From an uncultured Clostridia bacterium (GTDB lineage: Bacteria > Bacillota > Clostridia > Christensenellales > UBA1750): a DNA stretch of 64,000 bases. This document shows, in pieces, positions 1-64,000 of the stretch (positions within the stretch are counted from its first letter, which is position 1; every line of letters starts with the position of its first letter). The stretch is taken from contig CAJFMX010000008.1 of the NCBI GenBank assembly GCA_904393115.1, positions 1 through 64,000 of the forward strand, written 5' to 3'. The notes under the pieces are model-generated. The model was not told the DNA's origin and did not search any database. It saw only the letters and a program-made list of their open reading frames with translations. A program made the translations under genes and the position numbers.

Positions 1-11
1 AAAAGCAAATT

Positions 12-735
12 TAAGGGAAGCCCTGTTCGGTCCTGTACTGAAGAGGGCTTTTGTAACCCAAGGCGGCGGCAGGGCGATGGCGATTGAAGAAATGGACATC
101 GTCATCCAAGAGAGCAGGAACGTCGTTGGTATGGGCTAGATCGAAGTCAAGATAGAGTTCTTCCTTCATCCAGCCATTCAGAGCCTCTATAATGGGATTA
201 TCCGTGGGCGTTCCCCCTCGCGACCTAGAACGAGGTAGTTATCATTGTGGTGGGCCTGGCAAAAGCCCTCGAAGAGTAGACAGCTCCCTGGTCGGTGTGT
301 AAGATTACCTGGGACGTCTGCTCTTCTCTTTTGTCCATCAGCTTTTTCAGTTGTTCAAGGCAGTGGTACTATGGCTTATTGCTTCCCCTTTGAGATGTGA
401 CGCTGTGAGCCAGGATCTCGTTGTTGAAGGTATCCAGGAGGATGGTCATGTCGGAGACCACGAGCTGAAGCGGTGCAGCAGCGTTCCAGTGTCCTCTTAC
501 CCGATTGGGGGATAAGATGCTTTCCTCTCCAGTCCGTCTATAACGCCCTTTTCTGGCCCTTGAATGAATACCTGCAGCCTTACAACACTTGTGGGCCAGA
601 TTGTGAGAAAACACCCACCCCGTTTCCAAAGACACATCGCGAGCCAGACGATGATCCCCATGACTCGGCATAGAAAATTGACCGGATATTTTCCTCTTTG
701 CTCCATTTCCGATGTGGTGTCCCTTTCTTTCCCAT
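12..735 (-). pseudogene. IS3-family transposase (orfA/orfB remnant)
   Basis: An AAGGAGGG ribosome site precedes an ATG at 735 and about 15 residues typical of an OrfA start (MGKKGTPHRKWSKEE). The homology then jumps to OrfB: CRVMGI near 680, KGRYRRTGEE, VSDMT near 450 (first catalytic Asp), HTDQG near 290 (second Asp), NPIIEALNGWMKEE (catalytic Glu) and a C-terminus ending in RTEQGFP with a stop at 12-14. All three DDE residues survive, but the pieces lie in different frames and nearly all of orfA is gone. It is a dead copy. A start-to-end alignment with IS150-group elements would show the deletion junction. Confidence 0.82.
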
Positions 736-774
736 TTCCTTCCCTCCTTTTTCTCTGATTTTACTACGAAAAAA

Positions 775-804
775 GTAGACACTCACACTTTTGTAAGTGT
801 CTAC
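775..804. repeat. Inverted repeat in the IS left end
   Basis: GTAGACACTCACA at the left and TGTAAGTGTCTAC at the right form a 13-bp stem with one mismatch and a 4-base loop. It sits between the putative terminal repeat and the orfA start, where IS elements often carry a structure that blocks read-through transcription from flanking genes. Confidence 0.55.
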
Positions 805-853
805 TTTCATTTTACAGGTGCAGCGCTGTGCGCGCCTCCCCTTTTTTGTTTTC

Positions 854-1417
854 TCATTTCTCCGCGTCAAAGGCGGAGGCGGGAATCGTCCGGCTGACGC
901 CCGGGGGCAGGACCAGGTCGCTGTCGTCCCCGGAGAGGACGAGCACGCAGGTCTCCGGCGCGAGGTTCATGTGGTTCACCGCCGCGCGGTAACAGTCCTC
1001 GCCCAGGCGCGTGGGAAACACGCACGTGAAGAAGCGGTTCAGGTCCACGGGAAAGGGCCCCTCGCCCCGCGGCACGATGACGCAGGAGCGCAGGTCCTCC
1101 TCCCGGCAATAGGCGCCGATGCGCGTGGCTCGGGGCAGGACGTCGCCCTCCTCCACCTCGGAGAGGTAGTCGGCGTAGTAGCGGGTGAGCTTGTTCATCC
1201 ACATGTCCTCCCGCGCAGGCGTATAGAGGCGGCCCAATGCGCGGCACAGCCTGCGGGCGGCCACCTTGGGCATGAGATGGCTCATCTCCATCCCGGTCTC
1301 GGGGGAGAGTTCGTGTCCGAACTCCTCGAACAGGATTCGACGCCAGGACAGGAACCGGTAGTAATCCGATCCTTCCACCATGGCGCCGAGTTTGACCAGC
1401 AGACCGCGTTCGCTCAT
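854..1417 (-). CDS. Hypothetical protein, 187 aa
   Basis: I do not recognise a family. The 187-residue product is soluble-looking, with no signal peptide or membrane segment. It is rich in aromatic residues in the first half and has a hydrophobic strand-like stretch (CVLVLSGDDSDLVLPPG) near the C-terminus. The ATG at 1417 follows GAAGGTG at good spacing. A near-consensus promoter lies about 65 bases upstream, so it is probably transcribed alone with a longish leader. It sits between an IS remnant and an MBL-fold gene and is not coupled to either. Confidence 0.75.
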   Translation of the reverse strand: MSERGLLVKLGAMVEGSDYYRFLSWRRILFEEFGHELSPETGMEMSHLMPKVAARRLCRALGRLYTPAREDMWMNKLTRYYADYLSEVEEGDVLPRATRIGAYCREEDLRSCVIVPRGEGPFPVDLNRFFTCVFPTRLGEDCYRAAVNHMNLAPETCVLVLSGDDSDLVLPPGVSRTIPASAFDAEK

Positions 1418-1480
1418 CTAAACACCTTCTCGTCTCATCGGCAGCAGCGCGCAATCAAATTTTTACACTACGTTAATTCG

Positions 1481-1509
1481 ATAGTAAAGGTTTTATTTGC
1501 GTTTGTCAA
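1481..1509 (-). promoter_or_regulatory. Promoter of the 187-aa orphan gene
   Basis: On the minus strand TTGACA (1509-1504) and TACTAT (1486-1481) are separated by 17 bp, a near-consensus housekeeping promoter. The region just downstream is AT-rich, with an imperfect TTTACACTA / TAGTAAA dyad that could bind a regulator. Confidence 0.6.
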
Positions 1510-1587
1510 GATGAGCGGCGGAGATATTTTTCTTTTTTGGTGCATATGCCCAAATTCGCCCCAAAAAACTTGTCCGCGCGGCGGAAA

Positions 1588-1620
1588 CTGCCCCGGGAGG
1601 CGCAAGGCTTCCCGGGGCAG
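1588..1620 (-). terminator. Hairpin after the MBL-fold gene
   Basis: CTGCCCCGGGA pairs with TCCCGGGGCAG around an 11-base loop. It starts 33 bases after the stop of the 1653-2522 gene. The following T tract is short (TTT), so termination may be weak. Confidence 0.5.
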
Positions 1621-1652
1621 GCTTCGTTTCTCGCCCGTGCGGCAAGGGATTT

Positions 1653-2522
1653 TCAGCGGGCGCGGAGCCCGTCGCTCGCGACGACGACGGGGATGGGGCT
1701 GTGCGCGTCCATATAGGCCTGGTACGCCGCGTGGCAGAGGTGCTGCACCTGGTTGATGTGGGTCATGTAGACGCGCGCGTCCTGCGCCAAGGCGCCGCAG
1801 TCGAGCAGGCGCTGCAGCTGCAGCACGAAGTGCTCGGCGTTCAAATGCGTCGCGGTCTCGGGGTTGACGGGCACGTCGCCGAAGGTGCCCTCCATGACCA
1901 GGGTCTGGATGCCCATGCCGGCGAGCGCGCGCAGGTTTTCCTCGCTGTACAGGCCGGTGTCCGCCGCGTAGAGGAGCTTTTCCCCCTCGCGCGAAAAGAC
2001 GTAGTTGAGCGCGTGCTCGTTCGGGCCGTGGGCCGTGTGGTTGCTCTCGATGGCAAAGACCTCCATGCCGCCCACGCGCACGGGCACGTAGGACGGGAAG
2101 GAATGCAGCTCGATCACGCCGCGCCGGATCAGGGTTTCCAGCCCGGTCTCTCCCTGGGCGTAGACGCCGCGCAGCGCCTGCATGTACCGGGTCAAAAACA
2201 CGTGCGCCGGCTCCGAGAGGTAGACGTGCAGGGGCTTCTCGTTGCGCTGCGGCGTCATGGTGAGGACCTCCAGGTTCGTGATGCAGAGGTGGTCCTCGTG
2301 GCTGTGGGTGAGGAAGAGATGGTCCACGTCGTAGAGCCGCGCGTTGTACATCTGGGCCGCGGCCAGGGCGTCCGGCCCGAGGTCCACGAGCGTGTGCGCG
2401 TCGAGCAGCAGGCTCGAGCGCTTGCGCGGGGCCTCGCCGCTCTGCCGCAGGCTCTCGCAGAATTCGCAGTTGCAGTAGGGGTTCGGATAGAGCTCCGCCG
2501 CCCCGGTTCCCAAGAAGAGCAT
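1653..2522 (-). CDS. MBL-fold metallohydrolase, PhnP-like
   Basis: This is a 289-residue metallo-beta-lactamase-fold hydrolase. The metal signature THSHEDHL lies at residues 72-79. An N-terminal CNCEFC at 17-22 followed by RKRSSLLLD resembles the extra zinc site of the PhnP / PqqB-like branch. Further candidate metal ligands are ESNHTAHGPNEH, AADTG and THINQVQH in the second half. PhnP enzymes are cyclic-phosphate phosphodiesterases, but no phn genes are nearby, so the substrate is unknown. No signal peptide is present. It stands alone, separated from the transporter operon on one side and the orphan gene on the other. Confidence 0.85.
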   Translation of the reverse strand: MLFLGTGAAELYPNPYCNCEFCESLRQSGEAPRKRSSLLLDAHTLVDLGPDALAAAQMYNARLYDVDHLFLTHSHEDHLCITNLEVLTMTPQRNEKPLHVYLSEPAHVFLTRYMQALRGVYAQGETGLETLIRRGVIELHSFPSYVPVRVGGMEVFAIESNHTAHGPNEHALNYVFSREGEKLLYAADTGLYSEENLRALAGMGIQTLVMEGTFGDVPVNPETATHLNAEHFVLQLQRLLDCGALAQDARVYMTHINQVQHLCHAAYQAYMDAHSPIPVVVASDGLRAR

Positions 2523-2618
2523 GGTTCGCGTCCTCCCTTTTTCCCGCCCTATGGCGGTGCCGTTTCCCCTAGGATACGACGTCTTTCCTCCGCTGTCAAG
2601 GCTCGCGCCCTTGTGCAG

Positions 2619-4109
2619 TCAGGGGGTGGGCGCAAATTCGACGGCAAAGCCCTCTTGGGAGAGCTCCATGCGCTCGTGCGCCTCCTCCGCCGGCGCGTCG
2701 GCCAGGGGCGTGCGCAGACGCACCAGGCACCGCAGCCCCTCCGCGCCGTAGACCGCCGCGACCGGTTCGACGGGCGTGTCGCTGTAGCTCCGGGGCAGGG
2801 CCGCCACAGCCAGGCGCTCGCCGTCCCAGTCCGCGGCAAAGCCCGCGTCCAAGCCCGTCTGCGCCTCGTTGAACAGCGGCACAAGGTCCACCTCGATCGC
2901 GGGCGCGTACAGGCCGTCCGCGCCGCGCGCCAGCACGGCGGCAAACCCGGACGCGCGCTGCACGAGCAGGAAGTCCCCGCCGTCCAGCTCGCCGTTCACG
3001 TAGTCCTCCTCCTGGATCGCGCAGACGCGCACGCGCTGCAGCGCCTCGCCCTGGCCCGCCTGCAGCGACGCAAGGTCCAGAACCGTGAGGAACAATTCGT
3101 CCCCCTCGCGGGTGTAGAGGCGGACCGCCTCCCCGCCGTCGTCCAGGAACAGGCCCTGTACCCGGGCCTCCGCGGGCAGCGGATAGGCGTTGCAGAGCGC
3201 GTCCGCATCCGGCGTCACCTGCACGCCGGAGCCTCGGGCTTCGCTGCGCAGCGGCAGGACGTAGACGCCGTTCCCACCCGGCACGTGGGAAAGGTCGAGG
3301 CGTCCCTCGCCGCCGTTCGCCAGGGCGAGGAAGCAGGCCTCCTCCGTCACGGCGCTGAGCGCCTGCGCGCTGTAGGCGGCGGCCGCCGGCCCGGAAAGGC
3401 TGGACATATTTGCGCTCACGAGGTTCCCCTGCGCGTCGATCTCGATGGACACGTCCGCCCAGGACCCCTTGGGGACCGGGATGCGGAAGAACGCCGCGAT
3501 GGCCGCGCGCGCCTCGTCCGGGATCTCCACCTGCGCGCCCGGGATGTGCAGATCGAAGGCCAGGGGCGCGAAGTCGTAGTAGTCGGAGAGGTCCACGCGC
3601 GCCTGGGCCGTGGGTTCCTCCGGCCCGATCTCCATGGAGGCGGCGGCCGCGTTCTGGTTCGCCTCAGCCTCCTCTTCCGACAGGCGCGGGAAGTCCCCCT
3701 CCGCCAGGGTCTTTTCGTAGAGCGCGGCGATGGGCGCGGCCATCATGCCCTCGCGCTCCATCTCCTCCGCGTCCAGGGCGCCGGTCGTGGTGATGCCAAA
3801 GCTGGCGCCGGTGTATAGGTCGGCGCGGGGGCGTCTCGCGCTCCCCTCCCGAATGGGCGAGAGGCTGGCGAGGAACTCCGTCTCCTGCGCGCCCGTGTCC
3901 AGCGCCACGCGGGAATCCCACTGCAGGCGGTCCCCGCTGCGCAGCCGGACCTGCACCGAAAGGCCCGCCAGCGCCGCCGCATCCCCTTCGCGGACGTCAA
4001 CCGCCCAGTCCGGCTCTGCGGCCCAGGCGCGCGCCGTGCCGCCAAGGCCCGTCAGCGCCAGAACCGCGGCGAGCAGCAGCGCCGCCGCAATGCAAAGGCT
4101 CGTGCGCAC
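2619..4109 (-). CDS. Secreted protein of ABC-transporter operon, 496 aa
   Basis: The first 30 residues form a Sec signal peptide (hydrophobic run after MRTSLC, likely cleavage after AWA). The remaining roughly 465 residues are acidic, with no further membrane segment and no lipobox at the expected place. I do not recognise a domain family; the composition suggests an exported beta-rich protein. It is the last gene of the GntR operon, starting 4 bases after the ATPase stop, so it is almost certainly co-expressed with the transporter. It may be an extracytoplasmic sensor or partner protein of the pump. That role is inference from position only. Confidence 0.8.
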   Translation of the reverse strand: MRTSLCIAAALLLAAVLALTGLGGTARAWAAEPDWAVDVREGDAAALAGLSVQVRLRSGDRLQWDSRVALDTGAQETEFLASLSPIREGSARRPRADLYTGASFGITTTGALDAEEMEREGMMAAPIAALYEKTLAEGDFPRLSEEEAEANQNAAAASMEIGPEEPTAQARVDLSDYYDFAPLAFDLHIPGAQVEIPDEARAAIAAFFRIPVPKGSWADVSIEIDAQGNLVSANMSSLSGPAAAAYSAQALSAVTEEACFLALANGGEGRLDLSHVPGGNGVYVLPLRSEARGSGVQVTPDADALCNAYPLPAEARVQGLFLDDGGEAVRLYTREGDELFLTVLDLASLQAGQGEALQRVRVCAIQEEDYVNGELDGGDFLLVQRASGFAAVLARGADGLYAPAIEVDLVPLFNEAQTGLDAGFAADWDGERLAVAALPRSYSDTPVEPVAAVYGAEGLRCLVRLRTPLADAPAEEAHERMELSQEGFAVEFAPTP

Positions 4110-4113
4110 TTCC

Positions 4114-4842
4114 TCATTCCTCCCCTCCGAAGGCGTCCTCCAGGGCGCGCTGGACGCGGTCCCCGCGGTAGCCGTAGGCGGACTTGACGGTCTGCAAGAG
4201 GCCCGTCTCCTCCCAGGCCTCGTTCTCCAGGTCCGCGATCACCCGTCCCTCCCGCAGCAGAACCGCGCGGCCGACGAAGTCCTGCACCTCCTCGATGAGG
4301 TGCGTGGCCAGCAGGACCGTCTCCCGCGGGGTGAGCAGGCCCAGCAGGAGCTTGTAGAAGTCCTCGCGGTTGAACACGTCGTTCCCCGCAAAGGGCTCGT
4401 CCATGAGGATGTAGTCCGCCCCCTGGCAGAGGGCGAGGGTCACCTCGAGCTGGTTCTTCTGCCCGGTCGAGAGCGAGCGCGCGCTCTTGCCCTCCGGCAG
4501 GCGGAAGAAGTCCACCAGCGCGTGGTAGCGCGCATAGTCGAAGGCGCCGAACTGCTCCTCGTAGAAGGCCGCGTGCGCGCGGGCGCTCAGCGTCGGGAAG
4601 AAGCTGTGCTCCACCGTCGCAAACGAGAGGCGGCCGACGTTCCTGCCCGTTATGCGCTCGCCGTCCAGGCGCACCTCGCCCCCGTGGCGCACAAGGCCCA
4701 GCGCGCACTTGAGCAGCGTGGTCTTGCCCGCGCCGTTCTCGCCGAACAGGCCCACGATCTCCCCCGGCCCGAGCGCGAGGTCCACCCCGCGCAGGGCCTC
4801 CTGGGTTCCATAGTTCTTCTGCACAGAAATCCATTCCAGCAT
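4114..4842 (-). CDS. ABC transporter ATP-binding protein
   Basis: A 242-residue nucleotide-binding subunit. Walker A is GENGAGKT (34-41), the signature is LSTGQ (124-128), Walker B is YILMDEP (144-150) and a switch histidine is in LLATHLIEEV. The compact single-domain layout and the GntR-permease-permease context match the YtrA/YtrB type of exporter. Such systems are often induced by cell-wall-active peptides or antibiotics, but the cargo here is unknown. It lies 18 bases downstream of the second permease and 4 bases upstream of the secreted protein. Confidence 0.92.
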   Translation of the reverse strand: MLEWISVQKNYGTQEALRGVDLALGPGEIVGLFGENGAGKTTLLKCALGLVRHGGEVRLDGERITGRNVGRLSFATVEHSFFPTLSARAHAAFYEEQFGAFDYARYHALVDFFRLPEGKSARSLSTGQKNQLEVTLALCQGADYILMDEPFAGNDVFNREDFYKLLLGLLTPRETVLLATHLIEEVQDFVGRAVLLREGRVIADLENEAWEETGLLQTVKSAYGYRGDRVQRALEDAFGGEE

Positions 4843-4860
4843 GGGCGTTTTTTCCCCCTC

Positions 4861-5331
4861 TCAAAAGGGTCCCGGCAGGGCCGCCGCGGGCGTGCAGAGC
4901 CGGTAGACCATCCAATAGACGCCAAAGAGAATCGCGGCCAGCGCCCCGGCGCCAAGCGCGCCGGCCACCGGCACCGCAAGGCAGCGCACGGGGAGCTCGC
5001 TGCGCCTGGGCAGGCGGCGCATCAGGTCGATGCTGCGGCTGCCCTGGTAGTGGTAGAGCAGGTGCCACAGCGCCAGGCCCGCCATCAGCAGCGCCGCCGC
5101 CGCAAACCCCAGCAGCGCCCCGTCCAGGACCTCGAGAAACGGCTCCATCCGCGCGCCCGCCTGCAGGACGCGCCGCCCCGCCTCGACGGTGAAGAGGTTT
5201 TCGCGCCGGCCAAAGTAGCGCACCAGGAAGGTCAGGCTCCAAAGCCCGGCCAGCGCATAGGCCGCAAGGACCCAGCCGATCTCCCGCCGGGCGCTCAGGC
5301 CCGCGGGGACGAGGTCGTCCAGCTTCTTCAC
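4861..5331 (-). CDS. Small integral membrane protein, ABC permease-like
   Basis: The GTG start at 5331 overlaps the stop of the upstream gene as GTGA, so translation is probably coupled. The 156-residue product has three clear hydrophobic segments: near residue 20-36, around residues 68-90 and near 120-145. A basic loop (RRLPRRSELPVR) lies between the last two. There is no recognised family signature. Position between a GntR/permease pair and an ABC ATPase makes it a likely membrane subunit of the transporter. A longer upstream frame exists but would run through the preceding gene. Confidence 0.75.
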   Translation of the reverse strand: MKKLDDLVPAGLSARREIGWVLAAYALAGLWSLTFLVRYFGRRENLFTVEAGRRVLQAGARMEPFLEVLDGALLGFAAAALLMAGLALWHLLYHYQGSRSIDLMRRLPRRSELPVRCLAVPVAGALGAGALAAILFGVYWMVYRLCTPAAALPGPF

Positions 5332-6035
5332 GCCGCTTCGCCCCCTTCCTCCTCCGGCGCATAGAGCGCGTAGATCTGCGAGGCCGCGATCAGCGCCGCC
5401 AGGCCCCCGAGGGCGACGTCCCCGCCCCACTCGCCCATCTCCTGGGAAAAGAAGAGGAGCGTCGCGCACAGCAGCACGGGCAGGGCGAGCGGCTTGCGAC
5501 CGCGCCGCAGCACGGCGGGGAAGCGGGCCGCCGCGATCCCCAGCGAAAGGCAGAGCACGGCGTTGCGCGCAAGGCGCGGCGGGTCGGCAACGGGCAGCAG
5601 GCTGTGCAGGTAGCCCTCCCGCAGGAAGGCCAGGCCCGCAGCCGCCTCCCCGGCCCGCGCCGCGATCAGGAACAGAACGGACGCGTGCGCCGCCCACAGC
5701 ATCAGAAGGCACGCCGCGTCAAACCCCGCGATGTGCAGCAGGGCCGCGCGCTCCCCCACGCGCAGGCGCAGGAGCGTCAGCCCCGGACGCGTGCCGAACA
5801 GGTCGCTCAGCGGCAGCGCCAGCGCCGCGCACAGGGTCGCGAGCCCCAGCCCCGACGCGAGCGCGCACGCGCTGTCCGATACCGCTGCTTCGACGCCGCC
5901 GGCCGCCGCAACGCCCTCCGGCGCGGCCAGGAAAAACGCCGCCGCGACGAGGGCCGTCGAGACCAGGATCGCCGCCAGCGCCCAGGGGCCCTGGGCCCGC
6001 GCGGCCAGCATCCAGATCGCCGTCCATTTCCTCAT
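5328..6035 (-). CDS. Membrane protein, ABC permease-like subunit
   Basis: The 235-residue product has about six hydrophobic segments and few charged residues, ending in the acidic tail PEEEGGEAA. The ATG at 6035 overlaps the stop of the GntR gene as ATGA and has GGAGGAGAG in front, which decides the start. The frame extends further upstream through the 18-bp repeat (reading RRERPV units), but those residues belong to the regulator gene in another frame. It is probably the larger transmembrane subunit of the exporter. No family-level signature was recognised. Confidence 0.78.
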   Translation of the reverse strand: MRKWTAIWMLAARAQGPWALAAILVSTALVAAAFFLAAPEGVAAAGGVEAAVSDSACALASGLGLATLCAALALPLSDLFGTRPGLTLLRLRVGERAALLHIAGFDAACLLMLWAAHASVLFLIAARAGEAAAGLAFLREGYLHSLLPVADPPRLARNAVLCLSLGIAAARFPAVLRRGRKPLALPVLLCATLLFFSQEMGEWGGDVALGGLAALIAASQIYALYAPEEEGGEAA

Positions 6036-6544
6036 GTTCCCTCTCCTCCTCTTTGGGCCTCCGCCCCTTGCTGGCGCGGAACGCTCCCATCGCATGGGCC
6101 GCTCCCGTCGCACGGGCCGCTCCCGTCGCACGGGCCGCTCCCGTCGCACGGGCCGCTCCCGTCGCACGGAGCAGCCTCGCGGTACTGGCGGTCCACCTCG
6201 CGCAGCGCCTCCTCGCGGGTGACGCCCATCTGCCGGAGCGCCGAGACCAGGTCGCCGACCTCCTCGCGCAGGAGCGCCTCGCGGATGCGCGCGACCTGCG
6301 CGCCATCCACCTGCACGCAGGAGCGCGCCCCTGCGCGGGAGACGAGCACGCCCTCTTCCTCCAGGAGCCGATACGCCTTCTGCACGGTGTTCGGGTTCAC
6401 CCCCAGCAGCGCCGAGACCGCCCGGCGCGAGGGCATCTCCTCCCCGTCCTGGATCGTCCCCGCGACGACGCCACGCCGCACAAACCGCACGATTTGCAGG
6501 TAGATCGGTCCCCTTCCGTCCAGCTCCAGGTTCTCCAGCGACAT
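6032..6544 (-). CDS. GntR-family regulator, YtrA type, with Cys-rich repeat tail
   Basis: A 170-residue regulator with an N-terminal winged helix-turn-helix (about 10-78) containing MPSRRAVSALLGVNPNTVQKAYRLLEEEG, listed here in pieces: MPSRRAVSALLGVNPNTV then QKAYRLLEEEG. The short effector part is typical of the YtrA subfamily, which represses adjacent ABC transporter genes. The ATG at 6544 follows AAAGGAGC. The tail (126-154) is a hexapeptide repeat with Cys-Asp-Gly-Ser, five cysteines in all, not usual for the family. It is the first gene of its operon and overlaps the next by ATGA. An 11-bp inverted repeat over its own promoter suggests autorepression. Confidence 0.9.
   Translation of the reverse strand: MSLENLELDGRGPIYLQIVRFVRRGVVAGTIQDGEEMPSRRAVSALLGVNPNTVQKAYRLLEEEGVLVSRAGARSCVQVDGAQVARIREALLREEVGDLVSALRQMGVTREEALREVDRQYREAAPCDGSGPCDGSGPCDGSGPCDGSGPCDGSVPRQQGAEAQRGGEGT
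6083..6172. repeat. 18-bp tandem repeat, five copies
   Basis: Five consecutive 18-bp units of the form GCTCCCGTCGCACGGGCC run from 6083 to 6172. The three inner units are identical; the first has two changes and the last two. Each unit is itself partly palindromic. It encodes the Gly-Pro-Cys-Asp-Gly-Ser repeat of the GntR protein tail. Confidence 0.95.
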
Positions 6545-6566
6545 GGCACGCGCTCCTTTCCGCTCA

Positions 6567-6627
6567 AACTGTATTACTCGACTCATACGGTTATCTGTAT
6601 TATAGGCGTAATACAGTTCTTTGTCAA
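6567..6627 (-). promoter_or_regulatory. GntR operon promoter with inverted-repeat operator
   Basis: The minus strand has a fully consensus promoter: TTGACA (6627-6622), 17-bp spacer, TATAAT (6604-6599). AACTGTATTAC at 6567-6577 and GTAATACAGTT at 6608-6618 are perfect 11-bp inverted copies. The distal arm lies inside the spacer and the proximal arm just after the start site. A third CTGTATTA half-site is at 6595-6602. This is a classic repressor layout. Confidence 0.82.
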
Positions 6628-6632
6628 GCAAA

Positions 6633-6669
6633 AGAAGAGCGGCGCCCTGTCCCAGGACGCCGCTCTTCT
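6633..6669 (-). terminator. Strong hairpin between GntR promoter and XRE remnant
   Basis: AGAAGAGCGGCG (6633-6644) pairs perfectly with CGCCGCTCTTCT (6658-6669). On the minus strand it is followed by TTTGCTT, so it could stop transcripts entering the GntR promoter from the right. Confidence 0.55.
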
Positions 6670-6740
6670 GCGCGCTGGCCCTTAGCGCAGAAAAAACGCG
6701 GAGGCAACTGTAACTGCGCTGTACAAAGCGGAGAAGGCAC

Positions 6741-7000
6741 ATGGAAGACTTTGGCTTTGCCTTGCGTGTAGCGCGGGAGCGACGAGGGCTAACGCAGATG
6801 GAAGGGATGCGGTAGACGGGAATCCATAACAAAACGCTTTCAGGCTATGAAAACGGCTTCTCCAAGCCGGATCTTTCCACTTTCTGCCGACTCCCGAGGA
6901 ATCGGATTTGCTCGCCCTCTTCCGCACTTTCTCTGAAACAGAGCGCAGCGAACTGCTCCTGGCGCTCCGATCCATCATAGATTTTTATCGCCCTGCGCAC
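6741..7000 (+). pseudogene. Broken XRE-family HTH regulator
   Basis: From the ATG at 6741 (GGAGAAGG just upstream) the frame reads MEDFGFALRVARERRGLTQ, a standard XRE start. After MEGMR comes an in-frame TAG, then TGIHNKTLSGYENGFSKPDL and STF, the rest of the HTH. Further on, the typical C-terminal piece LLALFRTFSETERSELLLAL appears in a different frame (about 6908-6970). So there is one nonsense codon and at least one frameshift. A perfect terminator hairpin follows. The true end is approximate. Confidence 0.78.
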
Positions 7001-7021
7001 AGGCATGCGCAGGGCGATTTT
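6987..7021 (+). terminator. Rho-independent terminator
   Basis: ATCGCCCTGCGCA and TGCGCAGGGCGAT form a perfect 13-bp stem with a 6-base loop, followed by TTTT on the plus strand. It terminates the broken XRE gene. Confidence 0.75.
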
Positions 7022-7038
7022 CTGCTGAATGCATCGCT

Positions 7039-7416
7039 TCAGGACGGCTTCCCCGGCGATAAGCGGAGTTTCTCCCAGGTATTCATTCGATTTTCCAGGG
7101 CGATGATGGCCAAATAGGGGCAAACCGCTGCCAACAGCAAACAGGGCACTGCCAAATCGGAAAGCTGCGGTGCGCGTGCCCGCGTCAGCGCATCCAGTCG
7201 GTCCGCCTGCCTCCACGCCCAATACACTATGTAAAACGGCGCTGCCAGGCACAGCAGCATCTGCATGGCCGGGCGATACGTCTCCTCCCCGCAGCAATCG
7301 TTTACGCGCTGCGTCGCATCCCGCACAAAACAGCCGAGCGCAATCATATAGGCAAGGCCCAAGCCGACTATGGTTGCCAAGATCTGGAGCACATCCATCC
7401 ACTGCACGCTCTTCAC
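7039..7416 (-). CDS. Small membrane protein, DUF4234-like
   Basis: A 125-residue protein with three hydrophobic segments (about 10-30, 50-65, 85-105). The middle part (LAAPFYIVYWAWRQADRLDAL) and the end (PYLAIIALENRMNTW) resemble DUF4234-type proteins of Firmicutes. The GTG at 7416 lies only a few bases after GGAGGG, so the GTG at 7407 may be the real start. A TTGACT-17-TAAAAT promoter places the transcript start about 10-20 bases upstream. The function is unknown. Visibly lower GC than the core block suggests an accessory origin. Confidence 0.72.
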   Translation of the reverse strand: MKSVQWMDVLQILATIVGLGLAYMIALGCFVRDATQRVNDCCGEETYRPAMQMLLCLAAPFYIVYWAWRQADRLDALTRARAPQLSDLAVPCLLLAAVCPYLAIIALENRMNTWEKLRLSPGKPS

Positions 7417-7431
7417 CTTCCCTCCACGCTC

Positions 7432-7460
7432 ATTTTAATAAATTTATTTACTAAAGTCAA
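7432..7460 (-). promoter_or_regulatory. Promoter of the DUF4234-like gene
   Basis: TTGACT (7460-7455) and TAAAAT (7437-7432) on the minus strand are separated by 17 bp. The start site would fall just before the GGAGGG ribosome site, giving an almost leaderless transcript. Confidence 0.6.
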
Positions 7461-7535
7461 TGCAAAAAAAATCCCGTGTGATAAACTAAGCCATGAGAGA
7501 AAGTGAACGTGCGAGGGAGTGGAGGTGAGCAGGAG

Positions 7536-7769
7536 ATGAACCTCATGGCAAAGCTGCGGACGCTGCGGGAAGACAACGACCTGACGCAGGCGCAGGTCGC
7601 CGAGATCCTGGGCACATCGCAGACGATGGTCGCGCGCTATGAGCGCGGTGCGAACGAGCTGCCGCTGCGGCACCTCGCGGCGCTCTGCCGGCTCTACAAC
7701 GTCTCGGCGGACGATCTGCTGGACACCGCGCCGGACCCTGCGCGCCCCCGCGGCCGCTGTTCCCCTTGA
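7536..7769 (+). CDS. XRE-family transcriptional regulator, 77 aa
   Basis: A single helix-turn-helix domain (about residues 4-60): LRTLREDNDLTQAQVAEILG then TSQTMVARYERG, ending in the usual LYNVSADDLLD. The ATG at 7536 is preceded by GGAGGTGAGCAGGAG and is preferred; a GTG at 7503 would add 11 unlikely residues. There is no ligand or oligomerisation domain. It is transcribed toward tRNA-Pro, separated by a terminator, and is divergent from the small membrane protein gene. Its target is not evident. Confidence 0.85.
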   Translation: MNLMAKLRTLREDNDLTQAQVAEILGTSQTMVARYERGANELPLRHLAALCRLYNVSADDLLDTAPDPARPRGRCSP

Positions 7770-7827
7770 GGAAATTCCGGCCGCCTTGCGTGCTTTTTGC
7801 GCTCCGGCGGAATCGCCGCAAAACGAA

Positions 7828-7859
7828 AAAGTCCTGAAAACCTTCGTTTTCAGGACTTT
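7828..7859 (-). terminator. Terminator of tRNA-Pro
   Basis: AAAGTCCTGAAAA and TTTTCAGGACTTT pair perfectly. On the minus strand the stem is followed by TTCGTTTT. It lies just after the tRNA 3' end and may also help stop the XRE gene on the plus strand. Confidence 0.75.
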
Positions 7860-7863
7860 CCAC

Positions 7864-7940
7864 TGGTCTGGGTGAGAAGATTTGAACTTCCGGCCTCTTG
7901 AACCCCATTCAAGCACGCTACCAAGCTGCGCCACACCCAG
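7864..7940 (-). tRNA. tRNA-Pro (GGG)
   Basis: The minus strand folds as a cloverleaf. The acceptor stem is CTGGGTG/CACCCAG with encoded ACCA, and the D arm is GCGCAGCTTGGTAGCG. The anticodon stem CTTGA/TCAAG holds loop ATGGGGT (anticodon GGG), and the T arm contains GTTCAAATC. A TTGCAT-17-TAAGAT promoter is at 8002-7974, and the terminator follows at 7828-7859. Confidence 0.92.
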
Positions 7941-8011
7941 ATTTTCCGCCGCCGTACCTCGGCGACGGATATTATCTTACCACAGTGCGATCGAAAATGC
8001 AAGTCTTTTTT

Positions 8012-8482
8012 TCAAGTTTCTTCCGCCTTTTTTGGCGAGAGGATTCCGGCCGCCAGGCGCGCGCCGCACTCGATGCACTTCAGGCACGGCCGCTTCGCGT
8101 AATAAGCGGGGGTTCGCGCCTCCGGGACGGGCGAAGTCGAGGCCCCCGGCCCCAGGAGATCCCCGCAGAGGATGCTGCCCATCTCGCCCTCAAAGCGGTG
8201 GGCCAGGTCCTGCACGCGGGCATAGAGGGCCGCCTTGGCCTCGGCGTCCGCGGGGTCCGCATAGCCGCGCAGCGCGCCCTCGACGAGGAAGGCCGCGCTC
8301 AGCGCGCCGCAGACCTGCCGCAGGCGCCCCATGCCGGCGCCCAGGGGCGAGGCGAGCCGGAGCGCGCGCTCCGGCGTCTCCCCGATCTCCCCGGCAAAGG
8401 CCAGGAGCACGGACTGCGCGCAGTTGTAGCCGGCGAGGAAGTTCTCCCGCGCAGCGGCGGCGTACTCGTCCGCGGTGCGCAT
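8012..8482 (-). CDS. C_GCAxxG_C_C family redox-type protein
   Basis: The 156-residue protein carries the family's pattern: GYNCAQSVLLAF near the N-terminus, then VCGALSAAF (family GxxxTCGAVTGA-like), a lone C in ILCGDLLG, and the C-terminal CLKCIECGARL. These proteins are thought to bind a metal or act in redox chemistry; the function is unproven. The ATG at 8482 overlaps the mrp stop as TGATG, and a GTG sits one codon upstream. Co-transcription with Mrp and proximity to an Rrf2 regulator suggest an Fe-S or thiol-related role. Confidence 0.82.
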   Translation of the reverse strand: MRTADEYAAAARENFLAGYNCAQSVLLAFAGEIGETPERALRLASPLGAGMGRLRQVCGALSAAFLVEGALRGYADPADAEAKAALYARVQDLAHRFEGEMGSILCGDLLGPGASTSPVPEARTPAYYAKRPCLKCIECGARLAAGILSPKKAEET

Positions 8483-9312
8483 CACTTCACCTGCTCGACG
8501 ACGTCCGCGGCGTGCTCGATGGGATCGGTCACCGCCAGCTCAATCATGCCCTTGTCGCAGGCCGAGGCCAGGCGCGGGTCGAGCGGCAGCTTGCCCAGGA
8601 TCGGCAGGCCGAAGTGCTCGGCGACCTCCTCGACGTGGCTCTCGCCAAAGAGCGGGATCTGCTTGCCGCAGTCCGGGCAGAGGATGTAGGAGAAGTTCTC
8701 CACAAGGCCCAGGACCGGAATGTCCATGAGCTTGGCCATGTTCACGGCCTTCTCCACGATCATGGAGACGAGCTCCTGGGGCGAGGTGACGATGATCAGG
8801 CCGTCGAGCTTGATGGTCTGGAAGACCGTCAGCGCGACGTCGCCGGTTCCCGGAGGCATGTCGATGAAGAGCACGTCTTCGTCGTGCCAGATGACGTCCG
8901 TCCAGAACTGCTTGACCGTGCCGCCGATGATCGGGCCGCGCCAGACGACCGGGTCCGTCTCGTTCTCCAGGAGCAGGTTGATGGACATGACGTCGATGCC
9001 CGTCTTGGTGCGGACGGGATAGATGCCGTTTTCATCGCCCGTGGCCTTGTCGCGCAGGCCGAAGATCTTCGGGATCGACGGGCCCGTGATGTCCGCGTCC
9101 AGGATGCCGACGCCCAGGTTCCGGCGCTTGAGCGCCACCGCCAGGAGCGAGGTGACCATGGACTTGCCCACGCCGCCCTTGCCGGAGACGACGCCGATGA
9201 CCTTCTTGATGTTCGAGAGCGCGTGCGGCGCCTCGTGCATGTCCTCCGGCTGCTGCCGGGAGGGACAGTCCACGCCGCAGGAGCTGCAGTCGTGGGTGCA
9301 GTTTTCACTCAT
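8482..9312 (-). CDS. Mrp/NBP35-type P-loop ATPase, Fe-S carrier
   Basis: A 276-residue ParA-like ATPase that carries or delivers Fe-S clusters. The deviant Walker A SGKGGVGKS is at 43-51, switch elements are DADITGPSIPK and DMPPGTGD, and the cluster-binding CPDC is at 212-215. An N-terminal extension with four cysteines (5, 9, 12, 16; CTHDCSSCGVDC) matches the NBP35-like form rather than the short Mrp form. It heads an operon with the C_GCAxxG protein. The promoter at 9384-9406 is overlapped by a dyad next to the rrf2 gene. Confidence 0.92.
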   Translation of the reverse strand: MSENCTHDCSSCGVDCPSRQQPEDMHEAPHALSNIKKVIGVVSGKGGVGKSMVTSLLAVALKRRNLGVGILDADITGPSIPKIFGLRDKATGDENGIYPVRTKTGIDVMSINLLLENETDPVVWRGPIIGGTVKQFWTDVIWHDEDVLFIDMPPGTGDVALTVFQTIKLDGLIIVTSPQELVSMIVEKAVNMAKLMDIPVLGLVENFSYILCPDCGKQIPLFGESHVEEVAEHFGLPILGKLPLDPRLASACDKGMIELAVTDPIEHAADVVEQVK

Positions 9313-9378
9313 GTGTTTTGACCTCCCCTGTGTTGCGGGCGCACGGCGCAGGGCCGCCCCGCTCGCGTTTCTTCTACT

Positions 9379-9418
9379 ATTATAGTCTGCCTTCGGTTTC
9401 TGTCAAGTGTCAGAAACC
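9379..9418 (-). promoter_or_regulatory. mrp promoter with overlapping dyad, probable Rrf2 operator
   Basis: TTGACA (9406-9401), 16-bp spacer and TATAAT (9384-9379) form a strong minus-strand promoter for mrp. The -35 box is embedded in GGTTTCTG (9395-9402) and CAGAAACC (9411-9418), an 8-bp inverted repeat with an 8-base centre. The right arm covers the rrf2 stop codon. No T tract follows, so an operator is more likely than a terminator. Confidence 0.72.
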
Positions 9419-9853
9419 TGGGCCTTCTCCCCCAGTTTGCCCCGGCATGCGCCGCTCCATGAGGTCGCGGAGCGTGACGCTCCCAAGATACGCCTCGATG
9501 CGCGCGTGCAGCCCCTCCCAGAGCGGGAGCGTGGCGCAGTCCGGCGCGCGGGAGCACCGCACGGGCTCCTGCTCCAGGCAGGAGACGGGCGCGAGCTTCC
9601 CCTCGATTCTCTCCAGGATCGAAAGGACCGTGTACGCCTCCGGCGCGCGGGAGAGGCGATAGCCGCCGCCCTTGCCGCGCGCGCTGACCAGGTCCCCGGC
9701 GCGGGAGAGCTTGACCACGATGCCCTCGAGGTATTTCTCCGAAATGCCCTGGCGGTCCGCGATCTCCTGCAGGCGCACAAAGCGCTCCGGGTCCTGCTCG
9801 GCCAGGTCCACCATCACGCGCAGCGCGTAGCGTCCCTTTGTCGAGATCAACAT
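9410..9853 (-). CDS. Rrf2-family regulator, IscR-like
   Basis: A 147-residue winged-helix regulator with the family start MLISTKGRYALRVMVDLA, wing GKGGGYRLSR (60-69) and cysteines 92, 100 and 106 (SCLEQEPVRCSRAPDC). Three cysteines at these spacings are the IscR/NsrR/RsrR-type Fe-S ligands, so it probably senses Fe-S status, redox or NO. RBS AAAGGAGGG precedes the ATG. It has its own promoter. The downstream Mrp operon has a dyad over its -35 box, making it the likely target. The cluster type cannot be told from sequence. Confidence 0.9.
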   Translation of the reverse strand: MLISTKGRYALRVMVDLAEQDPERFVRLQEIADRQGISEKYLEGIVVKLSRAGDLVSARGKGGGYRLSRAPEAYTVLSILERIEGKLAPVSCLEQEPVRCSRAPDCATLPLWEGLHARIEAYLGSVTLRDLMERRMPGQTGGEGPGF

Positions 9854-9875
9854 CGCCCTTCCCTCCTTTCAACCT

Positions 9876-9904
9876 ATCTTACCACAGGGAAGATGGGTTT
9901 GCAA
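9876..9904 (-). promoter_or_regulatory. rrf2 promoter
   Basis: TTGCAA (9904-9899) and TAAGAT (9881-9876) on the minus strand are spaced 17 bp, about 25 bases ahead of the ATG at 9853. Confidence 0.6.
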
Positions 9905-9923
9905 TCCCCCGCCCATTTCCCGC

Positions 9924-9971
9924 TTGACTTTTCCATCGCACTGCGATATACTATAACCATCGCACCGCGAT
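9924..9971 (+). promoter_or_regulatory. padR-DUF2812 promoter with two 13-bp operators
   Basis: TTGACT (9924-9929), 17-bp spacer and TATACT (9947-9952) drive the plus-strand operon. ATCGCACTGCGAT at 9935-9947 fills the end of the spacer, and ATCGCACCGCGAT at 9959-9971 lies over the start site, exactly 24 bp downstream. The repeats are dyad-symmetric and on the same helix face pattern expected of cooperative repressor dimers. Confidence 0.82.
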
Positions 9972-10006
9972 GTATCGCAGGACGAGTATAGAAGGGAGGC
10001 GGCAGC

Positions 10007-10324
10007 GTGGACGCGCACATCCGAAAGGTCTACGTGCCCATGACGGAGACGGCGTTTTACATCCTCCTCTGCCTGCAAACGCCAAACCACGGCTATGGCG
10101 TGGTGCAGCGCGTGGAGGAGATGACCGGCGGGGAGATCCGTCTCGCGCCGGGGACGATGTACGGCAGCCTGTCCAAGATGGAGCGGGACGGCCTGATCCG
10201 CTTTGTCCGCGAGGAGGACAAGCGGAAGATCTACGAGAGCACGCAGACGGGGCGCGAGGTGCTGCAGCTGGAGCTGAAGCGGATCGAGCGCCTGTACAGG
10301 AATGCAAAGGAGGCCTTGTCATGA
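10007..10324 (+). CDS. PadR-family transcriptional regulator
   Basis: A 105-residue PadR winged-helix protein: TETAFYILLCLQTPNHGYGV, then APGTMYGSLSKMERDGLI and the wing EEDKRKIYESTQTG. The GTG at 10007 follows GGGAGGCGG; an ATG at 10040 is a second possibility. PadR proteins repress neighbouring membrane-protein genes and are released by small molecules. Its stop overlaps the DUF2812 start as ATGA, so the two are co-translated. Paired 13-bp operators in the promoter point to autorepression. Confidence 0.9.
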   Translation: MDAHIRKVYVPMTETAFYILLCLQTPNHGYGVVQRVEEMTGGEIRLAPGTMYGSLSKMERDGLIRFVREEDKRKIYESTQTGREVLQLELKRIERLYRNAKEALS

Positions 10325-10860
10325 AGGAAAAGCGCGTGTGGAAGTTCTTCTCCATCGCCGAGCAGGAGAAGGAGCAGGCGTTTCTGCGGCAGATGCACCG
10401 CGCGGGCTGGAAGTTCGTCCGGGTGGGCGGGCTGTGCGTCTATCACTTCGTCCCCTGCGAGCCGGAGGACGTGGTCTACCAGCTCGACTACAATCCGGAG
10501 GGCTGGGCGCACCGGGCGGAATACCTGCAGATGTTCCGGGACTGCGGGTGGGAGTACCTGCAGGACTACCTGGGCTACGCCTACTTCCGCAAGCCGGCCG
10601 CGGCCATGCGCGGAGAGGAAGAGGAGATCTTCTCCGACGACGCCTCGCGCCTGCAGATGCTGCGGCACGTGTTCCGCTGGCGGGTGATCCCGCTGGGGCT
10701 GCTGCTCCTCCTGGCGCTGGTTCCGCTGTACGTCGGCGCGCTGTGCGACCGGGCCTACGGCATCGCCGCCGGGCTGGGGGTTCTGCTGCTGTTCTGCGTC
10801 TACGTGGTCGCCTCGTTTGCCGCCGCCTACTTCCGCTGCAAGCGGGGCGCGGAGAAGTAA
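10321..10860 (+). CDS. DUF2812 membrane protein
   Basis: The 179-residue protein begins with the DUF2812 soluble domain (about 1-100: KVWKFFSIAEQEKE-like start, HRAGWKF, YQLDYNPEGW, DCGWEYLQDY). Two transmembrane helices follow near 118-140 and 145-168, and a short basic tail ends it. DUF2812 genes are commonly paired with PadR regulators in Firmicutes; the biochemical role is unknown. It could act as an anti-regulator or stress-linked membrane factor, which is inference. A strong bidirectional terminator follows directly. Confidence 0.88.
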   Translation: MKEKRVWKFFSIAEQEKEQAFLRQMHRAGWKFVRVGGLCVYHFVPCEPEDVVYQLDYNPEGWAHRAEYLQMFRDCGWEYLQDYLGYAYFRKPAAAMRGEEEEIFSDDASRLQMLRHVFRWRVIPLGLLLLLALVPLYVGALCDRAYGIAAGLGVLLLFCVYVVASFAAAYFRCKRGAEK

Positions 10861-10869
10861 AAAGGATCG

Positions 10870-10909
10870 AAAAAGACCGGCCCTGCCGTGGTGCAGGGCC
10901 GGTCTTTTT
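10870..10909. terminator. Bidirectional terminator
   Basis: AAAAAGACCGGCCCTGC pairs with GCAGGGCCGGTCTTTTT (17 bp). The T tract on each strand serves both the padR operon (plus) and the converging DUF362 gene (minus). Confidence 0.85.
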
Positions 10910-10916
10910 TGAGGCG

Positions 10917-12038
10917 TTAGATCTTCTTGAGCTCGTAGGCGCGGGTGCCCAGGCCGATCTTCTCGGCCTGCTCCAGGGTCGCCTTCCACTCGATGTTGGG
11001 ATTGGAGTCCTTGAAGTGGTCGTGGTGGCACTCCCAGCCGGGGCTGGAGAGGTTGTCGGAGAGCTGGCTGCCGGGCATGGGCTGGGCGGCCATGCAGGCG
11101 TCGGCGCAGGCCTGATCCAGGGCGACGGGGTCGAAGCTGGCGAACATGCCGATATCCGGCAGGATGGGCGCGTCGTTCTCGCCGTGGCAGTCGCAGTTCG
11201 GGCTGACGTCCTGCACCAGGGAGATGTGGAAGCAGGGGCGGTCCTGGCAGACGGCCTGGGCGTACTCGGCCATCTTGCGGTCGAGCATCTCGTTGGCGGA
11301 GTCGTCCGGGCTGGAGATGGCGTCGAACGTGCAGGCGCCGATGCAGCGGCCGCAGCCCTTGCACTTGTCGTAGTCGATGACGGCCTTGTTGTTCACATAG
11401 GAGATGGCGTCGCTGCCGCACTCCTTGGCGCAGCGGCGGCAGCCGCGGCAGGCCTCGGCGTCCAGGACGGGCTTGCCGTCGGCGTGCTGGTCCATCTTGC
11501 CGGCGCGGCTTCCGCAGCCCATGCCGATGTTCTTGATCGCGCCGCCAAAGCCCGTCATCTCGTGGCCCTTGAAGTGGGTCAGGCTGATGAAGACGTCCGC
11601 GTCCATGATCGCGCGGCCGATGCGGGCGGTCTTGCAGAATTCGCCGTTCTTGACCGGGACCTCGACGTCGTCCGTGCCGCGCAGGCCGTCGCCGATGAGG
11701 ATCTGGCAGCCGGTGGTCATGGGCCAGAAGCCGTTGAGGTTGGCGCAGTCCAGGTGCTCCAGGGCGTTGCGGCGGCTGCCGGGGTACAGGGTGTTGCAGT
11801 CCGTCAGGAACGGCAGGCCGCCCATCTCCTTGCACAGGTCCACGACGACCTTGGCGTAGTTCGGGCGCAGGAAGGCCAGGTTTCCCAGCTCCCCAAAGTG
11901 CATCTTGATGGCGACGAACTTGCCCGTCAGGTCCATGTTCTTCATGCCGGCGGCGATGCAGAGCCGGCGCAGCTTGTCCGTCAGGCTCGTGCCAACGGGA
12001 CAGCGGAAATCCGTAAAGTACACAACGGCCTTTTCCAT
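10917..12038 (-). CDS. DUF362 ferredoxin-type protein, copy A
   Basis: A 373-residue DUF362 protein with an inserted two-cluster ferredoxin segment: C197-x2-C-x2-C-x3-C207 and C226-x2-C-x2-C-x3-C236, enough for two [4Fe-4S] clusters. Flanking DUF362 motifs include KMHFGE, THFKGHEMTGFGGAIKNIGMG (given as THFKGHE and GFGGAIKNIGMG) and PDIGMFASFDPVALDQA. No signal peptide, so cytoplasmic. The ATG at 12038 has AAAGGAAAAG upstream. It is monocistronic. Related copies lie at 18547 and 20760. The reaction is unknown; electron transfer to a partner is likely. Confidence 0.88.
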   Translation of the reverse strand: MEKAVVYFTDFRCPVGTSLTDKLRRLCIAAGMKNMDLTGKFVAIKMHFGELGNLAFLRPNYAKVVVDLCKEMGGLPFLTDCNTLYPGSRRNALEHLDCANLNGFWPMTTGCQILIGDGLRGTDDVEVPVKNGEFCKTARIGRAIMDADVFISLTHFKGHEMTGFGGAIKNIGMGCGSRAGKMDQHADGKPVLDAEACRGCRRCAKECGSDAISYVNNKAVIDYDKCKGCGRCIGACTFDAISSPDDSANEMLDRKMAEYAQAVCQDRPCFHISLVQDVSPNCDCHGENDAPILPDIGMFASFDPVALDQACADACMAAQPMPGSQLSDNLSSPGWECHHDHFKDSNPNIEWKATLEQAEKIGLGTRAYELKKI

Positions 12039-12148
12039 ATTGCTCTTTTCCTTTCTCTGTGTCCGAATCGTTCCGTCCTGCGCGCAGGGGCGCGCCCTTT
12101 TAGAGTAGCGGAAGATGCGGAAAATTTCCACCCCCTTTGTGTAAAAAG

Positions 12149-12631
12149 TTATGAAGGGGGGAGCATTTCCTCCGCCCGGCGAACGTAGACCTCCTCGCCG
12201 CCGACGTCCTTTTCGCCCGTCCGGACAAAGCCGAAGGACGCGTACAGCCGCGCCGCGGCCTCGTTTCCGGCCACGACGCTCAGGTACACGTCCCGGTTTC
12301 CGTATTCCGCCCGCAGCCGCGCGAGGAGCAGGCCGAGCGCGGCGCGGCCGTATCCCCTGCCCTGGTGTGCCGCGCCGATGAGCAGCCGGTCCAGCCACAC
12401 GCGGCCCGCGGGCTTGTACATCGGGAAGAAGCCGTACATGGCAAAGCCCACGACCTCCTCCCCCCGCAGGAGGGCCACCGGCCGCCAGGCCCCGTACCCC
12501 TGCGCCTCGCGCAGGCAGTCCTCCACGCTCTCGATAAAGCCCTCCTGCCCGGGCGCGGTCCGCAGCCCCAGGCACGCGGCCCGGTTTTCCGGCCCGACCG
12601 GCAAAATGCGCAGCTCGTTTTCCCGTCTCAT
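12149..12631 (-). CDS. GNAT-family N-acetyltransferase
   Basis: A 160-residue acetyltransferase. The acetyl-CoA loop is HQGRGYGRAAL (about 89-99), preceded by VWLDRLLIGAA, with the C-terminal NEAAARLYASFGFVRTGEKD of the GNAT fold. The order resembles spermidine or diamine acetyltransferases (PaiA/SpeG-like), but the substrate is not certain. Its ATG at 12631 overlaps the stop of the preceding membrane-protein gene as ATGA, so it belongs to that PadR-controlled operon. Confidence 0.85.
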   Translation of the reverse strand: MRRENELRILPVGPENRAACLGLRTAPGQEGFIESVEDCLREAQGYGAWRPVALLRGEEVVGFAMYGFFPMYKPAGRVWLDRLLIGAAHQGRGYGRAALGLLLARLRAEYGNRDVYLSVVAGNEAAARLYASFGFVRTGEKDVGGEEVYVRRAEEMLPPS

Positions 12632-13834
12632 GCGCGCTCTCTCCTCCCCGCGCGGCGCAACCCCGCGCAAGGAAAGAGCATACCACCTTTTCCCGCCCGG
12701 CGCAAGGGGCGCAGCCGCGCGTCCGCCGCGAGCCCCGCGCAGGCCGCCGCGAGGTCGGCCGCGCAGCCCAGGTCCGTGCGCAGCAGGACCGGCAGGTTCG
12801 GCTCCGTCGCCGTCCAGCCCAGGTTCGCCAGGGCGTAGGCCGCCGTCCGGGCCAGGAGCGCCGCCGCGCAGGCCGCCGCAACCGCCGCACCCTCCGGGTC
12901 CGGGGCGCGCCGGGCCGTCCGGCACAGGCGCAGGCCCAGGGCCAGCGGCAGCGCCAGCAGCGCCGGCCACGCCCACCAACCCCATTGCCCGGTCAGGCGC
13001 GCCAGCAGGTAGTCGCCCGACCGGGCCATCTTTGCCCCGGCAGAGAGAGCGCCCTCGAGCAGGGCGCGCACGGAATTCTTGACGTAGAGGAGCTCCTGCG
13101 CCGGGGCCGAGCCGTTGGCGTACAGGAGGACCGCCGCCAGCGCGCCGCCCAGGGCCAGCGCTGCCGCAATCGCCCAGGCGGCGCTCCATCCCGCGCGCCA
13201 CGCGCCGCGCCGGCCGAGCTCCAGCGCCGCGCCCGCGAGCGCCGCCGCGGAGAGCAGCGCCCCGGCGCGCGACCCCAGCGCCGCGCAGAGCGCCATCGCC
13301 CCCAATGCCGCCGCGCCGAGGAGAATCGCGCCGCCCCGGCGCAGGCGCAGGCGCCCGGCCAGCAGCCCAAGCCCCGGCGCGAGCAGCGCCGCCAGCGCGT
13401 CCACCGGCGGATAGCCACCGGAGATGCGCGGCGTCCATGCCGCGGCCGCCAGGAACGCCGCGACCAGCCCGCCGAGCAGCGGGGCCGCCCAGGGCCAGCG
13501 CCAGCAGCCGGCTCGCCAGCGCGCCCGGCCCCTGCGATGCGGTCTGCAGCACGGCGCTCGCCGCGCCCATCGCCGCGAGGAGAACCAGCGCCCCCACGGG
13601 CGCCGCCGGGCGATGCGCCTGCCGGATCTGCCGGGCGAGGGCCTTGGGATCGCCCATGGAAGCCACGGCCCGCGTCTCCGCCTCCTCCGGCGGCAGGCCC
13701 TGCGCGCGATAGGCCGCGGCCGCGTCGTCCATGTGGCCGCGCAGCTCGCGCTCCAGGGCGGCGCGCGCCCGCCCCGGCCGCAGGGACCGCAGCGCGGCCC
13801 GCAGAAACGCCTCCCGCTCAGGGCTCCGGAACAT
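12628..13834 (-). pseudogene. FtsW/RodA-like membrane protein with permease-prefix domain, frameshifted
   Basis: From the ATG at 13834 (GGGAGGGGAGG in front) the first frame encodes a permease-prefix type domain (EREAFLRAALRSL, LERELRGHMDDAAAAY, VASMGDPKALARQIR) and one membrane helix. Near 13480-13495, in a GC-rich run, the homology switches frame. It continues to 12628 with about eight hydrophobic segments ending in ARSGDYLLARLTGQWGWWAW and LARTAAYALANLGW, reminiscent of the FtsW/RodA/SpoVE C-terminus. A frameshift or a sequencing error explains this. The start overlaps the padR stop by 17 bases. Whether it is functional depends on reads across 13480-13495. Confidence 0.72.
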
Positions 13835-14165
13835 GCTCCTCCCCTCCCAGCACGCGCCGCATCGCGGCGGCATAGGTCGTCCACGCCCGCTTCTTCTCCT
13901 CCAGCGCGGCGCGGCCCGCCTCCGTCAGGCGGTAATAGCGGCGGGGCTTGCCTGCGGCGCTCTCCCCCTCGTAGGACTCCACCCAGTCCGCCCGCTCCAT
14001 GGCGTGCAGCAGCGGATAGAGCGTCCCGGCCTTGAGGCGGAAGGCGTTCTCCGACCGCTTCTCCAGCATTTCGGTCATCTCATAGCCGTAGAGGTCCCCC
14101 TCCCGCAGGAGCTCCAGCACCAGCAGCGCCATGTCCCCGGAGAGCAGGCTTCGATCCGTCCCCAT
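13818..14165 (-). CDS. PadR-family transcriptional regulator
   Basis: A 115-residue PadR protein: ALLVLELLREGDLYGYEMTE, KAGTLYPLLHAMERADWVES and wing GKPRRYYRLTEAG. It starts at the ATG at 14165 behind AAGGAGGG and overlaps the membrane protein gene by 17 bases. Its promoter contains a 13-bp ATCGA-n3-TCGAT palindrome within the spacer, the same design as the other PadR locus at 9.9 kb. It probably represses its own operon (membrane protein plus GNAT). Confidence 0.92.
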   Translation of the reverse strand: MGTDRSLLSGDMALLVLELLREGDLYGYEMTEMLEKRSENAFRLKAGTLYPLLHAMERADWVESYEGESAAGKPRRYYRLTEAGRAALEEKKRAWTTYAAAMRRVLGGEEHVPEP

Positions 14166-14199
14166 CGCGCATCCCTCCTTATATCGATCATCTATATAT

Positions 14200-14228
14200 A
14201 AGATACATCGACCGTCGATCTATGTCAA
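14200..14228 (-). promoter_or_regulatory. Second padR promoter with operator in the spacer
   Basis: TTGACA (14228-14223), 17-bp spacer and TATCTT (14205-14200) on the minus strand. ATCGACCGTCGAT (14207-14219) lies entirely inside the spacer, and a looser ATCGATCATCTAT follows at 14184-14196. Repressor binding would directly exclude RNA polymerase. Confidence 0.78.
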
Positions 14229-14296
14229 TCCCCGCGCAACGTTTTTTCTTTCCTCTCGTTTTGAAGAAGAGAGAACTATTTGAGGGGGCGATTTCC

Positions 14297-14746
14297 ATGA
14301 GAGAGATCCTGCCGGACCTGGCGCTCTGGCGGCGCGTGCAGGAGGCGCACCGGGGCGAAGCGCACCCGCCCAAGCGCACGGGCGAGCAGGTGGCCGCGCA
14401 CCTTGCCGCGCGCTATCCGGCGGAGCGCCTGGACGATGCGCGCTTTTCGGAGGTGGTCCTGGCCAACCTGCAAGAGTACCCGTATGCCTCGCTTCCGCCG
14501 GAGCCACGCGTGCGGGCCTTCCGCGTGCGGCGGGAGGCGGCGGGCGCGGCGCTGTACGCGCACCGGGACCGCGCGGTCTACGGCGACACCCCCATCCTGG
14601 TGGGAATTGAGCTGGAAACCGGCTTTGTCCACTGCGAGGGGAGCGACGAGCTGCAGGAGGAGCTCTTTCTCTACCAGGGGCTGAGCGAGGCGGAATGGGA
14701 GAACCCCTTTCTCGCCTGGCGGATGCTCACCCGCTGTTCGGGATGA
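14297..14746 (+). CDS. Hypothetical protein, 149 aa
   Basis: The 149-residue protein is soluble and charged, without signal peptide. It includes AHLAARYPAERLDDARFSEV and VGIELETGFVHCEGS; I do not recognise a family. The ATG at 14297 is preceded by GAGGGGGC. It overlaps the start of the lipase-like gene as ATGA, so the two are co-translated and probably act together. It could be a cytoplasmic partner or regulator of the membrane lipase. The upstream region is shared with the divergent padR promoter. Confidence 0.7.
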   Translation: MREILPDLALWRRVQEAHRGEAHPPKRTGEQVAAHLAARYPAERLDDARFSEVVLANLQEYPYASLPPEPRVRAFRVRREAAGAALYAHRDRAVYGDTPILVGIELETGFVHCEGSDELQEELFLYQGLSEAEWENPFLAWRMLTRCSG

Positions 14747-15846
14747 GGCGCGTCTCTTTCCGCCTGTTCGCGCGCCTGCTGTGGCTGGGCATGCTCCTGC
14801 TGGCGTGCGCATACCTCCTCCTCCTGGAGGTATCCGTGCGCCGGGACGTGCTCCTGCCCACGGTCTACGACGCGGTGCCGAGCGTCAGCGTGGACACGCA
14901 GTTCGCACTTGCGCCCATCGACTCCGAGGATGTGCTCCATAGTTACGTCAGTCAGGAGGGACGGCCTTTCCTGCTAAGACAGGACATCCTACTCTCGCGC
15001 CTGGCGTATTTGGAGACGCCGCCGGACTTTTCGGGCGGAACGGTCGCCGACCTCTGCGACGCGGTAGAGGCAGTTCTGGCTGACCCGCAGGCCGACGTCG
15101 AGGCGGCGCTCGGCCGGGATCGAAAGGAGGCAGAGTCCCTCCTTGCCGCGCTGCGGGCGGATGCTCCGCTGCTGGAGATGCAGGTCCTGGGATTTTTCTC
15201 CTATCCCTCGGGCCTTGCGGGCTGCGCGCTGGACTGGGACGGCGAGCCGGTGCTCGCCTTCCGCGGCACGGACGACCTGCGCGACGCGCTGGACAACTTC
15301 CTGCTGCTGCCCTTCAACCTTTCCGCACAGTACGGAGATGTTCGCAAGCTGCTCGCCGGATTTCCGCAGGCGGAGCGGATCTGGCTGGTCGGGCACTCCA
15401 AGGGCGGGCACAACGCGATCTATGCGGCGAGCATCGATGCGCGCTGCCGTGCGGTGGAGTTCAACGCGCCGGGCTTTGGCATCTTCCTGCGCTGGTCGCA
15501 GCTGCGGGGCCTGGACCGCGGCGTGAACTACGTGCTCAACGGAGACGTGTCGGGGTTCCTGCTCTTTCACCTAGAGCGGCGGGTGGTGCTGGACTCCTCG
15601 GCCCTGCCGGTCGAGGGCGCCAATCTCTTCACCGCCTGGCACCGATTGGACAGCTTCTTCCCCATCGACGACCTCCACGCCTCCGGGCGCATCCACATGC
15701 TCTCGGTGGCGGCAGAATGGATCACGCAGATTTTGTGGCTTGTGCTGGTGTTCCTCGTGCTGTACAAACTCCTGCTGCTGGGCGTGCGCCTTGTGAGTGC
15801 GCCATTCCGCCTGCTGCTGCGCAGGCAGGCGCGCGCCCGCGCCTAA
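14743..15846 (+). CDS. Membrane-anchored lipase-like protein, Mbeg1/DUF2974 type
   Basis: The 367-residue protein has a transmembrane helix near 8-28 and another near 327-349, with an alpha/beta-hydrolase core between. DWDGEPVLAFRGTDD precedes the nucleophile elbow GHSKGG (217-222, Ser219), as in Mbeg1-like (DUF2974) proteins. Later NAPGFGIFLR and LNGDVSG are typical. The catalytic Asp/His are probably in the LDSFFPIDDLH region, by inference. The ATG at 14743 overlaps the preceding stop; a start at 14695 would overlap the earlier gene by 52 bases. Two helices bracketing a hydrolase are unusual for the family. Confidence 0.82.
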   Translation: MRRVSFRLFARLLWLGMLLLACAYLLLLEVSVRRDVLLPTVYDAVPSVSVDTQFALAPIDSEDVLHSYVSQEGRPFLLRQDILLSRLAYLETPPDFSGGTVADLCDAVEAVLADPQADVEAALGRDRKEAESLLAALRADAPLLEMQVLGFFSYPSGLAGCALDWDGEPVLAFRGTDDLRDALDNFLLLPFNLSAQYGDVRKLLAGFPQAERIWLVGHSKGGHNAIYAASIDARCRAVEFNAPGFGIFLRWSQLRGLDRGVNYVLNGDVSGFLLFHLERRVVLDSSALPVEGANLFTAWHRLDSFFPIDDLHASGRIHMLSVAAEWITQILWLVLVFLVLYKLLLLGVRLVSAPFRLLLRRQARARA

Positions 15847-15852
15847 AAGCGC

Positions 15853-15895
15853 AAAAAGAGAACCGGAAAGGCAAGACCTTTCCGGTTCTCTTTTT
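15853..15895. terminator. Bidirectional terminator
   Basis: AAAAAGAGAACCGGAAAGG pairs with CCTTTCCGGTTCTCTTTTT, with T tracts on both strands. It ends the lipase operon (plus) and the 40-aa gene (minus). Confidence 0.88.
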
Positions 15896-15903
15896 GTGTG
15901 CGC

Positions 15904-16026
15904 TCAGCGCGCGGACCTGTGGAGCCACGTCGGGATGCCCACGATCAGCACCTCGCCGACGAGCCAGACGAGCACGAAAACCGTCACCAGGTTTTCGCCC
16001 GCCCAATTCGCAATGCTCTGCAACAT
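15904..16026 (-). CDS. 40-aa single-span membrane peptide
   Basis: A short minus-strand frame reads MLQSIANWAGENLVTVFVLV then WLVGEVLIVGIPTWLHRSAR, with one transmembrane helix and a basic C-terminal tail. AAGGAGGGG sits 7 bases before the ATG at 16026; an ATG at 16032 is too close to it. The stop is immediately followed by a strong terminator, which supports a real gene. The family is not recognised. It could be a regulatory or toxin-like micropeptide, but there is no direct evidence. Confidence 0.55.
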   Translation of the reverse strand: MLQSIANWAGENLVTVFVLVWLVGEVLIVGIPTWLHRSAR

Positions 16027-16124
16027 CTGCATCCCCTCCTTTTCCTTCATTGTAGAAAAGGAGGTTCAAGATCGCGCAAGCGTCCTGTTGCGCCTGTGTT
16101 AAGCGGACCCGGCTGCGCGCTTTT

Positions 16125-17879
16125 TTAGTCCAGGACCTCGAAGAACAGCATGCGGCCGGGGAAGAGCGGCACGTCGAAGGCGTACTCGGTCTCCTCCGGG
16201 ATGACGCTGGTCGCGTCGCCCTTCATGCCGGGCTTGGGCAGCGTGCGGAACTCGGTAAACGTGCGGCCGGTCTCGATGTCGCGCAGGCCCTTGCAGGCGC
16301 CGCGGACCACGACCTGCACGGTGTCGGCCATCGGGCGGTAGGAGGCGATGCCGTAGACGTTGTTGTCATAGGCGAAGAAGTTGATCTGCGCGTGGGCGCC
16401 GACGTAGACGCGCTGGCCCATGCTCAGGTGCTTGTTCATCGCGCGCCAGACGATGGCGGGCAGCTTGTAGAGGTCCGCGAAGTTCTCCGGCACGTTGAGG
16501 AGGAACAGGCGGCCGCGGCCGTAGTTGTCCTCGGTCATCAGCGGGAAGTTGTCCTCCCCCGCCAGGATCGTGATGTCGGAGTGGGTGGCGTTGGTCTTGT
16601 AGTTCAGGACCTCAAAGAGCACGGGTTCGTCGCTCCTTGCCACCTCGGAGGAGACGTAGTTCGCATTGGAGACCAGGAACTCGCTGCCCAGGACGTGGCG
16701 GTGCGTGAGGCGCACGCTGGTCATGTCCTTGATGCCCTTGTCGTAGACCTCGTGGAAGAAGCCGACGGTGACCACGGCGTTGCCGCCCTTGCGCACGAAG
16801 GCCTCGAGCTTGTTCATGATGTCCGGATCGCAGGCCGAGGACTGCGTCAGCAGCACGGTCTTGGCCTGGTCCTGGAAGTACGGGGAGGGCTCGACGTTCA
16901 GCCCGCCCTGGCCGAGGTAGTTGTAGAGCTGGTCCTCGCCGTCGGCGTCGTACGGCTCGTAGGCGGCCACGCCCACGGGGTTGCCGCAGCGGCCGACGAG
17001 GTCGTCGATGCGGTAGAGCTCCTGGCCCAGCGGCGGCAGGGCCGGCGAATCCACCAGCACCGAGAAGTTAAAGAGCATGAGCTCGCGCGCCTTGGCCAGC
17101 ATCGTCAGGTTCGCCTGCTCCAGCCAGCGGCTCAGGTTGTCCGAGGAGCCGCCCTGGTCGATCCAGCCGCCGCCGTTGCGGCCGGGCGCGGTGTTCTCCA
17201 GCAGGCGGATGATGGAGTAGGACTCGTAGCGCTGCAGGTGCTGCGGGGAATAGCAGGCGGTGCGGGTCTCGGTGCCGGTGTAGATCATGTCGAAGATGTC
17301 CTTCTGCTTGCCGGGGTTGTAGCCGGTCTCCTGGTAGCTCTCGTACCAGTTCGGGTACTTGATGATGAAGTGCATCTTCGGGTTGACGGACCGGGCCAGG
17401 TCCACGATCTCGTGGGAGAACTCCTCCATCAGGCCCAGGCGGTAGTCCTTCCAGGACTTGTCGCCCTTGGCCTCGATGCACATCTCGCACCGGCAGGCGG
17501 TGAAGAAGAAGTCGTCCAGGATGATCTCGTCAAACACGCCCGCGAGCTCGCGCACGATGCGCTTGTACTCCTCGCGGTGGCGGGGATCGGTGTAGCAGAA
17601 CGTGTCATAATAGGAGGGCTTGCGCTGCCCATCCACGAGCTGGGTGGACGTGATGCCGCCCGAGGTCTCGATGCCGTTCTTCTCGAAGAGCGCCTTGACC
17701 TCCCGCAGGCGCTGGGGCGGGATGTCCACCACGCCGCGGTGGTTCTCGATGTAGACCTTGTCCAGATGGATGTACTTCTTGAAGTAGTCGATTCCGCGCT
17801 GGATCTCGGCGTCGTCCGCATCCTTCAAATAGTAAGCGTAGACGTAGGCCGCGATCTTGAAGTTCTTGAACGCTTCCAT
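16125..17879 (-). CDS. Putative glycosidase-like protein, 584 aa
   Basis: The 584-residue protein has a TIM-barrel-like first half. It contains YFKKYIHLDKVYIENHRG, EVKALFEKNGIETSGGIT, DEIILDDFFFTACRCEMC (paired Asp 122-123, CRCEMC 129-134) and FIIKYPNWYESYQETGY. The second half has a GATase-like stretch (TQSSACDPDIMNKLEAFVRK) and a beta-rich tail. This layout resembles hypothetical glycoside-hydrolase-like proteins of Clostridia and beta-galactosidase-type domain orders. No catalytic pair can be assigned with confidence. There is no signal peptide, so it acts inside the cell. AGGGGG precedes the ATG at 17879. It is divergent from merR. Confidence 0.78.
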   Translation of the reverse strand: MEAFKNFKIAAYVYAYYLKDADDAEIQRGIDYFKKYIHLDKVYIENHRGVVDIPPQRLREVKALFEKNGIETSGGITSTQLVDGQRKPSYYDTFCYTDPRHREEYKRIVRELAGVFDEIILDDFFFTACRCEMCIEAKGDKSWKDYRLGLMEEFSHEIVDLARSVNPKMHFIIKYPNWYESYQETGYNPGKQKDIFDMIYTGTETRTACYSPQHLQRYESYSIIRLLENTAPGRNGGGWIDQGGSSDNLSRWLEQANLTMLAKARELMLFNFSVLVDSPALPPLGQELYRIDDLVGRCGNPVGVAAYEPYDADGEDQLYNYLGQGGLNVEPSPYFQDQAKTVLLTQSSACDPDIMNKLEAFVRKGGNAVVTVGFFHEVYDKGIKDMTSVRLTHRHVLGSEFLVSNANYVSSEVARSDEPVLFEVLNYKTNATHSDITILAGEDNFPLMTEDNYGRGRLFLLNVPENFADLYKLPAIVWRAMNKHLSMGQRVYVGAHAQINFFAYDNNVYGIASYRPMADTVQVVVRGACKGLRDIETGRTFTEFRTLPKPGMKGDATSVIPEETEYAFDVPLFPGRMLFFEVLD

Positions 17880-17989
17880 GGCAACCCCCTGGTTTCTTTT
17901 CTGTATTTGGCAAATGCCGCATTTAGCATAGCACGAAATATCCTCCCTGTCAAATTGCGCGCCCTTTTTGTTAAAATCCTGCAAATCGC

Positions 17990-18020
17990 TTGCGCTTGAC
18001 TGCGCTCCAAGGTTTATCAT
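17990..18020 (+). promoter_or_regulatory. merR promoter with long spacer
   Basis: TTGCGC (17990-17995) and TATCAT (18015-18020) are separated by 19 bp, the long spacer typical of MerR-activated promoters. An imperfect dyad CTTG-n9-CAAG (17995-18011) lies between the boxes. It supports autoregulation. An alternative TTGACT at 17996 would give an unworkable 13-bp spacer. Confidence 0.5.
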
Positions 18021-18058
18021 AAGCAAAGATCCAAGCTGAATTCGGGAGGTGTTTTTGC

Positions 18059-18436
18059 ATGAAGACCTATACCATTGGCCAGGCCGCCGAGCGGGCGGGC
18101 TTGAGCGCGGATACCCTGCGCTATTACGACAAGCAGGGCCTTTTGCCCTTTGTCGCGCGGGCGGAAAACGGCTACCGCGTCTTTACCGAGGAGGACTTTG
18201 CCTGGCTGGACACCATCGCCTGCCTCAAGGGCACGGGCATGGAGCTCAAGGACATCCGCACCTTCATTCGCTGGTGCATGCAGGGCGATTCCACGCTGCA
18301 GAACCGCCTGGACCTCATCCTCGCCCGCAAGCGCGAAGTCGAATCCCAGATCTCGCAGCTGCGCGGGTACTTGAACAAGCTCGAGCAGAAGATCGACCAC
18401 TACCGCCAGGCGCTGAACGCCTCCCACCCGGCCTGA
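18059..18436 (+). CDS. MerR-family transcriptional regulator
   Basis: The 125-residue regulator has MKTYTIGQAAERAGLSADTL then RYYDKQGLLP, the MerR winged HTH (1-40). The second part is TEEDFAWLDTIACLKGTGMELKDI-like, given as ACLKGTGMELKDIRTF, and a coiled-coil dimerisation helix covers about 78-118. It lacks the cysteines of metal-sensing members and has no effector domain beyond the coil. Promoter spacing suggests autoregulation. The next gene downstream is DUF362 copy B with its own promoter, a plausible target. Confidence 0.92.
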   Translation: MKTYTIGQAAERAGLSADTLRYYDKQGLLPFVARAENGYRVFTEEDFAWLDTIACLKGTGMELKDIRTFIRWCMQGDSTLQNRLDLILARKREVESQISQLRGYLNKLEQKIDHYRQALNASHPA

Positions 18437-18480
18437 GCGCATCTTCTCCCCCCTTCGCGCAATTCCCTTCCCCGCGCCTC

Positions 18481-18509
18481 TTGCAAATGTCCTGACATAT
18501 TGGTATACT
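18481..18509 (+). promoter_or_regulatory. Promoter of DUF362 copy B
   Basis: TTGCAA (18481-18486), 17-bp spacer and TATACT (18504-18509), with a TG at 18501-18502 giving an extended -10. It drives the gene at 18547 independently of merR. Confidence 0.65.
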
Positions 18510-18546
18510 GATAGGGAAAAAACGACGAAAGCGGAGGGGGATTCGC

Positions 18547-19635
18547 ATGCCATCCAACGTATTGTTCGCACCCATGGCCTACACGCGCTACGAGGCCAGC
18601 CAGACCTTGCCGGAGAAGTTCTCGCGCCTGCTGGAAAAGAGCGGCCTGGGCGACAAGGTGAACGGCAAGTCCGTGGCCATCAAGATGCACGTGGGCTCCG
18701 GGATCACCTATTCGACGATCCCGCCGGTCTTCGTGCGCAAGCTGGTGGACTTCGTGCACAAGCACGGGGGCGACTGCTTCATCACGGACCACTACGTCTA
18801 CCGCCGCCATCCGGAGGAGCGCGGCTACACGGAGAGCAACCTGGGCTGCCCGGTTCTGGACGACTGCGGGCACCTGGGCAAGTACTTCTACACCAAGGAG
18901 GTCAGCTTTAAGACCTTCCAGCACGTGGATGTCGCGGGCCTGATCCACGACGCGGACTTCCTGATCGACTTTTCGCACGTCAAGGGCCACGGGGCCTGCG
19001 GCTTTGGCGGCGCCTGCAAAAACATCGCCATGGGCTGCGTCACGGACCGCACCCGGCACGAGATCCACGCCCTGGAGGGCGGCCTCGTCTGGAACGAGGA
19101 GAAGTGCGTGCACTGCGGCAAGTGCATCGACGCCTGCAACCACTTCGCCAATTCCTTTGACGAAAACGGCAAGTACAGCGTTCGCTACCACCACTGCACC
19201 ATGTGCCAGCACTGCCTGAAGGTCTGTCCCGTGGGCGCCATCACGCTGGACAGCCACGACTATGCGGACTTCCAGACGGGCATGGCGGTGTGCACCAAGG
19301 CGGTCCTGGACACCTTTGCCCCGGGCAACGCCTACTACATCAACGTGCTGACGAACATCACGGCCCTTTGCGACTGCTGGGGCATGACCACGCCCGCCCT
19401 GGTGCCGGACATCGGCATCATGGCCTCGGAGGACATCGTCGCCATCGAGCGCGCGAGCCTGGACGCCATCAAGATGGAGGACCTGATCCCCGCGGGCGTT
19501 CCGGCCGGGATGGAGCTCTCCGGCCACGGCCACCTCTTCGAGCAGCTCCACGGCAAGAACCCCTACATCCAGCTGCAGAAGTTGGAGGAGCAGGGCCTGG
19601 GCACGCAGGAATACGCCACCACGATCGTAAAGTGA
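18547..19635 (+). CDS. DUF362 ferredoxin-type protein, copy B
   Basis: A 362-residue DUF362 protein with two [4Fe-4S] motifs: C187-x2-C-x2-C-x3-C197 and C217-x2-C-x2-C-x3-C227 (HCTMCQHCLKVCPVGA). Other conserved pieces are KMHVGSG, DFSHVKGHGACGFGGACKN and VPDIGIMASEDIVAIE. The ATG at 18547 follows GGAGGGGGATTCGC. It is cytoplasmic. It is the second of three paralogues within 11 kb and the only one on the plus strand. The strong extended -10 promoter suggests substantial expression. The function is unknown. Confidence 0.9.
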   Translation: MPSNVLFAPMAYTRYEASQTLPEKFSRLLEKSGLGDKVNGKSVAIKMHVGSGITYSTIPPVFVRKLVDFVHKHGGDCFITDHYVYRRHPEERGYTESNLGCPVLDDCGHLGKYFYTKEVSFKTFQHVDVAGLIHDADFLIDFSHVKGHGACGFGGACKNIAMGCVTDRTRHEIHALEGGLVWNEEKCVHCGKCIDACNHFANSFDENGKYSVRYHHCTMCQHCLKVCPVGAITLDSHDYADFQTGMAVCTKAVLDTFAPGNAYYINVLTNITALCDCWGMTTPALVPDIGIMASEDIVAIERASLDAIKMEDLIPAGVPAGMELSGHGHLFEQLHGKNPYIQLQKLEEQGLGTQEYATTIVK

Positions 19636-19680
19636 TCCCCGCTCCCCCAAAAACACAACAAGGAAAAGGCAAATGCCAGC

Positions 19681-19717
19681 GCCGCAAATTTGCATTCGCG
19701 TAATGCAAATTTGCGGC
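19681..19717. repeat. Long inverted repeat before the S66 remnant
   Basis: GCCGCAAATTTGCATT (19681-19696) pairs perfectly with AATGCAAATTTGCGGC (19702-19717). It lies 45 bases after the DUF362 stop. A T run (TATTTTTAGG) follows about 7 bases later, so it may act as a weak terminator. It may also mark the border of an inserted segment. Confidence 0.7.
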
Positions 19718-19744
19718 CATCCTATTTTTAGGAGGGAAAAAACA

Positions 19745-20638
19745 ATGAAACCGCTGATCAAACCAAAGCGATTGGCAAGTGGGGAGAAAATTGCGACCGT
19801 AAGCCCCTGTCACGGCTGGGCCGGAGATGTGGAGACAAAATGGAAATACGATTTGGGCGTTTCGCGTTTGCAGGAATTGGGTCTTTAGGTCGTGGCGGCG
19901 CCAAACTCGCTGCGGGGCTCCGCGTATTTATCCCAAAATCCTGCGGCTCGTGCAGACGACCTGCAGTGGACCTTTGAAAACAAGGAGATTCGTGCGATTG
20001 TTGCGAACGTCGGGGGGAATGACAGCATGCATCCGATAGCGGATCCGTCTGGGTGGCATGCATACAGCAAAAAATGGTTTCTCAAAACATTGTTTGATGC
20101 GTCGCCTATCGGTCCAATCGAGCCCTCGCCCGACTGGACCTTTGAGCCCTCCGATCCGGTTCACAGGGAAAAGAAGAGGGCCTATTCCCCAAACAGCGGT
20201 TACGAAATCATTCAGGGCAAGGGCGTTGCAACCGGGCGATTGATCGGCGGCCACACAGGGATTCTGGAGCTGGAGGGAACTTGTATCGCGCTCACACCAG
20301 AAGATTATGAGGGAGCAATCCTGTTCATCGAAGACATTCCCGAGTTTTTTGATGAAAAGGGCGTGCGCGTTTTCTTTGCGTATCTGGGGCAAAAGGGGAT
20401 TTTGCAGAGACTAAACGGAATCATTCTCGGCAAGGCGAATGAGAATTGCTCTTTTTCGGGGAGATCGCAGGTCATTCGGCAAATCGTTTCCGAAAAATAC
20501 GCCTGTTCCATACCCATCGTGTATGGACTGAATTTTGGTCATTCCTCCCCTATGTTTGTATTGCCTTACGGCGCGCTTGCCGAAATTAACTGCGAGAAGC
20601 AAACTTTTTCCATTTTAGAAAGCGGCGTACTTGCATAA
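19745..20638 (+). pseudogene. S66-family (MccF-like) carboxypeptidase, decayed
   Basis: From the ATG at 19745 (TTAGGAGGG upstream) the frame reads KRLASGEKIATVSPCHGWAG and YDLGVSRLQELGL, then an in-frame TAG at 19886, then VVAAPNSLRGSAYLSQNPAA and IVANVGGNDSM, all in one frame. After that the alignment jumps to KKWFLKTLFDASPIGPI, skipping about 60-80 residues, including the GYSDTT-type loop with the nucleophilic serine. The end is intact (LIGGHTGILELEGT, GLNFGHSSPM). GC is visibly lower than in its neighbours, suggesting acquisition followed by decay. S66 enzymes cleave murein tetrapeptides or microcin C. Confidence 0.85.
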
Positions 20639-20667
20639 TTCCGGTAGTAGACTGAAAACTTGATACC

Positions 20668-20715
20668 CCATCAGCAATGCGGAGCAGCACTTACGCTGCT
20701 CCGCATTGCTGATGG
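20668..20715. terminator. Perfect 20-bp hairpin after the S66 remnant
   Basis: CCATCAGCAATGCGGAGCAG pairs perfectly with its complement at 20696-20715 around an 8-base loop. There is no immediate T tract on either strand. It lies between converging transcription units and probably acts as a terminator or insulator. Confidence 0.6.
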
Positions 20716-20759
20716 AATTTCCCGCGTTTTTTACGCTGTGGGCGCGCCCTTTTTCTCTG

Positions 20760-21758
20760 TCAGCGGAAGGGCTTGACGTCGCGCACGGCCTCGGCGGGGT
20801 CGATGCGCGCATCGCCGTTGTCGATGTCCAGGAGCGCATAGCGGTCGTTGCCCATCCCCAGCTCCTTCATGTAGGTGAGCTGGCGCAGGCCGTGCCGGGA
20901 CTCCATGCGCTCGACCAGGTCGTGGTGCTCCTGCGGCTTCAGGGCGTAGACGAGGTCCACGCTGGCCTGGTCCGCGGCGAGGATGTCGAGCGAGGCCACG
21001 ATGCCGATGTTGGGCGTGACAACCGGCGCGGCCCCGACGCCCTCGCAGTCGCAGGAAACGGACATGTTCCGCAGCACGTTGACAAAGGTGATGTGCCCGG
21101 CGAAGTGGTCGACGGTGGCCTTTGCGGACTCGGTCATGCGCTCCATGAATTCCTCCTTCCCGATGCTCCACATGTTGGCGGAGCCGGGGATGGTGTGGAT
21201 CATGGCCTTGCCGACGCGGCCGTCCGCGCAGCCGATGCCGATGTTCTTGCACGAGCCGCCGAACCCGCCCTGGGCGTGGCCCTTGAAGTGCGTGAGCACG
21301 AAGAGCGAGTCGTACTTGGTGATGTGGCTGCCCATGCTCATGTGGTCAAACCACTTGCCGCCTGCGACGGGCAGGTCGACCGTCCCCTCCTCGTCAAGGA
21401 TGTCGACCGGGCAGAAGGTCCAGCCGTTGACCTCGAGCGTCTTTCTGTGGTCGGCGGTGGTGTAGCGGTCGCCGGCGTAGTAGGTGTTGGTCTCCACGAT
21501 GGCCGCGCCGGGCAGGTCCTTTTCCAGGAGCGCCTGCACCCAGGGCCGCGGGATGATGTTGGGGCCGTGCTGCTCGCCCGTGTGGAGCTTGACGGCCACC
21601 TTGCCCGCCAGCGGCGCGCACACGCGCGCAAAGATCCTGCGCAGTCCCTCTGCCGACAGGTCGCGCGTGAAGTAGACCACGGACTCCGCACCCGTGCGGT
21701 CCGCATACGGGATGTACTTCTCGCCGCCCTTTCCCGGGACGGGTTTTTCCATTGCCAT
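20760..21758 (-). CDS. DUF362 protein, copy C, without ferredoxin insert
   Basis: A 332-residue DUF362 protein that keeps the family core (KLHTGEQ, THFKGHAQGGFGGSCKNIG, TPNIGIVASLDILAADQA). It lacks the CxxCxxC cluster motifs seen in copies A and B; in their place is a short helix-like stretch with EEFMERMTESAKATVDHF. The likely start is the ATG at 21758 behind AAAGGAGGAAGAGG, with a second ATG at 21752. It is monocistronic and separated from putP by two tandem hairpins. It may work with a separate ferredoxin partner, which is inference. Confidence 0.87.
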   Translation of the reverse strand: MAMEKPVPGKGGEKYIPYADRTGAESVVYFTRDLSAEGLRRIFARVCAPLAGKVAVKLHTGEQHGPNIIPRPWVQALLEKDLPGAAIVETNTYYAGDRYTTADHRKTLEVNGWTFCPVDILDEEGTVDLPVAGGKWFDHMSMGSHITKYDSLFVLTHFKGHAQGGFGGSCKNIGIGCADGRVGKAMIHTIPGSANMWSIGKEEFMERMTESAKATVDHFAGHITFVNVLRNMSVSCDCEGVGAAPVVTPNIGIVASLDILAADQASVDLVYALKPQEHHDLVERMESRHGLRQLTYMKELGMGNDRYALLDIDNGDARIDPAEAVRDVKPFR

Positions 21759-21845
21759 GATTCCTCTTCCTCCTTTGCGCTGTGCCGGACGCGCATCGCC
21801 GCCCGGACCGTTTTCTTTAGCATACACCTTGGAGCGGACACAATG

Positions 21846-23585
21846 TCAAGGCCTTTCCCCTGTTTTTTGCGCAAACGAAACGAAGAAGGCCCTCTGCGGC
21901 AAATGGGCTCGCCCGAAGGGCGGGGCCGTTTGCCGCGGGGGGCCTTGTGCGACGGCCGGGGCTCCCCTTGCGGGAGTCCCGGCCGTCGCGCACACGTCGA
22001 GGGTTGCTGGGGTGGGGCGGGGAACGCTATCGCGCCGCGCGGACGTCCTCGAATTCCTGCTGGATCTCCTGCGAGGGCGGGGCGGCGCGGTCACCAGCGA
22101 GGCCACGACGATGCACAGGCAGGAGACGAGGAAGGCGGGCAGCAGCTCGTAGATGTCCCAAATGCCGCCCAGGGGCCGCACGAGCAGGTTCCAAATGAAG
22201 ACCATCGCGCCGCCGCTGATCATCCCGGCGATGGCGCCGGCGCGGTTCATGCGCTTCCAGAAGAGGCTGAAGAGCATCAGCGGTCCAAAGGTCGCGCCGA
22301 ATCCCGCCCAGGCAAAGCTGACGATGGTGAAGATGACGCTGTTTTCGTCCAGGGCAATGACGATGGCGATGAGCGCGATGAGCAGCAGCGTCACGCGCGA
22401 GACGAGGAGCACCTGCCGGTCCGTCGCCTTTTTATGCAGAAGGCCCTGGTAGATGTTCTTGGCAAAGGCCGAGGCCGCGATCAGCAGATAGGAGTCGGAG
22501 GAGCTGATCGTCGCGGCGAGGATGCCGGCCATGACCAGGCCCGCAAGCACCGGCGGCAGCAGGTTGGTCGCCAGCAGGATGAACACGTTCTCCGCCTCGG
22601 AGGAGGTGGTCAGCGCCGTGGGATACAGCGCCCGGCCGACGATGCCGATGAACACCGCGACCGCCAGGGAGATGAGCACCCAGACCGTCGCGATGCGGCG
22701 GGACTGCGTGAGCTCCCGCTCGGAGCGGATGGCCATGAACCGCAGCAGCACCTGCGGCATTCCGAAGTAGCCAAGGCCCCAGGCCATCATGGAGACGATG
22801 CTCAGCGCGCCATAGGGCTGCGCCTCGCCGAAGAGGGGTGCGCCGTTTTCCACCTGCTGCACGCCGTCCACCGTCACGGGCGAGGCCAGGCCGAAGAATT
22901 CAAAGAACCCGGGGATGGACTGCGCGTTCTCCATCACCGCGGAGGGGCCGCCCGCCGCGATGGTCGCGGTGGTGACGATCACGATCAGCGCCACGATCAT
23001 CACCAGCGCCTGCATGAAGTCCGAGGCGCTCTCGGCCAGGAATCCGCCGATGAGCGTGTAGAGCAGCACGAACACTGCGCCCACGATCATCATGGCCACG
23101 TAGTCAAACCCGAAGAGCGTGGAGAAGAGCTTGCCGCAGGTGACCAGGCAGCTGGCGGCATAGACCGTGAAGAACACCAGGATGAACAGGGCTGCGATGG
23201 TCATGATGACCTTGCCCTTCTCGTGGAAGCGGTTGGAGAAGAACTCCGGCAGCGTGATGGCGTTGCCCGCGCGCTCGCTGTAGCGGCGCAGCCGGCGCGA
23301 GACGATCAGCCAGTTGACATACGTGCCCACCGCAAGGCCGATGGCCGTCCAGGCCGCGTCGGCGAGGCCGCACCAATAGGCCAGCCCCGGCAGGCCCATC
23401 AGCAGCCAGCCGGACATGTCCGAGGCCTCGGCGCTCATGGCCGTGACCCACGGGCCCAGCGTGCGCCCGCCCAGGAAGTAGTTGTCGGAGCTCGCGTTGG
23501 AGCGCCGGGCAAAGGCCAAGCCGATGCCGATGACCGCCAGCATGTACACGAGCATGGTGATTGCGATCTGGATCGCGTCTCCCAT
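21846..23585 (-). CDS. putP: Sodium/proline symporter, 3' end frameshifted
   Basis: The SLC5-type transporter has about 12-13 hydrophobic helices, with SAEASDMSGWLLMGLPG near 50 and YGALSIVSMMAWGLGYFGMP in the middle, typical of PutP. It imports proline with sodium. The open frame gives 579 residues, but the last 72 or so (after VTAPP) are Arg/Pro-rich and unlike any transporter. One base shift near 22080 restores a normal tail (SQEIQQEFEDVRAAR) and a TAG at 22027. Hairpins follow that stop. So the true product is about 519 residues, or the C-terminus carries a frameshift or read error. Confidence 0.9.
   Translation of the reverse strand: MGDAIQIAITMLVYMLAVIGIGLAFARRSNASSDNYFLGGRTLGPWVTAMSAEASDMSGWLLMGLPGLAYWCGLADAAWTAIGLAVGTYVNWLIVSRRLRRYSERAGNAITLPEFFSNRFHEKGKVIMTIAALFILVFFTVYAASCLVTCGKLFSTLFGFDYVAMMIVGAVFVLLYTLIGGFLAESASDFMQALVMIVALIVIVTTATIAAGGPSAVMENAQSIPGFFEFFGLASPVTVDGVQQVENGAPLFGEAQPYGALSIVSMMAWGLGYFGMPQVLLRFMAIRSERELTQSRRIATVWVLISLAVAVFIGIVGRALYPTALTTSSEAENVFILLATNLLPPVLAGLVMAGILAATISSSDSYLLIAASAFAKNIYQGLLHKKATDRQVLLVSRVTLLLIALIAIVIALDENSVIFTIVSFAWAGFGATFGPLMLFSLFWKRMNRAGAIAGMISGGAMVFIWNLLVRPLGGIWDIYELLPAFLVSCLCIVVASLVTAPPRPRRRSSRNSRTSARRDSVPRPTPATLDVCATAGTPARGAPAVAQGPPRQTAPPFGRAHLPQRAFFVSFAQKTGERP
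21886..21993 (-). terminator. Two tandem hairpins after putP
   Basis: One hairpin at 21947-21993 pairs GACGGCCGGGGCTCCC with GGGAGTCCCGGCCGTC. A second at 21886-21946 pairs AAGGCC...GCGGCAAATGGGC with the complementary stretch GGGCGGGGCCGTTTGCCGC and GGCCTT. Both lie after the expected putP stop at 22027, but inside the frame-shifted extension that runs on to 21846. This supports the earlier stop. Confidence 0.65.
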
Positions 23586-23690
23586 AGGGACCCCTCCTCT
23601 ATCAAATTAAAAAAATCGCGGGGCAGACTGCGGGGGATTTTCATCCGCCGCAGCTGCCGCCGCGTTGCGGAGCCGTTAGTGGGCGCAAAA

Positions 23691-25085
23691 TTATTTTGCC
23701 GCCTTCTCCTTCTTTTCGCCGATGCTCAGAAGGAGGTTGAGCAGGATGCCGAAGATCGCGGCGCCCGCAATGCAGGGCACCTGGATGCCGAAGAAGGGAA
23801 TGTTGCCGCCGAAGGCATAGTTGCCGCCGATGCCGATGACCATGATGGAGGCGATGACCGCGATGTTCTTCGAGGAGAACATATCCACCTTGTGGTCGAT
23901 CATGATGGCGATGCCCTGGGCCGCGATGGCGCCGAAGAGATAGATCTCCAGGCCGCCGATGACCGCCAGCGGAATGCCGTAGATCACCTGGATGAGGGGC
24001 GTGAAGAAGCTGACCACCATGGCGATGATGGCCGCGGCAACGAGCACCGGGACCGAGAAGACCTTGGTGATGGCCATGGTGCTGATGTTTTCGCCGTAGT
24101 TGGTGCCGGCCGGGCCGCCGACGACGCCCGAGATCATGTCGCAGATGCCGTCGCCGATCAGGTTGCGGTCCAGCATATCCACGAGGCTGTAGCCGAGCTT
24201 CTTGCCCTTGCGGCGGGCCACGTCATTGACATAGATGTCCAGCTGGTACATGTGCGCCGTGGACTCGGGGATGGTGGCGATGGCGATCGGCATGATCGCT
24301 GCGGCCGCCGTCCAGGAGACCTTGGGCAGGGAGAAGGCGGGCACGGCGAAGATCGAGCCGTCCCCGAGCTTCCACAGGGAGGCGTCCAGCGCCGCAGCGG
24401 GCATGGCGCGGAACAGGTTGGCCCAGTCCACCGCGTAGGCGATGCCGGCCACCGCGCACCCCGTCAGCGCGCCAAGGAGCAGCGGCAGCTGCCCCAGGAA
24501 GCCCTTGAGGTAGCGGGAATAGAGAATCGTGGACACGAGCGTCACCAGCGCCACGACGATCCAGGCCGTGCTCTCGGCCGTGACCTCCGTCACGTTCGGG
24601 ATGGCGTCGGAGAGCGCGTTGCCCGCCAGCGTCAGGCCGATGATCATGGCCACCGGGCCGGTGATGGACGCCGGAAGGATGGTCTCCACCGCCTTGCGGC
24701 CGAAGAAGCGCACCAGCAGGCCCGCGGCGATGGACACAAAGCCGGAGAGGATGATGCCGAACTGCGCGTACTGGATGGCCTCCGTGGGCAGGATGCCGTC
24801 CACCTTGGCAAAGCCCTCCGCCGCGCACATGCTGGCGATGGCCGTAAGGTAGGCAAAGCTGGAGCCGTAGTACAGCGGGATCTTTCTTCCCGTGATCAGA
24901 ATGAAGCACAGCGTCGCAAGTCCGCTGGCAAAGATGGTCGTCGAAACCTGGAAGCCGGTGACCAGCGCCACGGTGACGGTTGCGGGGAACATGACGATGA
25001 CCTGTTGGATGGCGTACAGGATCAGCCGAATCCAGCTCGGCCGCTCCTCCGGCAGGTAGCCTACTTCGGATCGAAGTTCTTTCAT
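23691..25085 (-). CDS. Uracil/xanthine permease, NCS2 family
   Basis: The 464-residue transporter has the NCS2/UraA layout: FPATVTVALVTGFQVS, YYGSSFAYLTAIASM (the family's substrate half-helix), then GPVAMIIGLTLAGNAL and IATIPESTAHMYQLD with the conserved Glu, and GGPAGTNYGENISTMAITKV. It imports uracil or a xanthine-type base by proton symport. The start is the ATG at 25085; longer frames run into the leader. A structured leader and a consensus promoter precede it. The salvage enzyme upp is in the same window (27698), supporting uracil as cargo. Confidence 0.92.
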   Translation of the reverse strand: MKELRSEVGYLPEERPSWIRLILYAIQQVIVMFPATVTVALVTGFQVSTTIFASGLATLCFILITGRKIPLYYGSSFAYLTAIASMCAAEGFAKVDGILPTEAIQYAQFGIILSGFVSIAAGLLVRFFGRKAVETILPASITGPVAMIIGLTLAGNALSDAIPNVTEVTAESTAWIVVALVTLVSTILYSRYLKGFLGQLPLLLGALTGCAVAGIAYAVDWANLFRAMPAAALDASLWKLGDGSIFAVPAFSLPKVSWTAAAAIMPIAIATIPESTAHMYQLDIYVNDVARRKGKKLGYSLVDMLDRNLIGDGICDMISGVVGGPAGTNYGENISTMAITKVFSVPVLVAAAIIAMVVSFFTPLIQVIYGIPLAVIGGLEIYLFGAIAAQGIAIMIDHKVDMFSSKNIAVIASIMVIGIGGNYAFGGNIPFFGIQVPCIAGAAIFGILLNLLLSIGEKKEKAAK

Positions 25086-25112
25086 GTGTGAGCGTCCTCT
25101 CCTCTTCTTGCT

Positions 25113-25178
25113 TTGAGACGCGCCTTTTCCCGCCCCCCTGAGCCGGGGAGCTTTGTGGGATGGGGCGTTTGGTCTCAA
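25113..25178 (-). promoter_or_regulatory. Structured 5' leader of the NCS2 permease gene
   Basis: TTGAGAC at the very start of the transcript (25178-25172) pairs with GTCTCAA (25119-25113). Inside, CGCC pairs with GGCG, and a C-rich segment pairs with GGGG around GGCTCA. The ribosome site GGAGAGG lies just after the closing stem. I cannot match it to purine, PreQ1 or PyrR-type leaders. Confidence 0.55.
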
Positions 25179-25186
25179 TTGTTCTA

Positions 25187-25215
25187 ATTATAGACGATCA
25201 AAGGGGGAGTTTCAA
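25187..25215 (-). promoter_or_regulatory. Promoter of the NCS2 permease gene
   Basis: TTGAAA (25215-25210), 17-bp spacer and TATAAT (25192-25187) on the minus strand. The start site would fall at about 25180, directly at the first base of the leader stem. Confidence 0.75.
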
Positions 25216-25330
25216 CACTTTTTCCCAAAATTTCGCTCAGTCCCCTGGAAATGCGCCGCGTTCTGCGTTCTGTGCAATTTTTCGCAGGAAATTTTGCGAA
25301 TACGCCGCCGCACGAGGCGGCAAAAAAACA

Positions 25331-25364
25331 AAAGGCCAGGAAACGCGGAGTTTCCCGGCCTTTT
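25331..25364 (-). terminator. Terminator of tRNA-Arg
   Basis: AAAGGCCAGGAAAC and GTTTCCCGGCCTTT-type arms pair with one mismatch. On the minus strand the T-rich TGTTTTTTTG follows. It begins right after the tRNA 3' end. Confidence 0.75.
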
Positions 25365-25440
25365 TGGTGCGCCTGACAGGATTCGAACCTGCGGTCTCCC
25401 GAGTCGGAGTCGGACACTCTATCCACTGAGCTACAGGCGC
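25365..25440 (-). tRNA. tRNA-Arg (CCG)
   Basis: The minus strand gives acceptor GCGCCTG/CAGGCGC with encoded ACCA, D arm GCTCAGTGGATAGAGT, and anticodon stem TCCGA/TCGGG around CTCCGAC (anticodon CCG). The T arm contains GGTTCGAATCC. All stems close, with one G-U pair in the anticodon stem. Confidence 0.93.
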
Positions 25441-25540
25441 GCTTGAAAGCCTATACAGTATAGCACAATTTTCCCGCGAGCTCAAGGGGGGCGGGGCAAA
25501 AAATCCCGTGCGTTTTTTCCGCCCCCGCTCGCCCGGGGCC

Positions 25541-27016
25541 CTAGAGCAGGATGCAGATCATGCCGCCGCTGCCCTCGTTGATGATGCGGGAAAGGGTTTC
25601 GCGCGTCTTCTGCTGCGCGTCCTCGGGCATGCGCATGAGCTTGCCGGCGAGGCCTTCGCGCACGAGGTCGTGCAGGGATTTGCCAAAGATGTTCGTGCTC
25701 CAGAGCTTGGCGGGGTTGTTCTCAAACTCGGAAAGGAGGTAGTGGACCATGTCCTCGCTCTCCTTCTCCGAGCCGAGGATGGGGTTGACCTCGGTGGCGA
25801 TGTCCACGCGGATCATGTGCAGGCTGGGCGCGGAGGCCTTCAGCCGCACGCCGTAGCTGCCGCCGTGGCGGGTGATCTCGGGCTCGGCGAGCGTCAGCTC
25901 CTCCATGGCCGGGGCGACGAGGCCATAGCCCGTGGTCTTGACCGATTCCAGCGCGTCGGCCACGCGGTCGTACTCGCGCTTTGCCGCGACAAGGTCCGTC
26001 ATCATGGCCATCAGGTGCGCGTCGGAGCGGATCTCCTCCCCGCAGCGGCGGCTGAGCACCTCGTAGAAGAGGCCCTCCCGCAGGGGCAGGCCGAGCGTGA
26101 TGCGCCCGGTTCCCAGGTCCATGTCCTCGACAAAGGGGGCCTTGGCGTCCTCCATCTCAAAGCGGCCGATCATGCGGTCGATGTCGCGTACGTGCGCAAG
26201 GTCCTGTCCGCTCTGCTGCACGGCCGAAAGGATCGCCTGGGGCAGGTCCTCGTCCTCGGGCAGGGCCTGGACCCAGGTGGGCAGGTCCACGATGACCTCG
26301 CGCAGGGGGAACTCGTAGAGCACGGTGCGCAGCAGGCTCGCCAGGTCCTCCTGCGTCAGGTGCAGCACGTCCAGCAGCAGCGCGGGAACGTCGTACTTCT
26401 CCGTAAGGTCCTCCGCCAGGCGCCGGGCCTCCGGGGAATCGGGCGCTGCGGAGTTGAGCACGAGCACAAAGGGCTTGCCGCTGCGCTTGAGGGCGGAGAC
26501 CGCCTTCTCCTCCGCCTCGACATAGCCGAGCCGGTCGATCCCGGAGAAGCTGCCGTCGGTCGTGACGAGGATGCCGATGGTCGAGTGCTCGCCGATGACC
26601 TTGTCGGTGCCCACCTCGGCGGCCTGGGCAAAGGGGATCTCCTTCTCGAACCAGGGGGTGCGGACCATGCGCTGCGTCCCCTCCTCGTCCGCGCCCAACG
26701 CGCCCTCGACCATGTAGCCCACGCAGTCCACGAACCGGACCGAGAGGTCGCCGACGCCCTCCATGTCCAGGGAGACGGGCTCCGCGGGCACAAAGCGCGG
26801 CTGGGTGGTCATGATGCTCTTGCCCGAGCCGGACTGCGGCACCTCGTCGACCATGCGCTCCTTGCGGTAGCTCTCGGGGAGGTTGGGCAGGACCATTTGC
26901 TCCATCATCTGCGCGATGAGCGTGGACTTCCCCGTGCGCACCGGCCCCACCACGCCGATGAACACCGTGCCGTCGCACCGGGTGGCAATGTCGCGGTATA
27001 TATCGTATCGTTCCAT
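25541..27016 (-). CDS. spoIVA: Stage IV sporulation protein A (spore coat morphogenetic ATPase)
   Basis: The 491-residue protein opens with MERYDIYRDIATRCDGTVFI then GVVGPVRTGKST (Walker A at 24-32) and MVDEVPQSGSGKSIMTTQP. DMEGVGDLSVRFVDCVGYMV is also typical of SpoIVA. It hydrolyses ATP to polymerise on the forespore outer membrane as the coat basement layer, and ends in the conserved hydrophobic ICILL. Length matches Bacillus SpoIVA. In Bacillus it is anchored by SpoVM, which I do not find here. A sequence CATACGCT about 38 bases upstream resembles a SigE -10 box; this is tentative. Confidence 0.97.
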   Translation of the reverse strand: MERYDIYRDIATRCDGTVFIGVVGPVRTGKSTLIAQMMEQMVLPNLPESYRKERMVDEVPQSGSGKSIMTTQPRFVPAEPVSLDMEGVGDLSVRFVDCVGYMVEGALGADEEGTQRMVRTPWFEKEIPFAQAAEVGTDKVIGEHSTIGILVTTDGSFSGIDRLGYVEAEEKAVSALKRSGKPFVLVLNSAAPDSPEARRLAEDLTEKYDVPALLLDVLHLTQEDLASLLRTVLYEFPLREVIVDLPTWVQALPEDEDLPQAILSAVQQSGQDLAHVRDIDRMIGRFEMEDAKAPFVEDMDLGTGRITLGLPLREGLFYEVLSRRCGEEIRSDAHLMAMMTDLVAAKREYDRVADALESVKTTGYGLVAPAMEELTLAEPEITRHGGSYGVRLKASAPSLHMIRVDIATEVNPILGSEKESEDMVHYLLSEFENNPAKLWSTNIFGKSLHDLVREGLAGKLMRMPEDAQQKTRETLSRIINEGSGGMICILL

Positions 27017-27072
27017 GAATGTTCCCTCCCGTACACATCAGGTTGTTCCAGCGTATGCGGGCGGAAAGGGGA

Positions 27073-27624
27073 CTAGAACCGGGTTTGAGGCGCACAAAGC
27101 TCGGGAATGCGCTCTGCGCGCACCCGGCCAAGCAGCGCGCACAGGGCGGGGAAGCCGGCGCGCAGGCGGGCCTCCAGCGCGTCGGCGTCGGCCCGGGCGC
27201 GCGCGGCCTCCGCGCTGGAGACGAGGCCCGCGTCCACGGCGGCGCGCAGCTCCGCCTCGTCCAGGCGGAAGACGCGGCCGTCCGGCTCGGCCACCACGTC
27301 GAGGAACAGGTCCTCAAAGTGGGAATCCGGGCCGTTGAGCGCGTTGCCGCGGGTGATGTCGAAATAGAGCTGCTCCAGCTGACCATCCGGCCGGAAGAAG
27401 GCTGTGCACCACCAGCGCTCGCCCTGCGGCGCGAGCTGCAGCCAGTCGTACCCGGCGCCGCAGAGCAGGCGGTCCCCGTCCATCAGGGGCACCTGCACGC
27501 GGTCCACGCGCAGCAGCGCCGCGACGCCCTGGACGCCAAAGCCCGCAAAGCCGCCCCAGGCAAAGCGCATCTCCCAGCCGCCCCACCACTCGGCGCGGCG
27601 GAGCGTCTTTCGCTTGATCTCGAT
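27073..27624 (-). CDS. DUF402 domain protein with non-ATG start
   Basis: The 183-residue frame begins EIKRKTLRRAEWWGGWE, the usual DUF402 opening, and continues through GAGYDWLQLAPQGERWW, QLYFDITRGNALNG and the metal-site-like FEDLFLDVVAEPDGRVF. DUF402 proteins are nucleoside di/triphosphate phosphohydrolases or RNA-associated. No ATG, GTG or TTG precedes the family start. AGGAGGG sits 6-7 bases before an ATC at 27624. The first in-frame ATG (27570) would remove the conserved KRK motif. So either ATC is used or the start is mutated. Confidence 0.78.
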   Translation of the reverse strand: MEIKRKTLRRAEWWGGWEMRFAWGGFAGFGVQGVAALLRVDRVQVPLMDGDRLLCGAGYDWLQLAPQGERWWCTAFFRPDGQLEQLYFDITRGNALNGPDSHFEDLFLDVVAEPDGRVFRLDEAELRAAVDAGLVSSAEAARARADADALEARLRAGFPALCALLGRVRAERIPELCAPQTRF

Positions 27625-27650
27625 GGGAATCCCTCCTCTTCTGCAAAAAA

Positions 27651-27688
27651 GGCGCGCCGCGGGGAGAAGGACTCTCCCCCGGCGCGCC
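27651..27688 (-). terminator. upp terminator
   Basis: GGCGCGCC (27651-27658) and GGCGCGCC (27681-27688) are self-complementary, with GGGGGAGA/TCTCCCC inside. On the minus strand TTTTTTGC follows. It ends the upp transcript 10 bases after the stop. Confidence 0.85.
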
Positions 27689-27697
27689 CCATGGGAT

Positions 27698-28796
<1,099 letters not shown>

Positions 28797-28879
28797 TGTC
28801 GATTCCCCCTCCCTTTTGCCTTTCAGTATACTCCAAATTCCGCGCGGGCGCAAATCGTTTCGCGCCTTGGAACAGCGCG

Positions 28880-29371
28880 TCAGTCGTTGGGGCTGTAGAC
28901 GCGGCGGATCTCCTCGGCGTGCGCGGGATACAGGCGGATGAGCAGCACCACCAGCGCAAGCTCGATCTGGTCCAGGGTCTTCAGATATACGTCCGCGTCC
29001 CCGCCGAAGGGGTCCTCGATGTCCTGGTCGCGCCCGGCGGCGTAGCCCAGGAGCGTGTGCGTCTTCTCCTCCGCCTCCGGGCAGAGGGCGAGCACGCGCG
29101 CCTTGTGCGAGCGGCCCATGGTGAGCACGAGGTCCGCGTCCTCGATCATGGCGCGGGTGAGCTGGCGCGCGCTGTGGTTGAACAGGTCGCCGCCGCGCTC
29201 GGCGATGACCGCGCAGGCGCCGTAGGAGGCGGGCATGCCCTCGTCGGCGTCCGTGCCCGCGGAGAGGACCTCCAGGTCCTCGATCTCGAGCTGCTCGGCC
29301 ATGCGGCGCAGGAGCTCCTCGGCCATGGCGGAGCGGCAGGTGTTGCCCGTGCAGACAAAGAGTACGTTCAT
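28880..29371 (-). CDS. ywlE: Protein-arginine phosphatase, LMW-PTP fold
   Basis: The 163-residue LMW-PTP-fold enzyme has the active loop CTGNTCRS (7-14, Cys7/Arg13) and the general acid in DIEDPFGG. Thr11 within the loop is the residue linked to phosphoarginine preference in Bacillus YwlE, where it reverses McsB-type protein arginine phosphorylation. Here that assignment is inferred; mcsB is not in the window. The start overlaps the sua5 stop by 4 bases (ATGA). Confidence 0.88.
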   Translation of the reverse strand: MNVLFVCTGNTCRSAMAEELLRRMAEQLEIEDLEVLSAGTDADEGMPASYGACAVIAERGGDLFNHSARQLTRAMIEDADLVLTMGRSHKARVLALCPEAEEKTHTLLGYAAGRDQDIEDPFGGDADVYLKTLDQIELALVVLLIRLYPAHAEEIRRVYSPND

Positions 29372-30414
29372 GCGCGATCCTCCTTCGCATCGTCCAGGCG
29401 CACGACGGTGAAGCCCGCCGCGCGCTCCACGCGGTTCATGACCGCAAGGCCCACGCCGGCAAGGTCCAGCCCCTCGGCGTAGACGCGGGTATAGCCCTTC
29501 TCGTCCGCGGCGCGCAGGGCGGCAAAGAGGTTGTGGGCGTAGTCCTCCGGCGTGCTGCCCGCCGACAGCACGGGCACCTCCCCGTACAGGCCGCGGTTCT
29601 TCTCCAGGCAGAGCGCGCAGGGGCGCGCGTCCTCCCGGGCGTGGGCGCGGACATAGGCGCCGCGGGCCGCGTCCCCGCCCAGGACCACGACGACCTGGGC
29701 CCGGGGCGCGTAGTGCCGGTGCTTAAGGCCCGGGCTCAGCGCCTTTTCTCCCTCGGGCAGGGGCTCCATGACGCCCTTGCCCAGGGCCACCGGCTCGCCG
29801 AGGGCCGCCTCCAGCATCTCGCGGGTGACGCCGCCGGGCCGCAGCAGCACGGCCGGGCCGCGGCTCAGGTCCACGACCGTGGACTCCAGGCCGACCTGGC
29901 AGGGCCCGCCGTCCAGGATGAGCGGGATGCGGCCCTGCAGGTCGTGGAGCACGTGCTCGGCGGTGGTGGTGCTCGGCCGGCCGGAGAGGTTGGCGCTGGG
30001 CGCGGCCAGGGGCCGGCCGGCCGCGTCGATCAGCGCGCGGGCGACGGGGTGCACGGGGAAGCGCACCGCCACGGTGTCCAGCCCCGCCGTGACCTCCGCA
30101 GGGATGGCGGGCGCCTTCTCCAGGATCATGGTCAGGGGCCCGGGCCAAAAGGCGGAAAGGAGCTTCTTCGCGCGCTCGGGCACCTGGCGCACGACGCCGG
30201 GGAGCTGGGAAAGGTCGCTGATGTGGACGATGAGCGGGTTGTCCGCGGGCCGGCCCTTTGCCGCAAAGACGGAGAGGGCGGCCTTGGGATTCGTGGCGTC
30301 CGCCGCAAGGCCGTAGACCGTCTCCGTCGGCATCCCGACCAGGCCGCCTGCGCGCAGGATCTCGCCGGCAAGGCGGAGGTTTTCCTCCGTCGGGGGGCAG
30401 ATTCGGGTTTCCAT
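29368..30414 (-). CDS. L-threonylcarbamoyladenylate synthase, Sua5 type
   Basis: The 348-residue Sua5 protein uses threonine, bicarbonate and ATP to make threonylcarbamoyl-AMP for tRNA t6A. The YrdC domain (1-205) has GLVGMPTETVYGLAADA, KGRPADNPL, AFWPGPLT, VAVRFPVHPVARAL and SANLSGRPSTTTAEHV. The C-terminal Sua5 domain (about 230-348) begins after SPGLKHRHYAP. This is the long form, as in Bacillus YwlC. It lies downstream of prfA/prmC in the conserved rpmE-prfA-prmC-ywlC order. Confidence 0.95.
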   Translation of the reverse strand: METRICPPTEENLRLAGEILRAGGLVGMPTETVYGLAADATNPKAALSVFAAKGRPADNPLIVHISDLSQLPGVVRQVPERAKKLLSAFWPGPLTMILEKAPAIPAEVTAGLDTVAVRFPVHPVARALIDAAGRPLAAPSANLSGRPSTTTAEHVLHDLQGRIPLILDGGPCQVGLESTVVDLSRGPAVLLRPGGVTREMLEAALGEPVALGKGVMEPLPEGEKALSPGLKHRHYAPRAQVVVVLGGDAARGAYVRAHAREDARPCALCLEKNRGLYGEVPVLSAGSTPEDYAHNLFAALRAADEKGYTRVYAEGLDLAGVGLAVMNRVERAAGFTVVRLDDAKEDRA

Positions 30415-30445
30415 GTGTGTTCCTTCCCTTCTGAAGCGGCGCGGC

Positions 30446-31519
30446 TCAGCCGATGTCCTCGGCGGCCAGGCGGGCCGTCTGGTCGGCAAAGATGAGGGCG
30501 TCCAGCAGCTCGTCCATGTCGCCGTTTAAGAACTGCTGCAGCTTGTAGAGCGTCAGGTTGATGCGGTGGTCCGTGACGCGGCCCTGGGGATAGTTATAGG
30601 TGCGGATGCGCTCGGACCGGTCGCCGGAGCCGACCTGGCTCTTGCGGAAGGCGGAGACCTCCTCCTGCCGCTCCTGCTGGGCCTTGTCCCACAGGCGCGC
30701 GCGGAGCATGCGCATGGCCTGCTCGCGGTTCTGGATCTGGCTGCGCTCGTTCTGGCACTGGACGACGATGCCGGTCGGGATGTGCGTGATGCGCACGGCC
30801 GAGTCCGTGCGGTTGACGTGCTGGCCGCCCGCGCCGCCCGCGCGGTAGGTGTCGATGCGCAGGTCGTTCGGGTTGATCTCGACCTCCACGTCGTCCACCT
30901 CGGGCATGACGGCGACGGTGGCGGCGGAGGTGTGGATGCGGCCGCCGCTCTCGGTCTCCGGCACGCGCTGGACGCGGTGCGCGCCGCTCTCGTACTTCAG
31001 GCGCGAATACGCGCCCTGGCCCTCGATGCGCAGGGAGAGCTCCTTGACGCCGCCCAGCTCCGTCAGGTTCGCGTCCAGCTCCTCGCACCGCCAGCCGCGG
31101 GCGTCGGCGTAGTGGCCGTACATGCGCGCCAGCTCCGAGGCAAAGAGCGCGGCCTCCTCCCCGCCGGTGCCGGCGCGGATCTCCAGGATGACGTTGCGCT
31201 CGTCGTTGGGGTCCTTGGGCAGCAGCAGGAGCTGCAGGCGCTTCTCCAGCTCCTCCTTGCGGGGCTCGAGCTGGGCGATCTCCTCCTTGGCCATCTCGCG
31301 CAGGTCGGCGTCCTCGAGCATCTCGCGGGCGCCCGCGAGGTTGTCGACCGTGGCCCTGTACTCGCGGTAGGCGGCCATCAGCTCCTCCATGTCCGCGTGC
31401 TCCTTCATGAGCCGGCGGAAGTTGTCCATGTCCGCGACCGTCTCCGGCTGCGAGAGGCGCGTCTGCAGCTCGTCGTAGCGCGCGGCCAGCGCCTCGAGCT
31501 TTTCCATCAGATTGACCAT
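30446..31519 (-). CDS. prfA: Peptide chain release factor 1
   Basis: The 357-residue RF1 ends translation at UAA/UAG. The GGQ loop [15 protein letters not shown] places GGQ at 231-233, with codon-recognition [12 protein letters not shown] (188-199) including the PxT-like stretch. The coiled N-terminal domain is complete. The start ATG at 31519 lies within the last codons of prmC (13-base overlap). PrmC methylates the Gln of this GGQ, so the pair is functionally linked. Confidence 0.98.
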
Positions 31520-32364
31520 GCCGCTTCTTCTCCTTCCATCGTTGGGTTTCGCTGCGCCAGGACCACGCGGTCCAGGCCGTTCAAATCGCGCAGGATCTTC
31601 GGGTTCCAGCCCGAAAAGAGCGCGCAGACCGCCTCGCCCTGGGCGGAACCGATCTCCATCAGCAGCGCTCCGCCGGGCACAAGGCGCGCGGGCGCTTCCC
31701 CGGCCAGGCGGCGGTAGAAGTCCAGCCCGTCCGCCCCGCCAAAGAGGGCGAGGGCCGGCTCCCGCCGGACCTCCGGCTGCAAGTTCTCCATCTCCTGCGC
31801 CGTAAGATAAGGCGGGTTGCAGGTGATGAGCGGAAAGCGCAGGCCCGCGGGCAGGGCGTCAAAGAGGTCGCCTTCGTACAGCGCGAGGGAGACCTCGTTT
31901 TGCCGCGCGTTCTCCCGCGCAAGGGCCAGGGCCCCGGCGCTGATGTCCGTCGCGGTGACGGCAAGGCCACCCAGGCGCGCCAACGCCACGGCCACCGCGC
32001 CCGTGCCCGTGCACAGGTCCAGCGCCGTGCGCGCGCCCAGGCGCCTACCCTGCTCCAGCGCCGCCTCGCACAGCAGCTCCGTGTCCTGCCTGGGGATCAG
32101 CGCGCGCCCATCCACCACAAAGGGCAGGCCCATGAACCAGGCCCGCCCCAGGACGTACTGCAAGGGCTCGCCGGCGGCGCGGCGGCGCACCGCGGCGAAA
32201 AACGCCTCCGCCTGCGCGGCGGGAACCTCGTCCGCAAGGCGCCGCGCCAGGGCCGTGCGCTCCGCCCCCATCGCGTCGGCGAGCAGGGCGCGCGCGTCCC
32301 AGTCCGCGTCCGGCGAGGGAAGGAGCGCCGCCCGCCCGCGGCGCAGCAGCTCCGCCGCCCTCAC
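31507..32364 (-). CDS. prmC: Release factor glutamine methyltransferase
   Basis: The 285-residue methyltransferase modifies the GGQ glutamine of RF1/RF2. SAM-binding motif I is [14 protein letters not shown] (116-129), the catalytic NPPY is at 183-186, and the N-terminal helical domain has [17 protein letters not shown] and PRQDTE. It overlaps yqhQ by 4 bases upstream and prfA by 13 downstream, indicating coupling. Confidence 0.96.
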
Positions 32365-33515
32365 GAGATCGCGGCCGCGGTCGGCCCCGCCCCGGTGGCA
32401 GAGTCTGCCTCCCTGGCAGAGCCTGCCACGGGGGCAGCGCCTGCCTCGGGGGCGGCGTCCGCCTCGGGAGCAGCGTCTGCTTCAGGAGCGGCGCCGGGTT
32501 CCGGGGCGGCATCGGCCGCATCAGGTTCCGGGTCCTCGCCAAGGCCGCAGATCCGCTCCTCCTCCGGCGTCAGGGGGATCTGCGCGGCCAGCTTCATGGA
32601 GACGATGGCGACCTCGAGCATGTCGCTCGTGGGCTGCAGGGCGGTCAGGCGCTGCAGCTGCATGCCGGGCCAGCGCAGCACGCGGGTCACCGGCGTGTCG
32701 TGCCTGCCGAGGTACTGCAGGGCCTCGTAGCTCAGCCCGGCGACAAAGGGCAGCAGCGCGATGCGGATCAGGATGCGGGTCAGCGGGTTGTTGTCCAGGC
32801 CGAACACGCCGGCGACGGAGGTGACCAGGATGGAGACGATCATGACGATCAGCAGGAACGCCGTGCCGCAGCGCGGGTGCATGACCGGGTACTTCCTGCA
32901 GTTTTCGACGGTGAGCTCCTCGTCGTGCTCGTGGCAGTAGACGGTCTTGTGCTCCGCGCCGTGGTACATGAAGACGCGCTTGATCTCCTTCATGCGGGTG
33001 ACGGCCCCGATATAGCCGAGGAAGATGCCGATGCGCACCAGGCCCTCCAGCAAATTGACCAGCAGCAGGTGGCCGGGCAGCACGCGGTTGAGCAGCGAAC
33101 CCAGCAGCGAGGGCACGACGAAGAACAGCCCCACCGCGAGCACGATGGCCAGCACCACTGCGCAGAAGATGACGATGTCGTCCTGGCTGCGCCCGGTGAC
33201 GCGGCTGAGCCACTTCTCAAACCGGGAGGGTTCCTCCTCCTCCACCTCCTCGCCCATCATCTGGGCCGAGCGGGTGATGGTGTTCATGCCCGTGACGAGG
33301 GACTGGATGAAGGCCGCAACGCCGCGCACCACGGGCCAGCCCAAGACCTTGTGGCGCTTGGACAAGGGGACGAAGTCCTCGACATGGGTTTCGATTTTGC
33401 CGTCGGCCGGGCGGCGCACGGCGATGGCCAGGCGCGTCGGGGCGCGCATCATGACGCCCTCCATCACGGCCTGGCCGCCGATGTAGACCTTTTCTTCCTT
33501 TTTCGGATGCTTCAT
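32361..33515 (-). CDS. yqhQ: DUF1385/YqhQ membrane protein with Ala-Pro repeat tail
   Basis: The 384-residue protein has the DUF1385 pattern: YIGGQAVMEGVMMRAPTRLA, KRVFMYHGAEHKTVYCHEHD (His-rich motif) and MHPRCGTAFLLIVMIVSIL. There are about five membrane segments, with LRWPGMQLQRLTALQP near the end. The final 50 residues are repeats of AAPEAD-type hexapeptides, unusual for YqhQ. ATG at 33515 with AAGGGAG in front. The function is unknown, though it is widely conserved in Firmicutes beside prmC/prfA and L31. Confidence 0.92.
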   Translation of the reverse strand: MKHPKKEEKVYIGGQAVMEGVMMRAPTRLAIAVRRPADGKIETHVEDFVPLSKRHKVLGWPVVRGVAAFIQSLVTGMNTITRSAQMMGEEVEEEEPSRFEKWLSRVTGRSQDDIVIFCAVVLAIVLAVGLFFVVPSLLGSLLNRVLPGHLLLVNLLEGLVRIGIFLGYIGAVTRMKEIKRVFMYHGAEHKTVYCHEHDEELTVENCRKYPVMHPRCGTAFLLIVMIVSILVTSVAGVFGLDNNPLTRILIRIALLPFVAGLSYEALQYLGRHDTPVTRVLRWPGMQLQRLTALQPTSDMLEVAIVSMKLAAQIPLTPEEERICGLGEDPEPDAADAAPEPGAAPEADAAPEADAAPEAGAAPVAGSAREADSATGAGPTAAAIS

Positions 33516-33640
33516 AGCTTCTCCCTTCTGCGGGCAGGCGCAGCGCGCGGCCCGCGGATTGGACGTTGGGCGTTTTGCCCTCGTTTTTCTATATACCCCA
33601 AATGGGCAATCGCATTTCGCGAAAAACACAGACTCCTTAG

Positions 33641-33672
33641 AAAAAAAAGCGCAGACTGGCGCGCCAATCTGC
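33641..33672 (-). terminator. rpmE terminator
   Basis: GCAGACTGGC and GCGCCAATCTGC form a hairpin with one mismatch. On the minus strand TTTTTTTT follows. It starts about 15 bases after the rpmE stop. Confidence 0.8.
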
Positions 33673-33686
33673 ACTTTCTCTTCGCA

Positions 33687-33884
33687 TTACATGCCGTAGC
33701 GCTTCTTGAAGCGATCGACACGTCCGCCAGTGTCCACAAGCTTCTGCTTGCCCGTGAAGAACGGGTGGCACTTGGAGCAAATTTCGACCTTGAGCTCGGG
33801 CTTGACCGAACCGGTCTCAAACGTATTCCCGCAGGCGCAGCGGACGATCGCCTTGCCGTACTTGGGATGGATTCCTTCCTTCAT
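33687..33884 (-). CDS. rpmE: 50S ribosomal protein L31
   Basis: The 65-residue L31 has [20 protein letters not shown] then TFETGS and [20 protein letters not shown]. Cysteines 16, 18, 36 and 39 make it the zinc-binding (C+) type, so a zinc-free paralogue may exist elsewhere. AGGTGAGATAAC precedes the ATG. It is monocistronic, with its own promoter and terminator. Confidence 0.98.
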
Positions 33885-33946
33885 GTTATCTCACCTCTTT
33901 CAAACCACAGTCATGTCTGTGCGTTGATAACATCGACAGCATATCT

Positions 33947-33975
33947 AGCATAGCATACGCGGTGCGGAATTACAA
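33947..33975 (-). promoter_or_regulatory. rpmE promoter
   Basis: TTGTAA (33975-33970), 17-bp spacer and TATGCT (33952-33947) on the minus strand. A small CACAGACATGACTGTG hairpin lies in the leader about 20 bases before the start codon and could modulate expression. Confidence 0.55.
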
Positions 33976-33998
33976 GCCGTCATGGAAATTTAACAGAC

Positions 33999-34328
33999 TC
34001 ATCCCTCGATCGCCGCGCGGACCTCCTCCTCAAAGTCGTCGCCCGCGCCCCAGTCGAACAGGTCGAACAGGCCGGTCTTGGTTCCGGCGCTGGCGGCAAA
34101 GACCTTCGTCATGCCCGAGAGGTTGTCCAGGTTCACGCAGAGCGCGCAGTGGTTGCCGGCGCGCAGGAAGTACTTGTCGAACAGCAGCGTGACGCACTGC
34201 GCGCCGTCCGGCCCGCGGGAATCGCTCTGGGCGACGAGCTCGGCGGAAAAGGAGCCGTTCACGATCGCATCCGTCACGCGGCGCGCGGCCTCCTCCACGG
34301 GGAGTTGGGTTCTCAGTGTCAAAGCCAT
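33999..34328 (-). CDS. DUF6054-like small protein
   Basis: The 109-residue protein opens ALTLRTQLPVEEAARRVTDA and has VNGSFSAELVAQSDSRG, VTLLFDKYFLRAGNHCALCV and TGLFDLFDWGAGDDFEEEV. This pattern occurs in DUF6054 proteins of Clostridia, whose function is unknown. It is soluble, with no signal peptide. ATG at 34328 follows GGAGGAG. It stands alone between rpmE and the L,D-transpeptidase. Confidence 0.75.
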   Translation of the reverse strand: MALTLRTQLPVEEAARRVTDAIVNGSFSAELVAQSDSRGPDGAQCVTLLFDKYFLRAGNHCALCVNLDNLSGMTKVFAASAGTKTGLFDLFDWGAGDDFEEEVRAAIEG

Positions 34329-34439
34329 ACTTTTTCTCCTCCTATCCTCTTGCGCACAAGGATAGCGCATCGCCGCGCGCGCGTCTGCACTTTCTGTTCC
34401 AGTTCCGCGCGCAGGCGGCTGAAACGTCGCATTCTGCGC

Positions 34440-35117
34440 TCACTCGAACAGCAGGACGCCCAGCGCCCGATAGGTGGCCCAGTCGACCTCGTGGCTCGCG
34501 GGAAGGCCCTTGTCCGCCTTAAAGCGCAGCAGGGCGGCCTTGGTGTACTCGCCAAAGACGCCGTCCGGCGCGCCGAAGAGGTAGCCCTTCTGGATCAGGC
34601 GCGTCTGGACCTCGCGCACGTCGCTGCCGCGGTCGCCGGGCAGGAGCGTGCGCAGGCCCCCGGCCACGCCGCCATACGCCGCCCGCTCGATGAGCACGCG
34701 GCTGCCCACCGGCACGCGGGCATAGAGCTCCTCGACGTCCGCGTTGTGCATCCGGATGCAGCCGTGGGAGACGGCCGAGCCGATGGAGGCGGGCTTGTTC
34801 GTGCCGTGGATGCCGAAGGTGCCCCAGGGGCAGTCCAGCTGCAAAAACCGGCTGCCGAATCCGCCGCCCCAGTCCGCGGCCTTGCCCGCAATTCGGAACA
34901 CGCCCAGGGGCGTCGGGGTGTCCCGCGCGCCGACCGCGCAGGGATAGGTCTTGACATGCCGCCCGTCCTCGTAGAGGGACAGCGTCTGCACGTCCGCATC
35001 CACGATCAGCAGCGTTCCCTCCGCGCCCGCGGGCGCGCCGGACTTTTCCTCCATCCCTCCGCAGAGCGCAAGGGCGATCACGACGAGCGCCAGCGCCGCG
35101 GCAAGCCGCTTTCCCAC
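34440..35117 (-). CDS. L,D-transpeptidase (YkuD) with peptidoglycan-binding domain
   Basis: The 225-residue protein starts at GTG 35117, spaced 6 bases from GGGGGAG; a TTG at 35123 is too near. A signal or anchor helix covers residues 5-20. The YkuD catalytic domain (about 33-145) includes GTFGIHGTNKPASIG and the active SHGCIRMHN. A C-terminal peptidoglycan-binding domain (LLPGDRGSDVREVQTRLIQK, GVFGEYTKAALLRFK) follows. It cross-links murein stem peptides outside the membrane, possibly in the spore cortex or envelope. Confidence 0.92.
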   Translation of the reverse strand: MGKRLAAALALVVIALALCGGMEEKSGAPAGAEGTLLIVDADVQTLSLYEDGRHVKTYPCAVGARDTPTPLGVFRIAGKAADWGGGFGSRFLQLDCPWGTFGIHGTNKPASIGSAVSHGCIRMHNADVEELYARVPVGSRVLIERAAYGGVAGGLRTLLPGDRGSDVREVQTRLIQKGYLFGAPDGVFGEYTKAALLRFKADKGLPASHEVDWATYRALGVLLFE

Positions 35118-35154
35118 GCACAACTCCCCCTTTCAAGGGAGTGTATGCAGCGCG

Positions 35155-36303
35155 CTAGGGCCGGATGTCCACGACCTCGATGCCCGAGAGCGCGCGCTCG
35201 ATGAGCGCCTCGCCGTCCAGGAGCGTCTCGCTCTGCTCGAGCTGATCGACGCGGGGCTTGGTCTGGGGGTGGCGGGGGGTGAAGATCGTGCAGCAGTCCT
35301 CGTAGGGCAGGATGGAGGTCTCGTAGGTGCCGATGCGCTCGGCGTAGTCCATGATCTCCGTCTTGTCAAAGCCGATCAGGGGCCGGAAGACCGGCAGGGA
35401 GCACACGGCGTTCGTGCAGGTGAGGCCGTCCATGGTCTGGCTGGCGACCTGGCCGATGGATTCGCCGGTGACCAGGGCCTGGCAGCGGGTCCTGCGCGCC
35501 ACGCGCTCGGCGATGCGCATCATGAACCGGCGCATGAGGACCGTCAGCTGGCTGTCCGGGCACTTCTGGTAGAGCTCCTGCTGGATCTCCGTGAAGGGGA
35601 CGATGTGCAGGCGGATGGGGCCGGCGTAGGCGGACAGCAGGCGCGCAAGGTCGATCACCTTCTGCTTGGCCTGCTCGGAGGTGAAGGGGAAGGAGTGGTA
35701 GTGGATGCAGTGCAGCTGCACGCCGCGCTTGGCGATCATGTAGCCGGCAACGGGCGAGTCGATGCCGCCGGAGAGCAGGAGCATGGCCTTGCCGCCCGTG
35801 CCCACGGGCATGCCGCCGACGGCGGGGATCTTTTCCACGTAGAGATAGGCCCTCTCGCGGATCTCGATGCTCAGCTCGTGCTCGGGCTTGTGGACGTCCA
35901 CCTTGAGGCCGGGATGGGCGCTGAGCACGCGGTAGCCGACCTCCTCGTTGATCTGCATGGAGTCCAGGGGGAAGCGCTTGTCCGCGCGGCGGGCAACGCA
36001 CTTGAAGGTGCCGGTGCAGTTCTCCATCAGCTCGATCGCGCGCGCGCAGATGACCTCCATGTCCTTTTCGCACTCGACGACGGGGCTGACGGAGTGGACG
36101 CCGAAGACGCGCGTGGCGCGGCGGATGACCTCGTCCATGTCCCGGATGTCCCGCAGGAAGATGCGGCCCTGCGTCAGCTCCAGGGTGCAGTCCGTGCCCT
36201 CCAGGGCCTTGCGCAGGTTGCGCACGAGCGCCTTGATGAAGAAGTTGCGGTTATCGCCCTTGAGGAAGATCTCCCCCATGCGGACGAGCAAAACGGTTTT
36301 CAT
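35155..36303 (-). CDS. thiI: tRNA 4-thiouridine synthase ThiI
   Basis: The 382-residue ThiI has an N-terminal ferredoxin-like plus THUMP region (about 60-165) and an adenylating PP-loop LLLSGGIDSPVAGYM (about 184-198). Conserved TGESIGQVASQT and PEDCCTIFTP-like (YEDCCTIFTPRHP) parts follow. There is no rhodanese domain, as in Bacillus. It receives sulfur from the NifS/NifZ-type desulfurase encoded directly upstream (44 bases), making 4-thiouridine in tRNA and possibly feeding thiazole synthesis. Confidence 0.97.
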   Translation of the reverse strand: MKTVLLVRMGEIFLKGDNRNFFIKALVRNLRKALEGTDCTLELTQGRIFLRDIRDMDEVIRRATRVFGVHSVSPVVECEKDMEVICARAIELMENCTGTFKCVARRADKRFPLDSMQINEEVGYRVLSAHPGLKVDVHKPEHELSIEIRERAYLYVEKIPAVGGMPVGTGGKAMLLLSGGIDSPVAGYMIAKRGVQLHCIHYHSFPFTSEQAKQKVIDLARLLSAYAGPIRLHIVPFTEIQQELYQKCPDSQLTVLMRRFMMRIAERVARRTRCQALVTGESIGQVASQTMDGLTCTNAVCSLPVFRPLIGFDKTEIMDYAERIGTYETSILPYEDCCTIFTPRHPQTKPRVDQLEQSETLLDGEALIERALSGIEVVDIRP

Positions 36304-36346
36304 AGCTCTCTCTCCCTTATTCCAACGCTTCAGAAAAAAAGCGGAT

Positions 36347-37486
36347 TCAGCGGCGGCGGAACGCGCGCAGAAGGTTTACGCACCGGCCGATGGCCTCGGC
36401 GGCCTGGTCCATCTCCTCCTGCGTGTTCATCGGGCAGAGGGAGAAGCGCAGCGCGCCGTCGATCTCCTGCGGGGTGCGGCCCATGGCGGCGAGCACGTGG
36501 GACTTGGACTTCTTGTGGGAGGAACAGGCCGAGCCCGTGGAGCAGAGCACGCCCTCGCCCTCCAGCGCGTGGAGCAGCACCTCGCCCTTGACGGGGAAGG
36601 TGCAGTTCAGGATGTGGCCGGCGTTCTCCTCCGGCCCGTTGAGGCGGGCGTCGGGCACGGCGGCGCGGATGCCCGCCCAGAGCCGCCTGCGCAGGCCGGC
36701 CATGCGGCCCGCGGGGTCGGGCAGGGCGCGGAAGGCGCGCACGGCCGCCAGCATCCCCGCGATGCCGGGCACGTTCTCCGTGCCGGAGCGAAGGCCCCCC
36801 TCCTGCCCGCCGCCAAAGACCGTGGGCATTAGGTGCACGCCGGGCGCGACGACCAGGGCGCCGATGCCCTTGGGCCCGTGGATCTTGTGGCCGGAGAGGG
36901 TGTAGAGGTCCACGCCCTCGCGCGCCATGTGGATCGGCACGCGCAGGAAGCCCTGCACGCCGTCGACGTGCACCAGGGTGCGCGGGTTCTTCTCCTTGAC
37001 GCGGCGGGCGATCTCGGCGATGGGCATGCGCGCGCCGACCTCGTTGTTGACCTGCATGACGCTGACCAGGGTCGTCTCCCCGTCCACGGCCGCAACGAGC
37101 GCGTCCACGTCCACCACGCCCTGCGCGTCGACGTCCGCATAGGTCACGCGGCAGCCCAGGCGCTCGACCTCGGCCATGGTCTCCAGCACCGCGGGGTGCT
37201 CGACCTTGGTGGTGAGGAAGTTGCCGCTGCGGCCGCGCAGGGCGCGCTGCGCGCCAAGGATGGCCAGGTTGTCGGCCTCGGTGCCGCCGGAGGTAAAGAA
37301 CACCTGCCCGCGGCCGCCCACGGCGGAGAGGATTTCGCGCCGGGCCTCGGCGAGGATCTCCCCCGCGCGCATGGCGGGCGCGTAGAGGGAGGAAGGGTTA
37401 AAATAGGTTTCGCGCATGCAGGCGGCCATGGCCTCGATGGCGCTGTCAAAGGGCCGTGTGGTTGCGCTGTTGTCCAAATAGATCAT
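36347..37486 (-). CDS. Cysteine desulfurase, NifS/IscS family
   Basis: The 379-residue PLP enzyme begins MIYLDNSATTRPF. FTSGGTEADNLAI, KVEHPAVLE and the PLP lysine in TLSGHKIHGPKGIGAL are present. The sulfur-carrying Cys lies in VLCSTGSACSSHKKSKSHVL, the long loop of group I desulfurases. It supplies persulfide to ThiI, the next gene. The ATG at 37486 follows AAGGGG. An unusual promoter-proximal hairpin sits in its leader. Confidence 0.95.
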   Translation of the reverse strand: MIYLDNSATTRPFDSAIEAMAACMRETYFNPSSLYAPAMRAGEILAEARREILSAVGGRGQVFFTSGGTEADNLAILGAQRALRGRSGNFLTTKVEHPAVLETMAEVERLGCRVTYADVDAQGVVDVDALVAAVDGETTLVSVMQVNNEVGARMPIAEIARRVKEKNPRTLVHVDGVQGFLRVPIHMAREGVDLYTLSGHKIHGPKGIGALVVAPGVHLMPTVFGGGQEGGLRSGTENVPGIAGMLAAVRAFRALPDPAGRMAGLRRRLWAGIRAAVPDARLNGPEENAGHILNCTFPVKGEVLLHALEGEGVLCSTGSACSSHKKSKSHVLAAMGRTPQEIDGALRFSLCPMNTQEEMDQAAEAIGRCVNLLRAFRRR

Positions 37487-37555
37487 CGAGCATTTCCCCT
37501 TCCTGGAAAAGGGGGAGCCGCGCTCCCCCCGCAAAAGAACGATTTCCGCGCAAAA

Positions 37556-37615
37556 AAAGGGACGGGCGTCCCTTTGGCGCGCCTTCAGTATGCCACACTT
37601 TGGCCGCCGCGTCAA
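37556..37615 (-). promoter_or_regulatory. nifS promoter followed at once by a hairpin and U tract
   Basis: TTGACG (37615-37610), 17-bp spacer and CATACT (37592-37587) form the minus-strand promoter, with a start near 37580. Directly downstream AAAGGGAC/GTCCCTTT (37556-37575) makes a perfect stem followed by TTTTTTTG. A terminator-like element at the very 5' end of the leader is odd; it may be an attenuator or a stability hairpin. Confidence 0.6.
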
Positions 37616-37655
37616 TCGCGCTCCCGCCGCATTTTGTCAATTTTGCGAAAAGCCC

Positions 37656-37684
37656 TTGCAATCGGGGAGGCTTCATGCTAAAAT
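37656..37684 (+). promoter_or_regulatory. rpmB promoter
   Basis: TTGCAA (37656-37661), 17-bp spacer and TAAAAT (37679-37684), with a TG at 37676-37677 (extended -10). It drives the only plus-strand gene in this part of the window. Confidence 0.75.
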
Positions 37685-37731
37685 ACATTTGTTTTGAACT
37701 GCATTTTCCACCTGAAGGAGGTGTTTGTACA

Positions 37732-37923
37732 ATGGGAAAGATCTGTGAAGTCTGCGGAAAGGGCGTCATGTCCGGCAACCACGTCGCGCACTCCAAGAAG
37801 GCGACCCGCCGCATCTGGGCTCCCAACACGCAGAAGGTTCGCGTGGTGGTGGACGGCACGCCCAAGTCCATGTTCGTGTGCACGCGCTGCCTCCGCTCCG
37901 GCAAGGTTGAGCGCAACGTGTAA
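37732..37923 (+). CDS. rpmB: 50S ribosomal protein L28
   Basis: The 63-residue L28 reads MGKICEVCGKGVMSGNHVAH then SKKATRRIWAPNTQKVRV. It has cysteine pairs 5/8 and 50/53, the zinc-binding form. GAAGGAGGTG precedes the ATG at 37732. In Bacillus rpmB also lies divergent from or next to the thiN-spoVM end of the same gene block, and the position is conserved here. Confidence 0.98.
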   Translation: MGKICEVCGKGVMSGNHVAHSKKATRRIWAPNTQKVRVVVDGTPKSMFVCTRCLRSGKVERNV

Positions 37924-37932
37924 TACCCACTG

Positions 37933-37966
37933 AAAAAAACACGGCCCAAAGAAGCCGTGCTTTTTT
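37933..37966. terminator. Terminator between rpmB and the 50-aa gene
   Basis: CACGGC and GCCGTG form the stem, flanked by A7 and T6, so it can serve rpmB on the plus strand and the converging small gene on the minus strand. Confidence 0.75.
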
Positions 37967-37986
37967 CGTTTTGGCCGGTTTTCCGC

Positions 37987-38139
37987 TCACTTTCGGCAGA
38001 TCTTGAGCGCAAGGAGCGCCGCGCCCGCGGCGAGCAGCACGACCCCCAGCGCGCACAGGAGCCACGTGGGCAGGAAACAGAACAGCAGCAGCACGAGCCC
38101 CGCCATGCACAGCACAAGCGCGATCGCCGGATTGCACAT
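37987..38139 (-). CDS. 50-aa hydrophobic peptide at the spoVM position
   Basis: The likely product starts MCNPAIALVLCMAGLVLLLF and has two membrane helices separated by a short LPTW turn, ending in LKICRK. The ATG at 38139 follows CGGAGGTG with spacing of about 9. A longer frame from 38199 would begin upstream of a hairpin that buries this ribosome site. In Bacillus the 26-residue spoVM lies between thiN and rpmB. This peptide is at that place but is not similar to SpoVM. The function is unknown. Confidence 0.6.
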   Translation of the reverse strand: MCNPAIALVLCMAGLVLLLFCFLPTWLLCALGVVLLAAGAALLALKICRK

Positions 38140-38150
38140 CGCCAAAAACA

Positions 38151-38186
38151 CCTCCGCATTCTCCCTGCAAAGAGGGTATGCGGAGG
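38151..38186 (-). promoter_or_regulatory. Hairpin hiding the ribosome site of the 50-aa gene
   Basis: On the minus strand CCTCCGCAT (38186-38178) pairs perfectly with ATGCGGAGG (38159-38151), which contains the ribosome site. CCCT/AGGG pair inside around a CTTTGC loop. Translation should be low unless the structure opens. Confidence 0.65.
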
Positions 38187-38202
38187 CGTTTTGCTTCATG
38201 CC

Positions 38203-38844
38203 TCAAGCGGGGGGATGGAAGTGCAGCACCAGCGCCCAGCCCTTGTGCACGACAACATGCGCCTCGGGCTCGGTGAGCACGTTGCTCACGCCCAGGGGAT
38301 GGCCGAACTCCACGTCGCAGTGGTCCAGCGGGTAGAACAGGCCCGAGAGGGAGAGCTGCAGCTCCTCGGTCATCTGCAGGACGGAGAGGAGCTGGCCCGG
38401 GGTTCCGCGCACGGTCAGGCGGTCGTGCACGGCCCAGGCGGTCATGTCCTCCTGCTCGGCGCGGGCGCGGATGCCGTTCTTCTCCAGGTAGATCAGCAGC
38501 TGAAAGTTCGCCATCCAGTGGTCGATGCGGCCGCCGCCCGCGCCGACGAAGACGACCTCCTCCGGCCGGCGCTCGAGCAGGTAGCGCGCGCAGGCCATGC
38601 CGTCCGTGTCGTCCTTGATGGCGGGGTAGACGATGTGGGGCAGGTTTTCGCGCTCCATGTAGGCGATGGACTCCGGCCTTGCCGAGTCAAAGTCGCCGAT
38701 GACGGCGTCGGGCCGGACGTCCGCGGCGATGGCGGCGTCCAGGCCGGAATCCGCGCAGAGGAGGAAGTCGCTCTCCGCCGCCATCTTCCGCAGGAACGCC
38801 GCGCCCGGCGCGCAGCCGCCGAGCACGACCAGCGCGCGCCTCAT
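38203..38844 (-). CDS. thiN: Thiamine diphosphokinase
   Basis: The 213-residue enzyme phosphorylates thiamine to thiamine diphosphate. Landmarks are LCADSGLDAAI, PDAVIGDFDSA, YPAIKDDTDGMACARYLLER and VGAGGGRIDHWMANFQLL, the TPK catalytic domain, then a C-terminal beta domain with SLSGLFYPLD. It overlaps rpe by ATGA and is the last gene of the conserved block. Confidence 0.95.
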   Translation of the reverse strand: MRRALVVLGGCAPGAAFLRKMAAESDFLLCADSGLDAAIAADVRPDAVIGDFDSARPESIAYMERENLPHIVYPAIKDDTDGMACARYLLERRPEEVVFVGAGGGRIDHWMANFQLLIYLEKNGIRARAEQEDMTAWAVHDRLTVRGTPGQLLSVLQMTEELQLSLSGLFYPLDHCDVEFGHPLGVSNVLTEPEAHVVVHKGWALVLHFHPPA

Positions 38845-39494
38845 GCCGTTTGGCCGCGCAGGACGGCCATGGCGGCGGCGGGGTCCTTGGCGCCAAAGAG
38901 CGCAGAGCCTGCCACGAGCACGTCGGCCCCGGCCCCGCGCAGGAGCGCCGCGGTGGACTCGGCGACGCCGCCGTCCACCTCCAGGCGGATCTCGCGGCCG
39001 CTGCCGCGCAGGAGCTGCGCCGCCTCGCGGGTCTTTTCCACCGTCGCGGGGATGAGCTTCTGCCCGCCAAAGCCGGGGTTGACGGTCATCACCAGCAGCA
39101 GGTCGATGTCGTCGAGCACGTAGCGGACGGCGTCCAGGGGCGTTGCGGGGTTGAGCGCAAGGCCCGGGCGCGCGCCGAGGTCGCGGATGTGCCGCAGGGC
39201 GCGCTGCAGGTGCGGCGTGCACTCGGCGTGCACGGTGAGGAACGTCGCGCCCGCGCGGACGAAGGTCTCGGCGTAGCGGTCCGGGTCCTCGACCATGAGG
39301 TGGACGTCCAGCGGCAGGGAACAGACCGCGTGCACGGCGCGGATCACGTCCGCGCCAAAGGAGATGTTGGGAACGAACCGGCCGTCCATGACGTCCATGT
39401 GCAGGAAATCGGCCCCGGCGGCCTGCATGCGGCAGGCCTCCTCGCCCATGCGGGCAAAGTTCGAGGCGAGCATGGATGCGGAAATTGCAGTCAT
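38841..39494 (-). CDS. rpe: Ribulose-phosphate 3-epimerase
   Basis: The 217-residue TIM-barrel enzyme interconverts ribulose- and xylulose-5-phosphate. Metal and catalytic motifs are SASMLASNF, FLHMDVMDGRFVPN (Asp/His), DVHLMVEDP, MTVNPGFGGQKLI and EVDGGV. It lies 33 bases after rsgA and overlaps thiN. With rpiB elsewhere in the window it completes a pentose-phosphate step. Confidence 0.97.
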   Translation of the reverse strand: MTAISASMLASNFARMGEEACRMQAAGADFLHMDVMDGRFVPNISFGADVIRAVHAVCSLPLDVHLMVEDPDRYAETFVRAGATFLTVHAECTPHLQRALRHIRDLGARPGLALNPATPLDAVRYVLDDIDLLLVMTVNPGFGGQKLIPATVEKTREAAQLLRGSGREIRLEVDGGVAESTAALLRGAGADVLVAGSALFGAKDPAAAMAVLRGQTA

Positions 39495-39527
39495 ACCTTC
39501 TCCCCCATTTTTTCGATCGTTGTCGGG

Positions 39528-40406
39528 TTAGCTGTAGCGGCGGTCCCACTTTTCCTTGACCTCGGCAAAGAGGGCGGCGTAGCGCTCCAGGCGCTCGGGC
39601 GCGATCTCGCCGCGCTGGGCGGCGTCCTTGACGGCGCAGCCCGGCTCGCTCAGGTGGCAGCAGCCGTCAAAGCGGCAGAGCCCCTCGTAGGGCTCGAACT
39701 CGGGATAGAACGCGCGCAGGTTTGCGGGGTCCTCCGCGTCCAGCTCCAGCAGGCTGAAGCCCGGCGTGTCCGCCAGGTACCCGCCCGCCTCCAGCGGCAC
39801 GAGCTGCGCCTTGCGCGTGGTGTGGCGGCCGCGCTCGATGCGGCTGACGGAGCCGGTCTGCTGCCCGAGGCCCGGGCAGAGGACGTTCATCAGCGAGGAC
39901 TTGCCCACGGCCGACTGCCCGGCAAAGGCGACGATGCGCCCGGCGGCCAGCGCCATCAGCTCCGGCACGCCCTCGCCGGTCCCGGCGTTGGTGAGCAGCA
40001 CCGGGCAGCGCGCGCCGCGGTACTGCCTGGCGATGTCGCAGGCGGTGTCCAGGGCAAGGTCGGTCTTGTTGATGACGAGCGCGGTCTCGATCCCGGCCTT
40101 GCGCGCGCGCAGGAGCAGGCGGTCCGCCAGAAGCAGGTCCGGCTGCGGGGCCGCGGCCGCGACCGTGACAAAGAGCAGGTCAACATTGGCCACCGGCGGG
40201 CGCAGCAGCTCGCTGGACCTGGGCAGGATCTCCTCGAGGAAGCCCTCCTCCTCCGCGGGGCCGGGCGGCGCAAAGAGCACCTCGTCCCCGACCATGGGGC
40301 TGATGCGCTGCTTGCGGAAGCGCCCGCGCGCGCGGCAGACATAGAGCTGCCCTTCGCTCTCCACCGTGTAGAAGCTGCCGATTCCCTGTAGGATTCTTCC
40401 CTTCAT
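39528..40406 (-). CDS. rsgA: Ribosome small subunit GTPase A
   Basis: The 292-residue circularly permuted GTPase assists 30S maturation. An N-terminal OB domain is followed by G4 NKTDL, G1 GQSAVGKSSL, G3 DTPGF, and a C-terminal zinc finger with CRFDGCCHLSEPGC. The start overlaps the prkC stop by 4 bases. Confidence 0.96.
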   Translation of the reverse strand: MKGRILQGIGSFYTVESEGQLYVCRARGRFRKQRISPMVGDEVLFAPPGPAEEEGFLEEILPRSSELLRPPVANVDLLFVTVAAAAPQPDLLLADRLLLRARKAGIETALVINKTDLALDTACDIARQYRGARCPVLLTNAGTGEGVPELMALAAGRIVAFAGQSAVGKSSLMNVLCPGLGQQTGSVSRIERGRHTTRKAQLVPLEAGGYLADTPGFSLLELDAEDPANLRAFYPEFEPYEGLCRFDGCCHLSEPGCAVKDAAQRGEIAPERLERYAALFAEVKEKWDRRYS

Positions 40407-42298
40407 TCCTCGTCCTCCTCGACGCGCAAGGTGACGGTGTCCCGCGCGGCCTCTTCGTCGTTGACAAAGACGATGAGCGTCTTTTCCCCGGGGGTCTCGC
40501 TCTCCAGGTTGAGCTCCACCTCCAGCGTCCCGCGGTCGCAGCTCATGGTGCTGACCTCGCGGTAGAAGCCCTCCTCCTGGAGGAAGATCGTCACGAGCGA
40601 GTCGTCCTGCTCGATCTCCAGCGTCAGCGGATAGGTGCCCGTGGCCATGATGAGCTCCCGGGCGACCCAGATCTCCACCGCGTCGCCGCTGCGCATCTGC
40701 TGGCCGGCCTCCGGGCTCTGGGCAAAGACCGTGCCCACGGCGACGCCCGTGGCGCTCTCCTCGTGGATGGTGCCCAGGGTCAGGCCCGCCTCCTCGATGA
40801 GGGCCTGGGCGCTCGTCAGGTCCTCGCCCACGACCTGGGGCACGCTGCGCAGCAGCGGCGGGTCGCTGATGGTGAGGTTCACGCTCTCCCCGTTCTGCAG
40901 GACCTCGCCCTCCTGCGGGTCCTGGTGCAGAACCGTGTCCCGCGCCTGGCTGCTCTCCTCGTCGCGGAAGATCTCGCCGACCTGCAGGCCCAGGCGCTGG
41001 AGCGCGCGCCGCGCGTCGTCCAGGGACAGGCCCACAAGGGTGGGCACCTGCGCGCTCTCCGGGCCGGCGCTGACCACGACGCTGACCGTGTCGCCGCTGC
41101 GCAGGCTGCTGTCGGCCTCGGGCTCCTGGGTGAGGATGGTTCCGGGCGGCTCCTCGCTGTACTGCGTATCGCTCACCTGCAGGACCAGGCCGATCTCCGC
41201 AAGCTCGGCCGCAGCGCCGTCCATGGAATCGCCCAGGATCGCGGGCACGACCGCGAGCGTCTGCTGGCGGTGGGCGATGCCGATGCGCAGCAGGGCCACG
41301 GCCAACACCCCGGCCAGCAGCAGGCAGAGCCCCGCCAGCAGCAGCCGCACCGGGCGGATGCGCCCTTCGAGCACGGCGCGGGCGCGCTTCTTGTCGCGCG
41401 CCGCCTCGCCCTTGCCGTCGTCCTCTCCGTCCTGCGGGGGGAGCGCCTTGTTGCCGTCGACAAACCCGCCCTCCGGGTAGACCAGCGCCAGGGAGAGGTC
41501 GTCGTAGAAGTCGCGCGCGCTCTGGTAGCGGTCCTTGGGCTCCTTGCGGATGGCCTTGAGGATGATCTCGTTGAGCGCGGGGGTGACGTTGCGGTTGCGT
41601 TCGCGCGGGGGCGTGGGCTCGGCGTTCATGTGCTGCAGGGCGATGGCGACCGGCGTATCCCCGGAAAAGGGCAGCTCGGCCGTGACCATCTCGTAGAGCA
41701 CGACGCCCAGGGAGTAGAGGTCGCTCTGGGCGCTGGCCGGCTCGCCGCGGGCCTGCTCGGGCGAGAAATAGTGCACGGACCCGAGCACCCCGTTGTCCCC
41801 GCCGCCGGTGATGGTCTGCGTGTCGCTGGTCTTTGCGATGCCGAAGTCCGCCAGCTTTGCAATGCCCTTGCGGTCGAGCAGGATGTTCTGGGGCTTGATG
41901 TCGCGGTGGATGATGTGCGCATCGTGGGCGATCTGCAGCGCGGTGCAGATCTGGCGGGCGATGGTGATGGCGGTATAGTTGTCCAGCGCGCCGTGCTCCT
42001 GGATGAGGGACTTGAGCGTCATGCCGTCGACGTACTCCATGACGATGAAGCGCGCGCCGTTCTGCTCGCCGACGTCGTAGATGTCGATGAGGTTCTCGTG
42101 GCTGACGGCGGAGGCGGCCTCGGCCTCCTGCTGGAAGCGGCGCACGAATTCGCGGTCCTGGTTGTACTGCTCGCGCAGGACCTTGACGGCGACGGTGCGG
42201 CCGCTGCGGAAGTCGTAGGCCTTGTAGACCACGGCCATGCCGCCCTTGCCGATGACCTCGCCCAGCAGATAGCGGCCCTTGAGGCAGGTACCCTTCAT
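40403..42298 (-). CDS. prkC: Ser/Thr protein kinase with PASTA repeats
   Basis: The 631-residue kinase has GKGGMAVVYKA (P-loop), AVKVL (Lys), HRDIKPQNILL (catalytic Asp) and DFGIAK. A transmembrane helix lies near 372-390. Three PASTA repeats (starts VPAILGDSMDG, VPTLVGLSLDD, VPQVVGEDLTS) and a C-terminal beta-like tail lie outside the cell, where such domains sense murein fragments that trigger germination or growth signals. It overlaps prpC upstream by 4 bases and rsgA downstream. Confidence 0.97.
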   Translation of the reverse strand: MKGTCLKGRYLLGEVIGKGGMAVVYKAYDFRSGRTVAVKVLREQYNQDREFVRRFQQEAEAASAVSHENLIDIYDVGEQNGARFIVMEYVDGMTLKSLIQEHGALDNYTAITIARQICTALQIAHDAHIIHRDIKPQNILLDRKGIAKLADFGIAKTSDTQTITGGGDNGVLGSVHYFSPEQARGEPASAQSDLYSLGVVLYEMVTAELPFSGDTPVAIALQHMNAEPTPPRERNRNVTPALNEIILKAIRKEPKDRYQSARDFYDDLSLALVYPEGGFVDGNKALPPQDGEDDGKGEAARDKKRARAVLEGRIRPVRLLLAGLCLLLAGVLAVALLRIGIAHRQQTLAVVPAILGDSMDGAAAELAEIGLVLQVSDTQYSEEPPGTILTQEPEADSSLRSGDTVSVVVSAGPESAQVPTLVGLSLDDARRALQRLGLQVGEIFRDEESSQARDTVLHQDPQEGEVLQNGESVNLTISDPPLLRSVPQVVGEDLTSAQALIEEAGLTLGTIHEESATGVAVGTVFAQSPEAGQQMRSGDAVEIWVARELIMATGTYPLTLEIEQDDSLVTIFLQEEGFYREVSTMSCDRGTLEVELNLESETPGEKTLIVFVNDEEAARDTVTLRVEEDEE

Positions 42299-43032
42299 CG
42301 CTCCGCCTCCCCTTCCAGGCGCGCGACGACCACGGTGATGTTGTCGCGCCCCCCGCGGTCGAGCGCCAGGTCCACCAGGCGCTCGCAGGCCTCCTGCGGG
42401 GGGGATTCCGCGAGGATGTCGCGGATTTCGCTCGTCTCCAGGTAGTTGCTCAGGCCGTCCGTGCAAAGAAGGAACACGTCGCCCGGGCGCGTGTCCACGT
42501 CCTGGGCGTCCACGGCGACGGTGTCGTCCGTGCCCAGGGCCCGGGTGATGATGTTGCGGTAGGGGTGGTCCTTGGCCTCTTCCTCGGTGATCTCGCCCTT
42601 GCGCACGAGCTCGGCCACGAGCGAGTGGTCCTTTGTGATCTGGTAGACCTCCCCGCCGCGCATCAGGTAGCAGCGGCTGTCCCCGACGTGGGCGAGCATG
42701 ACGTGCCCCTGCATGAAGTAGAGGAAGGTGAGCGTCGTGCCCATGCCGGAGCGGCTCAGGTCCTCGTTTGCGGCGCGGTAGATGGCGCGGTTGGCCTGGC
42801 GCACCCAGGAGACGGCGGTCTTGACCGAGATGTCCCTTCCCGCGGCCTTGCGCGCGCTCAGGCGGATGGCCTCGGCGGCCATGGAGCTTGCGACCTCGCC
42901 CGCGCGGTGTCCGCCCATGCCGTCGGCGACCAGGGCGAGGGAATCCCCCTCGGGCACGAGGTAGCTGTCCTCGTTGATGGGGCGCACGCGCCCGCAGTGG
43001 GTCTTTGCGGCGACGGTGATGGCGGCGTTCAT
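42295..43032 (-). CDS. prpC: PP2C-type protein phosphatase
   Basis: The 245-residue metal-dependent phosphatase removes phosphate from PrkC targets. Motifs are RPINEDSYLV, LVADGMGGHRAGEVAS, AHVGDSRCYLM, LCTDGLSNYL and GGRDNITVVV. ATG at 43032 overlaps the rlmN stop and the gene overlaps prkC, so kinase and phosphatase are made in fixed ratio. Confidence 0.97.
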   Translation of the reverse strand: MNAAITVAAKTHCGRVRPINEDSYLVPEGDSLALVADGMGGHRAGEVASSMAAEAIRLSARKAAGRDISVKTAVSWVRQANRAIYRAANEDLSRSGMGTTLTFLYFMQGHVMLAHVGDSRCYLMRGGEVYQITKDHSLVAELVRKGEITEEEAKDHPYRNIITRALGTDDTVAVDAQDVDTRPGDVFLLCTDGLSNYLETSEIRDILAESPPQEACERLVDLALDRGGRDNITVVVARLEGEAER

Positions 43033-44081
43033 GCGAGCGTTCCCTCCTGACTCAGGTGCTTGCGGCGGAGCTGGCCGCAGGCGCCCTGGATGTCGGCGCC
43101 CATCTCCCTGCGCCGGGTGACGGAGACGCCCCGCGCCTCCAGCCGGCGCTGGAAGGCCTCGATGCCCTTCTGCCCGGGGGCGGCGAGGTTGCGCTCCGGG
43201 ACGTCGTTGAGCGGGATGAGGTTGACGTGGCACAGCAGCCCGCGCACGAGGTCCGCCAGGCGGTCCGCGTCCGCAAGGGAGGTGTTGACCCCTTCGATGA
43301 GCGCGTATTCAAAGACGATGCGCCGGCCGACCGCCTTGACGTAGTCGCGGCAGGCGCGCAGCAGCTCCTCCAGGGAATAGGTCTTGGCGATGGGCATGAT
43401 GCGCTGGCGCGCCTCGTCCGTCGGGGCGTGCAGGGAGATGGAGAGCGTGATGGGCAGGTTTTCCCGCGCCAGGTCGTAGATGCGGGGCACCAGGCCGCAC
43501 GTGGAGACGGAGACGTTGCGCAGGCTCACCCCGATCCCCTCCGGCGCGCTGACAAGGCGCAGGAAGCGGATCACGTTTTCATAGTTGTCCAGCGGCTCGC
43601 CGCTGCCCATCATCACGATGTTCGTCACGCCGCGCTTGTCCTTTTCGGCGTGCAGGCGGTTGACGGCAAGGACCTGGCCCATCATCTCGCCCGCGGTCAG
43701 GTCCCGCACGCGGCCCTCGAGCGTGGAGGCGCAGAACGCGCAGCCCATGCGGCAGCCCACCTGGGAGGAGATGCAGAGCGTGTTCCCGTAGTGGTAGCGC
43801 ATGAGCACGCCCTCGACGAGGTTGCCGTCATGGAGGGAAAAGAGGTATTTTTCCGTGCCGTCCTTTTCCGAACGCAGGGTCTTAAGGATCGTCGCGCCCA
43901 GAGCGCGGTGCGTTCCGGCCAGCTTCTCCCGCAGCGCGGCGGGCAGGTTGCGCATGCCCGCAAAGTCCTCGCCCTTTTGCAGCCAGCCATAGACCTGCTT
44001 GGCGCGGAAGGCCGGCTCGCCCGCGTCCGCAAGCACCTGCGCAAGTTCCGCAAGGCTCAGCCCCATGAGGCAGTCGTCCAT
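43029..44081 (-). CDS. rlmN: 23S rRNA/tRNA adenine-C2 methyltransferase
   Basis: The 350-residue radical-SAM enzyme methylates A2503 of 23S rRNA and A37 of some tRNAs. The cluster motif CRMGCAFC is in GCRMGCAFCASTLEGRVRDL. VMMGSGEPLDNYENV, SVSTCGLVP and the C-terminal GADIQGACGQLR with the catalytic Cys are present. It is 25 bases downstream of rsmB and overlaps prpC. Confidence 0.97.
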   Translation of the reverse strand: MDDCLMGLSLAELAQVLADAGEPAFRAKQVYGWLQKGEDFAGMRNLPAALREKLAGTHRALGATILKTLRSEKDGTEKYLFSLHDGNLVEGVLMRYHYGNTLCISSQVGCRMGCAFCASTLEGRVRDLTAGEMMGQVLAVNRLHAEKDKRGVTNIVMMGSGEPLDNYENVIRFLRLVSAPEGIGVSLRNVSVSTCGLVPRIYDLARENLPITLSISLHAPTDEARQRIMPIAKTYSLEELLRACRDYVKAVGRRIVFEYALIEGVNTSLADADRLADLVRGLLCHVNLIPLNDVPERNLAAPGQKGIEAFQRRLEARGVSVTRRREMGADIQGACGQLRRKHLSQEGTLA

Positions 44082-44106
44082 CTGGTTCTCCTCCCCTCTT
44101 CTGTGT

Positions 44107-45522
44107 CTAGTTTTGAATCGGTTCCTTTTTCTTCACCAGCCGCGCGAGGAAGAACCCGTCCATGTGGTCCACGTGCGGGTAGACGGTCAGCATCCCCTGG
44201 CGGGCTTTTGCGGCAAACTCCGCCGGGAGCAGGCCCGCCAAGTCCCCGGGGGCAAACTCCGGGTGGTCCGCAAGGAAGGCGCGCACGTTGTTCTCGTTCT
44301 CCTCGGGCAGGAGCGTGCAGGTGGAGTAGACGAGCGCGCCGCCGGGCTTTACGTACCGGCAGCAGGCGTCCAGGATCTCCCGCTGCATCCGGGAAAGGGC
44401 GTCGATGCCGTCCTGCGTCACGCGGTACTTGATGTCCGGCTTGGAGAGGTAGTCCCCGAGGCCGGAGCACGGCGCGTCGATCAGGACCGCGTCCATGCGG
44501 CCGAGGTCCCCCTCGGCGAGGACGCGCGCGTCGTGGACGCGGGGGCGGATGTTGTCCAGGCGCAGCCGGCGCGCGGCGCCCGCGATCAGCTCCACCCGGT
44601 GATCGTGCAGGTCCCATGCATATACACGACCCGCGCCGCCCATGCGTTCCGCGATGTAGCAGGTCTTGCCGCCGGGCGCGGCGCAGGCGTCCAGGATCTG
44701 CATGCCGGGCCGGGCGCCCACGGCCATGGCCGCGAGCATGGAGCCCTCGCCCATGACGGAGTAGAGCCCGCTGCGGAAGCCCGGGTGCTGCGCGACGAAC
44801 CCGCCGCGCACGCGGTAGGCGCCGGGCACGCGGCCCTTCTCCCAGTCCAGGCCCTGCTGCGTGAGGTAGGCCTCCAGCTCCGCGTCCGTGCAGCGCGCGG
44901 CGTTTGCGCAGATGGTGACGTCGCTCTCCCGGTGGCGGTACTCGATCAGCGCGCGGGCAAAGTCCATGCCGAAGCCATCGGCGAACTTGTCCACCAGAAA
45001 GCGCGGGAAGGAGTAGCGCACGCTGAGGAATTCCCGCTCGTCCTGCGGGTAGGCGATGCGCTCCGGCTCGCGGGCGATGGCGCGCAGCACGCCGTTGACA
45101 AGGCCGGCCATGCTCTCGCGCTTAAAGCGCCGCGTCAGCTCCACCGCGTCCGAGCAGACGGCGTTTGCGGGAATCTTGTCCAGGAAGACGAGCTGATAGG
45201 CGCCCATGCGCAGGATCTCGCGGGCGACGCTCTCCTCGCAGGGGCGGTCCATGTACAGGGACAGGATGTGGTCCAGGCAGAGCCGGTTCTCCAGCGTGCC
45301 GTAAAAGAGCTCGGTCATCAGCCTTCTGTCGCGCGCGTTCAGGTGCGCCGAGGCGATGCGGCGCGTCAGGGCCAGGCCCGCATAGGCGTCCGAGTTCTGC
45401 ACGTCCATCAGCGCCTCCAGCGCGACAAGGCGCGCCGGGGCGATGGGCGCGGGGCGCGCCTTGCCGTCCCGCCTTGCGGGGACGGAGGGGGTTCCGGGGC
45501 GGCGGGTTCTTTTTTCGGTCAT
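44107..45522 (-). CDS. rsmB: 16S rRNA cytosine-967 methyltransferase
   Basis: The 471-residue protein has an N-terminal NusB-like domain (about 25-155) and a NOL1/NOP2/Sun methyltransferase domain with LDACAAPGGKTCYIAERM, DAPCSGLGDYLSKPD and the catalytic YSTCTLLPEENE. It methylates C967 of 16S rRNA. The start overlaps fmt by ATGA. Confidence 0.96.
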   Translation of the reverse strand: MTEKRTRRPGTPSVPARRDGKARPAPIAPARLVALEALMDVQNSDAYAGLALTRRIASAHLNARDRRLMTELFYGTLENRLCLDHILSLYMDRPCEESVAREILRMGAYQLVFLDKIPANAVCSDAVELTRRFKRESMAGLVNGVLRAIAREPERIAYPQDEREFLSVRYSFPRFLVDKFADGFGMDFARALIEYRHRESDVTICANAARCTDAELEAYLTQQGLDWEKGRVPGAYRVRGGFVAQHPGFRSGLYSVMGEGSMLAAMAVGARPGMQILDACAAPGGKTCYIAERMGGAGRVYAWDLHDHRVELIAGAARRLRLDNIRPRVHDARVLAEGDLGRMDAVLIDAPCSGLGDYLSKPDIKYRVTQDGIDALSRMQREILDACCRYVKPGGALVYSTCTLLPEENENNVRAFLADHPEFAPGDLAGLLPAEFAAKARQGMLTVYPHVDHMDGFFLARLVKKKEPIQN

Positions 45523-46460
45523 TCTCTCTCTCCTAAGGGCGCGCCTTGGCGCATGGGCTTGCCGCGCAGATAGTCGCGGGCATTCATTCTCTTGGACCCG
45601 GGGGCCTGCAGCTCCAGGATCTCCAGCGTGCCTTTTCCGCAGGCGACAAAGAGCCCGCCCTTGGCGTCGGCGCGCGCGACCGTGCCCGGGGCAAGGCCGC
45701 TGTCCTCCTCGTGCGCGCGCGCGGACCAGATCTTAAGGACGCCGCTGGGCGTCTCGGCAAAGGCGCCGGGCCAGGGGTAGAGGCCGCGGACCTGGTTGTG
45801 CAGCTCGCGCGCCGGGCGGGAAAAGTCCATGCGGCCCAGCTCCTTGTCGAGCATGGGGTAATAGCTTGCGGCGCTCTCGTCCTGGGGGGTGCGCACGAGC
45901 GTCCCGGCCTCGAGCGCGCGCAGGGTCCGCAGGAGCGTTTCCGCGCCGATCTTCGAGAGCCGCGCGGAGAGCTCCTCGGCCGTCTCCTCCGGCAGGATGT
46001 CCGTCTCCTCCCGCAGGAGCATGTCGCCCGTGTCGATGCCGGCGTCCGTCATCATGGTGGTCACGCCCGTGCGCGCCTCGCCGCGCAGCAGGCACCAGTT
46101 GATGGGCGCGGAGCCGCGGTAGGCGGGCAGGAGCGAGGCGTGGACGTTGATCGTGCCAAGGCGCGGGATGTCCAGCACCTTCTGGGAGAGGATCTGGCCA
46201 AAGGCCGCCGTGACAAAGAGGTCGGGCGCCAGCGCGGAAAGGGCCTGGCGCCCCTCGGGCCTGCGGATGCGCTCAAACTGGAGCACGGGCACGCCGTGCG
46301 CCTGGGCGCAGACCTTGACCGGCGGGGGCGTGAGCGTTCCCTTGCGGCCGACGGGCCGGTCCGGCTGGGTGACGGCGGCGGCGACTTCGTACCCCGCGCC
46401 GAGCAGCGCCTCCAGCGAGGGAACGGCAAACTCCGGGGTTCCCATGAAAACAATGCGCAA
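45519..46460 (-). CDS. fmt: Methionyl-tRNA formyltransferase
   Basis: The enzyme formylates initiator Met-tRNA. It has MRIVFMGTPEFAVPSLEALL, the folate loop and NVHASLLPAYRGSAPINW with the catalytic Asn/His/Asp set (DTGDML). TTG at 46460 is preferred because GGAGG then sits 9 bases away and the N-terminus matches the family; a GTG at 46466 adds two residues but has poor spacing. It follows def closely. Confidence 0.95.
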   Translation of the reverse strand: MRIVFMGTPEFAVPSLEALLGAGYEVAAAVTQPDRPVGRKGTLTPPPVKVCAQAHGVPVLQFERIRRPEGRQALSALAPDLFVTAAFGQILSQKVLDIPRLGTINVHASLLPAYRGSAPINWCLLRGEARTGVTTMMTDAGIDTGDMLLREETDILPEETAEELSARLSKIGAETLLRTLRALEAGTLVRTPQDESAASYYPMLDKELGRMDFSRPARELHNQVRGLYPWPGAFAETPSGVLKIWSARAHEEDSGLAPGTVARADAKGGLFVACGKGTLEILELQAPGSKRMNARDYLRGKPMRQGAPLGERE

Positions 46461-46475
46461 ATCCACTCGCCTCCG

Positions 46476-46976
46476 TCAGCTCTTTTTTTCGTCCGGTTCG
46501 GTCTGGGCCGCTGCCTCGGACTTGTGCTCTTTCTGCTGGTCGCGGTAGACGTCGATGAAGAGGCGGCCGTCCAGGTGGTCGATCTCGTGGCAGAAGGCGC
46601 GGGCGAGCAGGCCCTCCCCCTCCATGGTGAAGGACTTGCCAAAGCGATTGAGCGCGCGGACCTTGACGCGGTTCGGGCGCGAGACGGGCAGCCACTTGTC
46701 CGGAACGGACAGGCAGCCCTCCTCGCCGGTCTGCTCCCCGGAGCATTCGAGGATCTCGGGATTGATCAGCTCGATCACGCCCTCCCCGATGTCGATGACC
46801 ACGATGCGGCGCAGCAGGCCGACCTGCGGGGCGGCAAGGCCCACGCCGTTGGCCTTGTGCATGGTCTCGGCCATGTCGTCCAGGAGCTGGTGGGTCTTTG
46901 CGTCGATCATGGTCACGGGCCTGCAGGTCTTGCGCAGCACGTCGTCTCCGACCTTGACGATGGTTCTCAATGCCAT
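46476..46976 (-). CDS. def: Peptide deformylase
   Basis: The 166-residue metalloenzyme removes the formyl group from new proteins. The three motifs are GVGLAAPQVG, EGCLSVP and HEIDHLDG. A charged tail (QQKEHKSEAAAQTEPDEKKS) follows the catalytic domain. ATG at 46976. It lies between priA and fmt, as in Bacillus. Confidence 0.97.
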   Translation of the reverse strand: MALRTIVKVGDDVLRKTCRPVTMIDAKTHQLLDDMAETMHKANGVGLAAPQVGLLRRIVVIDIGEGVIELINPEILECSGEQTGEEGCLSVPDKWLPVSRPNRVKVRALNRFGKSFTMEGEGLLARAFCHEIDHLDGRLFIDVYRDQQKEHKSEAAAQTEPDEKKS

Positions 46977-47002
46977 AAAGCGTCTCTTCCTTTCCATTCG
47001 AT

Positions 47003-49219
47003 CTATAAAAAGCTCGGGGGATCGATCTCCAGCTCCACGCGCAGGCCCGGGGTCTTCCGCGCGCGGGCCAGATCCGCGAGGTATTCCAGGGCCCCGGCGC
47101 TGCCCGCGGCGTAGAGCTTTACGAACACCTGGTGGCGGTACTCGTCCCGGATGCGGGAGAGCGGCGCCTCCATGGCGCGCACCTGGATCATCTGGCGCCG
47201 CCGGGCCGCGTCCCTGCGGAACCAGGCGTCGATCTCCATCTCCAGGAGCTCGGCCTCGGCGCGCACGTCGCTCTCCTGCCGGCCGGTCACCAGTAGCCGC
47301 GACAGCACCGCGTAGGGCGGGTAGAGCCTGCGCCGCCTGCGCGTGATCTCCGCCTCGTAGAAGGCCCGGTAGTCCTGCGTCGCGGCCATGGCGATGGCGT
47401 AGTGCTCTGGCTCGTAGCTCTGGACCACGACCCGGCCAGGCTTTTCGCCCCGGCCCGCGCGGCCCTCGACCTGGGTCAGGAGCTGAAAGGTCTTCTCCTC
47501 GCTGCGGTAGTCGGGCAGGTTCAGGCTCATGTCCGCCATGATGACGCCCACAAGGGTCACGCCCGGGAAGTCGTGGCCCTTGGCGACCATCTGCGTGCCG
47601 ATGAGCACCTGCGCCTCCCCCCGGCGGAAGGTGGTCAGCATCCGGACGAGGTCGTCCTTGCCGCGGGTGGTGTCGTTGTCCATGCGCAGCACGCGCGCGG
47701 CGGGAAACTCCTCCCGGAACTTCTCCTCCACCTGCTGCGTGCCCACGCCGAACCTGCGGATAAAGGGCGAGCCGCAGGCCGGGCAGGTCTTGGGCGGCGG
47801 CAAGACCGCGCCGCAGTAGTGGCACTTGAGCGTTTCGTCGCTGGAGTGGTAGGTCATGGTGACGTCGCAGTGCGGGCAGTGGACCGTGTAACCGCAGGCG
47901 CGGCACTTGACAAAGCTGGAGTGCCCGCGCCGGTTGTGGAACAGGACCACCTGCTGGCCGGCGAGCAGCGTCTCCTCGATGGCGTCGCGCAGCGCGCGGG
48001 AGAACATGCTCCGGTTGCCCGCGATGAGCTCCTTGCGCATGTCCACGATCTCGACCGCGGGCAGCGGCCGGCCGGCGACGCGCTCGCGCATCTCCAGCAA
48101 TACGTTGTGGCCGCGCAGCGTGCGGGCGTAGGTCTCCACCGAGGGTGTCGCGCTGCCCAGCACCAGGGTCGCGCCCTGCAGCCGGCAGCGGACGCGCGCC
48201 ACCTCCCGCGCGTCGTAGCAGGGGTGCGTGCCGCTACGGTAGGTGCCCTCGTGCTCCTCGTCGACGATCAGCAGGCCCAGGGACTCCACCGGCGCAAACA
48301 CCGCCGAGCGCGCGCCGATGACCACGCGCGCCTCGCCCTGGCGGATGCGGCGCCACTCGTCGTACTTCTCCCCCTGGGACAGGGCCGAGTGCAGCACCGC
48401 GGCCACGTCCCCAAAGCGCGCGCGGAACCAGGAGACCATCTGCGGGGTGAGCGCGATCTCGGGCACGAGCAGGATCGCGCCCTTGCCGCGCAGCAGCGCC
48501 TCGCGCACGGCGCGGATGTAGACCTCCGTCTTGCCGCTGCCGGTCACCCCGTGCAGGAGGAAGGCCTGCGGCTCGCCGTCGAGCGCGGCGCAGATGCGGC
48601 GCGCGGCGTTCTCCTGGCCGGGGCTCAGGCGCACCTGCGCGCCCTCGTCCGGCAGGTCCTCGTAGGGCCTGCGCCGCACGCTCTGGGGGAAGATCTCCGC
48701 AAGGCCCTTCTTCTCCAGGGCGCGGGCCGCGGCGGCGCCGGCCGGCGCAAGGTCCGCAAGGCGCACGCCCTCCGGGCTTTCCGCAAGGCGCGCGATCAGC
48801 TCCCGCTGCCGCTCGGAGCGCTTGCACCGAGCGAGCGCGTCCTCCTGCGCCGCGGTCAGGCGCACGGCCAGGCGCGTCAGGGGCTTGAGGTTCGCGCGCA
48901 CCTGCGCGGGCAGGATGCAGCGCAGCGCGGCGGCCATGGTGCAGCGGTATTCCGCGGCAAGCCAGCGCGCAAGGTCCATCAGCTCCGGCAGGACCACGGG
49001 CTCGTCGTCCACGCGCGCAAGGATGGGGCGCAGCTTTTCCGCGGGGACGTCCGTCTCCTGCGTCAGCTCCATGACGACCCCGGGCAGGCGGCGCGGGCCA
49101 AAGGGCACCGTCACGCGCTCGCCGACCGCAAGGTCCATGCCCGCCGGCACCGCGTAGGTGAAGCGGCGGTCCACCTGCTCGCTGTTGATGTCCACGATGA
49201 CAAGGGCGTACGTGCGCAT
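47003..49219 (-). CDS. priA: Primosomal helicase PriA
   Basis: The 738-residue helicase restarts stalled replication forks. The N-terminal DNA-binding domain starts YALVIVDINSEQVDRRFTYA. The helicase has LLHGVTGSGKTEVY (Walker A), IVDEEHEG (motif II), LGSATPSVETY and GTQMVAKGHDFPGV. Eight cysteines in CRACGYTVHCPHC and CHYCGAVLPPPKTCPAC bind two zincs. Full length. Spaced 23 bases from coaBC and 26 from def. Confidence 0.97.
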   Translation of the reverse strand: MRTYALVIVDINSEQVDRRFTYAVPAGMDLAVGERVTVPFGPRRLPGVVMELTQETDVPAEKLRPILARVDDEPVVLPELMDLARWLAAEYRCTMAAALRCILPAQVRANLKPLTRLAVRLTAAQEDALARCKRSERQRELIARLAESPEGVRLADLAPAGAAAARALEKKGLAEIFPQSVRRRPYEDLPDEGAQVRLSPGQENAARRICAALDGEPQAFLLHGVTGSGKTEVYIRAVREALLRGKGAILLVPEIALTPQMVSWFRARFGDVAAVLHSALSQGEKYDEWRRIRQGEARVVIGARSAVFAPVESLGLLIVDEEHEGTYRSGTHPCYDAREVARVRCRLQGATLVLGSATPSVETYARTLRGHNVLLEMRERVAGRPLPAVEIVDMRKELIAGNRSMFSRALRDAIEETLLAGQQVVLFHNRRGHSSFVKCRACGYTVHCPHCDVTMTYHSSDETLKCHYCGAVLPPPKTCPACGSPFIRRFGVGTQQVEEKFREEFPAARVLRMDNDTTRGKDDLVRMLTTFRRGEAQVLIGTQMVAKGHDFPGVTLVGVIMADMSLNLPDYRSEEKTFQLLTQVEGRAGRGEKPGRVVVQSYEPEHYAIAMAATQDYRAFYEAEITRRRRRLYPPYAVLSRLLVTGRQESDVRAEAELLEMEIDAWFRRDAARRRQMIQVRAMEAPLSRIRDEYRHQVFVKLYAAGSAGALEYLADLARARKTPGLRVELEIDPPSFL

Positions 49220-49242
49220 TCACCTCCCCGCCTGCGCGCCTT

Positions 49243-50457
49243 TCAGGTGTCCTGCTTTTCCCGCAGGAGCCGTGCGACGCGGTCCAGGATGCGGTCCGCG
49301 ACCTCGGTCTTTTGCAGGAGGGGCAGGGCGGTCTCCCCCTGCCGGTCGTAGAAGGTGACGATATTGGTCGCCACGTCAAAGCCCGCGCCCGGGCGCGTGA
49401 CGTCGTTGCCGACGATGAAGTCCGCGCGCTTCTTTTCGAGCTTCTTGGCGGCGTTGGCCTTCAGGTCCTCGGTCTCGGCCGCAAAGGCCACCACGACCTG
49501 GTCCTCCCGCTTGTTTTCCCCGACCATGGCCGCGACGTCCGGGTTTTCCACCATGCGCAGCGTGAGCCCGTCCGCGCCGGTCTTCTTGATCTTGTGGTCC
49601 GCGGCCGCCTCCGGGCGGTAGTCCGCCGGGGCTGCGGCCTGCACGATCGCATCCTGGTCCGGGCACAGGCGCGCCATCTCGTCGTAGAGGTCCTGCGTGC
49701 TCTCGACGAACACGCGGTTGACGCCCGCCGGGCACTCCAGCGCGACCGGGCCGGACACCAGCGTGACGCGCGCGCCGCGCCGCGCCGCGGCCTCGGCGAT
49801 GGCGTAGCCCATGCGGCCGGAAGAGCGGTTGGTGATGTAGCGCACGGGGTCGATCCTCTCGCGCGTGGGACCGGCGGTGACGAGCACGCGGTAGCCCGCG
49901 AGGTCCTTTTCGCTCAGCGCCCGCTCCACCGCGGCGAGGATCTCCTCATTGGAGGCGATGTGCCCCTTGCCCACGGTGTTGCAGGCGAGCAGCCCGACCT
50001 CCGGCTCGACGAACGCGACGTGCAGAAGGTCCCGCAGGGTCTGCATGTTGCGCTGGGTCACGGGGTTTTCATACATGTTCGTGTTCATGGCGGGCGCGAC
50101 GACGATGGGCGCGCGCGTGGCCATGACGGTGGTGGTGAGCATGTCGTCCGCCACGCCCGCGGCAACCTTGCCCAGGAAGTTGGCGCTGGCCGGCGCAACA
50201 AGGAACACATCGGCACGCTTGGCGAGCGCGATGTGTTCCACCTCCCACTGGCTGGGCCGCTCGAACATGTCCACGACCGCGGGGTTTCCGGTCAAGGTCT
50301 CCATGGTCTTGCGGGTGATGAAGTTCAGGGCGTTGCGCGTCAGGATGCAGTAGACGGCCGCCCCCCTCTTGGTCAATGCCCTGGCGATGTCCGCGGCGCG
50401 GTAGGCGGCGATGCCCCCCGTGACGCCCAGGACGACGTTCTTTCCCTTCATGTCCAT
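49243..50457 (-). CDS. coaBC: Bifunctional CoA biosynthesis protein CoaBC
   Basis: The 404-residue fusion couples 4'-phosphopantothenate to cysteine (CoaB) and decarboxylates the product (CoaC). The FMN-dependent CoaC part has GVTGGIAAYRAADIAR, VEHIALAKRADVFLVAPASA and PAMNTNMYENP. CoaB begins near 190 with VLVTAGPTRERIDPVRYITN and SSGRMGYAIAEAA. ATG 50457 is chosen over 50451 on ribosome-site spacing. It lies after rpoZ, in the usual order. Confidence 0.96.
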   Translation of the reverse strand: MDMKGKNVVLGVTGGIAAYRAADIARALTKRGAAVYCILTRNALNFITRKTMETLTGNPAVVDMFERPSQWEVEHIALAKRADVFLVAPASANFLGKVAAGVADDMLTTTVMATRAPIVVAPAMNTNMYENPVTQRNMQTLRDLLHVAFVEPEVGLLACNTVGKGHIASNEEILAAVERALSEKDLAGYRVLVTAGPTRERIDPVRYITNRSSGRMGYAIAEAAARRGARVTLVSGPVALECPAGVNRVFVESTQDLYDEMARLCPDQDAIVQAAAPADYRPEAAADHKIKKTGADGLTLRMVENPDVAAMVGENKREDQVVVAFAAETEDLKANAAKKLEKKRADFIVGNDVTRPGAGFDVATNIVTFYDRQGETALPLLQKTEVADRILDRVARLLREKQDT

Positions 50458-50483
50458 GCGGGAAGCTCCCTCCCTCTCGTGGG

Positions 50484-50684
50484 TCAATCCTCTCCCGGGG
50501 TGTAGGTGACAAGGCCCTGGTCCACCTCGCGCACGGCGATGGAGACGGGCTTGTTTTCGTCGGTGGCGATGAGCGGCTCCGCGCCGGCGACGAGCTGGCG
50601 CGCGCGCTTGGCGACTTCGACGATGAGGGTATAGCGGCAGTCCACGCGCTTGGCAAGGGACGTGATCGGCGGATCGATGATCAT
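50484..50684 (-). CDS. rpoZ: RNA polymerase omega subunit
   Basis: The 66-residue omega subunit has the conserved RYTLIVEVAKRARQL motif near residues 17-31 and a short C-terminus (EVDQGLVTYTPGED). It supports assembly of RNA polymerase and sits between gmk and coaBC as in Bacillus. Its start overlaps gmk by ATGA. Confidence 0.94.
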   Translation of the reverse strand: MIIDPPITSLAKRVDCRYTLIVEVAKRARQLVAGAEPLIATDENKPVSIAVREVDQGLVTYTPGED

Positions 50685-51295
50685 AGTTCGGTTTCCTCCT
50701 TCAAGGTCTTGATGCGTTCTTCCAGGTCGGCGGGGTTTTGGTATTCCCCGTGCAGGATGTCTTCAATGCTCTGGACCGTGTCCTCGAGCTTTTCGTTGAC
50801 GATGACGTAGCGGTAGGCGCGGGCCAGGTCGATCTCGTCGTAGGCGCAGCGGAAGCGCTCCATGGCCTTTTCATAGCCCTCGCGCCCGCGGCTGACGAGC
50901 CGGTCCCGAAGGACCCGCATCGTGGGCGGCAGCAGGTAGATGGAGCAGACGTCCTCCGCCTTGCGCATGACCTCCATGGCGCCCTTGGTCTCGATCTCCA
51001 GGATCACGTTCTTGCCCTCGGCCATGCGCTTTTCGACGTAGTCGCGCGGCGTGCCGTAGCGCCCGCCGTAGATGCCGGCGTACTCCAGGAATCCGCCGGA
51101 GGCAATCATGCGGTCGAACTCCTCGTCCGTGCGGTAGAAATAGGTGATGCCCTCCTCCTCGCCCTTGCGCCTTTCGCGCGTGGTCCAGGAGATGGAGGGG
51201 ACGAGGCTCTCGTCCACCTTGAAGAGCTCCTTGCACACCGTGCCCTTGCCGATGCCGCTCGGGCCGGAGATGACGATCAGTCTTCCCTTATTCAT
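50681..51295 (-). CDS. gmk: Guanylate kinase
   Basis: The 204-residue enzyme phosphorylates GMP to GDP. P-loop [17 protein letters not shown] (8-24), GMP-binding [19 protein letters not shown] and [13 protein letters not shown] are as expected. It overlaps remA by 8 bases upstream and rpoZ by 4 downstream. Confidence 0.97.
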
Positions 51296-51566
51296 CGCTT
51301 TCCTCCTCTTCCGTCTGCGTCGCCTCCGGCGCGTCGAGCCGGTGGGCGACGGTCTCCGGCTGCACGGCCGACAGGATGACGTGTCCGCTGTCCATGATGA
51401 GCACCGCGCGCGTGCGCCGGCCGTATGTGGCGTCGATGAGCGTGCGGCTGTCCCGCGCCTCCTGCACGATGCGCTTGACGGGCGCGGAGTCCGGGCTGAT
51501 GATGGAGATCAGCCGGCTTGCGGAGGCAAAGTTTCCATACCCGATGTTGACGAGCTTGACGCCCAT
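51288..51566 (-). CDS. remA: Extracellular matrix regulator RemA (DUF370)
   Basis: The 92-residue protein has [20 protein letters not shown] then [20 protein letters not shown], the RemA core. It is a DNA-binding activator of matrix and osmoprotection genes in Bacillus. An acidic tail ([11 protein letters not shown]) extends it beyond the usual length of 85-90. It is in its canonical place between yicC and gmk. Confidence 0.95.
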
Positions 51567-51587
51567 GCAGCGCCCCCTCCTCCCCTT

Positions 51588-52463
51588 TTACTCGATGTTC
51601 TGCACCTGCTCGCGGATCTTTTCGATCTCGGACTTGAGGTTCACCACGCAGGAGGTGAGCTCGATGTCCGAGGCCTTGCTGCCCATGGTGTTGGCCTCGC
51701 GGTTCATCTCCTGGACGATGAAGTCCATCTGGCGGCCGACGGGCTCTGCGCTCTTCAGCGCGTCGCGCATGGCGCCGACGTGGCTGCGCATGCGCGCGAT
51801 CTCCTCGTCGATGTTGATGCGGTCGCTGTAGAGGGCGACCTCCTGCGTCAGGCGCGCAAGGTCGATCTCCCCGCCGGCAAGCGCGTCCTCCACGCTCTTT
51901 TGCAGGCGCTCGCGGTAGTCCTGCGCCACCTTCGGCGCGCGCAGGGCCACGCGGTCCACCAGCGCGGAGACGTTGTCCAGCCGGCCCTCGACGTCCGCCC
52001 GAAGGCGCGCGCCCTCGGCCTCCCGCATGGCGCAAAGCCCGTCCAGCGCCTGGGAGAGGCACTGCAGCGCGAGGGCGCGCAGGGCGCTGCCGTCCTCCTC
52101 GGCCTCCTCCACGCGCAGCACGTCCGCAAAGCGCGCAAGGTCCATCAGGCGGACCTCGCCGCAGGCGCCCGTCTCCTGCGCAAGATGCTCGAGCGCGGCA
52201 AGGTATCCCTTTGCCAGGCCCGTGTCCGCAACGACCGTGCAGCGGTCCTGCCGCTCGTTGCGGTAGGTGACAAAGACGTCGATGTGGCCGCGATGGACGC
52301 GCGCGCTGATCTCGCTGCGCAGGGCGTCCTCCAGCGCGGCAAACGACCGCGGCATCCGGAAATTCAGGTCCAAAAAGCGGTGGTTGACGCTCTTGAGCTC
52401 CAGCAGCAGGCTGCGCCCTTCCGCGTTTGCCGCGCCGCGGCCATAGCCCGTCATGCTCCGCAT
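51588..52463 (-). CDS. yicC: YicC-family endoribonuclease
   Basis: The 291-residue protein has the typical start MRSMTGYGRGAAN, ELKSVNHRFLDLNFRMP and the C-terminal DFIVQEMNREANTMGSKASD then VVNLKSEIEKIREQVQNIE. YicC proteins are metal-dependent RNases implicated in sRNA turnover; the assignment is by family. The ATG at 52463 has GGGGAGGGG in front. It is the first gene of the remA block, with a 78-base gap to ligA. Confidence 0.95.
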   Translation of the reverse strand: MRSMTGYGRGAANAEGRSLLLELKSVNHRFLDLNFRMPRSFAALEDALRSEISARVHRGHIDVFVTYRNERQDRCTVVADTGLAKGYLAALEHLAQETGACGEVRLMDLARFADVLRVEEAEEDGSALRALALQCLSQALDGLCAMREAEGARLRADVEGRLDNVSALVDRVALRAPKVAQDYRERLQKSVEDALAGGEIDLARLTQEVALYSDRINIDEEIARMRSHVGAMRDALKSAEPVGRQMDFIVQEMNREANTMGSKASDIELTSCVVNLKSEIEKIREQVQNIE

Positions 52464-52541
52464 GCGCACCCCTCCCCTTTGTCGATTGATTTTTTCATTA
52501 TACCACAAAGCCCGGTACGTGAACAGGAATTCTCCGCTTTT

Positions 52542-56891
<4,350 letters not shown>

Positions 56892-56895
<4 letters not shown>

Positions 56896-57224
56896 TCTCT
56901 CTTCTCCTCCTCATCGCCCGCTCTCTCTTCGCGCGCGGCATGCATGCGGTCCAGGACGCGGCGATAGCCGTCCGCGCCGTAGACCAGGCACCGGCTGACG
57001 CGGCTGATGGTCGCGGTGGAGGCCCCGGTGGACTCGGCGATGTGGCTGTAGGTCTTCTTTTCATCCAGCTGCCGCGCCACCTCCATGCGCTGCGCCAGGG
57101 ACTGCAGCTCGTGGATGGTGCACAGATCCTCGAAGAAACGATAGCAGTCCTCCAGCGTCTCCAGCGTCAGGATGGCTTCAAACAGATGGTCGATCTCCTG
57201 ATTGCCCAGCTTGGATTGGTACAT
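56892..57224 (-). CDS. YerC/YecD-type TrpR-like regulator
   Basis: The 110-residue protein has a TrpR-like HTH: LEDCYRFFEDLCTIHELQSL and AQRMEVARQLDEKKTYSHIA, ESTGASTATISRVSRCLVYG, with the usual GYRRVLDR end. It is the family found beside pcrA in Firmicutes; the regulon is unknown. ATG at 57224 follows AGGAGGAACGCT. It starts the yerC-pcrA-ligA unit. Confidence 0.92.
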
Positions 57225-57239
57225 AGCGTTCCTCCTGCG

Positions 57240-58001
57240 TTATTCCTCCGCTTTCACGGTGTTCTTCAGCGTGCCGATGCCGCCGATGCGGACCTCGATG
57301 ACGTCGCCCGGCTGCATGGGGCCGACGCCCTCGGGCGTGCCCAGCGTCACCACGTCCCCGGGCAGGAGCGTCATGACGGACGAGGCAAAGGCGACCAGCT
57401 CCCGCGCGCCGCGCATCATCATGCCGGTGTTGGCCTTCTGCTGCGTCTTCCCGTTGAGCAGGGATTCGATGGGCGCGTTGTAGGGGTCAAATTCCGTCTC
57501 GATCCAGGGGCCCATGGGCGCGAAGGTATCAAAGCCCTTTGCGCGGGTCCACTGGCCGTCCAGGGGCTGCAGGTCGCGCGCGGTGACGTCGTTCAGGCAC
57601 GTATAGCCCAGGATGCAGGCGTCCGCGTCCTCGGGCGCGATGGAGCGGCAGGGCTTGCAGATGACCGCGGCCAGCTCCGCCTCAAAGTCCACGCGCGCGG
57701 ACCGCTTGGGCGCGACGATGGCCTCCTCCGGGCCGATGACGGCGGTGGAAGGCTTCAGGAAGATGACCGGTTCCTCGGGCATGGGGTCGTTCATCTCGCG
57801 GATGTGGTCCAGATAGTTGAGTCCCACCGCGACGATCTTGCTGGGCTCGCAGGGGGCCAGCAGCTTCACCTGCGCAAGGGGCAGGCTGCGGCCGTCCCGC
57901 GCGATTTCCCCGTAGGGCAGGCCGGAAAGCGGGAAAACGGTCTCTCCTTCGAGGACGGCGTAAAAGGTCTCTTCCTGATATTTGGCGCGAATGATCTTCA
58001 T
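57240..58001 (-). CDS. Fumarylacetoacetate hydrolase (FAH) family protein
   Basis: The 253-residue enzyme has the FAH core: VAVGLNYLDHIREM, PVIFLKPSTAVIGPEEAI, VDFEAELAAVI (metal Glu), LGYTCLNDVTARDLQ, TRAKGFDTFAPMGPWIE and LLPGDVVTLGTPEGVG. Family members are 2-keto acid hydrolases, decarboxylases or acylpyruvases. Lack of a catabolic neighbourhood leaves the substrate open. The start at 58001 has GGGGG about 10 bases upstream. Confidence 0.93.
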   Translation of the reverse strand: MKIIRAKYQEETFYAVLEGETVFPLSGLPYGEIARDGRSLPLAQVKLLAPCEPSKIVAVGLNYLDHIREMNDPMPEEPVIFLKPSTAVIGPEEAIVAPKRSARVDFEAELAAVICKPCRSIAPEDADACILGYTCLNDVTARDLQPLDGQWTRAKGFDTFAPMGPWIETEFDPYNAPIESLLNGKTQQKANTGMMMRGARELVAFASSVMTLLPGDVVTLGTPEGVGPMQPGDVIEVRIGGIGTLKNTVKAEE

Positions 58002-58102
58002 AAAGGCAAATCCCCCCATCTTTTTATCCTCTCCATTGTACCACAAATTCGCCCGGCCGCCTAGCACAACTTCTGCGGTTCCGCGCCGGGGTGCGAAAAC
58101 TC

Positions 58103-58147
58103 CCCAAAAGTGAAAAAAACGGGAAACCCGTTTTTTTCACTTTTGGG
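58103..58147. terminator. Perfect 21-bp bidirectional terminator
   Basis: CCCAAAAGTGAAAAAAACGGG and its exact complement surround AAA. The A and T runs inside give T-rich 3' arms on either strand. It ends the SSB-like gene. Confidence 0.85.
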
Positions 58148-58156
58148 ATTCGGCAT

Positions 58157-58738
58157 TTACAGCACCGTGAGCTTGCCGATGGACAGCTCGTAGGCCGTGC
58201 GCGTCTCCTGCACGCCGTCCAGGACCTTGACGTATTCGCGGCTCTGCAGACGGCCCGTGGCCTCCAGCATGGTGCCGCGGCCCAGGTGCGCGCAGAACCG
58301 GGCGCACCGGCCCCAGACCACGCAGGGGATGTAGTCCACCCCGCTGTAGGGCCGGGGCACCTTGACCATCAGGTCTGCGATCTCCCGCCCCAGGGGCGTG
58401 CGGCGGAAGACCACCGGGCGCACCAGCTCCCCGCGCAGGGAGATGACGTTGTTGTCCTCGGGCGCGTCGAGCGAGACCTCGCGCACGAGCACCATCAGCA
58501 GCAGCCGGCGCTTGTCGGCGTCCTGCCGGGTATAGCCGCGGATCTGCCCGCGCACCGTGATGCGGCCGGCCATGTGCGCCAGCAGCGCCTCGGAAAAGAG
58601 CAGGTTCACGCGGTCCACCGTGCCCGAAAGGCGCTCCACGCCCAGGGCGCAGGTGTACAGGTTCGCGCCGTGCACGCTGTGGGAAAAGACCGGCTCGGTC
58701 AGCACCGTGCCGGAAAGGAGCGCTGTATTCCTATCCAT
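58157..58738 (-). CDS. Twin OB-fold SSB-like protein
   Basis: The 193-residue protein contains two SSB-type OB folds. The first (about 5-95) reads ALLSGTVLTEPVFSHSVHGA and NLYTCALGVERLSGTVDRVN, with HMAGRITVRGQIRGYTR. The second (about 97-190) has ISLRGELVRPVVFRRTPLGR and VPCVVWGRCARFCAHLGRG-like (IPCVVWGRCARFCAHLGRG), then LEATGRLQSREY. Normal SSB has one fold and an acidic tail; here the acidic tip is absent. It probably binds single-stranded DNA as a specialised paralogue. It overlaps the deacetylase gene by 8 bases. Confidence 0.85.
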   Translation of the reverse strand: MDRNTALLSGTVLTEPVFSHSVHGANLYTCALGVERLSGTVDRVNLLFSEALLAHMAGRITVRGQIRGYTRQDADKRRLLLMVLVREVSLDAPEDNNVISLRGELVRPVVFRRTPLGREIADLMVKVPRPYSGVDYIPCVVWGRCARFCAHLGRGTMLEATGRLQSREYVKVLDGVQETRTAYELSIGKLTVL

Positions 58739-59558
58739 TGGCGCCTCCCACCGTGCCTGCGTACTGCTTGCCCGTGTGATCGATCCAGTACTCCCCGTCC
58801 ACGATCAGTTCGGACACCGGCACAATTTCATAGCCCTCCTCCAGGATCGCGTCCAGGATGATGGGCAGGGCCTCGGTGATGTACTGCGAGTTGTTGTGGA
58901 AGAGCACGATGGCCCCCGGCGCGAGGTTCTTCATCACGCGCTCGACCATGGGCGTCACGCCGAGGTTCTTCCAGTCCAGGCTGTCCACGTTCCACTGGAC
59001 GACCTCATAGCCGTTCTTGCGCGCGGTCAGGACCACCTCGTCGTCGTAGTCGCCGTAGGGCGGGCGGAAGAGCGTGGGCCGCGTGCCGGTGAGGGCCTCC
59101 ACCTTGTCCGACAGGTCGTTCAGCTCCTGGACGATCTGCGCCTCGCTCAGCTCGCTCATGTGCGGGTGGGTGTTGGAGTGGTTGCCGATCTCATGCCCGG
59201 CCTCGGCGATCTGGCGCACGCGGTCGGGGTATTTGTCCACCCAATAGCCCACGAGGAAGAAGGTGGTTTCGATGTCGCGGTCCTTGAGGATCTGCAGGAT
59301 CTCGTCGGTCTTCTCCTCGCCCCAGGCCGCGTCAAAGGAGATGGCGATCTTCTTCTCCTGCGTGTCCACATTGTAGATGGGCAGCGGGCGGCTCGCCGGG
59401 GAAAAGGCGCTCTCCGAGGCGGTCGGGTTGAAGATGCGGATGTAGGCGACGGAGATCAGGGCCAGACAAAGGACCAGGCAAGCCTGCGTGAGCGTCGTCA
59501 TGTGCTTGCTCAGCCACTGGACCGCGCGCGTAAAATCCGGGCGTTGCGTCTTGCGCAT
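58731..59558 (-). CDS. Polysaccharide deacetylase, PdaB-like
   Basis: The 275-residue protein has an N-terminal membrane anchor (about 25-42) and a NodB domain. IAISFDAAWGEEKTDEIL starts it; AAWG replaces the usual DDG as in PdaB sporulation deacetylases. HSNTHPHM gives the metal histidines, and RPPYGDYDDEV, IVLFHNN and EGYEIVPVSEL complete the motifs. It acts outside the membrane on murein or spore cortex glycans, in line with spoIVA in this genome. It precedes the SSB-like gene with an 8-base overlap. Confidence 0.93.
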   Translation of the reverse strand: MRKTQRPDFTRAVQWLSKHMTTLTQACLVLCLALISVAYIRIFNPTASESAFSPASRPLPIYNVDTQEKKIAISFDAAWGEEKTDEILQILKDRDIETTFFLVGYWVDKYPDRVRQIAEAGHEIGNHSNTHPHMSELSEAQIVQELNDLSDKVEALTGTRPTLFRPPYGDYDDEVVLTARKNGYEVVQWNVDSLDWKNLGVTPMVERVMKNLAPGAIVLFHNNSQYITEALPIILDAILEEGYEIVPVSELIVDGEYWIDHTGKQYAGTVGGANG

Positions 59559-59653
59559 AGGGCACTTCCTCCTGTTCTTCCGGTATGGTCATGCCTATGC
59601 GCATCCGCGCGCGGTTTATGCGCGCTTCCTCCCCCGCCGCGCGCGCAAAAAAG

Positions 59654-59682
59654 GCGCCCCGGCCTTTATGCAGCCGGAGCGC
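59654..59682 (-). terminator. Terminator of the methyltransferase gene
   Basis: GCGCTCCGGC and GCCGGGGCGC (minus strand) form a stem with one mismatch, followed by CTTTTTTGC. It lies 27 bases after the stop at 59709. Confidence 0.75.
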
Positions 59683-59708
59683 TGGATCTTGACGGCGCGC
59701 GGCAGGCG

Positions 59709-60500
59709 TCACGCCGCGCGCTCCAGTTCATACAGGCGATAGAACTTGCGATACAGGCGCTCTGCGAACACCGCTCGGAAGAACGCTCTCTCGAGCGGCT
59801 TCAGCGCATTGACCAGGACGTCTGGTGTGAGCGAATGCTCCGCCCTGCACCCGATCTTCGTATCCTTCAGCAAGGAGCGAATCTCCTCGATGCCGTACAC
59901 TTCGGCGACGCCCACGTCCTTCACTGGATTCTTGTACTTTGATGCCCTTGCGCCCAGCGCGGTATAGACATCCATCAGAATCTGAAGGCGGGCGTATTTC
60001 TTTCCGAGCGCCTGGAGCAAGCGGCGCACCTGCTCGTTTGTCAGATACATGCTGACCCCTTCCAAGAGCAGGACGGCCGACTCCCCGTCCGGCAGGGTCT
60101 CGAGCTGCTCCGGTTTCGAGGCGTCCAATGCCATCATCCGATACGCCTCGTCTTCCTCGTAGTATTTTTTCCGCAGGAAGAGCACTTCCGGAAAATCCGT
60201 GTCGATCCAATGCAGATAGGGAGCTTTGACCCGCAGGCATCGGCTGTCCAGGCCGCAGCCAATCTGCAGGACGAGCGCCTCCGGGTTTGCGCAGAGCATC
60301 TCCTCCGTCCAGTCGTCAAACACCCTGGCCCGCATCGCCATCGCATACGCCAGCCACTTGGACTTTCCCTTGCCGCGGATGGGGAACCCTTCCGCTTCCC
60401 AGATTTTTTCCGCCATTGGGTCGTGCAGAATCCGATTCTTCTTGCTGACACGCGCCTTTCCATACAGCGGGATAAACAAGGTTTTGTGGACTTCCTTCAT
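59709..60500 (-). CDS. LCM/PPM-type SAM-dependent methyltransferase
   Basis: The 263-residue enzyme resembles leucine carboxyl methyltransferase-type O-methyltransferases. NRILHDPMAEKIWE, VLQIGCGLDSRCLRVKAP (SAM motif), HWIDTDFPEVLFLRKK and LLLEGVSMYLTNEQVRRLL are diagnostic. Related enzymes modify small molecules, often beside polyketide genes; none are here. Its GC is lower than its neighbours. It has its own promoter and terminator and may be a recent acquisition. Confidence 0.9.
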   Translation of the reverse strand: MKEVHKTLFIPLYGKARVSKKNRILHDPMAEKIWEAEGFPIRGKGKSKWLAYAMAMRARVFDDWTEEMLCANPEALVLQIGCGLDSRCLRVKAPYLHWIDTDFPEVLFLRKKYYEEDEAYRMMALDASKPEQLETLPDGESAVLLLEGVSMYLTNEQVRRLLQALGKKYARLQILMDVYTALGARASKYKNPVKDVGVAEVYGIEEIRSLLKDTKIGCRAEHSLTPDVLVNALKPLERAFFRAVFAERLYRKFYRLYELERAA

Positions 60501-60539
60501 AGGCGCCCCTCCGCTTCATTTGCCGTCTGCCCTGGGTCC

Positions 60540-60568
60540 ATCGTATCACAGGGCCGAAGAAACTGCAA
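60540..60568 (-). promoter_or_regulatory. Promoter of the methyltransferase gene
   Basis: TTGCAG (60568-60563), 17-bp spacer and TACGAT (60545-60540) on the minus strand. A CCCTG/CAGGG dyad spans the -10 region. Confidence 0.5.
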
Positions 60569-60570
60569 GA

Positions 60571-60602
60571 ACAGCCGCAGCAGTTTGCACTGCTGCGGCT
60601 GT
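60571..60602 (-). terminator. Hairpin after the amidohydrolase gene
   Basis: ACAGCCGCAGCAG and CTGCTGCGGCTGT pair perfectly around a 6-base loop, followed on the minus strand by TTCTTGC. It begins 39 bases after the stop at 60641. Confidence 0.7.
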
Positions 60603-60640
60603 ACGCCGATGCGCGCCCATTGCCCGGAGGGCGCGTTTCC

Positions 60641-62266
60641 TCACGCGCGGAAGCGGATCCTGCCGCCCATGACCGTAAGGCACGGCGAAAGGTCCTTGAC
60701 CTGCTCGGGCGCGACCTCGAAGAAGTCCTCCGGAAGGACCGTGAGGTCCGCGTCGAACCCGGGGACGAGGTCTCCGCGCCGCTTTTCGTCCCCGCTCGCC
60801 GCGGCGACGTTGCGTGTGAAGACGCGCAGCGCCTCCTGCGCGTTGAGGTTCTCCTCGGGCCGCCAGCCGCCCGCGGGCTCGCCGGCAAAGTCCGCGCGCG
60901 TCATGGCGCAGTAGAGGTTCTTGCAGCTGTCCATGCCCTCGACCGGGCAGTCCGAGCCGCCGGAGACGTTGACCCCGCGCCGGAGCAGCCCCTTCCAGCT
61001 GTAGCTGTGCGCGGCGCGCGCCTGGCCCACGCGGTCCTCGACGATGTGCGCGTCGTATTCCAGGAACACGGGCTGCACATAGGCCTGCACGCCCAGCGCC
61101 GCGAACCGGTCCAGCAGCGCCTCGTCCGTGATCTGGCAGTGGACGATGCCGTGGCGGGGCTTGTGGTCCGGGTCGTCCTTCTGCGCATGCTCGATGGCCG
61201 TCAGGCACACATCCATGGCCGCGTCGCCGATGGCGTGGATGGCCACGGGCATGCCGTGCGCGTGCGCGGCGCGGACCATCGCCTCGATCTCCTCCGGCGC
61301 GTAGCAGAGCAGGCCGCGCGTCTCCGGCGCGTCGGCATAGGGCGCGCGCAAATACGCCGTGCGCGCGCCGAGCGACCCGTCGGAGATGATCTTGAGGCTG
61401 TAGAGCGAGAAGGCGCCCTCCGCCTCGCCCGAAAAATGGCCCTGCGCAAAGAAGCGCTCGATCTCCGCCTCCCCCAGCAGCTGGCACTGTTCCAAGACGC
61501 GCACGGCCAGCGCGTCCTCGCGCGCGAGCTTCCGGTAGGCCGCGATCACCGTCTCCGGGCTGCACCCGGCCATGGCGTGCAGGTCGTCCGAGTGGACGCA
61601 GGTGATGCCGCGCGAGGCCGCGTACTCCGCCGCGCGGCGCAGGATCTCCGCCGCCTCGTCCACGGAGACCTCGCGCTCCGTCTTGTACAGCAGGCTGACC
61701 GCGTTCTCGCTGACGATGCCTGTGGGCCTGCCCGCCTCGTCCAGGTAGATCTCCCCGCCCGGCACGCGCGTCGCCTCCGTGATGCCGAAGCGCTCCAGGG
61801 CGCGCGTGTTTCCCACCGCGATGTGGCCGCAGATGCGCGGCGCGACGATCGGGTGCTCCGTGGAGACGGCGTCCAGGTCCTGCCGGGTGGGCATGCGCCT
61901 GTCGGGGAAGCGGTCCTGGTTCCAGCCGTGGGCGTAGACGACCTCGCCCGCGGGGATGTGGTTCTGCTCGATGAAGCGGCGGCAGAGCGCCTGCACCTCC
62001 TCGATGGAGTTGGCGTCCTTGAGCTCCACCTCGCGCAGCGTCACGCCGAAGTGGAGCAGGTGCATGTGGCTGTCGCCAAAGCCGGGGTAGACCGTCGCGC
62101 CGTGCAGGTCCACGCACTCCGTCTCCTCGCCCCGGAGCATGAGGATGGCCTCGTCGTCGCCCAGGGCGTAGATCTTGCCGTCCAATATGGCCATGGCCGT
62201 CTCCGGAAGGAGGCCGTCCAGCCCGCGCAGGCGCGCGTTATAGAGAATCAACTGCATGTCGTCCAT
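60641..62266 (-). CDS. YtcJ-like amidohydrolase
   Basis: The 541-residue metal-dependent hydrolase has GDSHMHLLHFG (metal HxH), HGWNQDRFPD, ISDGSLGARTAYLRAPY, HAIGDAAMD and NVSGGSDCPVEGMDS, the YtcJ/ExeB-type pattern. Family members hydrolyse amide or formyl bonds of small molecules; the substrate is unknown. The ATG at 62266 shares its A with the TGA of the NlpC/P60 gene, so it is the last gene of the murein-peptide cluster. Confidence 0.93.
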   Translation of the reverse strand: MDDMQLILYNARLRGLDGLLPETAMAILDGKIYALGDDEAILMLRGEETECVDLHGATVYPGFGDSHMHLLHFGVTLREVELKDANSIEEVQALCRRFIEQNHIPAGEVVYAHGWNQDRFPDRRMPTRQDLDAVSTEHPIVAPRICGHIAVGNTRALERFGITEATRVPGGEIYLDEAGRPTGIVSENAVSLLYKTEREVSVDEAAEILRRAAEYAASRGITCVHSDDLHAMAGCSPETVIAAYRKLAREDALAVRVLEQCQLLGEAEIERFFAQGHFSGEAEGAFSLYSLKIISDGSLGARTAYLRAPYADAPETRGLLCYAPEEIEAMVRAAHAHGMPVAIHAIGDAAMDVCLTAIEHAQKDDPDHKPRHGIVHCQITDEALLDRFAALGVQAYVQPVFLEYDAHIVEDRVGQARAAHSYSWKGLLRRGVNVSGGSDCPVEGMDSCKNLYCAMTRADFAGEPAGGWRPEENLNAQEALRVFTRNVAAASGDEKRRGDLVPGFDADLTVLPEDFFEVAPEQVKDLSPCLTVMGGRIRFRA

Positions 62267-63081
62267 CAAAAGATACTCCCGCAATCCGTCATGGTCTCGC
62301 GCAGGTCCCCGCGGTAGCGCGGGTGGCCCGGCGTCAGGGAGGCCAGCACCACGCCCTCGTCCCCCTCGTGGGAGGTGGAGTGGATGAACAGGCCGTTGCG
62401 AATGTACATCCCCACGTGGCCGGGGAAGAAGAGCAGGTCGCCCATCTGCACCCTGTCAAAGGGGATGCTGTGCACGGGGAAGCCGGGCACGATCTTCGCG
62501 TCGCGGTAGATGAGCACGCCGCAGAGCATGTAGGCCATCGAGCACAGGCCCGAGCAGTCGATGCCCAGCGGCGACTTGCCGCCCCAGCGGTAGGGCGCGC
62601 CCAGGTACGGCAGCGCCGCCTGCACGATCTCCCGGCGCAGCGCCGCCTCGTCCTTGCCCTGCGCGCTCGTCACGTGCGGCGCGAGGTAGTTCGTCCGCGT
62701 CCAGGCGCGGCTGCCGTTCGGGAGGATGACCTCGGACCAACCGTTCTCCGCGGTGCGGCCGCTCACGCCCAGCAGCGCCCCGCGCGGCACGCTGACGCGC
62801 GGGCTGCTCTGCACGCGCGGCTCGCGCATCAGGTCTGCGCAGCGCTTTGTGAGGATGCGCTTTTGCGCGGCGTCAAAGTCGCGCGTCCCCTCCCCCTCGG
62901 GGAAGAGGCGCCCCCGCTCCACCCATCCCTCGTAGCGGTAGTGCGTGCGCACGCGCACCCATTCCTTCTTCTCCTCCAGAACCTCCACGCGCATGCCGAA
63001 GAGCGCCTCGTCCGCCTGCTCGCAGACGCGCGCCGGCTCGCTCATCAGGGGCGCAAGGCCCGTGACAATCCGTGCAAACAC
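62266..63081 (-). CDS. NlpC/P60 endopeptidase with SH3 domains, YkfC-like
   Basis: The 271-residue protein has two SH3b-like domains (about 1-60 and 75-135) and a C40 peptidase domain: YRWGGKSPLGIDCSGLCSMA (Cys176), GDLLFFPGHVGMYI (His222) and FIHSTSHEGDEG (His234). No signal peptide is present, so it acts in the cytoplasm. That matches YkfC, a gamma-D-glutamyl-L-diamino-acid endopeptidase of murein-peptide recycling, and the neighbours fit. ATG at 63081. Confidence 0.93.
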   Translation of the reverse strand: MFARIVTGLAPLMSEPARVCEQADEALFGMRVEVLEEKKEWVRVRTHYRYEGWVERGRLFPEGEGTRDFDAAQKRILTKRCADLMREPRVQSSPRVSVPRGALLGVSGRTAENGWSEVILPNGSRAWTRTNYLAPHVTSAQGKDEAALRREIVQAALPYLGAPYRWGGKSPLGIDCSGLCSMAYMLCGVLIYRDAKIVPGFPVHSIPFDRVQMGDLLFFPGHVGMYIRNGLFIHSTSHEGDEGVVLASLTPGHPRYRGDLRETMTDCGSIF

Positions 63082-63111
63082 GGCAATTCCCCCTTTTTTC
63101 TCTTTTTTCGT

Positions 63112-63885
63112 CTATTGCAGTTCGTCCACGACGCGCTTTGCGATGCGGCCGATCGTGCGCCGTCCCGCGCCCTCCTCGGGCAGGTCCGTGACAAAGACCC
63201 CGAGGTAAACGGGCGGCCGGTCCGCCAGGAAGAAGATCCCGCTGTCGTGGTCCACGTCCGCAAGGCTCCCGGTCTTGTGCGCGGCGCGCAGCGGCTGCGG
63301 GATGTAGCGGAAGAAGTCGTCCTTGCAGCGCTGGGCGAGGAGGATCTCCATCGCGTGGCCGCACATCCCGGGCGAGAGGACCTCCTCCCGGTAGATCCCG
63401 CGGAACATCGCGCACTGGTCGCGGGCGCTGGTGTAGTTGTTGCGCCCGGCGTCGATGGCGGCGTAGTCGAGCATGCACCGCTCCAGCCGGGTGCTCCCCC
63501 AGCCCTGCGCCTGGCAGAAGGCGTTGACGCGCTCCATCGTCAGGCGCCGGATCAATGCGTTTGTCGCGGTGTTGTCGCTGGTGATGATCATCCAGCGCAG
63601 CAGCTCGTCCAGGGTCAGGGCCTGCGGGCCGCCGTCAAAGACTTCGCTGTCGGGCAGGATGTGCGGCGCGGGGACGAAGATCTCCTCCGCAAGGCTTGCC
63701 CGCCCCTGCTCGACCTCGCGCAGCGCGGAAAGCAGGATCGCCACCTTGATCGTGGAGGCGGAGACCACGCGCCGGTCCGCGTCCCATTCCAGCAGCGTCT
63801 CCCCGCTCCCGGCGTCCGCAAGGAGCAGGGACGCGCGGCCCGGGCCCGCCTGCGCGATCGAAAGAACCTCTTGTTTCCAGTCCAT
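63112..63885 (-). CDS. Class A beta-lactamase-like serine hydrolase
   Basis: The 257-residue protein has the serine-penicillin-recognising motifs: SASTIK (SxxK, Ser44-Lys47), SDN (103-105) and KTG near 208 in AHKTGSLADVDHDSGI. An omega-loop ExxLN is not evident, so lactamase activity is doubtful. There is no signal peptide, unlike secreted lactamases. The place between an S66 carboxypeptidase and an NlpC/P60 peptidase suggests a cytoplasmic hydrolase acting on murein peptides or D-amino-acid amides. The functional call is inference. Confidence 0.88.
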   Translation of the reverse strand: MDWKQEVLSIAQAGPGRASLLLADAGSGETLLEWDADRRVVSASTIKVAILLSALREVEQGRASLAEEIFVPAPHILPDSEVFDGGPQALTLDELLRWMIITSDNTATNALIRRLTMERVNAFCQAQGWGSTRLERCMLDYAAIDAGRNNYTSARDQCAMFRGIYREEVLSPGMCGHAMEILLAQRCKDDFFRYIPQPLRAAHKTGSLADVDHDSGIFFLADRPPVYLGVFVTDLPEEGAGRRTIGRIAKRVVDELQ

Positions 63886-63900
63886 GTGCGCCTCCGTTCT

Positions 63901-64000
63901 CAGTCGGGAAGGATGGTGAGCGTCTGCGCGCCGGCGTCCAGCTCCGCCCGCGCGCCCAAGGGGAGCGAGAGCGTGGGCTCGCTGTGGCCGCAGGTCAGGC
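63901..64000 (-). CDS. S66 LD-carboxypeptidase, C-terminal fragment (runs off the window)
   Basis: The last 32 codons before the TGA at 63901 read CGHSEPTLSLPLGARAELDA then GAQTLTILPD. This matches the end of S66 peptidases (YkfA/MccF/LdcA type), with the catalytic histidine in GHSEPTLSLPLG. The gene continues past base 64000. It lies 15 bases before the serine hydrolase gene and heads the visible part of a murein-peptide recycling operon. Confidence 0.78.

Follow-up and report, generated by a model that had tools for sequence, protein, structure and literature searches.

To our knowledge, the breakdown of murein stem peptides in Gram-positive bacteria is known mainly from ykfABC, which contains no enzyme for pentapeptide ends, and we know of no S66 enzyme that accepts pentapeptides. 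The ykfABCD/dpp operon of B. subtilis groups an S66 gene, a YkfC-type endopeptidase gene and peptide transporter genes (PMC2954226, PMC3305447). The signature of YkfC, as described for the B. cereus enzyme and in its numbering, consists of the catalytic Cys, two His, Asp256 and Tyr118 of the SH3b domain (PMC2954226). Among serine enzymes, PBP-A is described as both a DD-carboxypeptidase and a DD-endopeptidase (PMC11189452). Here, we compare these systems with a locus from an uncultured Clostridia bacterium, found at the end of a 64,000-nucleotide stretch of contig C8 (the window), in which a serine hydrolase of the class A beta-lactamase fold is embedded among genes for peptidases.

Organisation and conservation of the gene array

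The array (60641-63885) comprises three ORFs, and an S66 LD-carboxypeptidase gene crosses the window end (Table 1). ORF calls and Pfam searches confirmed the head-to-tail arrangement described in a first-pass annotation (S66 carboxypeptidase, serine hydrolase, YkfC-like NlpC/P60 peptidase and amidohydrolase), all on the minus strand. The spacing is operon-like: 14 bp lie between the S66 stop and the hydrolase start and 30 bp between the hydrolase and NlpC/P60 genes, while the NlpC/P60 stop and the amidohydrolase start overlap in TGATG (62264-62268), provided that the ATG at 62264-62266 is the start codon. A promoter scan gave 0 sites, versus 1.3 in shuffles, and a terminator scan 9, versus 7.5, neither count being informative.

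Table 1. Features of the array and of the adjoining part of contig C8.
Feature	Position	Strand	Evidence
S66 LD-carboxypeptidase gene, 3' end	63900..64000	-	ORF call and Pfam
Full S66 LD-carboxypeptidase ORF	contig C8:63900-64892 (= L004:5901-6893)	-	both S66 domains above cut-off
Serine hydrolase (257 aa) with the fold of class A beta-lactamases; no signal peptide	63112..63885	-	PF13354, 179.7 bits
YkfC-type SH3b and NlpC/P60 gamma-D-Glu-diamino acid endopeptidase	62266..63081	-	PF00877, 69.7 bits; SH3_3
YtcJ-like amidohydrolase	60641..62284	-	PF07969, 358.6 bits
OppF, OppD, OppC, OppB, OppA, VanX-type M15 dipeptidase	upstream of the S66 gene, to C8:72397	-	ORFs and Pfam

Directly upstream, and contiguous with the S66 gene, lie all the genes of an OppABCDF importer together with that of a VanX-type D-Ala-D-Ala dipeptidase. 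The first-pass annotation, whose view ended at position 64000, had pointed to the sequence beyond as the place to look for epimerase and oligopeptide transporter genes; the transporter genes (oppF, D, C, B and A) do follow there on the same strand, but the epimerase gene is not in the operon. None of the genes that adjoin the array (Opp, VanX-type and S66) points to an unrelated pathway, and the likeness to a ykf-type murein-peptide cluster holds, with genes for an S66 peptidase, a YkfC-type endopeptidase and a peptide transporter found together.

The gene order goes beyond chance: S66, hydrolase and NlpC/P60 genes follow one another directly in 25 of the 90 homologues with context (two of the 25, L037 and L067, being strains of one species); NlpC/P60 is directly downstream of the hydrolase in 33 of the 90. 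With 35 bits sufficing to label a neighbour, and OppA labels disregarded next to Acidobacteriota genes, a VanX-type gene was found near 10 of these 25 loci and DppA (M55) near 13, both handling D-Ala-D-Ala. The signal-less hydrolase occurs in this type of operon from Lysinibacillus to Caproiciproducens. Four loci (L047, L051, L053, L066) have hydrolase and NlpC/P60 genes with no S66 gene found nearby, the order in L051 and L066 being hydrolase, epimerase, NlpC/P60; in five members from Erysipelotrichaceae/Bacilli, all of these neighbours are missing. Epimerase and NlpC/P60 genes are also near the hydrolase in L062 and L064, which are in the tree and outside the 90-gene count because the long open frame containing their hydrolase carries a different label. 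The alignment and tree do not include L034, which shares its contig with L024, or the partial hydrolases L049 and L110.

The peptidases on either side of the hydrolase appear catalytically intact. The nearest solved chains to the NlpC/P60 protein are 3npf, 3pvq and B. cereus YkfC 3h41, and the YkfC signature is complete in it; among 39 aligned homologues, counting rows with a letter, Tyr is kept in 39/39, Cys in 38/38, and Asp256 and both His in 37/37. The S66 triad of Ser, Glu and His is likewise kept in 35/35 aligned homologues. The amidohydrolase is closest to solved chains of uncharacterised metal-dependent hydrolases, and was found as part of the array in 6 loci, all from the window's own family, and otherwise only in G067, a genome of the same order. 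Its standing as a core member is not supported: homologues (E <= 1e-60) occur in 17 of 200 order genomes, including three (G049, G123, G136) that have no hydrolase, NlpC/P60 or epimerase match.

The serine hydrolase and its relatives

The hydrolase has all three catalytic motifs of class A enzymes, SxxK (S44xxK47), SDN (S103DN105) and KTG (K204TG206), and its predicted model has a pLDDT of 97.8. The Glu166 column holds Met138, and none of 92 aligned homologous domains has Glu at this position. No signal peptide was found in the hydrolase, whose translation begins beside the domain. Of the 45 members of its clade, 0 have a hydrophobic 15-mer N-terminal to the domain, as the first-pass annotation's description of a signal-less enzyme would lead one to expect; in the Acidobacteriota/Proteobacteria clade, 12 of 19 members have one. 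The NCBIfam class A beta-lactamase model NF033103 gives 95.8 bits, below its cut-off of 200, and PF00144, for class C/AmiE-type serine hydrolases (we take AmiE to be a member), gives 18.7, below its cut-off of 27. The loop ahead of SDN, the region of the PBP-A Glu96-type specificity residue, varies between clades, and alignment there is uncertain.

A 66-sequence family profile scored 4ewf at 194 bits, 4hes at 193, PBP-A (2j7v) at 179 and 6v4w at 115; the structure alignment comprises 66 of the 92 domains. In the five alignments shown, the Met138 column has no Glu in 4ewf, 4hes or PBP-A, and 6v4w is the first chain shown that has one. A structure search with the hydrolase model placed 4hes at the top (Z 35.9) and 6v4w second by Z; PBP-A gave Z 33.3 (rmsd 2.2, 250 residues, 25% identity over the fold). 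Structure searches cannot tell a PBP from a beta-lactamase here, as many class A enzymes lie within a few Z units of one another (Z about 32-36). We think it highly probable that the hydrolase is a PBP-A-like enzyme rather than a beta-lactamase, and it is presumably located in the cytoplasm, in line with the earlier reading of the protein as a non-secreted class A fold.

Co-inheritance with the Ala-Glu epimerase

The Ala-Glu epimerase of the window genome is encoded outside the operon, on contig C13 (G000:C13:58142-59233; 345.8 bits to the B. subtilis L-Ala-D/L-Glu epimerase). In a sample of 200 genomes of the order, the epimerase and strong hydrolase matches occur in the same 7 genomes, where "strong" means E <= 1.7e-62, a threshold chosen afterwards that leaves out four genomes with weaker matches, whose hydrolase genes the tree places in a second group of paralogues. 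In 6 of these 7 genomes, the two genes are on different contigs. In the class sample, the epimerase is present in 12 of 14 hydrolase genomes, on the same contig in 9 and within 160 bp in 7, whereas the tie to NlpC/P60 is looser (8 of 14). G108, of the same genus as the window genome, has kept VanX, Opp, S66 and NlpC/P60, and both hydrolase and epimerase are missing, with the caveat that in draft genomes absence may reflect incompleteness. Cut-offs for the genome samples were fixed before each result, although those for the class sample were chosen with the outcome of the order sample already in view, and Fisher values for co-occurrence ignore kinship.

Discussion

From its place in a conserved gene order, we are confident that the hydrolase has an operon role in murein-peptide catabolism. 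The best explanation of the whole, which we put forward tentatively, is an Opp-fed operon for the uptake and breakdown of murein stem peptides, of which the array would be the enzyme half. OppABCDF would bring in free peptides, VanX-type and S66 peptidases would deal with their D-Ala ends, and the YkfC-type enzyme would split L-Ala-D-Glu off the diamino acid; the epimerase, supplied from elsewhere in the genome, would then make L-Ala-D-Glu open to ordinary dipeptidases. The hydrolase, a standing operon member in Bacillota, may form an acyl-enzyme on Ser44 with the help of Lys47, and should be slow on penicillins without Glu166. Its likeliest activity is that of a DD-carboxypeptidase, a proposal to which we give somewhat less than an even chance; it would remove the terminal D-Ala of imported pentapeptides to leave tetrapeptide for S66. 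In this picture the gene order, co-inheritance, motifs, predicted fold and the lack of a signal peptide and of Glu166 are observed, and the location in the cytoplasm, the substrates, the pathway's direction and the DD-carboxypeptidase step are inferred.

Several observations sit poorly with this explanation: the G108 genome, the clusters without S66, the members without these neighbours, the differences from PBP-A set out below and the second place of 6v4w by Z. A DD-carboxypeptidase acting ahead of S66 also does not predict a closer tie to the epimerase than to NlpC/P60. Because of this tie, the hydrolase may have another role. It might serve the L-Ala-D-Glu/L-Ala-L-Glu branch, for example by preparing the substrate of the epimerase or, as a peptidase, by finishing off what the epimerase makes. 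We consider this unlikely, even with the shared distribution across mostly separate contigs, the close linkage in the class sample, the joint loss in G108 and the order in L051 and L066 in its favour, as 25 homologues place the hydrolase between S66 and NlpC/P60 rather than beside the epimerase. Moreover, we know of no characterised relative of this fold that cuts L-Ala-Glu dipeptides.

An amidase role is less probable still: the hydrolase would take the carboxamide off D-isoglutamine or amidated diaminopimelate in imported peptides, letting YkfC and the epimerase act. PBP-A is described as reading the D-isoGln amide (PMC11189452), and the carboxamide of L-Ala-D-isoGln would have the L-D geometry acylated by PBP-type enzymes. 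However, the window genome has no MurT_C, the partner in D-Glu amidation, and neither do 17 of the 21 genomes with the hydrolase (22 of 30 others also lack it), which weakens the case for D-isoGln deamidation in the cell's own peptides; the substrate might instead be peptides from other bacteria.

A true beta-lactamase or penicillin-binding sensor, in the operon by chance, would account for the fold, the structural closeness to class A enzymes and the intact motifs, but we regard it as very improbable given the missing Glu166, the signal-less clade and the low NCBIfam score, and LRA-5, which also lacks Glu166, is described as having biologically insignificant activity (PMC12777564). The first-pass suggestion that the hydrolase replaces the transporter and, as an L-Ala-D-Glu hydrolase, the epimerase fits the missing operonic epimerase gene and predicts avoidance, and we reject it as scarcely credible because Opp adjoins the array and the epimerase is present in the same genome and co-occurs with the hydrolase in relatives.

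A conserved, signal-less PBP relative in such an operon is a candidate for a recycling step missing from the classical pathway, and we found no description of such a hydrolase in a recycling operon in open-access PMC full text. It offers a biological setting for Glu166-less class A folds labelled "beta-lactamase" in databases, a point that bears on the annotation of resistance and on how beta-lactamases are thought to have originated. More speculatively, and on balance improbably, this PBP-fold enzyme would carry out a dedicated, hitherto unassigned cytoplasmic step of murein-peptide catabolism across Bacillota. It would be bound functionally to the Ala-Glu epimerase and would cleave a bond that no cytoplasmic serine enzyme is known to cleave. 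Its family would then comprise present-day, non-antibiotic relatives without Glu166, of a sort that could have given rise to class A beta-lactamases.

With class A beta-lactamases (TEM, SHV, PER and others) the hydrolase shares the fold and three catalytic motifs, and it differs in Glu166, in export and in its NCBIfam score. The Veillonella parvula class A-like protein 4hes and the chain 4ewf are its top profile matches and likewise lack Glu at the position of Met138; they are structural-genomics entries, and a single search of open-access PMC full text gave no function for 4hes. PBP-A of Thermosynechococcus elongatus shares SxxK, SDN and KTG, the lack of Glu166 (its Leu158 aligns with Met138), an N-x-T-S stretch and an Asp after KTG. 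However, the sequence around its specificity residue Glu96 appears to differ from that of the hydrolase, it has KTGD where the hydrolase has KTGS, and, as far as seen here, it is in no peptide-recycling operon. The cytoplasmic DD-carboxypeptidase of Enterococcus is a metalloenzyme of the VanY type rather than a serine enzyme. Like the step proposed here, it is described as turning pentapeptide into tetrapeptide in the cytoplasm, but its substrates are precursors (PMC6127315). PBP-A is further set apart as a cell-wall enzyme, studied by expression in the E. coli periplasm and described as strongly preferring D-isoGln peptides (PMC11189452). Compared with ykfABCD/dpp, the operon described here lacks the epimerase and encodes the entire Opp transporter, and the serine hydrolase and the amidohydrolase are additions to it.

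A probable stem-peptide operon that includes transporter genes

The cluster containing the hydrolase continues past the end of the window, which is the first 64,000 bases of a contig (C8) of 102,612 bases. The first-pass annotation had proposed that the hydrolase replaces the transporter and epimerase genes of a ykf-like operon. Neither part of this proposal holds: genes for OppF, D, C, B and A lie directly upstream on the same strand, and epimerase-like genes are present elsewhere in the genome, on contigs C13 and C20. The enolase-superfamily domain has seven matches in this genome. The C13 match has as its nearest solved structure the B. subtilis L-Ala-D/L-Glu epimerase (1jpm, 345.8 bits), though its score against the nearest NCBIfam epimerase model (257.5) is under that model's threshold (500). 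The C20 match is nearest to dipeptide epimerase 3jva (240.2 bits).

Genes of the cluster
Feature	Position	Strand	Evidence
Amidohydrolase	60641-62284	-	ORF + Pfam
SH3b-NlpC/P60 peptidase	62266-63081	-	ORF + Pfam
Serine hydrolase, 257 aa	63112-63885	-	ORF + Pfam
S66 LD-carboxypeptidase	C8:63900-64892	-	Pfam above cut-off
OppF, OppD, OppC, OppB, OppA, then VanX-type M15 dipeptidase	to C8:72397	-	each Pfam above cut-off

From S66 to the amidohydrolase the genes lie close together, with spacings of 14 bp, then 30 bp, then a TGATG stop-start overlap. The NlpC/P60 protein and its aligned orthologues carry both residues, Asp256 and SH3b Tyr118, of the published YkfC subfamily test (PMC2954226), and the S66 triad is present in 35/35 aligned homologues. 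The cluster is very probably, and with good support, a stem-peptide catabolic operon, to which the amidohydrolase is a local addition. Pathway and fold are both already known; a hydrolase of this kind in a recycling operon is not described in the open-access literature searched, and 'lactamase' does not occur in the main text of the YkfC structure paper (PMC2954226).

Other loci were seen in the same genome. A second S66-family gene in the window (about 19745-20638, +) has one in-frame TAG, with PF17676 matching after the stop (76.1 bits); it may be a pseudogene, or the stop may be a sequencing error. On C20 (L115:9022-18537, about 33-42.5 kb), the dipeptide-epimerase-like gene precedes a tandem row of three serine hydrolases (PF00144 + DUF3471) and genes for peptide transporters, so that epimerase, beta-lactamase-fold hydrolases and peptide import come together at another site in this genome. 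The genome's sole M55 D-aminopeptidase (DppA-type) match (L116, C10, about 65.9 kb) immediately precedes genes resembling OppB and OppC, in a separate dpp-like locus.

Conservation of the cluster

A scan of named genomes gave the best 80 loci of 557 confirmed relatives, and further loci came from the order sample. Among 90 hydrolase genes with context, NlpC/P60 is directly downstream in 33, and 25 lie directly between S66 and NlpC/P60. Within 10.5 kb of these 25, OppD occurs at no fewer than 21 loci, DppA at 13, epimerase at 11, a VanX-type gene at 10 and amidohydrolase at 7, all lower bounds because several contigs end early. Among the matches listed are genes of Lysinibacillus, Ureibacillus, Caproiciproducens, Angelakisella and Flavonifractor; of those listed, an uncultured Clostridia bacterium is nearest.

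In Caproiciproducens and G067, a genome of the same order, a second hydrolase paralogue group lies directly upstream of epimerase (L029:6820-7578, L037:909-1658, L038:990-1739); the first hydrolase is present in these clusters too. The G067 amidohydrolase match (C23:19912-21522) has one internal TAG. Upstream of the cluster in five loci is an S58 peptidase gene of the DmpA type (L068:90-1148, identified by a Pfam match; similar genes in L054, L056, L061 and L065).

A midpoint-rooted tree built on 92 domains groups the enzymes from the cluster into a single clade, with support 96/98. Its 45 rows are all from Bacillota, and S66, NlpC/P60 or epimerase is nearby in 38, or 40 when L062 and L064 are counted from a separate neighbourhood reading. 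The remaining five are a single Erysipelotrichaceae/Bacilli subclade; one member (L041:9983-10759) adjoins alanine racemase and UppP/BacA genes on the other strand (7012-9403), with no recycling genes found nearby. A hydrophobic stretch precedes the domain in 0/45 rows of the cluster-enzyme clade and in 12/19 of the Acidobacteriota/Proteobacteria clade.

Co-inheritance and the candidate bond

Our best single guess is that the hydrolase is a DD-carboxypeptidase, since a characterised relative has this activity, the gene is often beside S66, and the operon holds D-Ala-D-Ala peptidases. The main result against this guess is the link with epimerase, which leaves room for a possible role in the L-Ala-D-Glu branch. 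Strong hydrolase (E <= 1.7e-62) and epimerase (E <= 1e-80) matches occupy the identical 7 of 200 genomes in the order sample, on separate contigs in 6 of the 7; NlpC/P60 occurs in 11 of the 200. In the class sample (381 genomes, 380 without the window's own), epimerase is found in 12/14 hydrolase genomes and NlpC/P60 in 8/14, at class-wide frequencies of 25/380 and 20/380. Of the 12 hydrolase-epimerase pairs, nine are on one contig, and in seven of these nine the two genes are no more than 160 bp apart; hydrolase was not found at the class-sample cut-off in 13 of the 25 epimerase genomes.

G108, from the window's genus, keeps the order VanX, Opp, S66, NlpC/P60, with 36 bp between the last two matches and no hydrolase or amidohydrolase at the locus; a homologue of the amidohydrolase (42%) lies on a different contig. 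The genome has no epimerase match, an absence less certain than those at the locus because it is 93% complete. Deamidation of D-isoGln by the hydrolase is weakened as an alternative, as MurT_C is missing from the window's genome.

Relationship to PBP-A and beta-lactamases

The catalytic motifs are intact (S44-x-x-K47, S103-D-N105, K204-T-G206). Met138 stands at the position of Glu166, the deacylation base of class A enzymes. This register is set by PBP-A Leu158 (Glu in the L158E mutant), which aligns there; Glu is found in this column in 0/92 aligned domains. The predicted model is confident (pLDDT 97.8), and its structural neighbours are 4hes (Z 35.9), 6v4w (35.0), LRA-5 (34.7), 4ewf (34.2) and PBP-A (33.3). 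Ordinary class A enzymes score from about 33 down, and structure is therefore not decisive between a PBP-A-like enzyme and a beta-lactamase. The family profile separates the relatives more clearly: 4ewf (194 bits), 4hes (193) and PBP-A (179; L158E 175) lead, followed by 6v4w (115) and LRA-5 (110). In the alignments shown, Glu is present in the Met138 column in 6v4w and absent in 4ewf, 4hes and PBP-A. The hydrolase is likely, on good support, to be PBP-A-like and not a beta-lactamase.
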